Source: an archaeon BMS3Abin17 (GTDB lineage: Archaea > Nanobdellota > Nanobdellia > Pacearchaeales > GW2011-AR1). From it: a stretch of DNA of 48,275 nt. The stretch is taken from assembly GCA_002897655.1 (NCBI GenBank), contig BDTJ01000018.1, positions 1-48,275 on the forward strand, given 5' to 3'. Below, piece after piece: positions 1 through 48,275 of the stretch. Position 1 is the stretch's first letter. Each line of letters begins with the position of its first letter. Made by a program: the position numbers and the translations under genes. The notes below the pieces were generated by a model that was not told where the DNA came from, did no database searches, and was given only the letters and a program-made list of their open reading frames with translations.

Positions 1-156
1 TTTCTTTAAAATTATTACATAGGCTCTTTTACCTATGAACTTCTTTGGGGCATCTACTTTTGCACTATTACCAAATTGAGTAATAATCTTCTCGTAGAAA
101 ACTTCAACATTATCACTAAGTTTTATTTTTTTATTTAATACTTCTATCTTTCTCAT
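1..156 (-). CDS. Partial CDS (runs off left edge), DUF2080-like transposon-associated small protein
   Basis: Not in ORF track; reverse strand from ATG at 156 reads MRKIEVLNKKIKLSDNVEVFYEKIITQFGNSAKVDAPKKFIGKRAYVIILKK with no stop; GNSAKVDAPKKFIGKRAYVI resembles DUF2080. Confidence 0.65.
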   Translation of the reverse strand, partial: MRKIEVLNKKIKLSDNVEVFYEKIITQFGNSAKVDAPKKFIGKRAYVIILKK

Positions 157-302
157 GGATATCCTAAGATATCCTAATATTTAAAGCTTTCTGTCATTAG
201 ATTTATCACCCGTTAACTTTACAGAACCATGTTTAGCAAAGAACAAAAAGATTGGTGATTTATCCGAACGAAAGCGAGGACAGATTTCAATTTGGATGCA
301 AT

Positions 303-420
303 CTGGGAACATCGGAATTTAACGAAGTTTGATTTTCCCTCGACGAAGTCAGAGCTGGAAAATCAAATTTGGGTGGAGAAACCTGCAAGGTTTCGGAACC
401 GTTAAATTCCTGTTAGTTTC
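303..420 (+). repeat. attC-like recombination site 0
   Basis: AAC-A-TC-GGAATTTAACG ... CGTTAAATTCC-T-GTTAGTTTC: imperfect palindrome with unpaired TC, ending in GTT core. Confidence 0.7.
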
Positions 421-532
421 CCTCGATAGAGGTTGGATTTTAGTGCAACGTTCGGCGAAGCCGAAAAATCCAAAGTAAGCAAACGGGCGATAAATTTATA
501 TAATTTACATCATTACTAATTTTAATAGGGAT

Positions 533-760
533 ATGGGAAAAAAATTACATGATGACAAAATTGATGGTACTGTAGAAGAAATGGTTATTGGAAGTCCATC
601 AAGAACCAGAGGATTTGTTAAAGGAGATGCTGTTTATGAAATGGTTGTTGGAGGACCTAATAGGGTGATTGGTTATGTTAAAGATGGTGTAGCATATGAG
701 CCAGTTATGGGCGGACCTCCAAGAGTGATTGGGAAAGTTAAGTACCATCAAAGAGAATAA
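533..760 (+). CDS. Small internal-repeat protein, cargo of integron-like cassette 1
   Basis: Three ~20-aa repeats: VEEMVIGSPSRTRGFVKGDA / VYEMVVGGPNRVIGYVKDGV / AYEPVMGGPPRVIGKVKYHQ. Confidence 0.75.
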   Translation: MGKKLHDDKIDGTVEEMVIGSPSRTRGFVKGDAVYEMVVGGPNRVIGYVKDGVAYEPVMGGPPRVIGKVKYHQRE

Positions 761-780
761 TTCTAGCCCGTTCGCTTATT

Positions 781-884
781 GAAACTAACATCGCGATTAA
801 GAGAAGTTGAATTTTTGAGGCAACCCACAAAAATTCAATTTGGACGGAGCCTGCAAGGCGGAGTCTCTTAATCGCTGTTATACG
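781..884 (+). repeat. attC-like recombination site A
   Basis: GAAACTAAC-A-TC-GCGATTAAGAGA ... TCTCTTAATCGC-T-GTTATACG; R'' GAAACTAAC is the exact reverse complement of GTTAGTTTC at the start of the same cassette (412-420). Confidence 0.8.
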
Positions 885-985
885 TTTTTTCTGCAAGAAA
901 AAATCGCGGAGTGCAACGGAGCGACAGTATCCACGCAAGACAACTTTCAGTAAAATTATTAAAGAGAAAACAACTAGATAATCTT

Positions 986-1549
986 ATGAAACTATTAGTG
1001 GTAAATAATCATTCGAAGCATATCAAAGAATTATTGCATAAATTTAGAGAAGTTAAATCAATTGATTTTGAAAATTTGGAGAATAAAAACTATGATGGAT
1101 ATGATGCAATAATTCTTTCTGGCGGTTCTTCTCTTTCTGTGGCAAACTATGAAAAAGAGTATTCAAAAGAATTACATCTTATTAAAAATTGCCAAAAGCC
1201 AATTCTAGGAATTTGTTTAGGTTTTGAATTGATTAATTTTGCTTTTGGTGAAGAATTGAAGATGTTAAAACAGAAAGAGAAAGGGATAGTTTCAATAAGA
1301 TTGGTTTCTAAAGATGAACTATTTAAGTCCCTTCCAAAAGAATTTAATGTTTATGAAGCACATCGCTGGGTTGTTTCAAAAAATAAAAAATTAAATTCTT
1401 TAGCCAAATCAAAAGATGGAATTGAAGCTGTAAAACATCCCAAAAAGAAAATCTATGGTGTTCAATTTCATCCGGAAATTGTAATTAAAAAGGGACATGC
1501 TAAAAAAATCTTTAAAAACTTCCTAAATATAGGAAAGTTGTCTGAGTAA
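986..1549 (+). CDS. Class I glutamine amidotransferase (GATase1), cargo of cassette 2
   Basis: MKLLVVNNHSKH...; nucleophile elbow GICLGFE and GVQFHPEI; ATG at 986 preferred because the ORF-track start at 911 lies near the attC site. Confidence 0.8.
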   Translation: MKLLVVNNHSKHIKELLHKFREVKSIDFENLENKNYDGYDAIILSGGSSLSVANYEKEYSKELHLIKNCQKPILGICLGFELINFAFGEELKMLKQKEKGIVSIRLVSKDELFKSLPKEFNVYEAHRWVVSKNKKLNSLAKSKDGIEAVKHPKKKIYGVQFHPEIVIKKGHAKKIFKNFLNIGKLSE

Positions 1550-1554
1550 TATTG

Positions 1555-1690
1555 CGTATAACATCGCGATTAAGAGAAGTTCTTGAGCCCTCGAAAATTT
1601 TAATTCAAATAAAAGAAAAATTTTCAGAGCTGGCGAAAGAATTTGGGAAAATCTCGAGCCGAGAGATTTTCCTCTTAATCGCTGTTCGAC
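1555..1690 (+). repeat. attC-like recombination site B
   Basis: CGTATAAC-A-TC-GCGATTAAGAG ... CTCTTAATCGC-T-GTTCGAC; R'' CGTATAAC is the exact reverse complement of GTTATACG at the start of cassette 2 (877-884). Confidence 0.8.
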
Positions 1691-1815
1691 GACCTGAGCG
1701 AACAAAGAATATTGTAAGCGAAAGCGCAGCGGGGCACGAGTGGAGCAACTTCAAACATTGCGACCTCGTGAGTTGAAATTTGCCCACGACCGATTTCTTA
1801 GCGTAGTTGTGTCAA

Positions 1816-1935
1816 TTAAGGAGTTTTATTTAGAATAAACATTTTATCTATGTTTACTAACACAACAGCAATAATTGTTCCAATAAATAATAAAAGAACT
1901 ATTATTGCAAAAACTTTTTTCCAATTAATATTCAT
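1816..1935 (-). CDS. 39-aa single-pass membrane peptide
   Basis: MNINWKKVFAIIVLLLFIGTIIAVVLVNIDKMFILNKTP*; below the ORF-track length cutoff; hydrophobic helix. Confidence 0.5.
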   Translation of the reverse strand: MNINWKKVFAIIVLLLFIGTIIAVVLVNIDKMFILNKTP

Positions 1936-2120
1936 AAAAAATAGATAAAATCAAACTATTTATTCTTTTTGTATTGACACAATTTCATTTAATCAGCGTG
2001 TTATGCGATTTTTTAATTTAGCATTGGAGCGTTAAACGAAGCAAGGAATCATAAGGTCGTGGGTTTATCGACGGTGTTTTTGTTTTTACCGTCGACAAAT
2101 TCTCAATTTCGTTGAACATA

Positions 2121-2150
2121 ATCATATCATAAGTTTATTTATGATATGAT
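2121..2150. promoter_or_regulatory. dif-like / tyrosine-recombinase core-site candidate
   Basis: ATCATATCATAA-GTTTAT-TTATGATATGAT: perfect 12-bp arms around a 6-bp centre, 54 bp upstream of the recombinase gene. Confidence 0.5.
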
Positions 2151-2203
2151 ACTCCTAGAGAGTTTTATCATAAGTTTTTAAAGAATATTTTTTAAATTAT
2201 GGT

Positions 2204-3010
2204 ATGCCTGAAGGATTGCTAAATAAACTTAAAAGAGAACTTGAGATAGTTAATTCTTCTAAGAAAACAGTGAAAGCTTATTTATATTATACAAGGGAAT
2301 TCTTATTGCATTCAAAAGACAAGGGATTAAATGAAAATTCTGTCAAAGACTTTATTCAATCGCAAATAAAGAAAAAAAATCCCTCAACAGTATCTTCCCA
2401 GATTAGTGCTATTAAATTCTTTTTTAAAAGAGTCTTAAAGCAAAATTTGATATTAAATCATCCAAAAAGAAACAAAACACTCCCAACCATCCTAACAATT
2501 AGAGAAATAAAAAAATTAATTAAATCAACCAGCAACATAAAACACAAATTAATTATAAAACTGCTTTATGGGTGCGGTCTAAGGGTTAGTGAGATAGTTA
2601 ATTTGAAAAAGCAAGATATTAATTTTGAAGAAAGTTTAATTCATATTAAATTAGCAAAAGGGAAAAAAGACAGATTTGTGAAAATTCCTTCCTCAATGGA
2701 AAAAGAATTGAGTAATTACATAAAAATCATTGAATCAGATATTTTATTTCCTTCTTCAAGGGGTGGAAAATTAACAACTGCAACAGTACAGGCAATCCTA
2801 AAAAACTCCGCAAAAAAAGCAGGAATCAGAAAAAGAGTTTATCCCCACTTACTCCGCCACTCTTTTGCAACCCACTTGCTAGAACAAGGAACAGATTTAA
2901 GGATAATTCAAAAACTTCTTGGACATTCAGATATCAAAACAACGCAGATTTACACTCAAATCTCACAGGCATCAATTAAAAATATAAAAAGCCCTTTAGA
3001 TAATATATAA
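2204..3010 (+). CDS. xerA: Tyrosine recombinase/integrase, XerA-like
   Basis: LLYGCGLRVSEI, HLLRHSFATHLLEQG, LLGHSDIKTTQIYTQ catalytic motifs; 268 aa; SPLD tail. Confidence 0.85.
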   Translation: MPEGLLNKLKRELEIVNSSKKTVKAYLYYTREFLLHSKDKGLNENSVKDFIQSQIKKKNPSTVSSQISAIKFFFKRVLKQNLILNHPKRNKTLPTILTIREIKKLIKSTSNIKHKLIIKLLYGCGLRVSEIVNLKKQDINFEESLIHIKLAKGKKDRFVKIPSSMEKELSNYIKIIESDILFPSSRGGKLTTATVQAILKNSAKKAGIRKRVYPHLLRHSFATHLLEQGTDLRIIQKLLGHSDIKTTQIYTQISQASIKNIKSPLDNI

Positions 3011-3011
3011 A

Positions 3012-5528
3012 ATGCTACAAGGAAGAGGTTTATCAAATAAAGAAGCTAAAAAAAGACTTTCCAAATATGGTTTAAATGAAATAGAAAGAAGAAAAAAGAT
3101 AAATACTCTTAAAATTTTCATTTCTCAATTCAAATCCCCTTTAATTCTAATATTAATTGTAGCTGCCATAATCTCTTCAGTTGTTGGTTTACTGCCAGAT
3201 CAGGATTCAAATATTTTTGACACTATCTTGATTCTGATTATAGTTCTTGTTTCAGGAATTTCCGGATTTTTTCAGGACTATAAAGCAGAGAAAACTATAG
3301 AAGCTTTGCAAAAAATAGCAAGACCAAAAATAAAAGTCATAAGAGACAGAAGGGAAATAGAAGTCAGCATAAAAAATATAGTGCCGGGTGATTTAATTTT
3401 GCTTGAAGAAGGGGATATCATTCCAGCAGACTCAAAAATTATAGAAGTTTTTAGTCTTGAGGTTGATGAGTCTGTTTTGACAGGAGAATCCAGAGCAGTA
3501 AAAAAGAGTGTGTCTGATGAAATATTCAGAGGCACTTCAATAAACTCGGGAAATGCTCAGGCACTTGTTATTAAAACAGGAATGAATACAAAGATAGGTA
3601 AAATAGCATCAAAACTTCAGGCAATGAAAGAAGAAGAGACGCCATTTCAGACAGAGATTTCCAATTTTAGCAGAAAGATATTTTTTGTGATAATAGGGAT
3701 TATTCTTGTGCTTTTCTTTGCAAGTCTGTTTAAATACGGTCTTTACCAGTCAGTGCTTATTTCTATTTCTTTAGCTGTTGCCGCAATACCCGAAGGATTG
3801 CCTGCTGTTTTAGTTCTTGTTTTAGCTATCGGCGCAAGGGTAATGGCAAATAAAAATGCCCTGGTGAGAAAATTAAATGTTGTTGAGTCTGCTGGAAGTG
3901 TGGATATTATCTGCACAGATAAAACAGGAACCTTAACGAAAAATGAAATGTCTGTAACAAATTTATTTTTTAACAACAGGATATTTAATGTTTCAGATGA
4001 GCTTGATTCAGACAAAATAAAGCAACTGCTTATTTGTGGGGCATTGTGCAATAACTCAAAAATAGGGTATAAAGATGATGAAAAGATTTATCTTGGAGAC
4101 CAGACTGATATTGCCCTAAGGAAGCTTTCAGATAAACTATTAAAAGAAGAATTAAAAGGATATGAGAAAACAGCAGAAATTTCTTTTACTTCTGAGAGAA
4201 AAATGATGTCTGTTATTTATAAAAAAGAAGGAAAGAATTTTTTATTCTCTAAAGGAGCACCTGAAGTTTTAATTGAAAAGTGCAACAGGTTATATAAAAA
4301 CGGGAGAATTATAAAATTAGACAGAAAAACAAAAGAAATAATATTAAAACAAAATAAGGAATTTGCATCGCAGGCATTAAGAGTTTTGGGATTTGCATCT
4401 AAAGAAACAGATTCTGAAAACAAGGAGCAAGACCTTGTTTGGATTGGATTGCAAGCCATGATTGATCCTCCAAGACCAGAAGTTAAAAAAGCACTGGAAA
4501 ATTGCAAGACTGCCGGAATAAGGGTGATTATGCTTACAGGGGATAACCCTCTTACAGCCAAAGCTGTCGGAGAAGGTATCGGTCTTGAAAGCAGGAAAAT
4601 TATAAATGGCAGACAGCTTGATGAACTTGATGATTCAAAACTTGAAAAAGAATTAGAGTCAGGTGTTAATATCTTTGCAAGAATAACCCCTTTTCATAAA
4701 TTGCGGATTTTAACTATTTTAAAGAAAAATTACAGGGTTGCAATGACAGGCGACGGAGTCAACGATGCGCTTGCTCTGAAAAAAGCAGATGTGGGGATTT
4801 CCATGGGAATAAGAGGGACAGAAGTTGCCAAGCAGGCAAGCGATATAATTTTGCTCGACGATAATTTTTCAACAATAGTTCACGCAGTAAAAGAAGGGAG
4901 AAGGTCTTTTGATAATATAAGGAAATTTATAAATTACTTATTTGTGTGCAATCTTGCAGAAGTCGGAGTTTTATTTTTAGCTATCTTATTTTTAACATTA
5001 AAAGAGCCGATTTTACTGCCCATCCAGATATTGTGGATTAATCTGATTACAGACGGATTTCCTGCTCTTGCTTTAGGAATGGACCCTGCAAGACCCGGCA
5101 TTATGAAAAGACCCCCGAGAAAGAGAAAAGAGCCGATAATAAACAAAAGATTAGCCTGGTTAATAGGAACAATAGGCATTAAAAAACTTATTATATTATT
5201 TGCGACATTCTTTCTGGTGCTTCTTATTTCAGGGATAGAACAGGCAAGAACTGCTTTATTTACAGGATTTATTCTTTATGAATTTGTAAGGATTGGGAGC
5301 ATAAGATACCAGGAAAAGCTGAGTTGGTTTGCAAACAAATGGCTTCTTGCCGCGCTATTCGGGTCGGTGTTAGTCCAGATTCTGATAATTTACACCCCTC
5401 TTAACAGCATTTTTCACATTGTGCCTTTAAATGTTTCTTCATGGATAATTCTCTTAGTTGGAGTTATAATTGGATATATCTCTGCAATAGGAATAACAAA
5501 GATAGTTGTAAGGAAAATTAAAGATTGA
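3012..5528 (+). CDS. P-type cation-transporting ATPase (P2-type, Ca2+-like)
   Basis: DKTGTLTKNEM, VLTGES, MTGDGVNDALALKKADVGISMG, multiple TM segments. Confidence 0.93.
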   Translation: MLQGRGLSNKEAKKRLSKYGLNEIERRKKINTLKIFISQFKSPLILILIVAAIISSVVGLLPDQDSNIFDTILILIIVLVSGISGFFQDYKAEKTIEALQKIARPKIKVIRDRREIEVSIKNIVPGDLILLEEGDIIPADSKIIEVFSLEVDESVLTGESRAVKKSVSDEIFRGTSINSGNAQALVIKTGMNTKIGKIASKLQAMKEEETPFQTEISNFSRKIFFVIIGIILVLFFASLFKYGLYQSVLISISLAVAAIPEGLPAVLVLVLAIGARVMANKNALVRKLNVVESAGSVDIICTDKTGTLTKNEMSVTNLFFNNRIFNVSDELDSDKIKQLLICGALCNNSKIGYKDDEKIYLGDQTDIALRKLSDKLLKEELKGYEKTAEISFTSERKMMSVIYKKEGKNFLFSKGAPEVLIEKCNRLYKNGRIIKLDRKTKEIILKQNKEFASQALRVLGFASKETDSENKEQDLVWIGLQAMIDPPRPEVKKALENCKTAGIRVIMLTGDNPLTAKAVGEGIGLESRKIINGRQLDELDDSKLEKELESGVNIFARITPFHKLRILTILKKNYRVAMTGDGVNDALALKKADVGISMGIRGTEVAKQASDIILLDDNFSTIVHAVKEGRRSFDNIRKFINYLFVCNLAEVGVLFLAILFLTLKEPILLPIQILWINLITDGFPALALGMDPARPGIMKRPPRKRKEPIINKRLAWLIGTIGIKKLIILFATFFLVLLISGIEQARTALFTGFILYEFVRIGSIRYQEKLSWFANKWLLAALFGSVLVQILIIYTPLNSIFHIVPLNVSSWIILLVGVIIGYISAIGITKIVVRKIKD

Positions 5529-5745
5529 GTGTGAGAGAAGGGAGAGTTTAGTTCTTTTGGTAGATTGCAAAACTTTTTAATTTTGTATTTATTCAAAAAT
5601 AATCTTTTTTTAAGATGAAAGAAGAATTAAATTTCAAAGATTCTCTAATGTTTAATTTTTTTGAAGAGATTCGTTTTCATCACATCGTCACTAATCTCTT
5701 TGTAGAATTACACATTGAATTATTTTCTTTTAGGATGAAGATTCT

Positions 5746-6228
5746 TCACCAACCTTTGAAGAATGCTCGCTTTATGGCACAAATTTTATCATAATTATCT
5801 TTTATTGAGTAAAATCCCCTAGTCCGGTCATTGCCATCAATCGCAACATAGCTTAGATTGTAGGAATCATTATCTCCTCCACGCTGAAAAGTCATGTCAT
5901 ATTTCTCATGGTCTAGTTCAAAGGATACCTCCTTACATTCTAAAAATCCTCTATTTACTGAACTCCTTTTTATACCTTTTTTGTTTACACAAAAGTTTTT
6001 AATTTTGCTTTGTATGTCACTTATTCTCTTTTCCCTAATTTTGTTTTCAAACATATTTTCTCCGTAGCATTCTGACTTTTTTTCTCCTTCAGCTATTTGA
6101 TTTTTTGATGCTGGAAATATCCGCAAAAAAGGTTCACGATGAAGATCTTCTATGTGAGCCATTTCATAAGCAATTCTCCAATCCTTAACCTGTCCGTGTT
6201 CATTATAAAATTTTAAATTCTTTTTCAT
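5746..6228 (-). CDS. Hypothetical protein
   Basis: 160-aa ORF in a same-strand block. Confidence 0.5.
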   Translation of the reverse strand: MKKNLKFYNEHGQVKDWRIAYEMAHIEDLHREPFLRIFPASKNQIAEGEKKSECYGENMFENKIREKRISDIQSKIKNFCVNKKGIKRSSVNRGFLECKEVSFELDHEKYDMTFQRGGDNDSYNLSYVAIDGNDRTRGFYSIKDNYDKICAIKRAFFKGW

Positions 6229-6252
6229 TTTGTATTTGTTCAGAAATAATCT

Positions 6253-7344
6253 TTATTCATTTTCCTTAAGCCTTTCTGATTCCTTAACATAATAGTCCGC
6301 TACAATCTTTAGACTTTCAGCAAACCTTGAATACCTCCCCATAGATTTATCTCTCAACTCTAATTCTTTTATATTTCTTAATGATTTTTCAGGAGAGAGT
6401 ATTGCTATTGAAGTGAGACCTTCTGGAAATTTACAACTTATTCTACTTACACCATGATCAACTTTTTCTTCATCACGATGAATTATTGGAAATTCTATTT
6501 TCTGATGCCCTAAATCCATCTCAAAAACATAACTTTCGTCTGGTAGTTGTCTTATTTTTCCTTGTTCTTTTGTCTGGACATTTATTGCTTCTAATGAATC
6601 ATCTAGCCCTCCGTTCCAAGCATAATATGGAATAATGTTTCCCTTATCTAATGAATTTTTTATTTTACTAGGGACCAATCCCATTATTATTGCATTTTGT
6701 AATGTAACGAAATCATAGTACCCATCGCTATTTTCTCCACTATCAATTTTATTTATTGTTTTTTCAACTTGGGTTTTATATTCTAAATTTTCTTTTTCTT
6801 CTTTAGCAAGACTTTCCAAATTTAATTTTTTGCCTTTCAATTCATCTATTTTATCAGTCATTTCTTGGAGTGTTTTATCGACTTTTGTATACCATTCATT
6901 TTCCATCTTTATAGATTTATTAACATAAGAATGGCCCATTTTTGTAATGTATCCTAATCTTTTTTCTGCAGTTTTTACTTCTAATGATTTTTGATACATA
7001 TTATTTTTTGCAAGGAATATTTCATTAGCTTGTTCTTTTGTTCTTTGTTCAAACATTTCTTTTGATTCTAATTCTGTATAATTTGCTGAACTCAAAACTT
7101 TTTCTAACTCATTGTTTGCTTGCGAAGCTTCTGAATTTGCTTCTTGTAGGGCTTTTTCATAAACTGGGATTCTTTCTTCATAAATATCGCCAATTGCTAC
7201 AAGGGAATTTACTCTATACTCTTTTTTAGAGGAGACCATGCCATAGAGATTTTCTGAAACTGCTATGTTTCGATCAATTCTATCTATGTTTCGATCAGCA
7301 CTAGCTATTCTTCTTTCTACTTGTTTAATTTTTTTTGTTTTCAT
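6253..7344 (-). CDS. Coiled-coil hypothetical protein
   Basis: 363 aa; long Glu/Lys-rich coiled-coil N-terminus. Confidence 0.6.
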   Translation of the reverse strand: MKTKKIKQVERRIASADRNIDRIDRNIAVSENLYGMVSSKKEYRVNSLVAIGDIYEERIPVYEKALQEANSEASQANNELEKVLSSANYTELESKEMFEQRTKEQANEIFLAKNNMYQKSLEVKTAEKRLGYITKMGHSYVNKSIKMENEWYTKVDKTLQEMTDKIDELKGKKLNLESLAKEEKENLEYKTQVEKTINKIDSGENSDGYYDFVTLQNAIIMGLVPSKIKNSLDKGNIIPYYAWNGGLDDSLEAINVQTKEQGKIRQLPDESYVFEMDLGHQKIEFPIIHRDEEKVDHGVSRISCKFPEGLTSIAILSPEKSLRNIKELELRDKSMGRYSRFAESLKIVADYYVKESERLKENE

Positions 7345-7351
7345 TTTATTT

Positions 7352-8197
7352 TTATTGGAATAAGTCTTCTTTTGTGAAAGTATCTAAAAACTTTTTCTGA
7401 ATTTTGTTTATTTCTATGACCTTTGGAAGATTATCTCTATTTTGTTTTGTTGCGCGAAGAGTTTCTTCTAAAAAATTATCAAAAATTTTCTTTTTATCAA
7501 CGCTAAAAAGTGCATAAAATTCGCAACCATTTACTTCCACCACTGTTCTCTTCTTACCATCTATTCTGCAGGGTAATCTTATTTCTTGAGAGTTGCCATC
7601 TAAAGACGTTTTATATACCAATTCATTACTTGTTCTATCAAAACTTTTGTAAACAATTGGAATTGAATAGGTGATCTCAATTGAATCTGGATTTATAAAA
7701 TTAGCATAATTTTTGGTGAAATTTGTTCCTTCTAAAATAGAATCTATATCTTTTGGAAGATTAGACCTATGCCTTATTAGTTTTTTAGGATGTTCCCCCA
7801 AAACACTCAAAAGATTCCCTTCTTTATTTTTGAAAAAATCTAATGCGGTTTGAAATTTATCCGCATTCAATAAATTAGTATACATTTGATATGATGGCCA
7901 ACTATTACAAAAATCACACCCTTTTTTTGCACTAATCATCCAATTTAAATCGCCGTTTCTCTTTGTTGTTTCCCAAACTTTCTCCTCAATATAATTTTCC
8001 ATTTCGTCAAATCTCTGAAGATATGGTAAAACATCATTAAAACAAATTCCTTTAATTGTTCTTTTTCCTAATTCAGCATATAATTTAACCTTCTTTGAGC
8101 TTAGATTATTTAATGCTCTTTCAGATCCTTCTAGAAATTGTTTATTTTCTCGATATTCTCTTATTAGGGCAGTTAAACTTTGTTTTTTGTTTGCCAT
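7352..8197 (-). CDS. Hypothetical protein
   Basis: 281 aa, same-strand block with the two preceding ORFs. Confidence 0.6.
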   Translation of the reverse strand: MANKKQSLTALIREYRENKQFLEGSERALNNLSSKKVKLYAELGKRTIKGICFNDVLPYLQRFDEMENYIEEKVWETTKRNGDLNWMISAKKGCDFCNSWPSYQMYTNLLNADKFQTALDFFKNKEGNLLSVLGEHPKKLIRHRSNLPKDIDSILEGTNFTKNYANFINPDSIEITYSIPIVYKSFDRTSNELVYKTSLDGNSQEIRLPCRIDGKKRTVVEVNGCEFYALFSVDKKKIFDNFLEETLRATKQNRDNLPKVIEINKIQKKFLDTFTKEDLFQ

Positions 8198-8313
8198 TTT
8201 ATTTAAACTTTTATTTTGTTACTACTTCATAGTGAGAAGGATATATTAACCTTCTTGTATTAATATTAATGAAAACCGATATATTTATAAGATATAGTAG
8301 TTATTCATTAATT

Positions 8314-9294
8314 ATGGTCTCCATATTAGATAAGAAGGATAAAAAGATTCTTTATGAATTGGATTTAGATTCAAGACAACCTTTAACAAAAATTGCTAAA
8401 AAGGTTCAGCTTTCAAGAGAGAGTATTCTTTATAGAATTAAAAAATATCAAAATGAAGGTATAATTAGAGATTATTTGACAGTTATTGACATGGCTAAAT
8501 TAGGATTTATTCATCATAAGATATACATAAAATTGCACAATATTACAGAAGAACAAGAAAAGAAGTTTATTCAATCATTAGGCAAAAATCCAAACATATC
8601 TTGGATTTCTAGTTGCGACGGGAAATATTCTTTGATTTTTGGTACAACGACAAAATCAGTAATTGAATTAAATAATTTAATGAAAGAGATAGATAATAAA
8701 TATTGGAAATTTATCAAGGAAAAGGACATCTCGGCAATTATTGATGCTTCACATTTTGATCGTAGCTATTTGGTTGAGAAAGAAAATTCTAGTGAAAGAA
8801 AAGCATATTGGGGCGGCAAATCTGAAAAGGTAAAACTAGATGATATAAACTTTGAAATCCTTAATGAGTTGTCAAAAAATTCTAGAGTTAGTTCGGTTGA
8901 AATTGCAGAAAAATTGAAGATATCTCCAGATGCAGTAATTCAGAGGATTAAAGGATTGGAGCGGTCGAAGGTTGTTATTAATTATATGGTTTGGCCAAAT
9001 GTTAACAAGCTTACGGGATTATATTACAAAGTACTTGTGACCTTGCATAGCATGAATAAAGAAAAAGAAAATCGACTAAAAAGTTATTGTTTGCAAAATC
9101 CGAACATTGTTTATATGGTTAATTCGTTTGGACAATGGCAGTTGGAATTAGATATTGAGGTTGAAAATATGGAGCAATTTAGGGATTTAATGAGGAAATT
9201 TTTAAATAGATTTTCAGATGTTGTTTCGGATTATTCTCCTTTGAATATTTTTGAAGAGTATAAATTTAGATTTTTTGAAAATAATATCGTTTAG
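8314..9294 (+). CDS. Lrp/AsnC-family regulator with two HTH modules
   Basis: LDKKDKKILYELDLDSRQPLTKIAKKVQLSRESILYRIKKY and LDDINFEILNELSKNSRVSSVEIAEKLKISPDAVIQRIKGL; start moved to 8314 because a TATA-like box overlaps 8269. Confidence 0.85.
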   Translation: MVSILDKKDKKILYELDLDSRQPLTKIAKKVQLSRESILYRIKKYQNEGIIRDYLTVIDMAKLGFIHHKIYIKLHNITEEQEKKFIQSLGKNPNISWISSCDGKYSLIFGTTTKSVIELNNLMKEIDNKYWKFIKEKDISAIIDASHFDRSYLVEKENSSERKAYWGGKSEKVKLDDINFEILNELSKNSRVSSVEIAEKLKISPDAVIQRIKGLERSKVVINYMVWPNVNKLTGLYYKVLVTLHSMNKEKENRLKSYCLQNPNIVYMVNSFGQWQLELDIEVENMEQFRDLMRKFLNRFSDVVSDYSPLNIFEEYKFRFFENNIV

Positions 9295-9324
9295 ACAACC
9301 TTTCAGAGATAAAGGTATCTCTCT

Positions 9325-9900
9325 TTATTCGTTTTTTTCTTTTTTCTCCCTATAAAAACATTTATTCGCTAATTTTTTATCAATAAAAGTAAATTTATTC
9401 TTTTTGATTAAAGCATCTGAACAAAGCTCCTTAAAAGTATAAATCTCGATTTCTTTTTTTAATGTTTTTACTGCCCGAACTAATGGGGCGAAATCTCCAT
9501 CCCCTGAAATTAAAATAGCTTTGTCATATTTGTTTTTTGTTGCGTCCATAATCATATCAATGACCAAATGAATATCATCCCCCTTAATAGAATAAAATTC
9601 TTCATCTAGATTATTTAACCTCTTTTGTCTTTTACACATAACAACTTCAAACTTTTTTAATTTCCTTAAACGATCAAATAATTTCTGTTGTCTCTCCAAT
9701 TTGTTTATATTTAATTTTCTCTTTAAGGAAGCATTATAATACATTACTTTTACTAATTTGTTTCCCTTGCAAATTTCTTTAGCAAGTTTTTCAAAATCAA
9801 ACATAAAATCATTGTATCTGCTGTTTATTGTTTTTATTCCATAAACAAAATTAGCACCATCAATGTAAATAGAGATTCTTTTCAAATTACTCTTTTTCAT
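9325..9900 (-). CDS. NYN-domain (LabA/DUF88-like) PIN-fold protein
   Basis: IYIDGANFVYG, KGDDIHLVIDMIMDA, KAILISGDGDFAPLVRAVK. Confidence 0.85.
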   Translation of the reverse strand: MKKSNLKRISIYIDGANFVYGIKTINSRYNDFMFDFEKLAKEICKGNKLVKVMYYNASLKRKLNINKLERQQKLFDRLRKLKKFEVVMCKRQKRLNNLDEEFYSIKGDDIHLVIDMIMDATKNKYDKAILISGDGDFAPLVRAVKTLKKEIEIYTFKELCSDALIKKNKFTFIDKKLANKCFYREKKEKNE

Positions 9901-10089
9901 CTTAAAAAATACCGGCGTTGCCGAAGCAAAACCAGGAACACGTTTTGCAGGATGTCCAAAGACTTAAGGCAATCCCTGTTACCTTATTATACTAGAATCT
10001 TAGTATTATTTAAGTCTTTTGCTGGCTTAAAATTTCCTTATCAATAAAAAATTTGCTGGATTGGCTTGATTGAAATTGTAGTTGGAGAA

Positions 10090-10434
10090 TTAAGGTGATT
10101 TTTGAGACATTTGGAGAGTTTTCTTATTTTCCACACATAAATCTTGCTTAGTCAGAAACCATGCAAATTTCAGGAAGTTTTTTGCAATTTCATTATCCAT
10201 ATCTAACTTATACATGTCAGATTTTCCAACTCTTCTTGTTTTGATGATTATGCCTTTTTTCAAAAACTCATCAAAAAAACTTTTAAGAGAATTATAGCTT
10301 ATATTTGCCTCTTTTGCCATATCAGTCATATTAAAATCAAAAAAGTGATTTCCAATTAAGAAATCCAGAAATCTCAATTTAGGAGTATCTCCAAGATATT
10401 CTAAAAATGCTGATTTGTTTTCTTCAGTTTTCAT
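10090..10434 (-). CDS. Winged-helix transcriptional regulator
   Basis: NMTDMAKEANISYNSLKSFFDEFLKKGIIIKTRRVGKSDMYKLD. Confidence 0.7.
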   Translation of the reverse strand: MKTEENKSAFLEYLGDTPKLRFLDFLIGNHFFDFNMTDMAKEANISYNSLKSFFDEFLKKGIIIKTRRVGKSDMYKLDMDNEIAKNFLKFAWFLTKQDLCVENKKTLQMSQKSP

Positions 10435-10435
10435 G

Positions 10436-10456
10436 TTATTATTATTATTATTATTA
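10436..10456. repeat. (TTA)7 microsatellite between TATA-like box and start codon of the HTH gene
   Basis: TTATTATTATTATTATTATTA directly upstream of CAT 10432-10434. Confidence 0.9.
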
Positions 10457-10534
10457 TTTATAAATCTTTCTCTTGTGAATGGTTAAACTGTCAACATTGG
10501 AAACATTTAAATAAGGCATGTTTCTTAGGCTTCT

Positions 10535-10792
10535 ATGAAAAAAGAGAAAGCCCAACTTATGTTTAAGCTTGCATACTCAAAAAAGAATTGGGGAGCAAAG
10601 TATGACCAGCTTGAGCATTTTAAAAGGTTTTCAGATTTAAAGGGGATAGTAAAAGAATTAGAAAATATTGGGTGGTTGATTGTGAAAAAGAAAGCCAATT
10701 ACACTGGAATATCGCTCAATCCAAAATTTAAAAAAGAGATTATTGAATTTATTGAAGAGCAAATACCCACAGTTAAAGGCTGGATAATGTAA
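10535..10792 (+). CDS. Hypothetical protein
   Basis: 85-aa ORF with upstream TATA-like sequence. Confidence 0.5.
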   Translation: MKKEKAQLMFKLAYSKKNWGAKYDQLEHFKRFSDLKGIVKELENIGWLIVKKKANYTGISLNPKFKKEIIEFIEEQIPTVKGWIM

Positions 10793-10977
10793 TAAAAAAT
10801 TTGCGCGGAACAAAACCCTTTCTTTCATCCCCATTATCTGATAAATCACTCAGGCTGTTTTAGATATATCAAACAAACTTAATCTTTTGTTTGTTTGATT
10901 ATTAGAAAACCAAAAATAAGCCAAAAAACTTTTTTGGTTTTCTATATCTTTAAATAGATATTTATCTTTTAGATATC

Positions 10978-12279
10978 ATGCCACTTATTGATAAAATATT
11001 AAACTTGCCACTTCCTGTTTTGAACCATTGGGGTTATTGGATAGTTTTATTTGGAGCAATGTTAGAAGCAATTCCTTTGGTGGGGTTATTTGCTCCGGGT
11101 ATGCTAATTGTTATTATTGGGGGGTTTTTTGCAAAGATTGGAATTCTTGAAGTTGGGGATGTTATCTTTTTCGCATCAATAGGAGCAATAATTGGAGATT
11201 TAATTGGGTATAGTATAGGTAAAAAATATGGCTACTCATTTCTTTCAAAATATGGTAAATACTTTTTCTTCAAAAAAGAGCATTTTGAAAAAACAAAAAA
11301 ATTGATGAATCATCACACAGGAAAAGCTTTAATTATTGGGCGGTTTAATTCCTTAACAAGAGCATTCGCCCCTTTTGTTGCAGGGACATCAAATATACCC
11401 TTTATCAAATTTATTATTTATAATATAATTGGAGGAATTAGCTGGGCAATTTCATTTGTTATGATTGGCTATATCTTTGGAAAAGGTTATGAAATTGCCG
11501 CCCAATATATTGGGAAGTTTATTTTCATTGCCATTGTTTTAAGTGCAATAATTATTTACTTATACAGATTTATAAACAAAAGAAAACATATTTTTTCCAG
11601 ATATCATCTTTATGCTTTAATTCTTAATATCTTTTCGTTGTATTTATTTTCTAAAATGGTTGAAGACATTATTGATGGAGAATTAATTACAAAACTAGAT
11701 GTTTGGCTCAATGCAAAAGTAGTCATGTTCTGGAATCCTTTTTTTAACAAAATAATGATTTTTATTACAAACATAGCAAGTCCTTCTCATCTATTTGCTT
11801 TATCATTAATTTTATTTGGGATTCTCATTTACAAAAAGAAATGGTATTATTCTTTATTGTTATTATTTAGCATGGTCGGGGGATTATTATTTGAATTATT
11901 GACAAAACTTATTATTCAAAGAGCAAGACCTGAAAATGCATTAATTGAAGTGAGCGGATATAGTTTTCCAAGCGGGCATGCAACAATGGCAATAATTTTC
12001 TTCTCATTACTGCTTTATTCATTTAAAGATGATATAAAAAACAGCTTATTAAAAAAAGGCTTTATTATTATGAATATCTTTTTGTTCCTGATAATTGGAT
12101 TTAGCAGAGTGTATCTTAATGTGCATTGGTTTAGCGACATTATCTCAGGATTTGCTTTAGGTTTATTCTGGTTAACACTGTTAATATTAATATTTAAAAC
12201 AATTATATCCTTGTCAAAAAAGACCTTAAATATGGCAAGAAATTTCTTAGGGGGAAGTATTAAATCTAAAAAGGTTTAA
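10978..12279 (+). CDS. DedA/VTT membrane protein fused to PAP2-family phosphatase
   Basis: N-terminal DedA-like GRFNSLTRAFAPFVAGTSNIPFIKF; C-terminal KLIIQRARPE, YSFPSGHAT, FSRVYLNVHWFSDIISG. Confidence 0.88.
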   Translation: MPLIDKILNLPLPVLNHWGYWIVLFGAMLEAIPLVGLFAPGMLIVIIGGFFAKIGILEVGDVIFFASIGAIIGDLIGYSIGKKYGYSFLSKYGKYFFFKKEHFEKTKKLMNHHTGKALIIGRFNSLTRAFAPFVAGTSNIPFIKFIIYNIIGGISWAISFVMIGYIFGKGYEIAAQYIGKFIFIAIVLSAIIIYLYRFINKRKHIFSRYHLYALILNIFSLYLFSKMVEDIIDGELITKLDVWLNAKVVMFWNPFFNKIMIFITNIASPSHLFALSLILFGILIYKKKWYYSLLLLFSMVGGLLFELLTKLIIQRARPENALIEVSGYSFPSGHATMAIIFFSLLLYSFKDDIKNSLLKKGFIIMNIFLFLIIGFSRVYLNVHWFSDIISGFALGLFWLTLLILIFKTIISLSKKTLNMARNFLGGSIKSKKV

Positions 12280-12325
12280 ATTCAGATTATCGTTTATTTA
12301 ATCAAAGAGGATGGTAAATAGATTC

Positions 12326-12511
12326 CTATTTATAGCACTTCCTCACAACTGGGCAAAGAACAATTGATATATTTATCAACATCCATAAGATAAATGTGCT
12401 TATCAAAAGATTTCCGTCAACTTTAAGCAGGTATTGAATATAATACAAAAATGAGATGAAAGCTGCTTCTGATGCGACCCAAAATATCCAATTACTTGTC
12501 TTTTTTACCAT
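12326..12511 (-). CDS. Small two-TM membrane protein
   Basis: 61 aa with two hydrophobic stretches. Confidence 0.4.
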   Translation of the reverse strand: MVKKTSNWIFWVASEAAFISFLYYIQYLLKVDGNLLISTFILWMLINISIVLCPVVRKCYK

Positions 12512-12589
12512 CTTTTATAGACTCATATTTTACATTTAAATAAAGAATCATACATTTATAAATCTTAGTTTTTTAATATATAAAAGAGA

Positions 12590-13747
12590 ATGATAAACAT
12601 ATTTTTATTTTTGGGCTTGGTATTTTTACTAACTTTCTTAATTGGAAGATTATTAGAAAAGATTCGGGTTCCCTGGATTTTCTCTGCTCTCATTATAGGT
12701 TCGTTGTTTGCTATTTATAACCCATTTACTTCCATAACTTCTTCTTCCACCTTTGAATTTTTGGCACAACTTGGAATGTATTTCCTGCTTTTTCTAATTG
12801 GTTTTGAAATAGATTTAAAAAAATTGAAAAAAAGTAAAAACTTTATTTTTAAAGCGACATTCTTTACTCTTTTTTTAGCAACTATTTTTGGAACACTTTT
12901 AATTCACTTTGTTTTTGGATATTCCTGGCTTATATCCTCTCTTGTTGCGTTATCTTTTGCTACTGTTGGAGAAGCTATTTTAATACCCATCTTAGATGAA
13001 TTTAAAATTGTGAACACAAAACTGGGCCAGAGTATAATCGGAATAGGAACCTTAGATGATGTTATAGAAATCCTGCTTTTAATTTTAGTTGGTGTTGTAA
13101 TTGGCTCCGGAATTCATTCTGGTTCTAATATTATTTTAACCTTAATCTCTCTTGCTGTTTTAGTTATTCTTGCCTTTAGTTTAATCAAATTAAAAAAACA
13201 GGATGGAAAATTAAAATTTATCTCAATTGAGTATTTATTTCTGTTCATACTCTTTGTCTTATTCCTATTTTTAGGTATAGGAAAATTGGCTCATGCCGCC
13301 CCTATTGCCGCATTACTTGCTGGAATTACCCTTAATGCATTCCTCCCTGACAACAGAGTGGAAGGAGTAAAAACTGGAATCAAAATACTATGTTATGGTT
13401 TCTTTGCTCCTATATTCTTCTTATGGGTAGGGATATCTTTAGATATAAACTATCTCTTTGCATCCCCTTTATTAATTCTTTTAGTGGTTGCGGTTTCAAA
13501 TGGAGCAAAACTTTTGGGAAGCTGGATGATTGGAAGAAAAGAACTTGGAACAAAACAGTCTATACTTTTAGGAATTGGACTTTCAGTGAGATTTAGCACA
13601 AGCATTATAATAATAAAAATTTTATTGGATAATAATTTAATTGAAAAAGATTTATATTCTGTAATTATAGCTTCAGCAATAATACTTACTTTCCTTGTTC
13701 CTGTTTTATTTTCCAGATTACTGGTTCGGTGGAAAGTGACCAGATAA
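12590..13747 (+). CDS. Cation/proton antiporter, CPA2 family
   Basis: 12-TM-like; FLIGFEIDLKKLKK, ALSFATVGEAILIPIL. Confidence 0.85.
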   Translation: MINIFLFLGLVFLLTFLIGRLLEKIRVPWIFSALIIGSLFAIYNPFTSITSSSTFEFLAQLGMYFLLFLIGFEIDLKKLKKSKNFIFKATFFTLFLATIFGTLLIHFVFGYSWLISSLVALSFATVGEAILIPILDEFKIVNTKLGQSIIGIGTLDDVIEILLLILVGVVIGSGIHSGSNIILTLISLAVLVILAFSLIKLKKQDGKLKFISIEYLFLFILFVLFLFLGIGKLAHAAPIAALLAGITLNAFLPDNRVEGVKTGIKILCYGFFAPIFFLWVGISLDINYLFASPLLILLVVAVSNGAKLLGSWMIGRKELGTKQSILLGIGLSVRFSTSIIIIKILLDNNLIEKDLYSVIIASAIILTFLVPVLFSRLLVRWKVTR

Positions 13748-13898
13748 CTGTGTACTAAGAAAATAGATTTTGGTCACTCTTAAAATTATACAAAAAGTCT
13801 GACGCCTCAACCGAGGAAGATAGTAAAATGTGATCCTGATGGGATTTTTTTACTTGTCTTTATTTATTATATTGGATAAAAGCTGGTTTTATTTATAA

Positions 13899-13914
13899 GT
13901 ATTGTCGAGATGGA
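13899..13914. repeat. 16-bp direct repeat flanking the toxin-antitoxin module (left)
   Basis: GTATTGTCGAGATGGA, identical at 14469-14484. Confidence 0.9.
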
Positions 13915-13925
13915 AAAGATATAAT

Positions 13926-14183
13926 TTATTTGTAGACTCTTTTTCTATGATCAAACTTCAATAATATTAATTCGTCCCCTTTTATTGTATAAACAAGCCT
14001 AAATGGTTTAATATAAAGGGTTCTTTCTCCTCTTGTATATCTTAATGGCTTTCCAACAAAAGGGTTTTCTAAAATCTTGGTAATCTGTGCCTTTAACTTC
14101 TTTAATAAGAAATCATCAAGTTTTTTAGTTTGTTTAACAAAAAGGGGTGAACGGGTAATCTTGTTTATCATTTCACCATGCAT
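13926..14183 (-). CDS. RelE/ParE-superfamily toxin
   Basis: KLDDFLLKKLKAQITKILENPFVGKPLRYTRGERTLYIKPFRLVYTIKGDELILLKFDHRKRVY. Confidence 0.82.
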   Translation of the reverse strand: MHGEMINKITRSPLFVKQTKKLDDFLLKKLKAQITKILENPFVGKPLRYTRGERTLYIKPFRLVYTIKGDELILLKFDHRKRVYK

Positions 14184-14424
14184 TCATTTCTTTAAGAAAA
14201 TCCTCTTTTTTTAAGGTAATACCCTTACCTTCATCAATATCTTTCCATATCTTATTAAGTTCTTTGAGTTCCATTTCTTCTTCTTTTGTTAAACCATCTA
14301 CTTTCTTTAATATAATCAAATTATCCTTCTTAGTTACAGTAAAAGGAGTTCCCACTCCAATATTCTTCCTTATTTCTTCAGGTATTACAATTTGGCCTTT
14401 TGTGCTCAGTTTAGTTATTTCCAT
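14173..14424 (-). CDS. AbrB/SpoVT-type antitoxin
   Basis: TKLSTKGQIVIPEEIRKNIGVGTPFTVTKKDNLIILKK; overlaps the toxin start. Confidence 0.85.
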   Translation of the reverse strand: MEITKLSTKGQIVIPEEIRKNIGVGTPFTVTKKDNLIILKKVDGLTKEEEMELKELNKIWKDIDEGKGITLKKEDFLKEMNAW

Positions 14425-14468
14425 TGCCTAAAGTAAGATATTCTTACTTATAAATGTTTTGATCTATG

Positions 14469-14484
14469 GTATTGTCGAGATGGA
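14469..14484. repeat. 16-bp direct repeat flanking the toxin-antitoxin module (right)
   Basis: GTATTGTCGAGATGGA. Confidence 0.9.
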
Positions 14485-14507
14485 GTGTATGGGTTGGGGA
14501 AACTTTT

Positions 14508-14942
14508 TTACACAATTTTCTTTCCAACATAATAATCAAAATAATACCCTCTTTTCTTGTCTGGAATAAACTTTCCAGATTTCAAAGTTTTGAATAAAGG
14601 GTTCTTCTTTGGCATTTCATAATATCCAACAAATATCAATAAACCATTTTTCTTAAGACTTTTGTTTAAAATTTTTAGAATATTCTGTGTTTCTTGTTCT
14701 TTAAAATAAGTAGGCATACCAAAAGAGAAAAAGCTCATAATAACATCATATTTTCCTTTTAATTTTAGCTTTGTAATATCTTGATGTACGAATTTGCATC
14801 CCTTGAGACTTTTTCTTTTCTTAGCTTTCTTTAACATTCCTTTAGAAAAATCAAGTAATGTTATATGTTTATAATCTGCCTTAACAAAAAGTTCAGTTAT
14901 AATCCCTGTTCCAGCCCCCAAATCTAATATTTCTATGTATTT
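14508..14942 (-). pseudogene. N-terminally truncated class I SAM methyltransferase
   Basis: In-frame YIEILDLGAGTGIITELFVKA... preceded directly by a stop (TAA 14943-14945); no N-terminal segment before motif I. Confidence 0.7.
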
Positions 14943-14944
14943 TT

Positions 14945-15547
14945 ATGAAAGCAAACTATTATTATAAGAAAAGAAGAAACAGGAAAGCAAAATATATTCT
15001 TATTATAGTTGTTGTTTTAATTGGTTTAGTCTGGGCTTATGATTCAGGATATATTGAAATTCCAAAGACACAAACAACAGCTTTAGAGAAATATAAATGT
15101 CCTTCAGATATTATCCCTACATTTTTATCTACTGAAGATTATGACTCTTGGGATGGAACTGGATTATATTGGTATGATGGAACTCCTATGAGCAAATATA
15201 GAGAATATACTCACACCCCTGCTTTAGATTTATGTAGAAAGGGAAAATTTGAAGGAGAAAATATTAATTATTTTTATTGTAATAATTTAATATACGACAA
15301 AAGTGAAACAGAAATTTCTGAAGAAGGAAAGATAGGAAAGACGATTACAACAAGATATGTAATTAACTTAGAAGTGAAAAAATATAAAGATATGGAAAAA
15401 GACGCCGGAATCTATGGAATTCAAAAGTGGGTAGAATATCAGGTAACTAATTCTTTGTGTTTTCCTGTAGAAGAAATACCAAAATCAAGAGATATGTTAG
15501 AGGAATTTCAGAATTGGGTTATAAAAGAAGAAGTTTGGAAATATTGA
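14945..15547 (+). CDS. Membrane-anchored hypothetical protein
   Basis: N-terminal basic + TM segment (AKYILIIVVVLIGLVWAYDSG), extracytoplasmic Cys residues. Confidence 0.6.
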   Translation: MKANYYYKKRRNRKAKYILIIVVVLIGLVWAYDSGYIEIPKTQTTALEKYKCPSDIIPTFLSTEDYDSWDGTGLYWYDGTPMSKYREYTHTPALDLCRKGKFEGENINYFYCNNLIYDKSETEISEEGKIGKTITTRYVINLEVKKYKDMEKDAGIYGIQKWVEYQVTNSLCFPVEEIPKSRDMLEEFQNWVIKEEVWKY

Positions 15548-15552
15548 ATATT

Positions 15553-15846
15553 TTATCTTTCTCTACAACCACCACAATTGCACTCACATCTCTTATATAG
15601 TTCTGTATTAGCCATTTCTTCAACACTTAGATAAGGCTCAAAAAAACCTGCATCAGTGTATGGAAAGCCTTCATTAAAGCACTTTGAAGAACAAGCAGAA
15701 GCACAACCATTATTATATGTATATGTATTGAACGTTAATTCACAATTTTCTTTTTTCCAATTATCCTGATAATTCATTAAAATATACACCACTACAAGAA
15801 TTATTATAATCACAATAGCCACGCCCTTACGTCTTATTTTTGTCAT
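15553..15846 (-). CDS. Cys-rich membrane-anchored small protein
   Basis: TM near N-terminus; CSSKCFNEG, CECNCGGC. Confidence 0.6.
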   Translation of the reverse strand: MTKIRRKGVAIVIIIILVVVYILMNYQDNWKKENCELTFNTYTYNNGCASACSSKCFNEGFPYTDAGFFEPYLSVEEMANTELYKRCECNCGGCRER

Positions 15847-16623
15847 TTTCTTGAAAAGAATTTCTTTAATTTATCAAACATCCCCAATTCTTTTATAATC
15901 TTTCTTTGAGAGTTATTTTTTAATTTATTTATTGTTTGTGTGTAAAGTTTTTTATTCTTTGCTTCTTTTCTATTTAATAATCTTCTTAAAAGAAAATCAT
16001 ATTCATATCAAAAAGTCCTTGTGTTTTACCGCACCTTAAAAGGTGCGGTTTGTTTGGACTTTAGGATGCCCAAGGATTCATCCACACACTAAAGTGTGTG
16101 GTTTTCTCCAGAATCCTTGGCATAAGATCCTGCTATTTTTTATTAAAGTTATTCTTACTAAAACATACTTCTGGGATTGCTCCTTTTTCTTATTAATATA
16201 ATTCTTTATTTTCTTAAATTTATCATGAGAGAGTTTCATAGCTATTGTTGCGTGTGGAGAATAAGGCTTATTTAAATCAGTATCACATATTTTACAATAT
16301 TTTTTTAATTTTTTTAACAAATCCATTCGGAGATTCTTCATACCTTCACTTGGATTGATATCAATATATACTACTCTCGAATCTTTAAAACAACCATATC
16401 CTTCAACTTTAAAATTAACTATATCGTATTTTTCACACGTTTCTTTAAATTCTTTAACTAGTCTCTTTTGATTTATTGTGTGGAAAGGAGCAATTATAGT
16501 TATATGTGGAACAGGTCTATTTTTTGGTCTGATATGGAATCTTTTGTTAACTTCCCAGACTAATCTTTTTATTTCTTTATTAGCTCTTCCTTGGAATCTA
16601 AATTCTATAAGGTAATGTGTCAT
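15843..16623 (-). pseudogene. 2'-5' RNA ligase / cyclic phosphodiesterase (2H family) gene interrupted by the 115-bp element
   Basis: HITIIAPF and HATIAMKL motifs; removal of 16008-16122 joins ...NSRIL to YEYDFLLRRLLNRKEAKNKKLYTQTINKLKNNSQRKIIKELGMFDKLKKFFSRK*, whose TGA overlaps the next gene's ATG. Confidence 0.8.
16008..16122 (+). mobile_element. 115-bp double-hairpin element, copy 1 (IS200/IS605-PATE/MITE-like)
   Basis: TCAAAAAGTCC...CCGCACCTTAAAAGGTGCGG...GGACTT...CCAAGGATTC..CCACACACTAAAGTGTGTGG...GAATCCTTGGCA. Confidence 0.85.
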
Positions 16624-16694
16624 AATTATATAAAGAATTAATACCTTTAAATCTTACTAAACAGAAACTCCAAACAATCAAAAGAAGTGATTAT

Positions 16695-16973
16695 TTATTT
16701 TATTATTTTATTTATTAACCCTACACCCTTATATTCATGTTTATCTTTATTAAACTCACCTTCTATTTTAACTTTTATTTTGTCTCCATCTCTAAAATAA
16801 TCTTTTAGTTGCCCCACATATTCATAGTTAAAAAGATAATGGACTTCAATCATAAATCCATCATTTGTATCTAAAAATAGTTTTAGTGGGTGTTCTGATT
16901 CTGTACCAGATTTCATATTTCTATATCTCCCATCAATTTCTGTTGTTTTCTCATCTACACTCATAAAAAACAT
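16695..16973 (-). CDS. Hypothetical protein
   Basis: 92-aa ORF. Confidence 0.45.
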   Translation of the reverse strand: MFFMSVDEKTTEIDGRYRNMKSGTESEHPLKLFLDTNDGFMIEVHYLFNYEYVGQLKDYFRDGDKIKVKIEGEFNKDKHEYKGVGLINKIIK

Positions 16974-17013
16974 ATAAATTAACTATATATAAAGATTACT
17001 GTGCTGATTTGGC

Positions 17014-17959
17014 TGTGCGCCCCATAGACATATGTCGTAAGCTAGAATAGCTTACTAAAATCAAAATAAACCTCTGCAGGAGTCTTTTTACTCAAACTTG
17101 TATGGGGTCTAAAGTGATTATATCTCATTCTAAACTCATTGTGGCACTTACAAAACTTTAGCTCTCTGGCTAAAGTCTGAAAGAATCTCTCAATCTTTCC
17201 TGTTGTTGTAGGGCTATGAATTACTGTTCTAATATGTTTAATACCTCTCTTCCTGCACCATCTATCAAACTTACTATGCTTACTTCTAAGTCCAAATGCA
17301 CTTCCATTATCAGTTAATATCTCTCTTGGTTTTCCATGAACTCTAATGAGTTCATCTAAAATTTGTGTTACAACTTTAGTTGTAACTCTATTCAAATCAA
17401 TTAACCCAACACAATATCTTGAGCAATCATCAATAACTGCAAAACAATATTTATCCTTAATCTTTTGATCACTAACATCCATTTGCCAAAGTGAATTACA
17501 ATGTTTCCTCTGCCAGCGAATATATTTTAATCTTTTTCTTCTTCGAGGATTTGGATTTGTTAGCTTATGTTTATTTAAGATTTTGTTTATTGTTGTGTGC
17601 CCCAAATTAACAAAATCAGCTATTTTATCTTCTCCCCCTCCTGTTTGATTTCTAATTGAGATAATTTTATTTTCATTATCCAAAGTAATCTTTTTGTGAA
17701 TCTTTTTTGGTCTTTTTGATTTATCCCTTAAATCCCATTCGGTTTTCCTTAACCTTTCATCCCATCTTTGAAGAGTTCTTGACGTAATCTCCTAATTGAA
17801 TTTTGCCTTCAATATTTTTCTACATTGATTGTAAGAATGGTGTTTGATTCTCAACTTGAAAAACTCTTTTCTTATCTCTTCTTTCTTCATAAAATTAGTT
17901 CAATTTCATCTGCGAACTAATTTTCGGTTCCCTATCGACATATGTCAGTAGGCTACACA
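17014..17959 (-). mobile_element. IS element with rve/DDE transposase and imperfect TIRs
   Basis: Ends TGTGCGCCCCATAGACATATGTCG and (rc) TGTGTAGCCTACTGACATATGTCG. Confidence 0.75.
17042..17890 (-). pseudogene. IS481/rve-like DDE transposase with in-frame TAG at codon 33
   Basis: MKKEEIRKEFFKLRIKHHSYNQCRKILKAKFN*EITSRTLQRWDERLRKTEWDLRDKSKRPKKIHKKITLDNENK...; DDE motifs QMDVSD, TDNGSAFG, GKIERFF. Confidence 0.8.
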
Positions 17960-17996
17960 CGTGGTAAAAAACCCCAGATGTTCCAAGGAGTGCGAA

Positions 17997-18068
17997 CGCC
18001 CCAACCGGGAGTCGAACCCGGGTTGCATCCGCGACAGGGATGCGTCATAGCCGTTAGACCATTGAGGC
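17997..18068 (-). tRNA. tRNA-Asp (GTC)
   Basis: GCCTCAATGGTCTAACGGCTATGACGCATCCCTGTCGCGGATGCAACCCGGGTTCGACTCCCGGTTGGGGCG: acceptor GCCTCAA/TTGGGGC, anticodon loop CTGTCGC, T-arm CGGGTTCGACTCCCG. Confidence 0.93.
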
Positions 18069-18123
18069 ATACTTCATTCTATTAAAATCAGTTTTTAAAG
18101 GTTTTTATAAAGAAAAATAAAAA

Positions 18124-18381
18124 TTAAAGTAATCTATTATACAACCATACGAAAACATATCCACCAACAAACCCATCTATGAAGCCATATATTGCTCCTA
18201 AGATTGTTCCTGTCAATGTTGTGCTATATCCAAAATAAAACGCTGCAATCATACTTACAACTTCCTGTCCTGTTCCCACAGCAATTACCCACAACGAAAA
18301 AAATATCATTGATACAGCGCAGAGGATACCAATAGAAAGTCCTGCAGCTTTTGGATTTAAACCTTGTTTTGCCATATTCAC
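18124..18381 (-). CDS. Small membrane protein
   Basis: 85 aa, glycine-rich TM segments. Confidence 0.6.
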   Translation of the reverse strand: MNMAKQGLNPKAAGLSIGILCAVSMIFFSLWVIAVGTGQEVVSMIAAFYFGYSTTLTGTILGAIYGFIDGFVGGYVFVWLYNRLL

Positions 18382-18394
18382 CTCCTTTTATTTT

Positions 18395-18673
18395 TTATTT
18401 AAGATAATTAATGTAAACTATAACACCATCAACTATTAATCCTAAAACACCGATTATTAATAAAACTATTGTTATCCAGGCGTTGTCCGGAATGGATTTT
18501 TTTACACATAAAATTTTCTAATTTTTTAAAATTTACACAGGGAATTTTTAAACTCCGGACAACGCCGTTATCCACTTCCTTGGTTTTTTATTGGTTTTCA
18601 ACATCCATATAGCAAATATTATTATAAAAAGAAAAGCCATAGCACCAAATATATCAAAAAATTCTGCTCTCAT
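18395..18673 (-). pseudogene. 60-aa two-TM protein gene interrupted by an 88-bp MITE
   Basis: ATG overlaps serS TGA; removing the element plus one TSD copy gives MRAEFFDIFGAMAFLFIIIFAIWMLKTNKKPRKWITIVLLIIGVLGLIVDGVIVYINYLK*. Confidence 0.8.
18479..18566. mobile_element. 88-bp MITE: 13-bp perfect TIRs, 8-bp TSD
   Basis: GGCGTTGTCCGGA...TCCGGACAACGCC flanked by GTTATCCA (18471-18478 and 18567-18574). Confidence 0.9.
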
Positions 18674-19950
18674 TTTCTAACTTCTATCTTCTTCTTGCCC
18701 ATATATTTCTGCAGGGCCTTTGGAATATTTATGCTTCCGTCTTTTTGCTGGTTGTTCTCCATTATGGCAACCATTATCCGTGAAGTCGCGAGTGCAGTGT
18801 TGTTCAGGGTATGCAGAACTCTTCTATTTCCATGCTTGTCAACAACTCTTGTATTCAGGTTTCTTGCCTGATAATCTGTGCAGTTTGAAAGAGATATTAT
18901 CTCCCCATAAGCTTTTGTTGTTGGTCTGTATACATCTATATCAGCACTCCTGTATTTCCAGTCAGCTAAATCTCCTGAGCAAATTTCAAGAATTCTGTAA
19001 GGAAGTTCCAACTTTTTCAGGATTTCTTCAGAATTCTTAAGTAACTCATCATAAAGATTTTCAGAATCTTCTGGCTTGCAGAAAATAAACTGCTCAACCT
19101 TGTTAAACTGGTGTGTCCTCCATAAGCCTTTTTCATTTATCCCATGACTCCCAATTTCTTTTCTAAAGCACATTGAATAAGAAAAATACTTTTTGGGCAA
19201 TTCTGACTCCTTAAGCGTATCTCCTGAATGCATTGCCAATAGAGACTGCTCAGCTGTTCCAATTAAATTTAAATCCTCTCCTTTGATTGAATAAACAGAA
19301 TCCTCAATTGCTTTTTTGTCCATAGAAGCGTATATTGTTTTTTCATTCAGCATTAACGGAGGCTCAATATACTCATAACCCTTGCCCTTCATAAAATCAA
19401 CTGCAAATCTTATCAGTGCCTGATTAAGCAAAGCTAAATCTCCCTTAAGATAGTAAAATCCTTTTCCAGAAACTTTTGCAGAAGCATCAAAATCAACCAC
19501 ACCAAGTTTCTCTGCAAGTTCAACATGATTCTTGACTTTAAAACTAAACTTGGGTATCTTGCCTGATTTTTTAATCTCCTTATTATCCTTTTCATCTTTT
19601 CCAATTGGAACTTTTTTAGACATTATATTTGGAATCTGCAGCATTATTTCTGTAATTTGTTTTTGCAGATTGTCTGTTTTTGCGTGTATTTTCTCAATCT
19701 TCCCGGGAATCTCTTTGGCTTTTTTTATCTCTTTTTTTGCGTCTTTTTTTGCTTTTTTCAAATCATTAATTTTTTTAGAAATCTTGTTTCTTTCACTTCT
19801 TAAACCATCTTCCTGATATTTCAGCTTTCTCCATTCATCATCTAATTTCCTTACCTTATCAACTAATGCAAGTTTATTGTTTTGATTTTTCCTCTTTATA
19901 TTATCCTTAACCAGTTTTGGATTTTCCCTGATAAGCTTTATGTCAATCAT
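18670..19950 (-). CDS. serS: Seryl-tRNA synthetase
   Basis: GTAEQSLLAMHSGDTL, CFRKEIGSHG..GLWRTHQFNKVEQF, NCTDYQARNLNTRV, LNNTALATSR. Confidence 0.96.
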   Translation of the reverse strand: MIDIKLIRENPKLVKDNIKRKNQNNKLALVDKVRKLDDEWRKLKYQEDGLRSERNKISKKINDLKKAKKDAKKEIKKAKEIPGKIEKIHAKTDNLQKQITEIMLQIPNIMSKKVPIGKDEKDNKEIKKSGKIPKFSFKVKNHVELAEKLGVVDFDASAKVSGKGFYYLKGDLALLNQALIRFAVDFMKGKGYEYIEPPLMLNEKTIYASMDKKAIEDSVYSIKGEDLNLIGTAEQSLLAMHSGDTLKESELPKKYFSYSMCFRKEIGSHGINEKGLWRTHQFNKVEQFIFCKPEDSENLYDELLKNSEEILKKLELPYRILEICSGDLADWKYRSADIDVYRPTTKAYGEIISLSNCTDYQARNLNTRVVDKHGNRRVLHTLNNTALATSRIMVAIMENNQQKDGSINIPKALQKYMGKKKIEVRK

Positions 19951-20021
19951 ATCTTAAAGAAAGAAAAAGTATATTTAAAGCTTCTGAAAACCTTTAAAAA
20001 CAATAATCACTAAATTAATTT

Positions 20022-20726
20022 ATGGAAGGGGTGATTAATCAAACAGCCAGCACAGTAGTTGGCTATTATAATAATTTTATTGGGTTTTTACCTCCTTATG
20101 TTGGAGAGTTCTTTAATTTTCTTATACTTGTATTATTGGTTGTAGTCTATGCCGTCTTTATCTGGAAGTTTTACAAATTTGTCTCCAAAAAAAATATTAT
20201 TGGATTAAATCTAAATCAGTATAATCGATATGAGCATCCTTTGGGTGCAAAACTTATGGCAGGAGCATTTTACCTGATTGAATATATAATAATCTTACCT
20301 TTCTTGATTTTCTTTTGGTTTGCAGTCTTTACCCTCTTGTTAATAATCTTATCACAAGCCCAGGAAATCTCCCAGATACTTGTTGTTTCTGCAGTGATTA
20401 TTGCAGCAATAAGAATGACTGCTTATTATAAAGAAGGTCTATCGCAAGATATTGCAAAAATGCTTCCTTTAACTCTTCTAGCTGTTACTGTATTAAACCC
20501 TAATTTTTATAATGAATCACAATATTTTGAAAGAGTAATCAGCCACCTGGTTCAAATACCTGATTTCTTTATGCAGATAATAAGTTATCTTATATTCATC
20601 GTTTCATTGGAAATGGTTTTAAGATTTTTTGATTTTATTATCTCATTATTTGGGTTAGATGAGGAAGAGCAAATTGAAGAGATGAAAAAAAAGAGCAAAG
20701 TAATAGTTGATGAAGACGAAAAATAA
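20022..20726 (+). CDS. Multi-TM hypothetical protein
   Basis: 234 aa, about five TM segments. Confidence 0.6.
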   Translation: MEGVINQTASTVVGYYNNFIGFLPPYVGEFFNFLILVLLVVVYAVFIWKFYKFVSKKNIIGLNLNQYNRYEHPLGAKLMAGAFYLIEYIIILPFLIFFWFAVFTLLLIILSQAQEISQILVVSAVIIAAIRMTAYYKEGLSQDIAKMLPLTLLAVTVLNPNFYNESQYFERVISHLVQIPDFFMQIISYLIFIVSLEMVLRFFDFIISLFGLDEEEQIEEMKKKSKVIVDEDEK

Positions 20727-20727
20727 A

Positions 20728-22449
20728 TTAATTCTTTTCAACTTGGGGATGTTCTTGCCCCTTTTTCAGAATATTAAAAAGCATTTTCATGTGCTTCTGC
20801 TTTTCTTCTTGATATCCTTTTAGGCTTGTTTTCTCTTCTCTAATCATTTTTGCAACATACTCTCCTCCTAAAAAATGAGGTGTTAAAACATAGCTTGCAC
20901 CCTTTTTGTAGAGATTAAGGGCGTCTTTTATCTGATGAGCCCTTACAATAATGATTGCATCCTTGTTTACAACCCTTATTGTTTCTATCAAAAGGAAGTT
21001 TACATCAAAATCTGGAATTGTTGAAACAGCAAGCTGTATTTTATCCAAAGGCAAGGTCCTCAAGAGTTCCAAATCATCAAGATCCCCATAGATACAAGGG
21101 ATTTTAAACTTATTCAGATTAACTATTGTATCTGGATTATAATCCACAACAAGATAATTCTTCTTTATTTTTTTAAGAGAGTTCAGGATGCTGAATCCAA
21201 TTCTGTTGTAACCAAATAATATTGCATCGTATTGTTTTTTTATCCTCCTCCCTTTTTTTATGTTCTTTTTCTCAAAAAAAGAGATAAACCCAGACACTTT
21301 ATCATAAAAACTTCTTGAGAAGATTATCATATAAGTAGATAAAATTATTGTAAGCACCAGAGTTAAGGCAAGTGTAGAAACAACCTCTCCTGTTAAGTGC
21401 CCCATTGTAAAACCAAGAGCTAAAACAATCAAAGAAAACTCTGAAATCTGCGCAAGAGTTGTTCCGACAAGGAAATTACTCCTCTTTGTATAGCCAAACA
21501 TTGCCATTAATCCCATCAGAATTATTGGTTTTAAAATCAAGGCAATTAAAGAGAGAATTATTGCATTAAGAAAAATAGAGCTAATATTTAGTATTTGAAT
21601 ATTTAAACCCAAAATTATAAAGAAAATAATCAGAAAAAAATCCCTTAAAGGCCTTATCTTGGAACTTATTTCTGTGCTATAAGGGGATATAGACAAGACA
21701 ATTCCTGCAACTAATGCCCCAATCTCAATTGAGAATCCTAAAAAACTAAACAATGCAGCAATTACAAAACACCAGCATATAGAGAATAAAAACAATAATT
21801 CCTGAGATCTTGCAATAACAATCATTGCCCTGTGAATCACAAAATATCCTATAAAAAACAAGATTAATATTAATCCCAACCCTCCTAATAATCCCCTAAG
21901 GGCAAAAGAGCCCAAACTTGCTCCATGAGACATTGTGGATATAAACATCAAGACACCAATAGCAACCAAATCCTGTATAATCAAGATACCTATTGATATC
22001 TTGCCATAAAGAGAGTCAAGCTGTCTTTTATCTGACAATAATTTCATGACAATAATAGTACTGCTAAACATCAGAGCAATACCCACATAAGAAGAAACAA
22101 TAACACTAAACCCTAGGATATAAAGTGAGATTAAAAAAGTCAGGACAAATGTCAAACCCATCTGCGCCAAACCAATCAGAAGAGAAGAAGTTCCTATTTC
22201 CTTGATTACCCTTGGATTCATGTGCAGTCCAACAATAAAAAGCAGAAATGCTATTCCAAAATGAGAGAATAAGGTGATTATTTCCTGAGAGTCAGCGATA
22301 TCAAGATACCCCAAACTAAGAATACTTGCAATAATCATTCCGGCAATAATATATCCAATAATAACTGGCTGTTTAAAAGACCTGACTACAAATGAAGCTA
22401 CAAATGCTATAAACAAAATAATTGCAAGCTGAATAAATACTGTCTCCAT
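20728..22449 (-). CDS. KefB-type CPA2 antiporter with TrkA-N/RCK domain
   Basis: Antiporter TM region plus YDAILFGYNRIGFSILNSLKK...VVDYNPDTIVNL..IPCIYGDLDD. Confidence 0.9.
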   Translation of the reverse strand: METVFIQLAIILFIAFVASFVVRSFKQPVIIGYIIAGMIIASILSLGYLDIADSQEIITLFSHFGIAFLLFIVGLHMNPRVIKEIGTSSLLIGLAQMGLTFVLTFLISLYILGFSVIVSSYVGIALMFSSTIIVMKLLSDKRQLDSLYGKISIGILIIQDLVAIGVLMFISTMSHGASLGSFALRGLLGGLGLILILFFIGYFVIHRAMIVIARSQELLFLFSICWCFVIAALFSFLGFSIEIGALVAGIVLSISPYSTEISSKIRPLRDFFLIIFFIILGLNIQILNISSIFLNAIILSLIALILKPIILMGLMAMFGYTKRSNFLVGTTLAQISEFSLIVLALGFTMGHLTGEVVSTLALTLVLTIILSTYMIIFSRSFYDKVSGFISFFEKKNIKKGRRIKKQYDAILFGYNRIGFSILNSLKKIKKNYLVVDYNPDTIVNLNKFKIPCIYGDLDDLELLRTLPLDKIQLAVSTIPDFDVNFLLIETIRVVNKDAIIIVRAHQIKDALNLYKKGASYVLTPHFLGGEYVAKMIREEKTSLKGYQEEKQKHMKMLFNILKKGQEHPQVEKN

Positions 22450-22578
22450 TTTTCCTCTTTTATATAGTAAAATAAAGAGTCTTAGTATAAAAAACTTTTT
22501 ATTAATATTAAAGCTAATAGTTAATAGCTAAAAAAGAGCTATAACAACATTTTTAAACAAAATTTTGATAAGAATATC

Positions 22579-22887
22579 ATGCCAAAGGTAAGAATAAAAC
22601 TAAACAGCACAGATATTGAAATGCTTAATAATATTTGCAATTCTATTAGAGACATAGCCAAAAAATCAGGAATAACAATAAGCGGACCTGTTCCCTTGCC
22701 AACAAAAAAATTAAAGGTTACTACAAGAAAATCTCCCTGTGGAGACGGGACAGCAACATTTGACAGATTTGAGATGAGAATTCACAAAAGGCTTATTGAT
22801 CTGCCTGCAAATGAAAAAGTTCTTCATCACATCATGAAGATGAGAATCCCAAAGAACGTAAACATAAAAATAGAGATGAAGGATTAA
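22579..22887 (+). CDS. rps10: 30S ribosomal protein S10
   Basis: VRIKLNSTDIEMLNNICNSIRDIAKKSGITISGPVPLPTKKLKVTTRKSPCGDGTATFDRFEMRIHKRLIDL. Confidence 0.95.
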   Translation: MPKVRIKLNSTDIEMLNNICNSIRDIAKKSGITISGPVPLPTKKLKVTTRKSPCGDGTATFDRFEMRIHKRLIDLPANEKVLHHIMKMRIPKNVNIKIEMKD

Positions 22888-22945
22888 TTCTAATTATATA
22901 TTTTTAACAATATATTTATTTATAAAGTAAAAAAGATAAAATATT

Positions 22946-24091
22946 ATGATGGTGATGGATATTCAATTAATTGGTTCTACAAACAACATAAAAGATAAAG
23001 AAGAAATGAAAAGATTCTCGTATAATTGTGGAAGAATCTGCTATACTGAAAAAGATTTTGAAGAACTCAAAGAAGAAATAACAAATGAAAAATTAATGAA
23101 TGGTATGATTAAATCAGGCCATCACAGCATATTTGAACATATTTCTCTAGGATTTTATATGATGGGAATCTCAAAAGCTCTTGCAATGGTTTTCAACAAT
23201 GAAAAACAATATGCAACATCAGAAAAATCTGCAAGATACACTAAAATGGCAGATATTGAACCTGTTCAAAATGAGAAATATGAAAAATGGATGGAGTTAC
23301 TAATTCCAGAAATAGACAAAGTATATCCAAGTATGGGGGATGAAAAAAAGAGAAATGTGGCTATAGGGAAATTAGCAAAAGAAAATGCAAGATATATGAC
23401 AAGTGTATTCACTCCGACAAAAATGGCTCACACAGTAAATTTAAGACAGCTTAATTTCACACTTGATGAGTTTGATAAATATAATGAGGAAAATAAAAAT
23501 AGTAAAGACCTTTTCAAAAGAAGATTAGCAGATGATATGGAAGAGTTTATCTCGCAAACAGAAAAATTTAAAATAAAGGGATTAGAAAATCAAACAGATA
23601 GGGGTCTTTCATTATTTAACAAGAGAAATGTTGAGATACATTTTGGAGATGTCTATTCCACAATATACCTTATGTCTTTTGCAGGATTAGCCCAAGCACA
23701 CAGGCACAGAACAATCAACTACAATATCTCAAAGGGGCTTGAATTAGATGCTCCCAAGGGATTTTTTATTCCAGATATAGTTCCAACACAATTAAGAAAT
23801 GAATGGGTAAATGATTTGTATGAAACTGCAGAGAGTGATTATCCCCAAGCACAATTATTAGAAGTAAATGAAAGGGGAATAATTGAAGACTTTCGTTCTA
23901 AAGCATTTTTAAGAATGTGTGGACATGCTCAATGGGAAATAATGAAGAATACACTTAATACTGCTAAAGAATATGAACAATTCCAAAAAGAATATGGGGA
24001 AAATTCACTTAAACCAAAATGTGAGCAAGGTATAAAGTGCCCAAGTCCGTGTATATGGACTGGCAAAAAAGCACTTGAAAGGATAGTATAG
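22946..24091 (+). CDS. thyX: FAD-dependent thymidylate synthase-like protein, divergent/duplicated
   Basis: GHHSIFEHISLGFYMMGISKA, SEKSARYT, then second-half AQAHRHRTINYNISKG. Confidence 0.8.
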   Translation: MMVMDIQLIGSTNNIKDKEEMKRFSYNCGRICYTEKDFEELKEEITNEKLMNGMIKSGHHSIFEHISLGFYMMGISKALAMVFNNEKQYATSEKSARYTKMADIEPVQNEKYEKWMELLIPEIDKVYPSMGDEKKRNVAIGKLAKENARYMTSVFTPTKMAHTVNLRQLNFTLDEFDKYNEENKNSKDLFKRRLADDMEEFISQTEKFKIKGLENQTDRGLSLFNKRNVEIHFGDVYSTIYLMSFAGLAQAHRHRTINYNISKGLELDAPKGFFIPDIVPTQLRNEWVNDLYETAESDYPQAQLLEVNERGIIEDFRSKAFLRMCGHAQWEIMKNTLNTAKEYEQFQKEYGENSLKPKCEQGIKCPSPCIWTGKKALERIV

Positions 24092-24104
24092 GAGTTATTC
24101 TAAA

Positions 24105-24824
24105 ATGAAAAGAGGTAAAATAATTGAGATAGAGGGGACTGATAGCTCTGGCAAAGAAACACAAAGCAAATTACTTCTTAAAAGACTCAAAGAACAAGGG
24201 ATTTCAATTGAAATGATGAGTTTTCCGCAATATAAAACCCCAACTGGAAGAATTGTCGGACAGTGCTATCTTGGCAAAGGCTTTGAAAAAATGGGGGGCT
24301 CATGGTTTGGAGATTCAGATTCCTTAGACCCTTTAATAGCATCATTATATTATGCAGGAGACAGAAAATATGCAATGCCTAAAATAGAGGATATCCTAAA
24401 TTCAGGAACAAATTTAATTTTTGACAGGTGGGTGGAATCAAATATGGGCCATCAGGGGGGGAAAGCAAAAAATCCCAAAGAAAGGATAAAAATAATAGAA
24501 TTCATCAATAAATTAGAATATGATTTATTAGAACTGCCAAAACCAGATCATATAACTTTTCTTTATATGCCTACAGAAGTTGCAATTAAACTCAGAGAAA
24601 AGAGAGATATTAAAAGAGCAGAAAAACCAGATGGGCATGAAAATAATATAGAACATTTGAAAAGAGCAGAACAAACATACTTGCAATTAGCAGAGAAGTA
24701 TAGATGGAATAAAATTGATTGTACCTTAGATGGAACAATAAAAACATTAAAATCAGAAGAAGATATTGGTGAAGAAGTATATAGAAGTGTAGAACAAAAG
24801 ATATTCAGCAAAATAATTCTATAA
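24105..24824 (+). CDS. tmk: Thymidylate kinase
   Basis: IEIEGTDSSGKETQSKLL P-loop; FDRWVESN; follows thyX. Confidence 0.9.
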   Translation: MKRGKIIEIEGTDSSGKETQSKLLLKRLKEQGISIEMMSFPQYKTPTGRIVGQCYLGKGFEKMGGSWFGDSDSLDPLIASLYYAGDRKYAMPKIEDILNSGTNLIFDRWVESNMGHQGGKAKNPKERIKIIEFINKLEYDLLELPKPDHITFLYMPTEVAIKLREKRDIKRAEKPDGHENNIEHLKRAEQTYLQLAEKYRWNKIDCTLDGTIKTLKSEEDIGEEVYRSVEQKIFSKIIL

Positions 24825-24962
24825 TTTTATCTTAGAATCAGGAACATCTTTTGAATGCACATCAAGTCTTCCGTCTCTTAAACAATCCCAGCACACATGA
24901 GCAGTTCCATCTTCATCTTTTACAATGCCTGTATCCTTGCATTTTGGACAGCTCTTATCCAT
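24819..24962 (-). CDS. 47-aa zinc-ribbon protein
   Basis: Not in ORF track; MDKSCPKCKDTGIVKDEDGTAHVCWDCLRDGRLDVHSKDVPDSKIKL*. Confidence 0.75.
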   Translation of the reverse strand: MDKSCPKCKDTGIVKDEDGTAHVCWDCLRDGRLDVHSKDVPDSKIKL

Positions 24963-25049
24963 AATAAAACTTATGAAGGAGAATATTTAAGTTTTAGTGT
25001 AATGAAGTTTTATCATCAAATTTATAAACAGATATCCTCTTTTTAAAGT

Positions 25050-25589
25050 ATGAAACTTGGTAAAATAACAATCTTTATAACCATCGCAATTTTAATTTTA
25101 GTAATAGGAGTAAAATATACCATGAATAATTCAACAAAAGTAGTGCTTAAGACAAATATGGGAGATATTCTCATAGAATTATATGAGGACATGCCAATTA
25201 CAACAGGTAATTTTGAAAAGCTTGTTAAAGACGGTTTTTATGATGGAGTAATATTTCACAGGGTTATTGATGGTTTCATGATTCAGGGGGGAGATCCTCA
25301 GGGAACAGGGATGGGTGGCCCAGGATACACAATAAAAGATGAATTCACGCATAAAGGCGGGAATAAAAACAACAGAGCCACAATCTCCATGGCAAATGCA
25401 GGTCCAGACACAGGAGGAAGCCAGTTTTTCATAAATTTAGCAGACAATAATTTCCTGGATAGCAAACATCCTGTATTTGGAGAGGTTATTGAAGGAATGG
25501 ATGTTGTTGACAAAATAGCAAAAGTGGAAAAAGACGCAAATGACAAACCTCTTGAAGATGTTACAATAATAAAGGCAGAGGTTATTTAA
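25050..25589 (+). CDS. Membrane-anchored cyclophilin-type peptidyl-prolyl isomerase
   Basis: N-terminal TM; VIFHRVIDGFMIQGGDPQGTGMGGPGY, ANAGPDTGGSQFFI, HPVFGEVIEGMDVVDKI. Confidence 0.95.
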   Translation: MKLGKITIFITIAILILVIGVKYTMNNSTKVVLKTNMGDILIELYEDMPITTGNFEKLVKDGFYDGVIFHRVIDGFMIQGGDPQGTGMGGPGYTIKDEFTHKGGNKNNRATISMANAGPDTGGSQFFINLADNNFLDSKHPVFGEVIEGMDVVDKIAKVEKDANDKPLEDVTIIKAEVI

Positions 25590-25698
25590 TATTTCTTAGA
25601 CTAAACATAGCCAAGTTGCATTACACTACCTCTGTTTTACATCTTCACTACAAACATAACCCTTAACGGATTTCATGAAAAATACTTTAAATAGATTA

Positions 25699-25977
25699 TT
25701 ATCCTGTAATATCCTCGGAATCTTTTTCTGGTTTAGGAGGGGTTAAAACATCATAAAAGTTTTCTGGGATTACTGCCTGTTTTTCTAAAAAAATTCTTTT
25801 TCTTTGTGAAGGAATATCTTCTTTAGGTATTTGCTCTGAATCATAAATATTATTAGAATTAGCTCTTATGATTGGTCTTTCTATCTCAAGATTATAGCCA
25901 AAAGCTAAAGAAGTTGGATAGAGAATCACTGCGCTAAATACCAATCCCCTTAAAATTCTTTTAATCATAAAATACAC
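25699..25977 (-). CDS. Small secreted/anchored hypothetical protein
   Basis: 92 aa with signal-like N-terminus. Confidence 0.45.
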   Translation of the reverse strand: MYFMIKRILRGLVFSAVILYPTSLAFGYNLEIERPIIRANSNNIYDSEQIPKEDIPSQRKRIFLEKQAVIPENFYDVLTPPKPEKDSEDITG

Positions 25978-26114
25978 TTATTTTGGTTATTTAAAAATAT
26001 TGTCTAAAAACCCAAAAAACTTATAAAACCCCTTTTCTAATTACTAAAATGGAAAAAGACACAAAAATCTCTTAAAAGATTTTTAGCCTTTTTCATGTAA
26101 AAAATGGAGACAAC

Positions 26115-26417
26115 ATGGAAAAAGACATTGGAAAAATAAACAAAGGAGAATTTCAAGGAACTGTTACTGAAATTGTTATTGGAGTAAGAGAATACAATGG
26201 AAGAGTAGGTGTAGATATAAGAGAATTTGTTGAGAGTGAAAAATACACAGGACCAACAAAAAAAGGGTTAAGAATTCCAGCAGAAAGTTTTCAAAAGTTT
26301 AAGGAAATGATTAACTCTATAACAGATGAAGACTTGAAAGAAGAAGCTCAGCCTGAAGACGCAGGTGAAAAAGAAAAAGCTTCTGAACCAGGTCAAGAAA
26401 CTCTTCCTGACTACTGA
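26115..26417 (+). CDS. PC4/p15-like ssDNA-binding coactivator-domain protein
   Basis: GRVGVDIREFVESEKYTGPTKKGLRIPAESFQKFKEMI. Confidence 0.65.
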   Translation: MEKDIGKINKGEFQGTVTEIVIGVREYNGRVGVDIREFVESEKYTGPTKKGLRIPAESFQKFKEMINSITDEDLKEEAQPEDAGEKEKASEPGQETLPDY

Positions 26418-26538
26418 AACCAGTTACATCAAAACCTTTAAAAGAATTCTTTTGTAGATATTATAAAATGAAAATAGGAAATTTTCAAATAATTAAATAC
26501 TCACGCGATACTGTGTCACAGTACCTTATTTAAATAAA

Positions 26539-26922
26539 ATGAAATACAAAACAATACTGATTATATTTATAATCGCATTCATAAGTTCAACTTTGTTGGC
26601 ATTCAAGGCTCCTTGTGATGCACAGAATACATGCGAAGCAATTCAAGAGATACCTCATAGTTTTGTCGGAGGAATAAATAATGGTTATTTGGGAATGGCT
26701 ATATTTTTATTCATGTCTCTTATTACTTTCTCCCATATAAAAAATCCAAGAAGAAGAAAAAAAGCAATAATTCATGTTGGATTAATTATTGGCTCAGTAA
26801 TAGCATTATATTTTCTCTATCTTCAGCAGTTTGTCTTTAATGCATATTGCAAGTATTGCGTGGTCATTGATTTGGGTGTATTAATTGCTCTTGTAATTGC
26901 AATATTTACCTGGAAGAAATAA
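26539..26922 (+). CDS. VKOR-family membrane oxidoreductase
   Basis: 4-TM, CDAQNTC ... AYCKYCVVIDLGV. Confidence 0.75.
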   Translation: MKYKTILIIFIIAFISSTLLAFKAPCDAQNTCEAIQEIPHSFVGGINNGYLGMAIFLFMSLITFSHIKNPRRRKKAIIHVGLIIGSVIALYFLYLQQFVFNAYCKYCVVIDLGVLIALVIAIFTWKK

Positions 26923-27219
26923 TCAATAACTCGGCATCATTGAATTATGTCCGAACTGAACAACCAAATCAATTTTTGGCCTTAGTCTTTCCAAACCAAC
27001 AGGAGTATCACAGGCTCCAAAACAAGTTCCAAACCAGATTAAGAATTCGGCATTTGTTTTACTTTCAAGATAATCAACAATAGTGGTTGCATATGGTTTT
27101 AATCCATCAGCAAACTGCAAAAGAACAAGCTTGGCTCTTTTCTTTTTTATCTCAGAGATAACCTTATTTAATTCTAAATCATAAACTTCTTCTAATTCTT
27201 GGATTGTTTTCTTCTGCAT
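26923..27219 (-). pseudogene. Dph2-like diphthamide synthase, N-terminal fragment only
   Basis: LVLLQFADGLKPYATTIVDYLESKTNAEFLIWFGTCFGACDTP...VQFGHNSMMPSY*; ends after the first domain. Confidence 0.7.
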
Positions 27220-27314
27220 GGTTAAAGAAAATCAAAGTATGTTTTTATAAGTTATGATGGGTGTTAATTGGAGAACAATAATGTTTAAATAAGAACCACT
27301 CCATAAAAAAATAT

Positions 27315-27542
27315 ATGAATGATATTAAAAAAACTTTATTTGAAGGAATAGGTTGCATTGACCCGTTATGCTCAGGACAATTAATATATGGTGGCAAGCA
27401 GTATAAGTGTAATAAAAAGGATTGTGATGTGACAATAAAAGATGTCAATGAGATTCCAAAGATGATAAGAGAAATGCATAGGAAAATAAGTGGATTTCAT
27501 AATAACATGCTTAGAAATTATCTGTCGAGAGTTCTCAGCTAG
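27315..27542 (+). CDS. Small zinc-ribbon-like protein
   Basis: GCIDPLCSGQLIYGGKQYKCNKKDCDV. Confidence 0.55.
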   Translation: MNDIKKTLFEGIGCIDPLCSGQLIYGGKQYKCNKKDCDVTIKDVNEIPKMIREMHRKISGFHNNMLRNYLSRVLS

Positions 27543-27599
27543 TTGGGATCTAAAATACTCCAAACAAAATATTTTATGCCCAAATAAATTGTAATAATT

Positions 27600-27854
27600 A
27601 TGCCAACTAAATTCCAGCAGAGAGTCTACAGCATTGTCAAGAGAATTCCAAGAGGGAAAACCACTACATATAAAGCAATTGCAGAAAAACTAAAAACATC
27701 TCCAAGAGCTGTTGGATAGGCCCTAAAGGCAAATAAAAAGCTGGTAAAAATCCCATGCCATAGAGTAATATGTTCTAATGGGGAAATAGGGGGATATAAA
27801 TTAGGAGTGAAAAAGAAGCTTGCATTATTAAAAAAAGAGGGTGTAAAAATATAA
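27600..27854 (+). pseudogene. O6-methylguanine-DNA methyltransferase-like (ATL/Ogt) with in-frame TAG at codon 40
   Basis: MPTKFQQRVYSIVKRIPRGKTTTYKAIAEKLKTSPRAVG*ALKANKKLVKIPCHRVICSNGEIGGYKLGVKKKLALLKKEGVKI*; PCHRV active site lies after the stop. Confidence 0.85.
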
Positions 27855-27855
27855 T

Positions 27856-28200
27856 CTATTTCTTTTTCTTAGCTCTTAATTTTCCCGCTAATTCTTTATA
27901 TGCTCCTTGAATTTTCTGGGCAGAAATAGCAATGCAAAGCATAGAGATTAATAAAAAACCATGACTAATCCCATAATGAAGAATCAACTCCAAATCTCCA
28001 TATCCAAGAAAATCACTTACAAGATGGGATACTGCCCACAAAGTGAAGAAAATAGAAGCAACAACTAGCCAGAAATAAGATTTTTTCAAAGCTCCCTCTA
28101 ATAGATAATTTCTTACTTTGTTTAATTTATAGGTTGTATATAGAGCCAAGGCTATAAAAACAAATATTGGGATGTCATAACTTATTGGCACATGTGTCAT
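27856..28200 (-). CDS. Small membrane protein
   Basis: 114 aa, three or more TM segments. Confidence 0.6.
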   Translation of the reverse strand: MTHVPISYDIPIFVFIALALYTTYKLNKVRNYLLEGALKKSYFWLVVASIFFTLWAVSHLVSDFLGYGDLELILHYGISHGFLLISMLCIAISAQKIQGAYKELAGKLRAKKKK

Positions 28201-28311
28201 TTTCCTCTTTTTTACCTAATATAATATAATAATCATGTGTTTTTATATCTAATGATTTTGCTACTTATTCTAAATCTCAAGCTTTAAAAACAAATCTATA
28301 TTAAAAATTAT

Positions 28312-30093
28312 ATGAAAATCAGACAGCCAATTGTTACAGTCTGCGGACATGTAGATCATGGAAAGACCTCAATACTAGATTGTATCAGAGATAGCTGTGT
28401 CCAGACAGGAGAAGCAGGAGGGATTACTCAAAAAATATCATTTACTTCTTACCCCACAGAGCAGTTAAAAGCAGCTTGCCCTTTAATTGAAAGCTCTGGG
28501 ATTAAGCTGAATATTCCTGGATTTTTATTTATAGACACTCCCGGGCATGCAGCATTCACAAATTTAAGAAAAAGAGGAGGAAGCTTGGCGGACATGGCTG
28601 TTCTTGTGATTGATATAAATGAAGGAATAAAGCCACAAACAGCAGAAGTCATACAAATCCTAAAGCACAACAAAACTCCCTTTGTTATAGCTTTAAACAA
28701 GATAGATAATATTTCTGGGTGGAGGATACCCCAACATTCCGCAATTCGGGGTACACCAAGCAGTGAAAAAAGCATTGGATTAAAGGAAAACATTGAATTA
28801 CAGTCCCAAAATGTAAAACAGGTTTTTAATGAAAGATACATGACCATAATTGGCTCACTAAACTCCTACGGGTTTGACGCAGATTTATATCATAATATAA
28901 AGGATTTTACCAAAAAAATAGCTCTTGTCCCCTGCTCTGCAAAAACAAAAGAGGGATTGCCAGAACTAATAATGATGCTTTGCGGATTAAGCGAGAAATA
29001 TTTATCAGACAAGCTCAAACTAGGAAAAGATGCAAAAGGAATTGTCTTAGAGATAAAAAAAGAAAAGTCAATAAACTATCTGGAGGCAATTTTATATGAT
29101 GGTGAATTGTCAAAAAAAGATGAGATTGCAATATCTGATATTAAAGGAGACCCAATTATAACTAAGATAAGGGTTCTTGAAGAAATAGGTCCACTATGTG
29201 CAAAATTCAGCCCTAAAGACAATGTTCAGGCATCAACAGGATTAAGAATGCAATTGATTGGCCCAAAAAGGGTCTCCTCTGGAGAAAAAATAGACATCTT
29301 ACCTGGAATGCCTTTTGTTGTTTACAAAGGAGACAAAGAGAAAATCAAAAAAGAATTCAAAAAAGAGATTTCAGAAACAATAAAGACAGACAAGCAGGGA
29401 ATTATTGTAAAAGCAGATTCTTTAGGTAGTTTAGAGGCCTTGCTTATTTTATTAAAGCAAAGCAATATTCCTATTGTAAAAGCAGGAATTGGTAATATTA
29501 ATAAAACAGACATTATATCAGCAAAGGCAAATCTTGACATAAATGAGTTAGACGCTGTTATAGCAGGATTTAATGTAGATATAGATGAAGAAGCAAAAGA
29601 AATACAAGGAAACACAAAGATATTGACAGAGGATGTTATCTACAAATTAATTGAGAACTTAACTAAGTTTAGGGAAGAAAAGGCAAAAGAGATTGAGAAA
29701 AAAAGATTAATGCAGCTAACAACAATATGCAAACTAAAGATTCTTCCACAATATGTATTCAGAAACACAAAGCCAGCAATTTTCGGGGTAAAAGTAGAGG
29801 GGGGAAAACTGATTCAAAATCTAAACCTGATAAGTAATGACAACGAGGAAATCGGAAGAGTTAAGAATATCCAGTCAGAAAACAAAGGTGTTCAAGAAGC
29901 AACAGAAGGTATGGAGGTTGCTATCTCAATACCCGGGAGCAATTTTGAGAGAAAAATCTCAGATAAGACTCATCTTTACAGCAACATAACAGAAAAGCAA
30001 TTTAAGAACTTCAAGAAAAACAAGGATTTATTGTCAAACAATGAAATAAAAATCCTGCAGGAAATTGCAGGAATTAAAAAATTTAGCCAATAA
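28312..30093 (+). CDS. infB: Translation initiation factor aIF5B (IF-2-like GTPase)
   Basis: VCGHVDHGKTSILD, GGITQKI, FIDTPGHAAF, ALNKID. Confidence 0.95.
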   Translation: MKIRQPIVTVCGHVDHGKTSILDCIRDSCVQTGEAGGITQKISFTSYPTEQLKAACPLIESSGIKLNIPGFLFIDTPGHAAFTNLRKRGGSLADMAVLVIDINEGIKPQTAEVIQILKHNKTPFVIALNKIDNISGWRIPQHSAIRGTPSSEKSIGLKENIELQSQNVKQVFNERYMTIIGSLNSYGFDADLYHNIKDFTKKIALVPCSAKTKEGLPELIMMLCGLSEKYLSDKLKLGKDAKGIVLEIKKEKSINYLEAILYDGELSKKDEIAISDIKGDPIITKIRVLEEIGPLCAKFSPKDNVQASTGLRMQLIGPKRVSSGEKIDILPGMPFVVYKGDKEKIKKEFKKEISETIKTDKQGIIVKADSLGSLEALLILLKQSNIPIVKAGIGNINKTDIISAKANLDINELDAVIAGFNVDIDEEAKEIQGNTKILTEDVIYKLIENLTKFREEKAKEIEKKRLMQLTTICKLKILPQYVFRNTKPAIFGVKVEGGKLIQNLNLISNDNEEIGRVKNIQSENKGVQEATEGMEVAISIPGSNFERKISDKTHLYSNITEKQFKNFKKNKDLLSNNEIKILQEIAGIKKFSQ

Positions 30094-30556
30094 GCACACT
30101 TCTCTCTTCATCTCTTTTTTTTGATAGACGCCTGCTGTAATCCAAAATTCCTGGAAGAGTTTTTTGAGCCAAAGCATCTGTGTAGCCAAGATTCTTCATA
30201 ACACTCATATAATCTACTTCTGTTAATCTGCATCCTTCATTCATTCCAAAAGTTAGATTAACTTCTCTTTCGTCTCTTTTTTCTTCAATGTATCCTCTTA
30301 AAATCTTTCCGTGCCTTGTATATTCTTCACAAAATTTATCTATAGCTTCCTTCATTGTTCTGGCCTTAAGTTGCTCACCTTCTTCAACTCTTGTACAAAC
30401 TCTCTCTCCTTCAAAAGAATCTCCTTCTGAAAGTCCAAGAGCTTTTCCTAATTTTGGCCTGGTTCTATAGAGTTTTCCGTTCATGCTAGATATTGGGATA
30501 TAAATCCTGTCTGTAGCAATCAATTCAATAATTTGCCTTTCAATATTTTGTGTCAT
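30083..30556 (-). CDS. Hypothetical protein
   Basis: 157-aa ORF. Confidence 0.5.
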   Translation of the reverse strand: MTQNIERQIIELIATDRIYIPISSMNGKLYRTRPKLGKALGLSEGDSFEGERVCTRVEEGEQLKARTMKEAIDKFCEEYTRHGKILRGYIEEKRDEREVNLTFGMNEGCRLTEVDYMSVMKNLGYTDALAQKTLPGILDYSRRLSKKRDEERSVLIG

Positions 30557-30787
30557 TTTCGAATTTCTCTTAAAAATAGAAATTCGAATGCTTGAAAACC
30601 GCGAAAATCTCTGATTTTCGTAGCACCAAAAATCTCTGATTTTTTAGTGTTTCCTATTTTCATTGTTTTGTTTTATCTCCTATTGATTTAATTATAATTA
30701 GAAATGCCAAATTCTATTTAATTTTATGAGGTGATAAACCTCACCCCATTTAGTAAGATATTTAAACAAAGAAGTACATATTATCTC

Positions 30788-31483
30788 ATGGAAGAACTAA
30801 AACAAGCAGGACTTACAGAGAATGAGAGCAAAGTCTATCTCGCATTATTAGATTTAGGCCCAAGTCTGGCTGGAATAATCTCAAGAAAGACAGGCCTGCA
30901 CAGAAGAACAGTATATGACACAACAGAGATGCTGATAAAAAAAGGGCTTGTAGGATATATATTAAAAAATAACAGAAGATTGTTTCAGGCATCTCATCCA
31001 GACAGAATTTTAGAAATAATAAAGGAAAAAGAAGATATACTAAGCCCAATCATCAAAAAACTTGGGGAAAGATATAGTAAAACAAAAGAGAAAGAAGAGA
31101 CAAACTTTTATAAGGGAAAAGAAGGCCTGAAAACAGTCTTTGAGGACCAGCTTAATTATAAGGAGATATTAATACTCGGAGCCTCTCCCAAAGCCCATGA
31201 AGTTCTTCAATACTATTTTAAATGGTATGATAAAGCAAGAAAACAAAAGAAAATCAAGGCAAAGATAATAGCTCAGGATAGAAAGATTAAAAGAATCCCC
31301 CTTGCAGAAATCCGCTACTTGCCTGAAAAATATTCTAATCCTGTATCAGTTAACATGTACGGGGATAAGACAGCCATTATCTTATGGGCAGAAAAGCCAA
31401 TCGCAATTGTGATAAAAGACAAGGGGATAACTAATGGTTACAAGAATTATTTTGAATTAATGTGGAAGATTGCTAAGAAATAA
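30788..31483 (+). CDS. TrmB-family transcriptional regulator
   Basis: MEELKQAGLTENESKVYLALLDLGPSLAGIISRKTGLHRRTVYDTTEMLIKKGLVGYI. Confidence 0.88.
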   Translation: MEELKQAGLTENESKVYLALLDLGPSLAGIISRKTGLHRRTVYDTTEMLIKKGLVGYILKNNRRLFQASHPDRILEIIKEKEDILSPIIKKLGERYSKTKEKEETNFYKGKEGLKTVFEDQLNYKEILILGASPKAHEVLQYYFKWYDKARKQKKIKAKIIAQDRKIKRIPLAEIRYLPEKYSNPVSVNMYGDKTAIILWAEKPIAIVIKDKGITNGYKNYFELMWKIAKK

Positions 31484-31484
31484 C

Positions 31485-31874
31485 TCATCCAAAACTAGCT
31501 CTCTTAGTAGGTTTTACTTCCTCTTTCAAAGCTGAAATTAGACTTTGAGTAAGTATTGGTTCAGTCCCATCAGGACCTATAAATTTACCTGGTCGAGATG
31601 CCTTGGCTAAATCTAATAATAACCTATCACTAAACCCCCTAGGTTCTAAGAAATATGAAGAACCAAAAGAAGAGTTTTTATGGTAAAGTGAAAGATTAGT
31701 TTCTAGGATTATAGAATTTCCATTAACCACAACAGTATAATAATGGCTCTTATCTTTACTTCTAAAAGAGTAAACTCCCTCGGTTGGTCCCTCAAATCCA
31801 AAGTTACTCATTATCCCCTCTAGAAGCTTTGAACTTATTTTCCCATTTGTTTTTTCTATAACGACTCTAGACAT
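31485..31874 (-). CDS. Hypothetical protein
   Basis: 129-aa ORF. Confidence 0.5.
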   Translation of the reverse strand: MSRVVIEKTNGKISSKLLEGIMSNFGFEGPTEGVYSFRSKDKSHYYTVVVNGNSIILETNLSLYHKNSSFGSSYFLEPRGFSDRLLLDLAKASRPGKFIGPDGTEPILTQSLISALKEEVKPTKRASFG

Positions 31875-31974
31875 GATATTTATGTCAATAATATTGTTTA
31901 TTAAGATTTATATAGTAAAGCACAAGAAATCAGCCCTACTCTTTATACAGAAAATTTTAAAAAATGATTTGTCT

Positions 31975-32082
31975 CTAATCTACTGCCTGAGTGAGGTGTA
32001 CCAACAAGCAGAAAAGCACTAACAGGTAATTGTTGAGCTCCGTTTCTGATGAGGATTTGAACCTCACAGGGGCTCTTTTTTA
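31975..32082 (+). ncRNA. Candidate structured intergenic RNA ending in a hairpin plus T-run
   Basis: GAGCTCC...TGAGG ATTTGAA CCTCA...GGGGCTC then TTTTTT. Confidence 0.35.
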
Positions 32083-32193
32083 TAACTTTATTCAATGAAT
32101 TATTATTTATAAAAGCATTTTGACTTTTTGCACAAACCGCAAGAAATCAAAACCTTTTTAAGTAAACTTCTCAATAAATTATCAGACATTCAA

Positions 32194-32679
32194 ATGGTTT
32201 TTAAAATAAATATATCAGAAAAAGGCGGAAAGACCTATAAGCTAGAGATAGATACAAATGCACTTGAAGGCAAGCAGCTTCATGACAAGATTCAGGGAAC
32301 AGAAGTTTCTCCTGATTTAGGGGGTTATGAGTTTGAGATTGCAGGGGCAAGCGATAGTGCAGGATTCACTGCTATGAAAGATGTAGAGGGAATTGGACTG
32401 AAAAAAGTCTTGTTAAATTATGGCAAAGGATTTAAAAAAAGACCTAAAAAAGAGGGCAAAAAAAAGAGATCTGATAACAGGCCAAAAGGACTTAGATTAA
32501 GGAAAACAGTTCGTGGCAAAGTTATTTCAAAGGCAATCTCTCAGATTAATCTTAAGATTTTAAAAGAAGGTGGGAAACAACTTTCAGAAATTTTCCCAGA
32601 CCAAAACAAGCCAAAAGAAGCACCTGAAGGTGTACCTTCTGAAGAAGGCAAGGCTAAAGCTGAAGAGAAGAAAGAGTAA
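32194..32679 (+). CDS. rps6e: 30S ribosomal protein S6e
   Basis: MVFKINISEKGGKTYKLEIDTNALEGKQLHDKIQGTEVSPDLGGYEFEIAGASDSAGFTAMKDVEG..LRLRKTVRGKVIS. Confidence 0.92.
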   Translation: MVFKINISEKGGKTYKLEIDTNALEGKQLHDKIQGTEVSPDLGGYEFEIAGASDSAGFTAMKDVEGIGLKKVLLNYGKGFKKRPKKEGKKKRSDNRPKGLRLRKTVRGKVISKAISQINLKILKEGGKQLSEIFPDQNKPKEAPEGVPSEEGKAKAEEKKE

Positions 32680-32831
32680 TTCTAAAATGAAAATTAAGAT
32701 AAATAAAAAAGCATATCTTTTATTAATTGGTGCTCTATTATTTGTTGGAGTGGCTATTATCTATCATGCAAATGTTAATAAAACAAATATTCTTTCTGGA
32801 AAAGTTATAAATAATATCTCTGAAAATAATA

Positions 32832-32947
32832 TCAAAAAGTCCTTGTGTTTTACCGCACCTTAAAAGGTGCGGTTTGTTTGGACTTTAGGATGTCCAAGGA
32901 TTCATCCACACACTAAAGTGTGTGGTTTTCTCCAGGAATCCCTGGCA
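32832..32947 (+). mobile_element. Double-hairpin element, copy 2 (116 bp)
   Basis: Near-identical to copies 1 and 3; one extra G (CCAGGAATCCCTGG vs CCAGAATCCTTGG). Confidence 0.88.
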
Positions 32948-33043
32948 TAAAAACAGATTATTCAAACAACATTAGTGATTTAAATTCTAAAATTTTAGAA
33001 TTGAATAACAAGATAATCTCTTTAGAAAATAATATCTCAGATA

Positions 33044-33158
33044 TCAAAAAGTCCTTGTGTTTTACCGCACCTTAAAAGGTGCGGTTTGTCTGGACTTTAG
33101 GATGTCCAAGGATTCATCCACACACTAAAGTGTGTGGTTTTCTCCAGAATCCTTGGCA
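33044..33158 (+). mobile_element. Double-hairpin element, copy 3 (115 bp)
   Basis: Near-identical to copies 1 and 2. Confidence 0.88.
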
Positions 33159-33462
33159 TAAACAAAGAATATTCGTCAAAAGAAGATCCCCCCATAATTG
33201 GTGGAGGATATGAACATTTTATTAATCCAAGTAACATATGTACCTCTTGGGGGGAAGCTAATTGTTCAAATGATAAAGGTAGGCTAATCGTGTTCTGCCC
33301 AAATAACTATACTAAATTTAATATGGGAGAATCTAGGGAAGACCCAGAATCTTCCTCGGATATTGAAAAGTGGTTTATTTGTGTAAGATAATTTTTTACC
33401 TAAAATCCTCTGCTAGTTAACAGCCCTTATATCAACATCTTTAAAAATAACTTAATTCTAAA

Positions 33463-34299
33463 ATGAAAATAGCATAATACTTAGGTCCTGAGAATTCGTT
33501 TACAGGAAAGATTACAAAAGAGATATTTAAAGATAAAGAACTAATTTCTTTAAATCCTATAAGAAATGTGATTATGGCTGTTGAAAATGGAAAAGCAGAT
33601 TATGGTATTGTTCCTTTAGAAAATTTCTATAATGGTGAAGTAAGAGAAACCCTAGATTCTCTAACAGAATGTTCTCAAACAAAGATAATTGAAGAAAAAG
33701 TCATGACAATTGTACATTGCCTTGGAACATTAAAAAATTCAAAAGAGATAAAAAAGATTTTATCAAAAGATCAAGCACTTGAACAATGTAGTAAATATAT
33801 CTGCGAAAATTATCCAAATGTTAAGACGATTGCCACATCTAGTACAGCAGAAGCAGTAGAAAACATAAAAGAGAAAGCCATGACAGATGCAGGAGCAATT
33901 GCATCTGAAGAAGCTCTTAAAAGTTCTGGATTTAATATTTTAGATAAAGATATCTGCCCTAAAAATAAGACAAGATTTATTGTTTTAAGCAGAAAAATAT
34001 CAGAGAAAACAGGGGATGATAAAACTTTTTTAGTTATACATCCTCCAATTGATAAATCAGGAATATTATACAACTGCTTAAAGACTTTTTCAGATTCAGA
34101 TATTAATCTTGAGCTTATACAATCTAGACCAAACAGGGAAAAAGGATATTATTTTTATATTGAGTTAAGTGGGCACAAAGAAGATGAAAGAGTAACAAAA
34201 GCAATTGAGAAACTTCAAGAATATCTTGATCCTAAAGAAGAATATCCTAATACAATAAAAATACTAGGAAGTTACCCAAATTCTCATTGGAAAGAATAA
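33463..34299 (+). pseudogene. pheA: Prephenate dehydratase with TAA at codon 5
   Basis: MKIA*YLGPENSFTGKITKEIF...VIMAVENGKADYGIVPLENFYNGEV...KTRFIVLSRK + ACT-like C-terminus; likely ATA duplication (GC-ATA-ATA-C). Confidence 0.82.
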
Positions 34300-34377
34300 A
34301 CCCAATCTTTAAAAACCGATTCTTATGCAGAATCCTGCTCCAAAAGATTTAAATAATAATGACTTGGGTAATCTTAT

Positions 34378-34614
34378 ATGACAAAGGTAGAAGATACAGT
34401 TAAATTTACTAATATTGGACTTAATGAGATGGCAAGATATTTAGAAGAAAAAATAGAAATAACTAAAAAAGCTAAGGGAAATGCAATAAATGCAAGTAAG
34501 TTTAAAGAGATATCAAAATATAAAGATGATTTATCTATATATAAGAGTATATATAGACAATTATATAAGAAAATTCCAAGTTTAAAAGATATTAGAAAAC
34601 CTATGAAGATATAA
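34378..34614 (+). CDS. Small basic hypothetical protein
   Basis: 78-aa ORF. Confidence 0.45.
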   Translation: MTKVEDTVKFTNIGLNEMARYLEEKIEITKKAKGNAINASKFKEISKYKDDLSIYKSIYRQLYKKIPSLKDIRKPMKI

Positions 34615-34657
34615 TCCCCTCCAAAAGCTTTTTTAACTAACTTTTTCTCAATTCCCT

Positions 34658-35851
34658 ATGACAGATAAAGAAATTCCAGAACTGAATGTTGGGGTTGTCG
34701 GGCATATTGACCATGGAAAGACAACTCTCTTAAGCAAGCTTACTGGGAAATTCACAGATACACATTCAGAAGAACTAAAAAGAGGTATTACAATCAAGCT
34801 TGGTTATGCTGATATGATTATTTCTAAAGATGCTAAAGGGTTTAATAATCAGGGAAAAGGCACACCAATTAGATATATTAGTTTTATAGATGCTCCTGGG
34901 CACGAGATGCTCATGGCAACAATGCTTTCTGGAGCTGCAATAATTGACGCAGCTATATTAGTAGTTGCTGCAAATGAGGGAATAAAACCACAGACAAAAG
35001 AGCATTTCATGGCTGTAAGGGCAAAGAGAATAAAAAATATAATAATTGTTCAAAACAAAATTGATTTAGTTACAAAAGAGCAAGCCTTAAAGAATTATAA
35101 AGAAATTAAAGAATTTGTAAAAGGAACTCTTGCTGAAAATGCCCCAATAATTCCTGTATCTACGCAGCAGGGAGTTAATATAGATAAGATATTAGAAGAG
35201 CTTACAAAACTTGAAGTGCCAAAAAAAGAAATTGATAAAATCCCGTGTTTTTTAGTTGCGAGAAGCTTTGATATTAACAAGCCGGGAACAAAAATAGAAA
35301 AATTAAGGGGAGGGGTTTTAGGCGGAATTCTTAAACAAGGAAAACTAAAAGTTGGTGATGAAATTGATATAAAACCAGGTTTAATTGTTGAAAAATCACA
35401 TCAAAAAACCTACCAAACTCTTACAACAAAGATTCTTTCCCTACATAAAGGAAACAAATCAGTAAAAGAGGTTTTTCCAGGAGCAAGTATCTCAATAGAG
35501 ACAAACCTTGACCCTGTCTTAGCAAAAGCAGACTCTTTAACAGGATGTCTTGTCTCAACAAAAGGAATTCTTCCTGAGATAAGTAACAATATTATGATAA
35601 AGGCAGAATTATTCAAAGAGGTTTTAGGTATAACAGAAAAGAAAGAAGTTGAGCCACTAAAGACAAAAGAAATTTTAATGCTCAGTGTTAACACAACCAT
35701 CACAGTTGGAACAGTTGAAAAAATAAATAACAATGAAGTTGAATTATCTCTTAATATTCCAGTAATAGCCCTAAAAGGAGATAATCTGGGAATTGCAAGA
35801 AACATAAACAAGCACTGGAGATTAATCGGCTGGGGTGAGATTATCCAATAA
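34658..35851 (+). CDS. eif2g: Translation initiation factor aIF2 subunit gamma
   Basis: NVGVVGHIDHGKTTLLSKLTGKFTDTHSEELKRGITIKLGYAD, DAPGHEMLMATMLSGAAIIDAAILVVAANEG. Confidence 0.96.
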   Translation: MTDKEIPELNVGVVGHIDHGKTTLLSKLTGKFTDTHSEELKRGITIKLGYADMIISKDAKGFNNQGKGTPIRYISFIDAPGHEMLMATMLSGAAIIDAAILVVAANEGIKPQTKEHFMAVRAKRIKNIIIVQNKIDLVTKEQALKNYKEIKEFVKGTLAENAPIIPVSTQQGVNIDKILEELTKLEVPKKEIDKIPCFLVARSFDINKPGTKIEKLRGGVLGGILKQGKLKVGDEIDIKPGLIVEKSHQKTYQTLTTKILSLHKGNKSVKEVFPGASISIETNLDPVLAKADSLTGCLVSTKGILPEISNNIMIKAELFKEVLGITEKKEVEPLKTKEILMLSVNTTITVGTVEKINNNEVELSLNIPVIALKGDNLGIARNINKHWRLIGWGEIIQ

Positions 35852-35882
35852 TTTTATAAATATCTCTTTATATTATTGATAT

Positions 35883-36824
35883 ATGAAAAGAGGTCTAGTA
35901 TTTGGATTATTTTTTGTCTTAATAGGAATTTTCCTGATTAATTTGGCGATAGCTGGATGTGCTGATTCAGACAGTGGGAAAAACTATACTATAAAGGGAA
36001 CAGTTACAACCACAAATTATACTTTTACTGATGTTTGTGATGGCAATGATCTAACAGAATATTATTGTAATGGTGATGTTAATGAGTCAGAGACATACAC
36101 CTGTTCTCGTTCTTGTGAGGTGGGTGCCTGCACAACCTGCACAGAAAACTGGACATGCGGTAACTGGACAGAATGCAGAAACAAGATTAAATATAGGGAT
36201 TGTGCTGATTCTAATGATTGTGGGACTACAGAGGATAAACTTAATGAGAATCAAGTCTGTAGCGGGGAGAATATTAATAAAACAGAAGAAAATAATGAAA
36301 ACAGCAATGAAACAAAAGAGGATGAAAAGCCTGAAGAATCTAAATCTTATAAACCTAAGAAGAAGCTAGGAGATTATTATCAAAATGGTGAATGTCCTGA
36401 AGGATGTAATTGTACTGGCTCAACAGTAAAATGTGAATTAATAGATGGAGATAAGATGACTGTTTATGCAGGTAAATCAGGGAATTTAATTGTACAAGTT
36501 AAAGGAGTAAATATGACAACAAAAGTAACACTTTACAAAGATGAAGATGGAATCTTAACAGGGGTTTTCAAGGGAAACAAAACAAGAATGATAAGAGTTC
36601 TTCCAAATAAAGTTTCAGATAAAATAGGAGGAAAACTTGAAAACCAGACAATTGAATTAGACAATAATGGAATCTACCAGATTCAGGGAGAAAAGAAAGC
36701 AAGATTATTTTATTTAATTCCAGTAAGAGAAAAGGTAAAAGCACAGATTAATGCAAAAACAGGTGAAATAATCAATGTTAGAAATCCTTGGTGGGGATTT
36801 TTAGCAAGAGATGTTAAGGAATAA
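35883..36824 (+). CDS. Secreted Cys-rich protein
   Basis: Signal peptide; CTTCTENWTCGNWTECRNKIKYRDCADSNDCGT. Confidence 0.7.
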   Translation: MKRGLVFGLFFVLIGIFLINLAIAGCADSDSGKNYTIKGTVTTTNYTFTDVCDGNDLTEYYCNGDVNESETYTCSRSCEVGACTTCTENWTCGNWTECRNKIKYRDCADSNDCGTTEDKLNENQVCSGENINKTEENNENSNETKEDEKPEESKSYKPKKKLGDYYQNGECPEGCNCTGSTVKCELIDGDKMTVYAGKSGNLIVQVKGVNMTTKVTLYKDEDGILTGVFKGNKTRMIRVLPNKVSDKIGGKLENQTIELDNNGIYQIQGEKKARLFYLIPVREKVKAQINAKTGEIINVRNPWWGFLARDVKE

Positions 36825-36869
36825 CTCTATCACAACAATTCTTAAAAAGAAAGAATATGATTAAAAATT

Positions 36870-37247
36870 ATGAAACTCGAAGGAGAATGTCCCTTTAAAA
36901 GAATTCAAAAATATAAAAGATATTTACCTTTTAATATTTCAAGCAGAGGAACCATTGATAATCCAGAAGTAAAGATTGAGATAGATTATGATTGGAAATT
37001 TTATCAAGAATTAGCACATAATTTAAGACTTGCTGAGGCTCCAAAACTTAAAAGTTTAGATGAACCAGAAAGAGGTAGTTTCACTAATCAAAGAGTTGGT
37101 CCGGAGTATATATTTACAAATAGAGAGGTTTTTGATACAAAACATTTAGGTTTAATCTTAAGGGTACATGCTCCCTTAAAAGCTTCACATTATTTTGAGG
37201 AAACAAAAGAGAACATTTTATCTCTTACATTCTACAAAAAAGATTAA
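36870..37247 (+). CDS. Hypothetical protein
   Basis: 125-aa ORF. Confidence 0.5.
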   Translation: MKLEGECPFKRIQKYKRYLPFNISSRGTIDNPEVKIEIDYDWKFYQELAHNLRLAEAPKLKSLDEPERGSFTNQRVGPEYIFTNREVFDTKHLGLILRVHAPLKASHYFEETKENILSLTFYKKD

Positions 37248-37324
37248 TTAAACTCCAAGTTCCTACCCTCAGATATATATTAATCTCAATAAACTTTATA
37301 ACCCCTCTTTCTTTTTTCTAATTC

Positions 37325-38110
37325 ATGGCAATGTATTCTCATTCAAAAATCAGCACATTTGAGCAGTGTCCTTTAAAATTCAAATTCAGGTATATTGAGA
37401 AGATTGTTCCTGACATTGAAAAAAGCATTGAATTGCACCTGGGAAACATGGTCCACAGAGCCTTGGAGTGGTTATATATTCAGGTAATGAATAAAAAAAT
37501 ACCTTCAATTGAGGATGTTATTGCTTACTATTCAAATCAATGGGAAGAGCATTATCTTCCAGATATTGTTATTGTAAGAAAAAATCTGACAGAAAAAGAT
37601 TACTTCAATAAAGGAGTTGAGTTTCTTGTTAATTATTACTTAAAGCACAAGCCATTTGATGAGAATACATTAGAGATTGAAAAAAGAATTGTTCTTGATT
37701 TAGATAAGGATGGAGAATACAAGATTCAGGGGTTTATTGACAGATTATCTTATAATCTGCAAACAAAAGAATATGAGATTCATGATTACAAAACAGCTAA
37801 TAACCTCCCGCAGCAGGAAAAAATAGACAATGACAGGCAATTAGCATTATACTCAATTGCAATAAAAAATTTATTTGGACAGGATAAAGAAGTCTGTCTT
37901 ATCTGGCATTTTTTAGCACATGACAAAAGAATCTGCTCAAAGAGAACAAATGAACAATTAGAAAATCTCAAGAAAGAAACAATTGAGTCTATAAAAAAAA
38001 TAGAATCAGAAAAAATATTTCCATATAACAAAACAAGATTATGCGACTGGTGTGAATACAGAACAATCTGTCCAGCGTTTTCAGATTGTTCTGGACAGAA
38101 AATATCCTAA
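37325..38110 (+). CDS. RecB/Cas4-like PD-(D/E)XK nuclease with disrupted 3' end
   Basis: HSKISTFEQCPLKFKFRYIEKI, GFIDRLSY..YEIHDYKTA, C-terminal CDWCEYRTICPAF. Confidence 0.85.
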   Translation: MAMYSHSKISTFEQCPLKFKFRYIEKIVPDIEKSIELHLGNMVHRALEWLYIQVMNKKIPSIEDVIAYYSNQWEEHYLPDIVIVRKNLTEKDYFNKGVEFLVNYYLKHKPFDENTLEIEKRIVLDLDKDGEYKIQGFIDRLSYNLQTKEYEIHDYKTANNLPQQEKIDNDRQLALYSIAIKNLFGQDKEVCLIWHFLAHDKRICSKRTNEQLENLKKETIESIKKIESEKIFPYNKTRLCDWCEYRTICPAFSDCSGQKIS

Positions 38111-38133
38111 GAATAAAGAAAGATATTTTCTGT
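38059..38133. repeat. Cluster of overlapping perfect inverted repeats at the RecB-like nuclease 3' end
   Basis: CAGAACAATCTG/CAGATTGTTCTG; TCTGTCCAG/CTGGACAGA; ACAGAAAATATC/GATATTTTCTGT. Confidence 0.9.
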
Positions 38134-38192
38134 ATAAAGATATGTGCCCTGCATTTGGAAACAAACAACCTGAAAGAGAAGAGCAAAAAGAA

Positions 38193-41100
38193 TTATTCTA
38201 ATCCATTCCCATTAGCATCATGGACCTTGACTAAATCTGTAACATAATCTCCTTGCTGAAGCTTAACAATCCTTACTCCCTGGGCAGCTCTTCCCATAAC
38301 CCTTATGTTTTTCAAAGAAGTTCTTATAACAATTCCCTTTGCAGTTGTTATTATTATGCTGTCATCATTATCTACTGTAACAGTTGTTACAACCCCTCCT
38401 GTTTTTTCAGTAACTTTTAAATTTATAACGCCCTTTCCCGCTCTTGCTGTTTTTCTATAGTCTTTAACAGCAGTTCTTTTTCCATATCCTTTCTTAGTAA
38501 TAGTCATAATTGCCTGTGTTGAAAGAATATCCATACTCACAACTTCATCATCTTTATTCAACTTTATTCCTGCAACTCCGTAACTTGCCCTTCCCATGCC
38601 CCTAACATCATCACTATTAAACCTAATTGCAATCCCTTTTTTAGTAGATAACGAAACCTCTTGTGATTTTTTGACAATCTCAACTCCAATTAAACTATCA
38701 GAATTATCAGAAGGAAGATTAATTGCTTTTACTCCAGAAGCTCTTGGCTTTGAAAAATGGCTTAGAGATATTTTCTTCACAATACCTTTTTTAGTTGCCA
38801 TGAACAAATCGTCTTCAAAATTCTTAACAGATATAACATTAGTAACACTCTCATCCTTTAAGCTAAGCAGGTTAATCATTGCTTTTCCCTTTCCATATCT
38901 CTCTGCTCTTGGAATTTCATAAGCTTTTAGCCACAAGACTCTTCCCCTTGTTGTAAAAAACATCAAATAATCATGTGTTGAACAGGTAATTAACTGCTTT
39001 ACAAAATCCCCTGTTGTTAATCCGCTTCCAATAACTCCCTTGCCACCTCTTTTCTGCTCTTTATAAGTCTGAATATCCATTCTCTTGCAATATCCCTTAT
39101 CAGTTATTGTAATCACAACCTCTCTTTTCTGAACAAGGTCTTTCTCAGATATTTCAGCGATTCTCTGTAACACTTGTGTTCTCCTGTTATCACCATACTT
39201 ATTTTTTAACTCATTAATTTCCCTGACAATTATCTTTAAAACTTCTTTAATATCTCCAAGAATTTTCTCAAGTTCAGCTATTTTTTCTTTCAAATCCTTA
39301 GATTCTTTCTTAAGCTTATCATGCTCCATAGAAGTTAATTGCTGAAGTTTTGTCTCTAAAACAGCCTGAGCCTGTTTTTTAGTTAATTTAAACTTTCTGG
39401 TTAATCCCTCCAGAGCTTCTGTTGTTGATTTTGATTTTTTGATTAAATCAATAACAGCATCAATATTTTTCAGAGCAATTAAAAGACCCTCAACAATTTC
39501 CTGCCTGTCTTTTGCTTTCTTAAGCTCATATTTTGTCCTGTTTGTAATAACTATCTTTCTGTACTTGACATACTCCTCCACCACATCCTTTAAATTAAGA
39601 ATTTTTGGCTGTCCCCCAACAAGCGCTAAAAAATTAACATTAAAACTATCCTGAAGACGAGTATATTTATATAACGAGTTAATCACAAATTTAGAATTAG
39701 TCCCTCTTTTCAGTTCAAGAACAATTCTTATCTTGCCTTTTGAAGATTCATCCCTTAAATCAGAGACATTCTTGATTCTTTTAGCCTGAATTAAATTAGC
39801 AATTTGCGTAATTAAGATTGATTTATTCAGCATATATGGAATTTCTGTAATAACAATAATTTCTCTGTTTCTTATTGTCTCTGTTGCTGTTTTCCCCCTC
39901 ATAATCAATCTTCCTCTTCCAGTTTTATACAATTCTTTCATGTCTCCCTGAACACTTCCTCCTGTAGGAAAATCAGGTCCCTTAACAATCTCAGCAAGTT
40001 GCTCAATTGTTATCTCTGGTTTTTTGATATAAGAGGTAATTGCATCGCAAACTTCTGTCAAATTATGTGGAGGGATATTGGTTGCCATTCCAACAGCAAT
40101 GCCAGTAGCACCATTAAGCATTAAAGCAGGGAGTTTTCCAGGAAGTAATTCTGGTTCTTTAAGAGAGTTATCAAAATTAGGAACAAACTTTACTGTTTCT
40201 TTATCAATATCCTGTAACAATTCAGAAGATATCTGCATTAGTTTTGCTTCTGTATATCTGTAGGCAGCTGCAGAGTCCCCATCAATTGAATTGTGAACAA
40301 AGATTCCAGAAGCCAAAGCAAAATTATGTGTTTTGTCTATAGTTAAATCATAAACATCAGCAAATTCCTTCAAAAACTCTATTCTAACAACTTTATGATT
40401 TCCATTTATTTCACACAACAACAAATTTACATCATTATTACAATATTTTTTAATTCCTAAATCCCAACCTGTGAAACTTTTTATTTCAAATATATCTCTT
40501 CTTATTCTTTCATAGTTTTCCTTATTTAAGATTATATTATTATCTCTCAAATATTGACATATTCTAAGAAATTTTTTCTTCCCAGTTAGATTAGTTTGTC
40601 TTTTTTTATTGCTTGCTACTATTTTTTCATGGAATAGTTGCTTATATTCTGGAATTCCCCATAATCTTTTCATAGTTATTGATGCGGTTTTTCTAAATTC
40701 TTCTATCCTTTCTGGATGTTCTTTTAAATATCTCTTATAGACCTCACTTAATGTAAGAATCATTTTTTCCCTATAATCCTTCTTCTTCCAATTTTTTAAA
40801 TTTCTTTCAGTCATTCTTTTTGAGTAAGCTTCTCTATTTTTCTTATCACTCCAATATTTTTCTCTTCCTTTAGATAACTTCTCCCTATATTCTGCATCAT
40901 TCTTATGTTTCATAGAAGTAAAATTATAGTGTGTTTTCCAATGTTCTTTCCAGTGCATTCTTCTTATATTATCTGGGTTATTATTCAATTTGTTAAAATT
41001 AATATGATGCCTTATCTTTCCTGCAGGCTTCTGATATATATTATTCCTTAAATTCCATTCATCTGAAAGAATATGCACAAAATTCCAAGAATCTGATTTT

Positions 41101-41834
41101 GGTTGAAAAATCATGGTATATCCAACAGCATTTGGGTCATCATCTTTTGCAGAAAGTCTAAAGTAAGTGGGCATCAATGAATCTCTTGACATTAAATCTT
41201 TAGCTTCTTTATAACTTCCATCCTTCAGCATAAATTTATGATTCAACGTACACTTTATTTCTTCACCATTATCCAAAATAACTTTCATAATCTCAGCATT
41301 TTCTTTTGTTTTTCTTGGATTTTTTACCTCAGAAATTCTTATTAAACCATCCTTATCAACAGTAAACGTAAAGTTTCTTTTTCCTTGTTTATGTTCTCTT
41401 ACTAATTCTATAAAAGATAAATCTCTGCCATCTACAAGTTTAACCTTAGTATCTGCTGTGAAACAGCCAAAATTACCTTGTCCAAAAACAAGAGGATATC
41501 TTAAAGAAAAATCCTGAGCCATCCTGACCATTGCATCATAAACTGCAGTATCGCCATGAGGATGATAATCACCAATAACCTTACCAACAACCTTTGCACT
41601 TTTTCTTGTAGAAGATCCTGGTTTAAGCCCCATTTGATTCATAGCATAGAGAATTCTTCTCTGAACAGGCTTTAACCCATCCTCAATAGCAGGAATTGCT
41701 CTTGAAACTATAACACTCATAGCATAATCCAGATATGCTTTCTTCATCTCTTCAGATACTTCTGTCTTAATTACTCCTTTTTCCTGCTCTTCCACATTAA
41801 CTTCATTTGGTTTTTCTTGTTTTTCGTCAGTCAT
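38193..41834 (-). CDS. gyrA: DNA gyrase subunit A (with intein)
   Basis: [27 protein letters not shown]...GQGNFG / [18 protein letters not shown]-terminal GyrA repeats. Confidence 0.97.
40290..41465 (-). mobile_element. 392-aa intein with HNH-type homing endonuclease in GyrA
   Basis: Cys1 [10 protein letters not shown]..., [29 protein letters not shown] (HNH), [24 protein letters not shown]. Confidence 0.95.
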
Positions 41835-42433
41835 TTTATTTCTTCTAAATGTTTAATACAATTAAATAAGTGTATTTTATGATTCTTATCTCTATCAATC
41901 TCAAAAATACTAACTGCACAATTAAGCTGAGGTGTAGCTTTCATATAATCTTCAAATGTTTTTTTCAAGATATTTGTAGTTAATGCTAGATTAATTCCAT
42001 TGTGAGCAACAATTAACACTGTTTCTTCATCAAATTCATTAATAATCTTATCAATAAATTTTTTAGCCCTATTAAATAGGGCTTCTTGGAGTTCTCCTTC
42101 TTTTGATTCTATTTTTCCAGCAACAAGTTCATTTGGATTTAGTCCTAAATCAACTTTTCTTACTCCTTGAATTTCTCCTAAAAATCTTTCTCTAATCTCT
42201 TGGGTAAATTCAATAGGAATATTTTTGTGATATTTAGCGATTTCTTTAGCAGTATCTGCTGCTCTTGCCAGATCACTAGAAAAAATTTTATCTATTTTTT
42301 CATCTTTTAATCTTAATGCAAGTTTCTTTGCTTGTTCTATACCTTTCTTAGAGAGTGTTCCTGGAAGATGCCCCATAAATCTTCCTTCCATATTCTCTTC
42401 AGTTTCTCCATGCCTTGTTAATATTATTCTCAT
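41831..42433 (-). CDS. Histidine phosphatase (phosphoglycerate mutase-like)
   Basis: [32 protein letters not shown]. Confidence 0.9.
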
Positions 42434-42434
42434 T

Positions 42435-42596
42435 TTATTCGCTCCCCTCCTTATGGATTATCAGTTGATTATCTCCATCTACATCAAAATGAATTGGTTT
42501 TCCGGTTTGTTTTAATTCATTTAAACCATTTGTTAATTCATCTATCTCGTTATTATTTAAACTAAATTCCAGCACATCTATTTCATCGCTTGTCAT
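42435..42596 (-). CDS. 53-aa hypothetical protein
   Basis: Not in ORF track; MTSDEIDVLEFSLNNNEIDELTNGLNELKQTGKPIHFDVDGDNQLIIHKEGSE*. Confidence 0.65.
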   Translation of the reverse strand: MTSDEIDVLEFSLNNNEIDELTNGLNELKQTGKPIHFDVDGDNQLIIHKEGSE

Positions 42597-42612
42597 CTCA
42601 ACTCACATCCTC
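42593..42612. repeat. 20-bp direct repeat, left copy
   Basis: TCATCTCAACTCACATCCTC, identical at 43198-43217. Confidence 0.9.
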
Positions 42613-42649
42613 CACCAAAAAGCTTATATATTGGTTGTCCATTATTATC

Positions 42650-42724
42650 TTATAGGGGAATAGGACCTGACGAATCCCGTCCTTGAGGCGGTTAGTAGGA
42701 TTGACGGACCTTCTTACCCTATAA
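42650..42724 (+). ncRNA. Candidate structured RNA in the 605-bp unit
   Basis: TATA-like box GCTTATATATTGG ~25 nt upstream; closing stem TTATAGGG/CCCTATAA; inner AATCC-CGTC-CTTGA-GGCG-GTTAGTA-GGATT. Confidence 0.45.
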
Positions 42725-42733
42725 TTATTTGCC

Positions 42734-43201
42734 TTAAAATTTATCATTTTTTAATCTTGCAAGATTTAATAAAGTATCCAAAACTAAACTTATTTTATAT
42801 TCTGGGGTGTGTTTTTTTAATTCACTTTCTTTGATTACTTTTATATTTTTACCATCAATTATATTTACTAATTTTCTAAAATTTATGAATTGTTTATTAT
42901 CAACAGAGATAAACATTAAGCGATTATCATTTTTTTTAAAGAACTCTAAGATATCTGAATAAATTTCAGGAGTTGATTCTGTCTTTCTAATTTTTAATCT
43001 GCACAAACGCGAACAAATTTTATTTTTATCTACAAGTTTTCTTATAGAATTAATATAAGCTTTTTTATGTTTTAATTTTCTATAGTAAGCAAATTTAGAA
43101 ATCATAGGAAGAAACTCCCTTATTCTTTTATTTTCAATTATCAGATATCCCAGATAATTCTCTGAATAATCTATATAAATGTAATAATCAAATTCTTTCA
43201 T
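42734..43201 (-). CDS. 155-aa protein, possible RNase H-like fold
   Basis: YYIYIDYSENYLGYLIIE, NRLMFISVDNKQFINF, YKISLVLDTLLNLAR: acidic residues spaced as in RNase H-like folds (weak). Confidence 0.55.
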   Translation of the reverse strand: MKEFDYYIYIDYSENYLGYLIIENKRIREFLPMISKFAYYRKLKHKKAYINSIRKLVDKNKICSRLCRLKIRKTESTPEIYSDILEFFKKNDNRLMFISVDNKQFINFRKLVNIIDGKNIKVIKESELKKHTPEYKISLVLDTLLNLARLKNDKF

Positions 43202-43217
43202 CTCAACTCACATCCTC
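43198..43217. repeat. 20-bp direct repeat, right copy
   Basis: TCATCTCAACTCACATCCTC. Confidence 0.9.
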
Positions 43218-43511
43218 TCCTTTATCATCTAAATATTTCATGAATTCGCCCTCTGTCAGCTCTTCCTCTTTTACATCTTTTCCATTCCATTTGCATTTCT
43301 TACAAGTCCAGCCTTTGCTTCCTTTTCCTTCTTCACCACCAAGAACAATCTCCACTTCATCACTTCCACATTCTGGACATTTTCTCACTTTGAAAGTTTT
43401 TCCTTCTTTCTTTTTCTTTCCACCCATACCTTTAGCTTTGCTATATGCTTCTGGAGAGTCATATCCTTCTTTAATCCATTCTGGTGTTGATAGTTTTGAT
43501 TTTTTTGGCAT
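43203..43511 (-). CDS. Zinc-ribbon protein
   Basis: VRKCPECGSDEVEIVLGGEEGKGSKGWTCKKCKWNGKD. Confidence 0.8.
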   Translation of the reverse strand: MPKKSKLSTPEWIKEGYDSPEAYSKAKGMGGKKKKEGKTFKVRKCPECGSDEVEIVLGGEEGKGSKGWTCKKCKWNGKDVKEEELTEGEFMKYLDDKGEDVS

Positions 43512-43513
43512 TT

Positions 43514-43942
43514 TTATAATTGTGAACTTATCTTTTGTTTAATTGCAGTTAATATAGCTTCAGGAAATCTAAAATCTTTGGGATAAGGGGCGTGGTTTCT
43601 CCCCCAATTCTCATCTTTAAATCTTTGACTTTCAAACTCAACCTCATGATTGTATCTGGGAATGAAGTGTAGATGTAAATGCCTTGTTACATTTCCTGCA
43701 CTAGTGTAATTAAACAAATTTGCTCCAAATAAATCAATAATTACTTGCCTAAGATTTTTCATTATACTAAATAATTCTTTTTGTTCATCATCATTAATTT
43801 CAGTTAAATCCTCTAAATGTCTGTTTAAAACAATCCTGCATCTTCCCAAATAACATTGATTAGGATGTAAAGATACTCTCCAATAGTTGTATTGTTTTAT
43901 CAATTGATTATCTTCCTTACAATAACTGCATTCTTGTATCAT
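43514..43942 (-). CDS. HIT-family hydrolase
   Basis: N-terminal Cys pair CSYCKED; HLHLHFIPRY. Confidence 0.85.
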   Translation of the reverse strand: MIQECSYCKEDNQLIKQYNYWRVSLHPNQCYLGRCRIVLNRHLEDLTEINDDEQKELFSIMKNLRQVIIDLFGANLFNYTSAGNVTRHLHLHFIPRYNHEVEFESQRFKDENWGRNHAPYPKDFRFPEAILTAIKQKISSQL

Positions 43943-43943
43943 C

Positions 43944-44297
43944 TCAAGCCAACCTCTTTATTTTATTTACTTCAACAACTATTGCTCCTCTGCATGCCTC
44001 GTCTTTATTTTCCTCAATTGCCTTAACAAAATCATGCCACTCTCCTTCTTCAAAATATTCTGCTTTACCATTAATTTGATAACCTTTCCAGTCTTTATTC
44101 CAAACAGCCAAACTAACATTCGGATTATCTTTTATATTATTAATAGTATTTGTCATATAATTATTCGTAATAACAATTTTATCATCTTTAACTTTAACAA
44201 AAGCCACAGTAATAACATAAGGATTTCCATCTTTAATTGTAGCTAATGCTACTGGGTTTTCTTCAATCATTTTTTTAACTTCTTCATTTATTTCCAT
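43944..44297 (-). CDS. Pyridoxamine 5'-phosphate oxidase-like FMN-binding protein
   Basis: NPVALATIKDGNPYVITVAFVKVKDDKIVITNNYMTNTINNIKDNPNVSLAVW. Confidence 0.85.
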   Translation of the reverse strand: MEINEEVKKMIEENPVALATIKDGNPYVITVAFVKVKDDKIVITNNYMTNTINNIKDNPNVSLAVWNKDWKGYQINGKAEYFEEGEWHDFVKAIEENKDEACRGAIVVEVNKIKRLA

Positions 44298-44298
44298 G

Positions 44299-44631
44299 TT
44301 AGTATAGCTTTGCTCCTATTTCAACATTTTTATCTGGTTTAATTAATATGCAGTTATCATTATCATCTGGAACTCCCAATACCAATACTTCAGATATTGC
44401 AGGACCAATTTGTCTTGGGGGGAAATTAACAATCCCCAATACAAGTTTATCCTTTAACTCGTCTTGGATATAGTTATTAACTAATTGGGCACAGGATTTT
44501 TTAATCCCGATTTCATCTCCAAAATCAACTTTTAACTTATATGATGGATTTTTAGATTCTGGAAAGTCTTCTACTTCTATAATCTTTCCCACTCTTATAT
44601 CTAATTTTTGAAAATCATCAAATGTTGCCAT
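44299..44631 (-). CDS. CsaA-like tRNA-binding-domain protein
   Basis: FQKLDIRVGKIIEVEDFPESKNPSYKLKVDFG...VLGIVNFPPRQIGP..SEVLVLG. Confidence 0.88.
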   Translation of the reverse strand: MATFDDFQKLDIRVGKIIEVEDFPESKNPSYKLKVDFGDEIGIKKSCAQLVNNYIQDELKDKLVLGIVNFPPRQIGPAISEVLVLGVPDDNDNCILIKPDKNVEIGAKLY

Positions 44632-44632
44632 T

Positions 44633-44989
44633 TTAATCCCAGTAATACTCCTTAGTTAATTCGCGAATTTCTCCTGTACAATCATATTTAGAGCATGATA
44701 ATAAACGTAGAGAATATGTATTTAATGTGGTGTTTCTACAAAGATCGTCAATAAATTCAAACCCATCCATACATCTTATAATGTCTCTTGCAATACACTC
44801 GCAATTATCCATTAGCCATTCTTTTTCCACTTCCATTTCTTTTTGTTTTTCAATCTTTTGTTCTTTTATTGCATTTGCAGTCACAGAGATTTTAATTAAA
44901 GAGATTAGAAAGATAACTGCAAGTACAATGATAGCAATTATTAAAATATTTGTTATCTTCTTTATTTTTTTAGGTTTTTTCTTTGCCAT
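44633..44989 (-). CDS. Membrane-anchored hypothetical protein
   Basis: 118 aa with one N-terminal TM. Confidence 0.6.
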   Translation of the reverse strand: MAKKKPKKIKKITNILIIAIIVLAVIFLISLIKISVTANAIKEQKIEKQKEMEVEKEWLMDNCECIARDIIRCMDGFEFIDDLCRNTTLNTYSLRLLSCSKYDCTGEIRELTKEYYWD

Positions 44990-44990
44990 C

Positions 44991-45719
44991 TTACATATTA
45001 TTTATTTTATTTGTTAATTCTTTGGCTATACCAAAATATTCAGCAGTCTGTTCTTTTGATAAAGAAGTTCTATCTTCATACATTCTATATAATCCTTCTA
45101 ATTCTTTTCTCTCCACACTAGTTAAATCAATATTGCTCAAACACTTATCAAAATCAAATATCAAATTTCCTGTTTTAAGATAATTAATAACCTGAGCTTT
45201 TCTTCTTAAATGAAATAAAAGATTTTGTGTTGTTCTGTATGCTCTGTCTTTATACTTTTCTTCAGATTCTCCTGACATATAACCATCAAGCTCAAATTTA
45301 TCTTTCTCATTAATATGTTCTACAAGTTCAGTTTTAGTCAAAGGATTTTCTTTAAACAATTGTCTTATCTTTTCAAATTCAGGAGTTGAATATAATGTTT
45401 TTGAACCATCTTCACTTGTTATGACAAGATAAGTAGAAAAACTCTTTCTCTTTTGGATATATTCTTTTATACTATCTAAACTATGAAAATATTGTGATTG
45501 AAATCTATATTTAGATAATTCTCTTGTCAAATTATTTAATTCTTCTTCATAATTAAGATTATTTTGCTCTTTAACAAAAATCATAGTATTTATATCAGAT
45601 TCTCCTTCTTTGAAATTTCCTGTATTTGCAGAACCTAAAACTAAAAGTCCTGCTAAATTAGATTTATACTTATTCAAAATAAATTCTTTTATCTCTTTAA
45701 GTGAATTTTCAAGTGCCAT
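44991..45719 (-). CDS. Nucleotidyltransferase-like protein
   Basis: GLLVLGSANTGNFKEGESDINTMIFV. Confidence 0.7.
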   Translation of the reverse strand: MALENSLKEIKEFILNKYKSNLAGLLVLGSANTGNFKEGESDINTMIFVKEQNNLNYEEELNNLTRELSKYRFQSQYFHSLDSIKEYIQKRKSFSTYLVITSEDGSKTLYSTPEFEKIRQLFKENPLTKTELVEHINEKDKFELDGYMSGESEEKYKDRAYRTTQNLLFHLRRKAQVINYLKTGNLIFDFDKCLSNIDLTSVERKELEGLYRMYEDRTSLSKEQTAEYFGIAKELTNKINNM

Positions 45720-45721
45720 CT

Positions 45722-46276
45722 TTAAATTAAATCCCCTAAAATATCTTTTAAATTTTCATTTTCCCTATTAATTATTTTAGCTTTCATACCTGCTTCCAAG
45801 GCAGGTTTTATATCATGAGTTTCACTATCTCCTATGACTAAAACTTCATTAGGTTTTATATTTGTTCCTTTGATTTTGTTAAGATTATTTAAAGTATATA
45901 AAAGGAAATTCTTATCTGGCTTGCTGAAACCAGTCTCTATAGAAAGAGAAACAACATCAAACTTATTTAGAAAAGATTGGAAAAATTTTCTCACGAAATC
46001 ATTCGTAATTGGATACATATTAGAAACTATAGCTAAATGATAATTGGACTTAAGCAAAGAAATAACTTCTTCGCTATCAGGATACAATCTTATATCTTTA
46101 ACATCACTTAATACTTTTCTAATTTCTCTTTTCTTTTCTTCAGAAATGTTCAAGTTCTCAATTGGATTTGTTAAAAGATTCTTGCTTTCATCCTTATTAA
46201 GAATATGGTTTAAAGGAACTAATTCCCCTATATTTGCTAATGTCCTCATCCAATCAAAAAATATTGCTTTAACCAT
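45722..46276 (-). CDS. HAD-superfamily hydrolase
   Basis: IFFDWMRTL, LAIVSNM, GFSKPDKNF, VIGDSETHDIKPALEAGMKAK. Confidence 0.9.
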   Translation of the reverse strand: MVKAIFFDWMRTLANIGELVPLNHILNKDESKNLLTNPIENLNISEEKKREIRKVLSDVKDIRLYPDSEEVISLLKSNYHLAIVSNMYPITNDFVRKFFQSFLNKFDVVSLSIETGFSKPDKNFLLYTLNNLNKIKGTNIKPNEVLVIGDSETHDIKPALEAGMKAKIINRENENLKDILGDLI

Positions 46277-46278
46277 CT

Positions 46279-48275
<1,997 letters not shown>

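What the first reader, a model, noticed from the sequence alone, without database searches (positions are those of the whole stretch)
303..1690. Integron-like gene cassette array in an archaeal genome: three attC-like sites delimiting two complete cassettes
Seen directly: three sites share AAC-A-TC-[stem]...[stem]-T-GTT. Site 0 has GGAATTTAACG/CGTTAAATTCC, sites A and B have GCGATTAAGAG(A)/(T)CTCTTAATCGC. The decisive detail is that the R'' arm ending each cassette is the exact reverse complement of the R' sequence starting the SAME cassette: cassette 1 starts GTTAGTTTC (412) and ends GAAACTAAC (781-789); cassette 2 starts GTTATACG (877) and ends CGTATAAC (1555-1562). That is expected if cassettes circularise and attC is rebuilt across the circle, as in integrons. 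Each cassette has one + strand ORF upstream of its site (75-aa repeat protein; GATase). The unpaired TC is analogous to attC extrahelical bases. Integrons have been reported in archaea, but this family of sites and cargo looks lineage-specific.
Basis: partly seen in the sequence, partly recalled or inferred. Interest (0 to 1): 0.9.

Follow-up and report, generated by a model that had tools for sequence, protein, structure and literature searches.

The report
Integron-like gene-capture system in archaea
This stretch of an uncultured dwarf archaeon's genome holds swappable gene units lined up beside a DNA-cutting enzyme, working much like the bacterial integrons that gather resistance genes but built from a different enzyme type and different DNA landing sites; the same system turns up in about a third of the related archaeal genomes sampled.

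Summary
Confirmed and larger than first seen. The three sites are real (308-414, 787-879, 1560-1686), and a second array of seven lies on another contig of the same genome. Each array ends at a palindromic attI-like site (window 2115-2150) followed by a tyrosine recombinase (2204-3010). A covariance model of the sites hits 115 of 371 genomes sampled across the phylum, where no canonical IntI passes its cut-off. Three comparative tests show site-specific exchange of units: the variable R hexamer matches between the two ends of one unit, L stems pair within one site, and in two congeners homology starts exactly at the AAC of attI while the units to its left differ. It is not a canonical integron: the recombinases lack the IntI-specific I2 insertion, a canonical attC model does not see the sites, cassette ORFs face both ways and show TATA-like boxes of their own. 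Best reading: a separate, widespread integron-like platform of DPANN archaea driven by Xer-type recombinases. Circles, strand use and activity are untested.

The parts
308..414 (+). attC-like site 1: AACATC, stem GGAATTTAACG/CGTTAAATTCC, branched loop, TGTT; 5' part of unit 1 (unit 308-786)
   Evidence: 93.4 bits with model R1
412..420 (+). R' of unit 1, GTT-AGTTTC; matches 781-789
533..760 (+). ORF of unit 1, 75 aa repeat protein; no Pfam or NCBIfam family and no homologue in 91 relatives; TATA-like box upstream
781..789 (+). R'' of unit 1, ATT-GAAACT-AAC; inferred exchange point at the AAC
787..879 (+). attC-like site 2; 5' part of unit 2 (unit 787-1559)
986..1549 (+). ORF of unit 2, class-I glutamine amidotransferase (GuaA-like) domain, 187 aa
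1551..1562 (+). R'' of unit 2, ATTGCGTATAAC, complementary to GTTATACG at 877-884
1560..1686 (+). attC-like site 3; 5' part of unit 3 (unit 1560-2114); loop and right flank nearly the same as site 7 of the C31 array
1816..1935 (-). possible 39-aa single-membrane-span ORF of unit 3 (read by eye)
   Evidence: direct reading
1983..2039 (+). second conserved hairpin TTCATTTAATCAGCG...GGAGCGTTAAACGAA inside the R'' end of unit 3; also in C31 and G028; function unknown
2106..2117 (+). R'' of unit 3, ATTTCGTTGAAC, abutting attI
2115..2150 (+). attI-like site: AAC-ATA-ATCATATCATAA-GTTTAT-TTATGATATGAT (12-bp arms, 6-bp spacer)
2204..3010 (+). tyrosine recombinase, XerA/IntI-like, without the IntI-specific I2 insertion; presumed integrase

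Best explanation
This is an integron-like gene-capture platform of DPANN archaea. A Xer-type tyrosine recombinase (2204-3010) acts at an adjacent palindromic attachment site (attI-like, 2115-2150) and at folded attC-like sites. Each mobile unit is AAC-hairpin-GTT-N6'-ORF-ATT-N6. Excision would join its ends into a circle in which N6 and N6' pair and lengthen the hairpin stem, and reinsertion would be at AAC of attI, next to the recombinase. Read on the minus strand this is canonical integron order (integrase, attI, cassettes that start with GTT and end in the folded site), but the ORFs lie in either direction and appear to have their own promoters. Shown here by comparison: site family, boundaries, attI as the junction, unit turnover, stem covariation. 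Inferred: that the adjacent recombinase is the enzyme, circular intermediates, use of one folded strand.
For: Same-unit R hexamer match of at least 5/6: 25 of 49 neighbouring pairs, against 15 of 235 other pairs (p=1e-12) and 9 of 77 within one site. L stem pairs within a site (mean score 8.26), not across a unit (5.53). L-stem covariation: 22 two-sided changes against 6.4 shuffled on an alignment not fitted to the structure, 152 against 45 on the model-fitted one. Hairpin loop follows the right flank (44 of 204 similar pairs) and not the left (4 of 204). G035 against G346, same genus: alignment starts at the AAC of attI; identity 74-87% to the right, 7-18% to the left. Two further groups of genomes break at the same point. 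attI-like motif: 16 of 21 close recombinase homologues, 8 of 14 array-linked genes against 1 of 15 XerA-clade genes, shuffles 1%. The XerA-type genes form one clade of 15 apart from the array-linked ones. TATA-like boxes peak at -40 to -21 of cassette ORFs, 34 of 51 hits. An 81%-identical cassette protein sits in arrays of two families with other neighbours.
Against: No circle, excision read or activity has been seen. 24 of 49 neighbouring pairs do not match well, partly because the model misses sites in relatives. Some sites have L'' and L' of different families (for example C31 20609), which simple exchange at AAC does not explain. The recombinases near arrays fall into several clades, so the enzyme-site link is by position and clade only. 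The attI palindrome was not found by the rule in 6 of 14 array-linked genes. MAG contigs often end at these repeats, and the window array is cut at its left end.
Confidence: 0.84

Rival explanations
1. Canonical integron (IntI plus attC) as already reported in archaea, merely divergent in sequence.
For: Same order of parts on the minus strand, GTT/AAC cores, same-unit R match, TTAAG/CTTAA in the L boxes much as in bacterial attC; TIGR02249 gives 206 bits.
Against: IntI-specific insertion absent in all 20 aligned recombinases, about 50 residues in bacterial IntI; 206 bits is below the 265 cut-off; 0 of 371 genomes of the phylum pass it; all nine IntI form one clade that excludes these; canonical attC model R2: one weak hit (E=0.38) in 212 kb of arrays, 13 hits in 88 kb around IntI; model R1: none in 163 kb around IntI.
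Confidence: 0.07
2. Xer/dif-type modules (as pdif modules): units flanked by double-strand dif-like sites and moved by Xer recombinases without folded DNA.
For: attI has the arm-6-arm shape of dif; the recombinase is of the Xer type; its core hexamer occurs in both orientations.
Against: Sites between units are 76-197 nt covarying hairpins, not 28-bp dif; the hexamers at the two ends of a unit are inverted, not direct, which double-strand excision would need; array-linked recombinases are outside the XerA clade.
Confidence: 0.06
3. Units are MITE-like or other non-autonomous transposons with terminal inverted repeats that happen to lie in tandem.
For: Inverted matches at the unit ends; nested inverted repeats inside some units.
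Against: Units are head to tail, share a boundary hairpin, carry different ORFs, and end at one site beside a recombinase in many genera; no transposase in the units.
Confidence: 0.02
4. The hairpins are RNA elements (terminators or regulatory RNAs) of ordinary genes; the end matches are by-products.
For: Covariation would also fit an RNA; both strands fold about equally well.
Against: The end match links two distant places across an ORF and not one hairpin; homology breaks exactly at AAC of attI; ORFs lie in both directions; no Rfam match.
Confidence: 0.01

Closest known systems
Integrons with IntI and attC/attI, including the archaeal integrons of Ghaly et al. 2022 (PMC9668308)
   Same: Tyrosine recombinase beside an attachment site; tandem gene units; imperfect-palindrome sites with AAC/GTT cores and R, L boxes; R boxes match within a unit; turnover at the integrase-proximal end; mostly unknown cargo with GNATs.
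   Different: Recombinase without the I2 insertion; sites not found by a canonical attC model, little or no unpaired central spacer (A/GAT instead of AA/GGC), branched loop, long extra stems; ORFs in both directions with own TATA-like boxes; in 31% of the phylum sample, against 75 of 6718 archaeal genomes for canonical integrons.
Archaeal XerA/dif (for example Pyrococcus abyssi XerA, PDB 4a8e)
   Same: Closest fold and sequence class: NF040815 246 bits, above its cut-off; no insertion.
   Different: Array-linked enzymes lie outside the XerA clade; the genome has a separate XerA (C38) with no array; a hairpin array beside the gene.
pdif/Xer modules of bacterial plasmids
   Same: Gene units moved by Xer-type enzymes (from general knowledge).
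   Different: There, short double-strand dif sites; here, long folded sites plus one attI.
Reverse integrons of Treponema and other spirochaetes
   Same: Unusual relation between integrase and cassette direction (general knowledge; mentioned in PMC9668308).
   Different: There, true IntI and attC; here, ORFs in either direction and another enzyme class.

Membership tests
Integron | Integrase is IntI with the additional I2 domain near patch III (IntegronFinder criterion) | tested here: not met
   TIGR02249 206 bits against cut-off 265
Integron | Sites recognised as attC by sequence-structure model | tested here: not met
   Own canonical model R2 built from 11 marine bacterial attC: no site found, controls found. 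IntegronFinder and HattCI models were not available
Integron | R'' and R' complementary within one cassette; L boxes paired within one site | tested here: met
Integron | attI beside the integrase gene, and cassettes joined to it at GTT/AAC | tested here: met
Integron | Cassette turnover (different contents at one attI) | tested here: met
   G035/G346; G082/G061/G060; four Pacearchaeota
Integron | Circular cassette intermediates; recombination of one folded strand | not testable with these tools
   No reads, no experiment
Integron | Unpaired central spacer and extrahelical bases on the R''-L'' arm | tested here: inconclusive
   Bulge of 2 nt (TC on the + strand) on the exchange-side arm only; no spacer of the usual kind
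Integron | Mostly promoterless cassettes in one direction | tested here: not met
   26 + and 32 - ORFs; TATA-like peak upstream
XerA/dif chromosome resolution | Recombinase in the housekeeping XerA clade, no adjacent array | tested here: not met
   Tree; C38 and 14 others make up that clade
pdif/Xer modules | Units bounded by short dif-like double-strand sites | tested here: not met
   Boundaries are long covarying hairpins; only attI is dif-shaped

The most novel reading that the evidence does not exclude
A second, I2-less kind of integron: Xer-type recombinases that handle folded single-stranded cassette sites without the helix held to have made integrons possible, either an independent invention or a relic of the state before IntI, serving as a main gene-exchange platform of DPANN archaea.
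Probability: 0.55. Interest if true: 0.92.

Novelty: new variant of a known kind. Interest (0 to 1): 0.83.

Why it matters
Integrase innovation is held to rest on the I2 helix, which docks the extrahelical bases of attC (PMC7790495). A widespread cassette system with folded sites and recombinases that lack I2 would make the origin of integrons directly testable. It would also give small-genome, mostly symbiotic archaea a general gene-capture device that standard integron software appears to miss: 115 of 371 sampled genomes here, against 75 of 6718 archaeal genomes found with canonical criteria (PMC9668308). Its cargo is nearly all of unknown function.

Tried and rejected
Rfam scan of 1-3000: nothing. 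Housekeeping XerA as the explanation: rejected by tree and context. Canonical IntI in the phylum: none over the cut-off. Viral contigs: only distant integrases, best 34% identity. The unit 1 protein has no homologue in relatives, so its movement could not be followed. Bacterial and Methanoperedens relatives of the recombinase: no attI and no sites, save one weak hit (E=0.07) in a Flavobacteriales locus. Structure prediction gave an ordinary Xer/IntI fold and did not discriminate further. Literature searches found no description of this system in the held library; subscription papers and preprints were not searchable. An earlier count gave 18 of 21 for the attI count; the recount is 16 of 21, used here.

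Full report
Setting. The window is the whole of contig C18 of a 1.09 Mb, 44-contig, 92% complete archaeal genome. The contig has archaeal genes (for example eIF2-gamma-like and IF2-like proteins, by eye), so the array is unlikely to be bacterial contamination.

Observation. The three sites and the four matching ends are as described. A search of the whole genome finds clustered sites only here and on contig C31, where seven sites (17116-22575) bound six more complete units. Both arrays end at AAC followed by a palindrome and then a tyrosine recombinase gene on the same strand (window 2204-3010; C31 23635-24459), although the two recombinases are only 44-46% identical.

The sites are one family across genera. 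A covariance model from 12 sites (R1) hits 35 of 92 relatives at E <= 0.001 and 115 of 371 genomes drawn across the phylum at E <= 1e-5 (the E-values are rough, but chance alone should give far fewer than one genome). Named hosts of the array-linked recombinase clade include records titled Pacearchaeota, Woesearchaeota, Aenigmatarchaeota and Nanohalarchaeota, with sites upstream of the gene in many. The L stem is supported by covariation, on the alignment of 12 and on 81 matches fitted to the model.

What a unit is. With 80 sites in 20-odd arrays, the six bases before AAC at the end of a unit are the reverse complement of the six after GTT at its start (at least 5/6 in 25 of 49 neighbouring pairs, 15 of 235 other pairs, 9 of 77 within one site). 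The L arms match within a site, not across a unit. So the break lies between L and the hexamer. Which side it lies on is settled in two ways. First, similarity of hairpin loops goes with similarity of the flank to the right of GTT and not with that to the left of AAC. Second, at attI the homology between genomes begins exactly at AAC: G035 and G346 (same genus) align from base 13492 of L148 and base 4354 of L349, the first A of AAC in each, with 74-87% identity to the right and 7-18% to the left. The end of the G035 unit that touches attI is found about 3 kb from attI in G346. G082/G061/G060 and four Pacearchaeota loci break at the same base. A unit is therefore AAC-hairpin-GTT...ATT-N6, and the hairpin travels with the ORF downstream of it. 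On the minus strand this is integron order.

The recombinase. It scores 246 bits with the archaeal XerA model (cut-off 220) and 206 with the integron integrase model (cut-off 265). Against bacterial IntI fetched here it lacks about 50 residues of the IntI-specific insertion region, as do all 20 aligned. In the tree, the genome's other recombinase (C38) and 14 further genes without arrays form one clade, and the array-linked genes lie outside it in several clades, of which the window's clade of 12 has 100/99 support; nine IntI form a separate clade. The attI-like motif stands upstream of 16 of 21 close homologues of the window gene and, by a stricter rule, of 8 of 14 array-linked genes against 1 of 15 XerA-clade genes, with 1% in shuffles. 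The link between enzyme and sites is thus by position and clade; no activity was tested.

Difference from canonical integrons. A model from 11 marine bacterial attC (R2) finds 13 sites in 88 kb around IntI genes in loci that gave it no training sites, but none of the archaeal sites in 212 kb, save one weak hit at E=0.38 on a divergent site of L150. R1 in turn finds nothing in 163 kb around 19 IntI-type genes. R2 comes from a narrow set of bacteria, so IntegronFinder's own model should be run. Geometry is nonetheless close: read on the minus strand, N6-AAC-A-L...L-GAT-GTT against RYYYAAC-AA-L...L-GGC-GTT, and bacterial and archaeal L boxes share TTAAG/CTTAA. Common descent of the sites is possible; convergence is not excluded.

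Cargo and expression. The largest ORFs lie in both directions (26 and 32). TATA-like boxes cluster at -40 to -21 from the start codon (34 of 51 hits in 48 ORFs), as expected of leaderless archaeal genes, so units seem to carry their own promoters. In this genome only a GATase and a GNAT have Pfam families. One cassette protein is 81% identical between G002 (same family) and G068 (another family) in arrays with different neighbours.

Verdict. It works like an integron (strong comparative evidence) but fails two defining tests of the integron family as now defined (IntI domain, canonical attC). I file it as a new variant: an integron-like platform with Xer-type, I2-less recombinases. Open: circles, strand use, whether both recombinase types act on one site pool, the origin of sites with unlike L arms, and the second hairpin inside some units.

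Noticed in passing
window 1983-2039; L010 about 1536-1617 and 3408-3475; L092 (minus strand) about 3066-3128: Second conserved hairpin (TTCGTTTAATCAGCG...GGAGCGTTAAACGAA) inside the R'' end of some units, with a further inner pair of matching ends (GTT-N6 / ATT-N6-AAT). It looks like a frame in which cargo is swapped: unit 3 of the window and the last C31 unit share the frame but not the ORF.
   Followed up: partly
L148 13497-13527 against L349 4360-4390: The core of the attI palindrome is inverted between two congeners (GTTTAT against ATAAAC); both orientations occur in other genomes.
   Followed up: no
L010 609-724, L157, L158: Some sites have L'' and L' arms of different families, as if recombined between L'' and L'.
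   Followed up: partly
window 38193-41834 (-) and 46279-48159 (-): Bacterial-type DNA gyrase genes in an archaeon; the GyrA reading frame seems to hold an intein (CFTADTKV...VHNS).
   Followed up: no
window 1-156 (-): DUF2080 transposon-associated protein at the contig end, left of site 1; the array is cut off there.
   Followed up: no
G000:C4 22821-23279 (-) (L087): A further, partial tyrosine recombinase at a contig end; possibly another array start.
   Followed up: no
L150 9091-9202 (-): The only archaeal site weakly seen by the canonical attC model (E=0.38), on the strand expected from the corrected polarity.
   Followed up: no
window 17042-17683 (-): Transposase-like gene with a DDE integrase-core look (by eye).
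   Followed up: no
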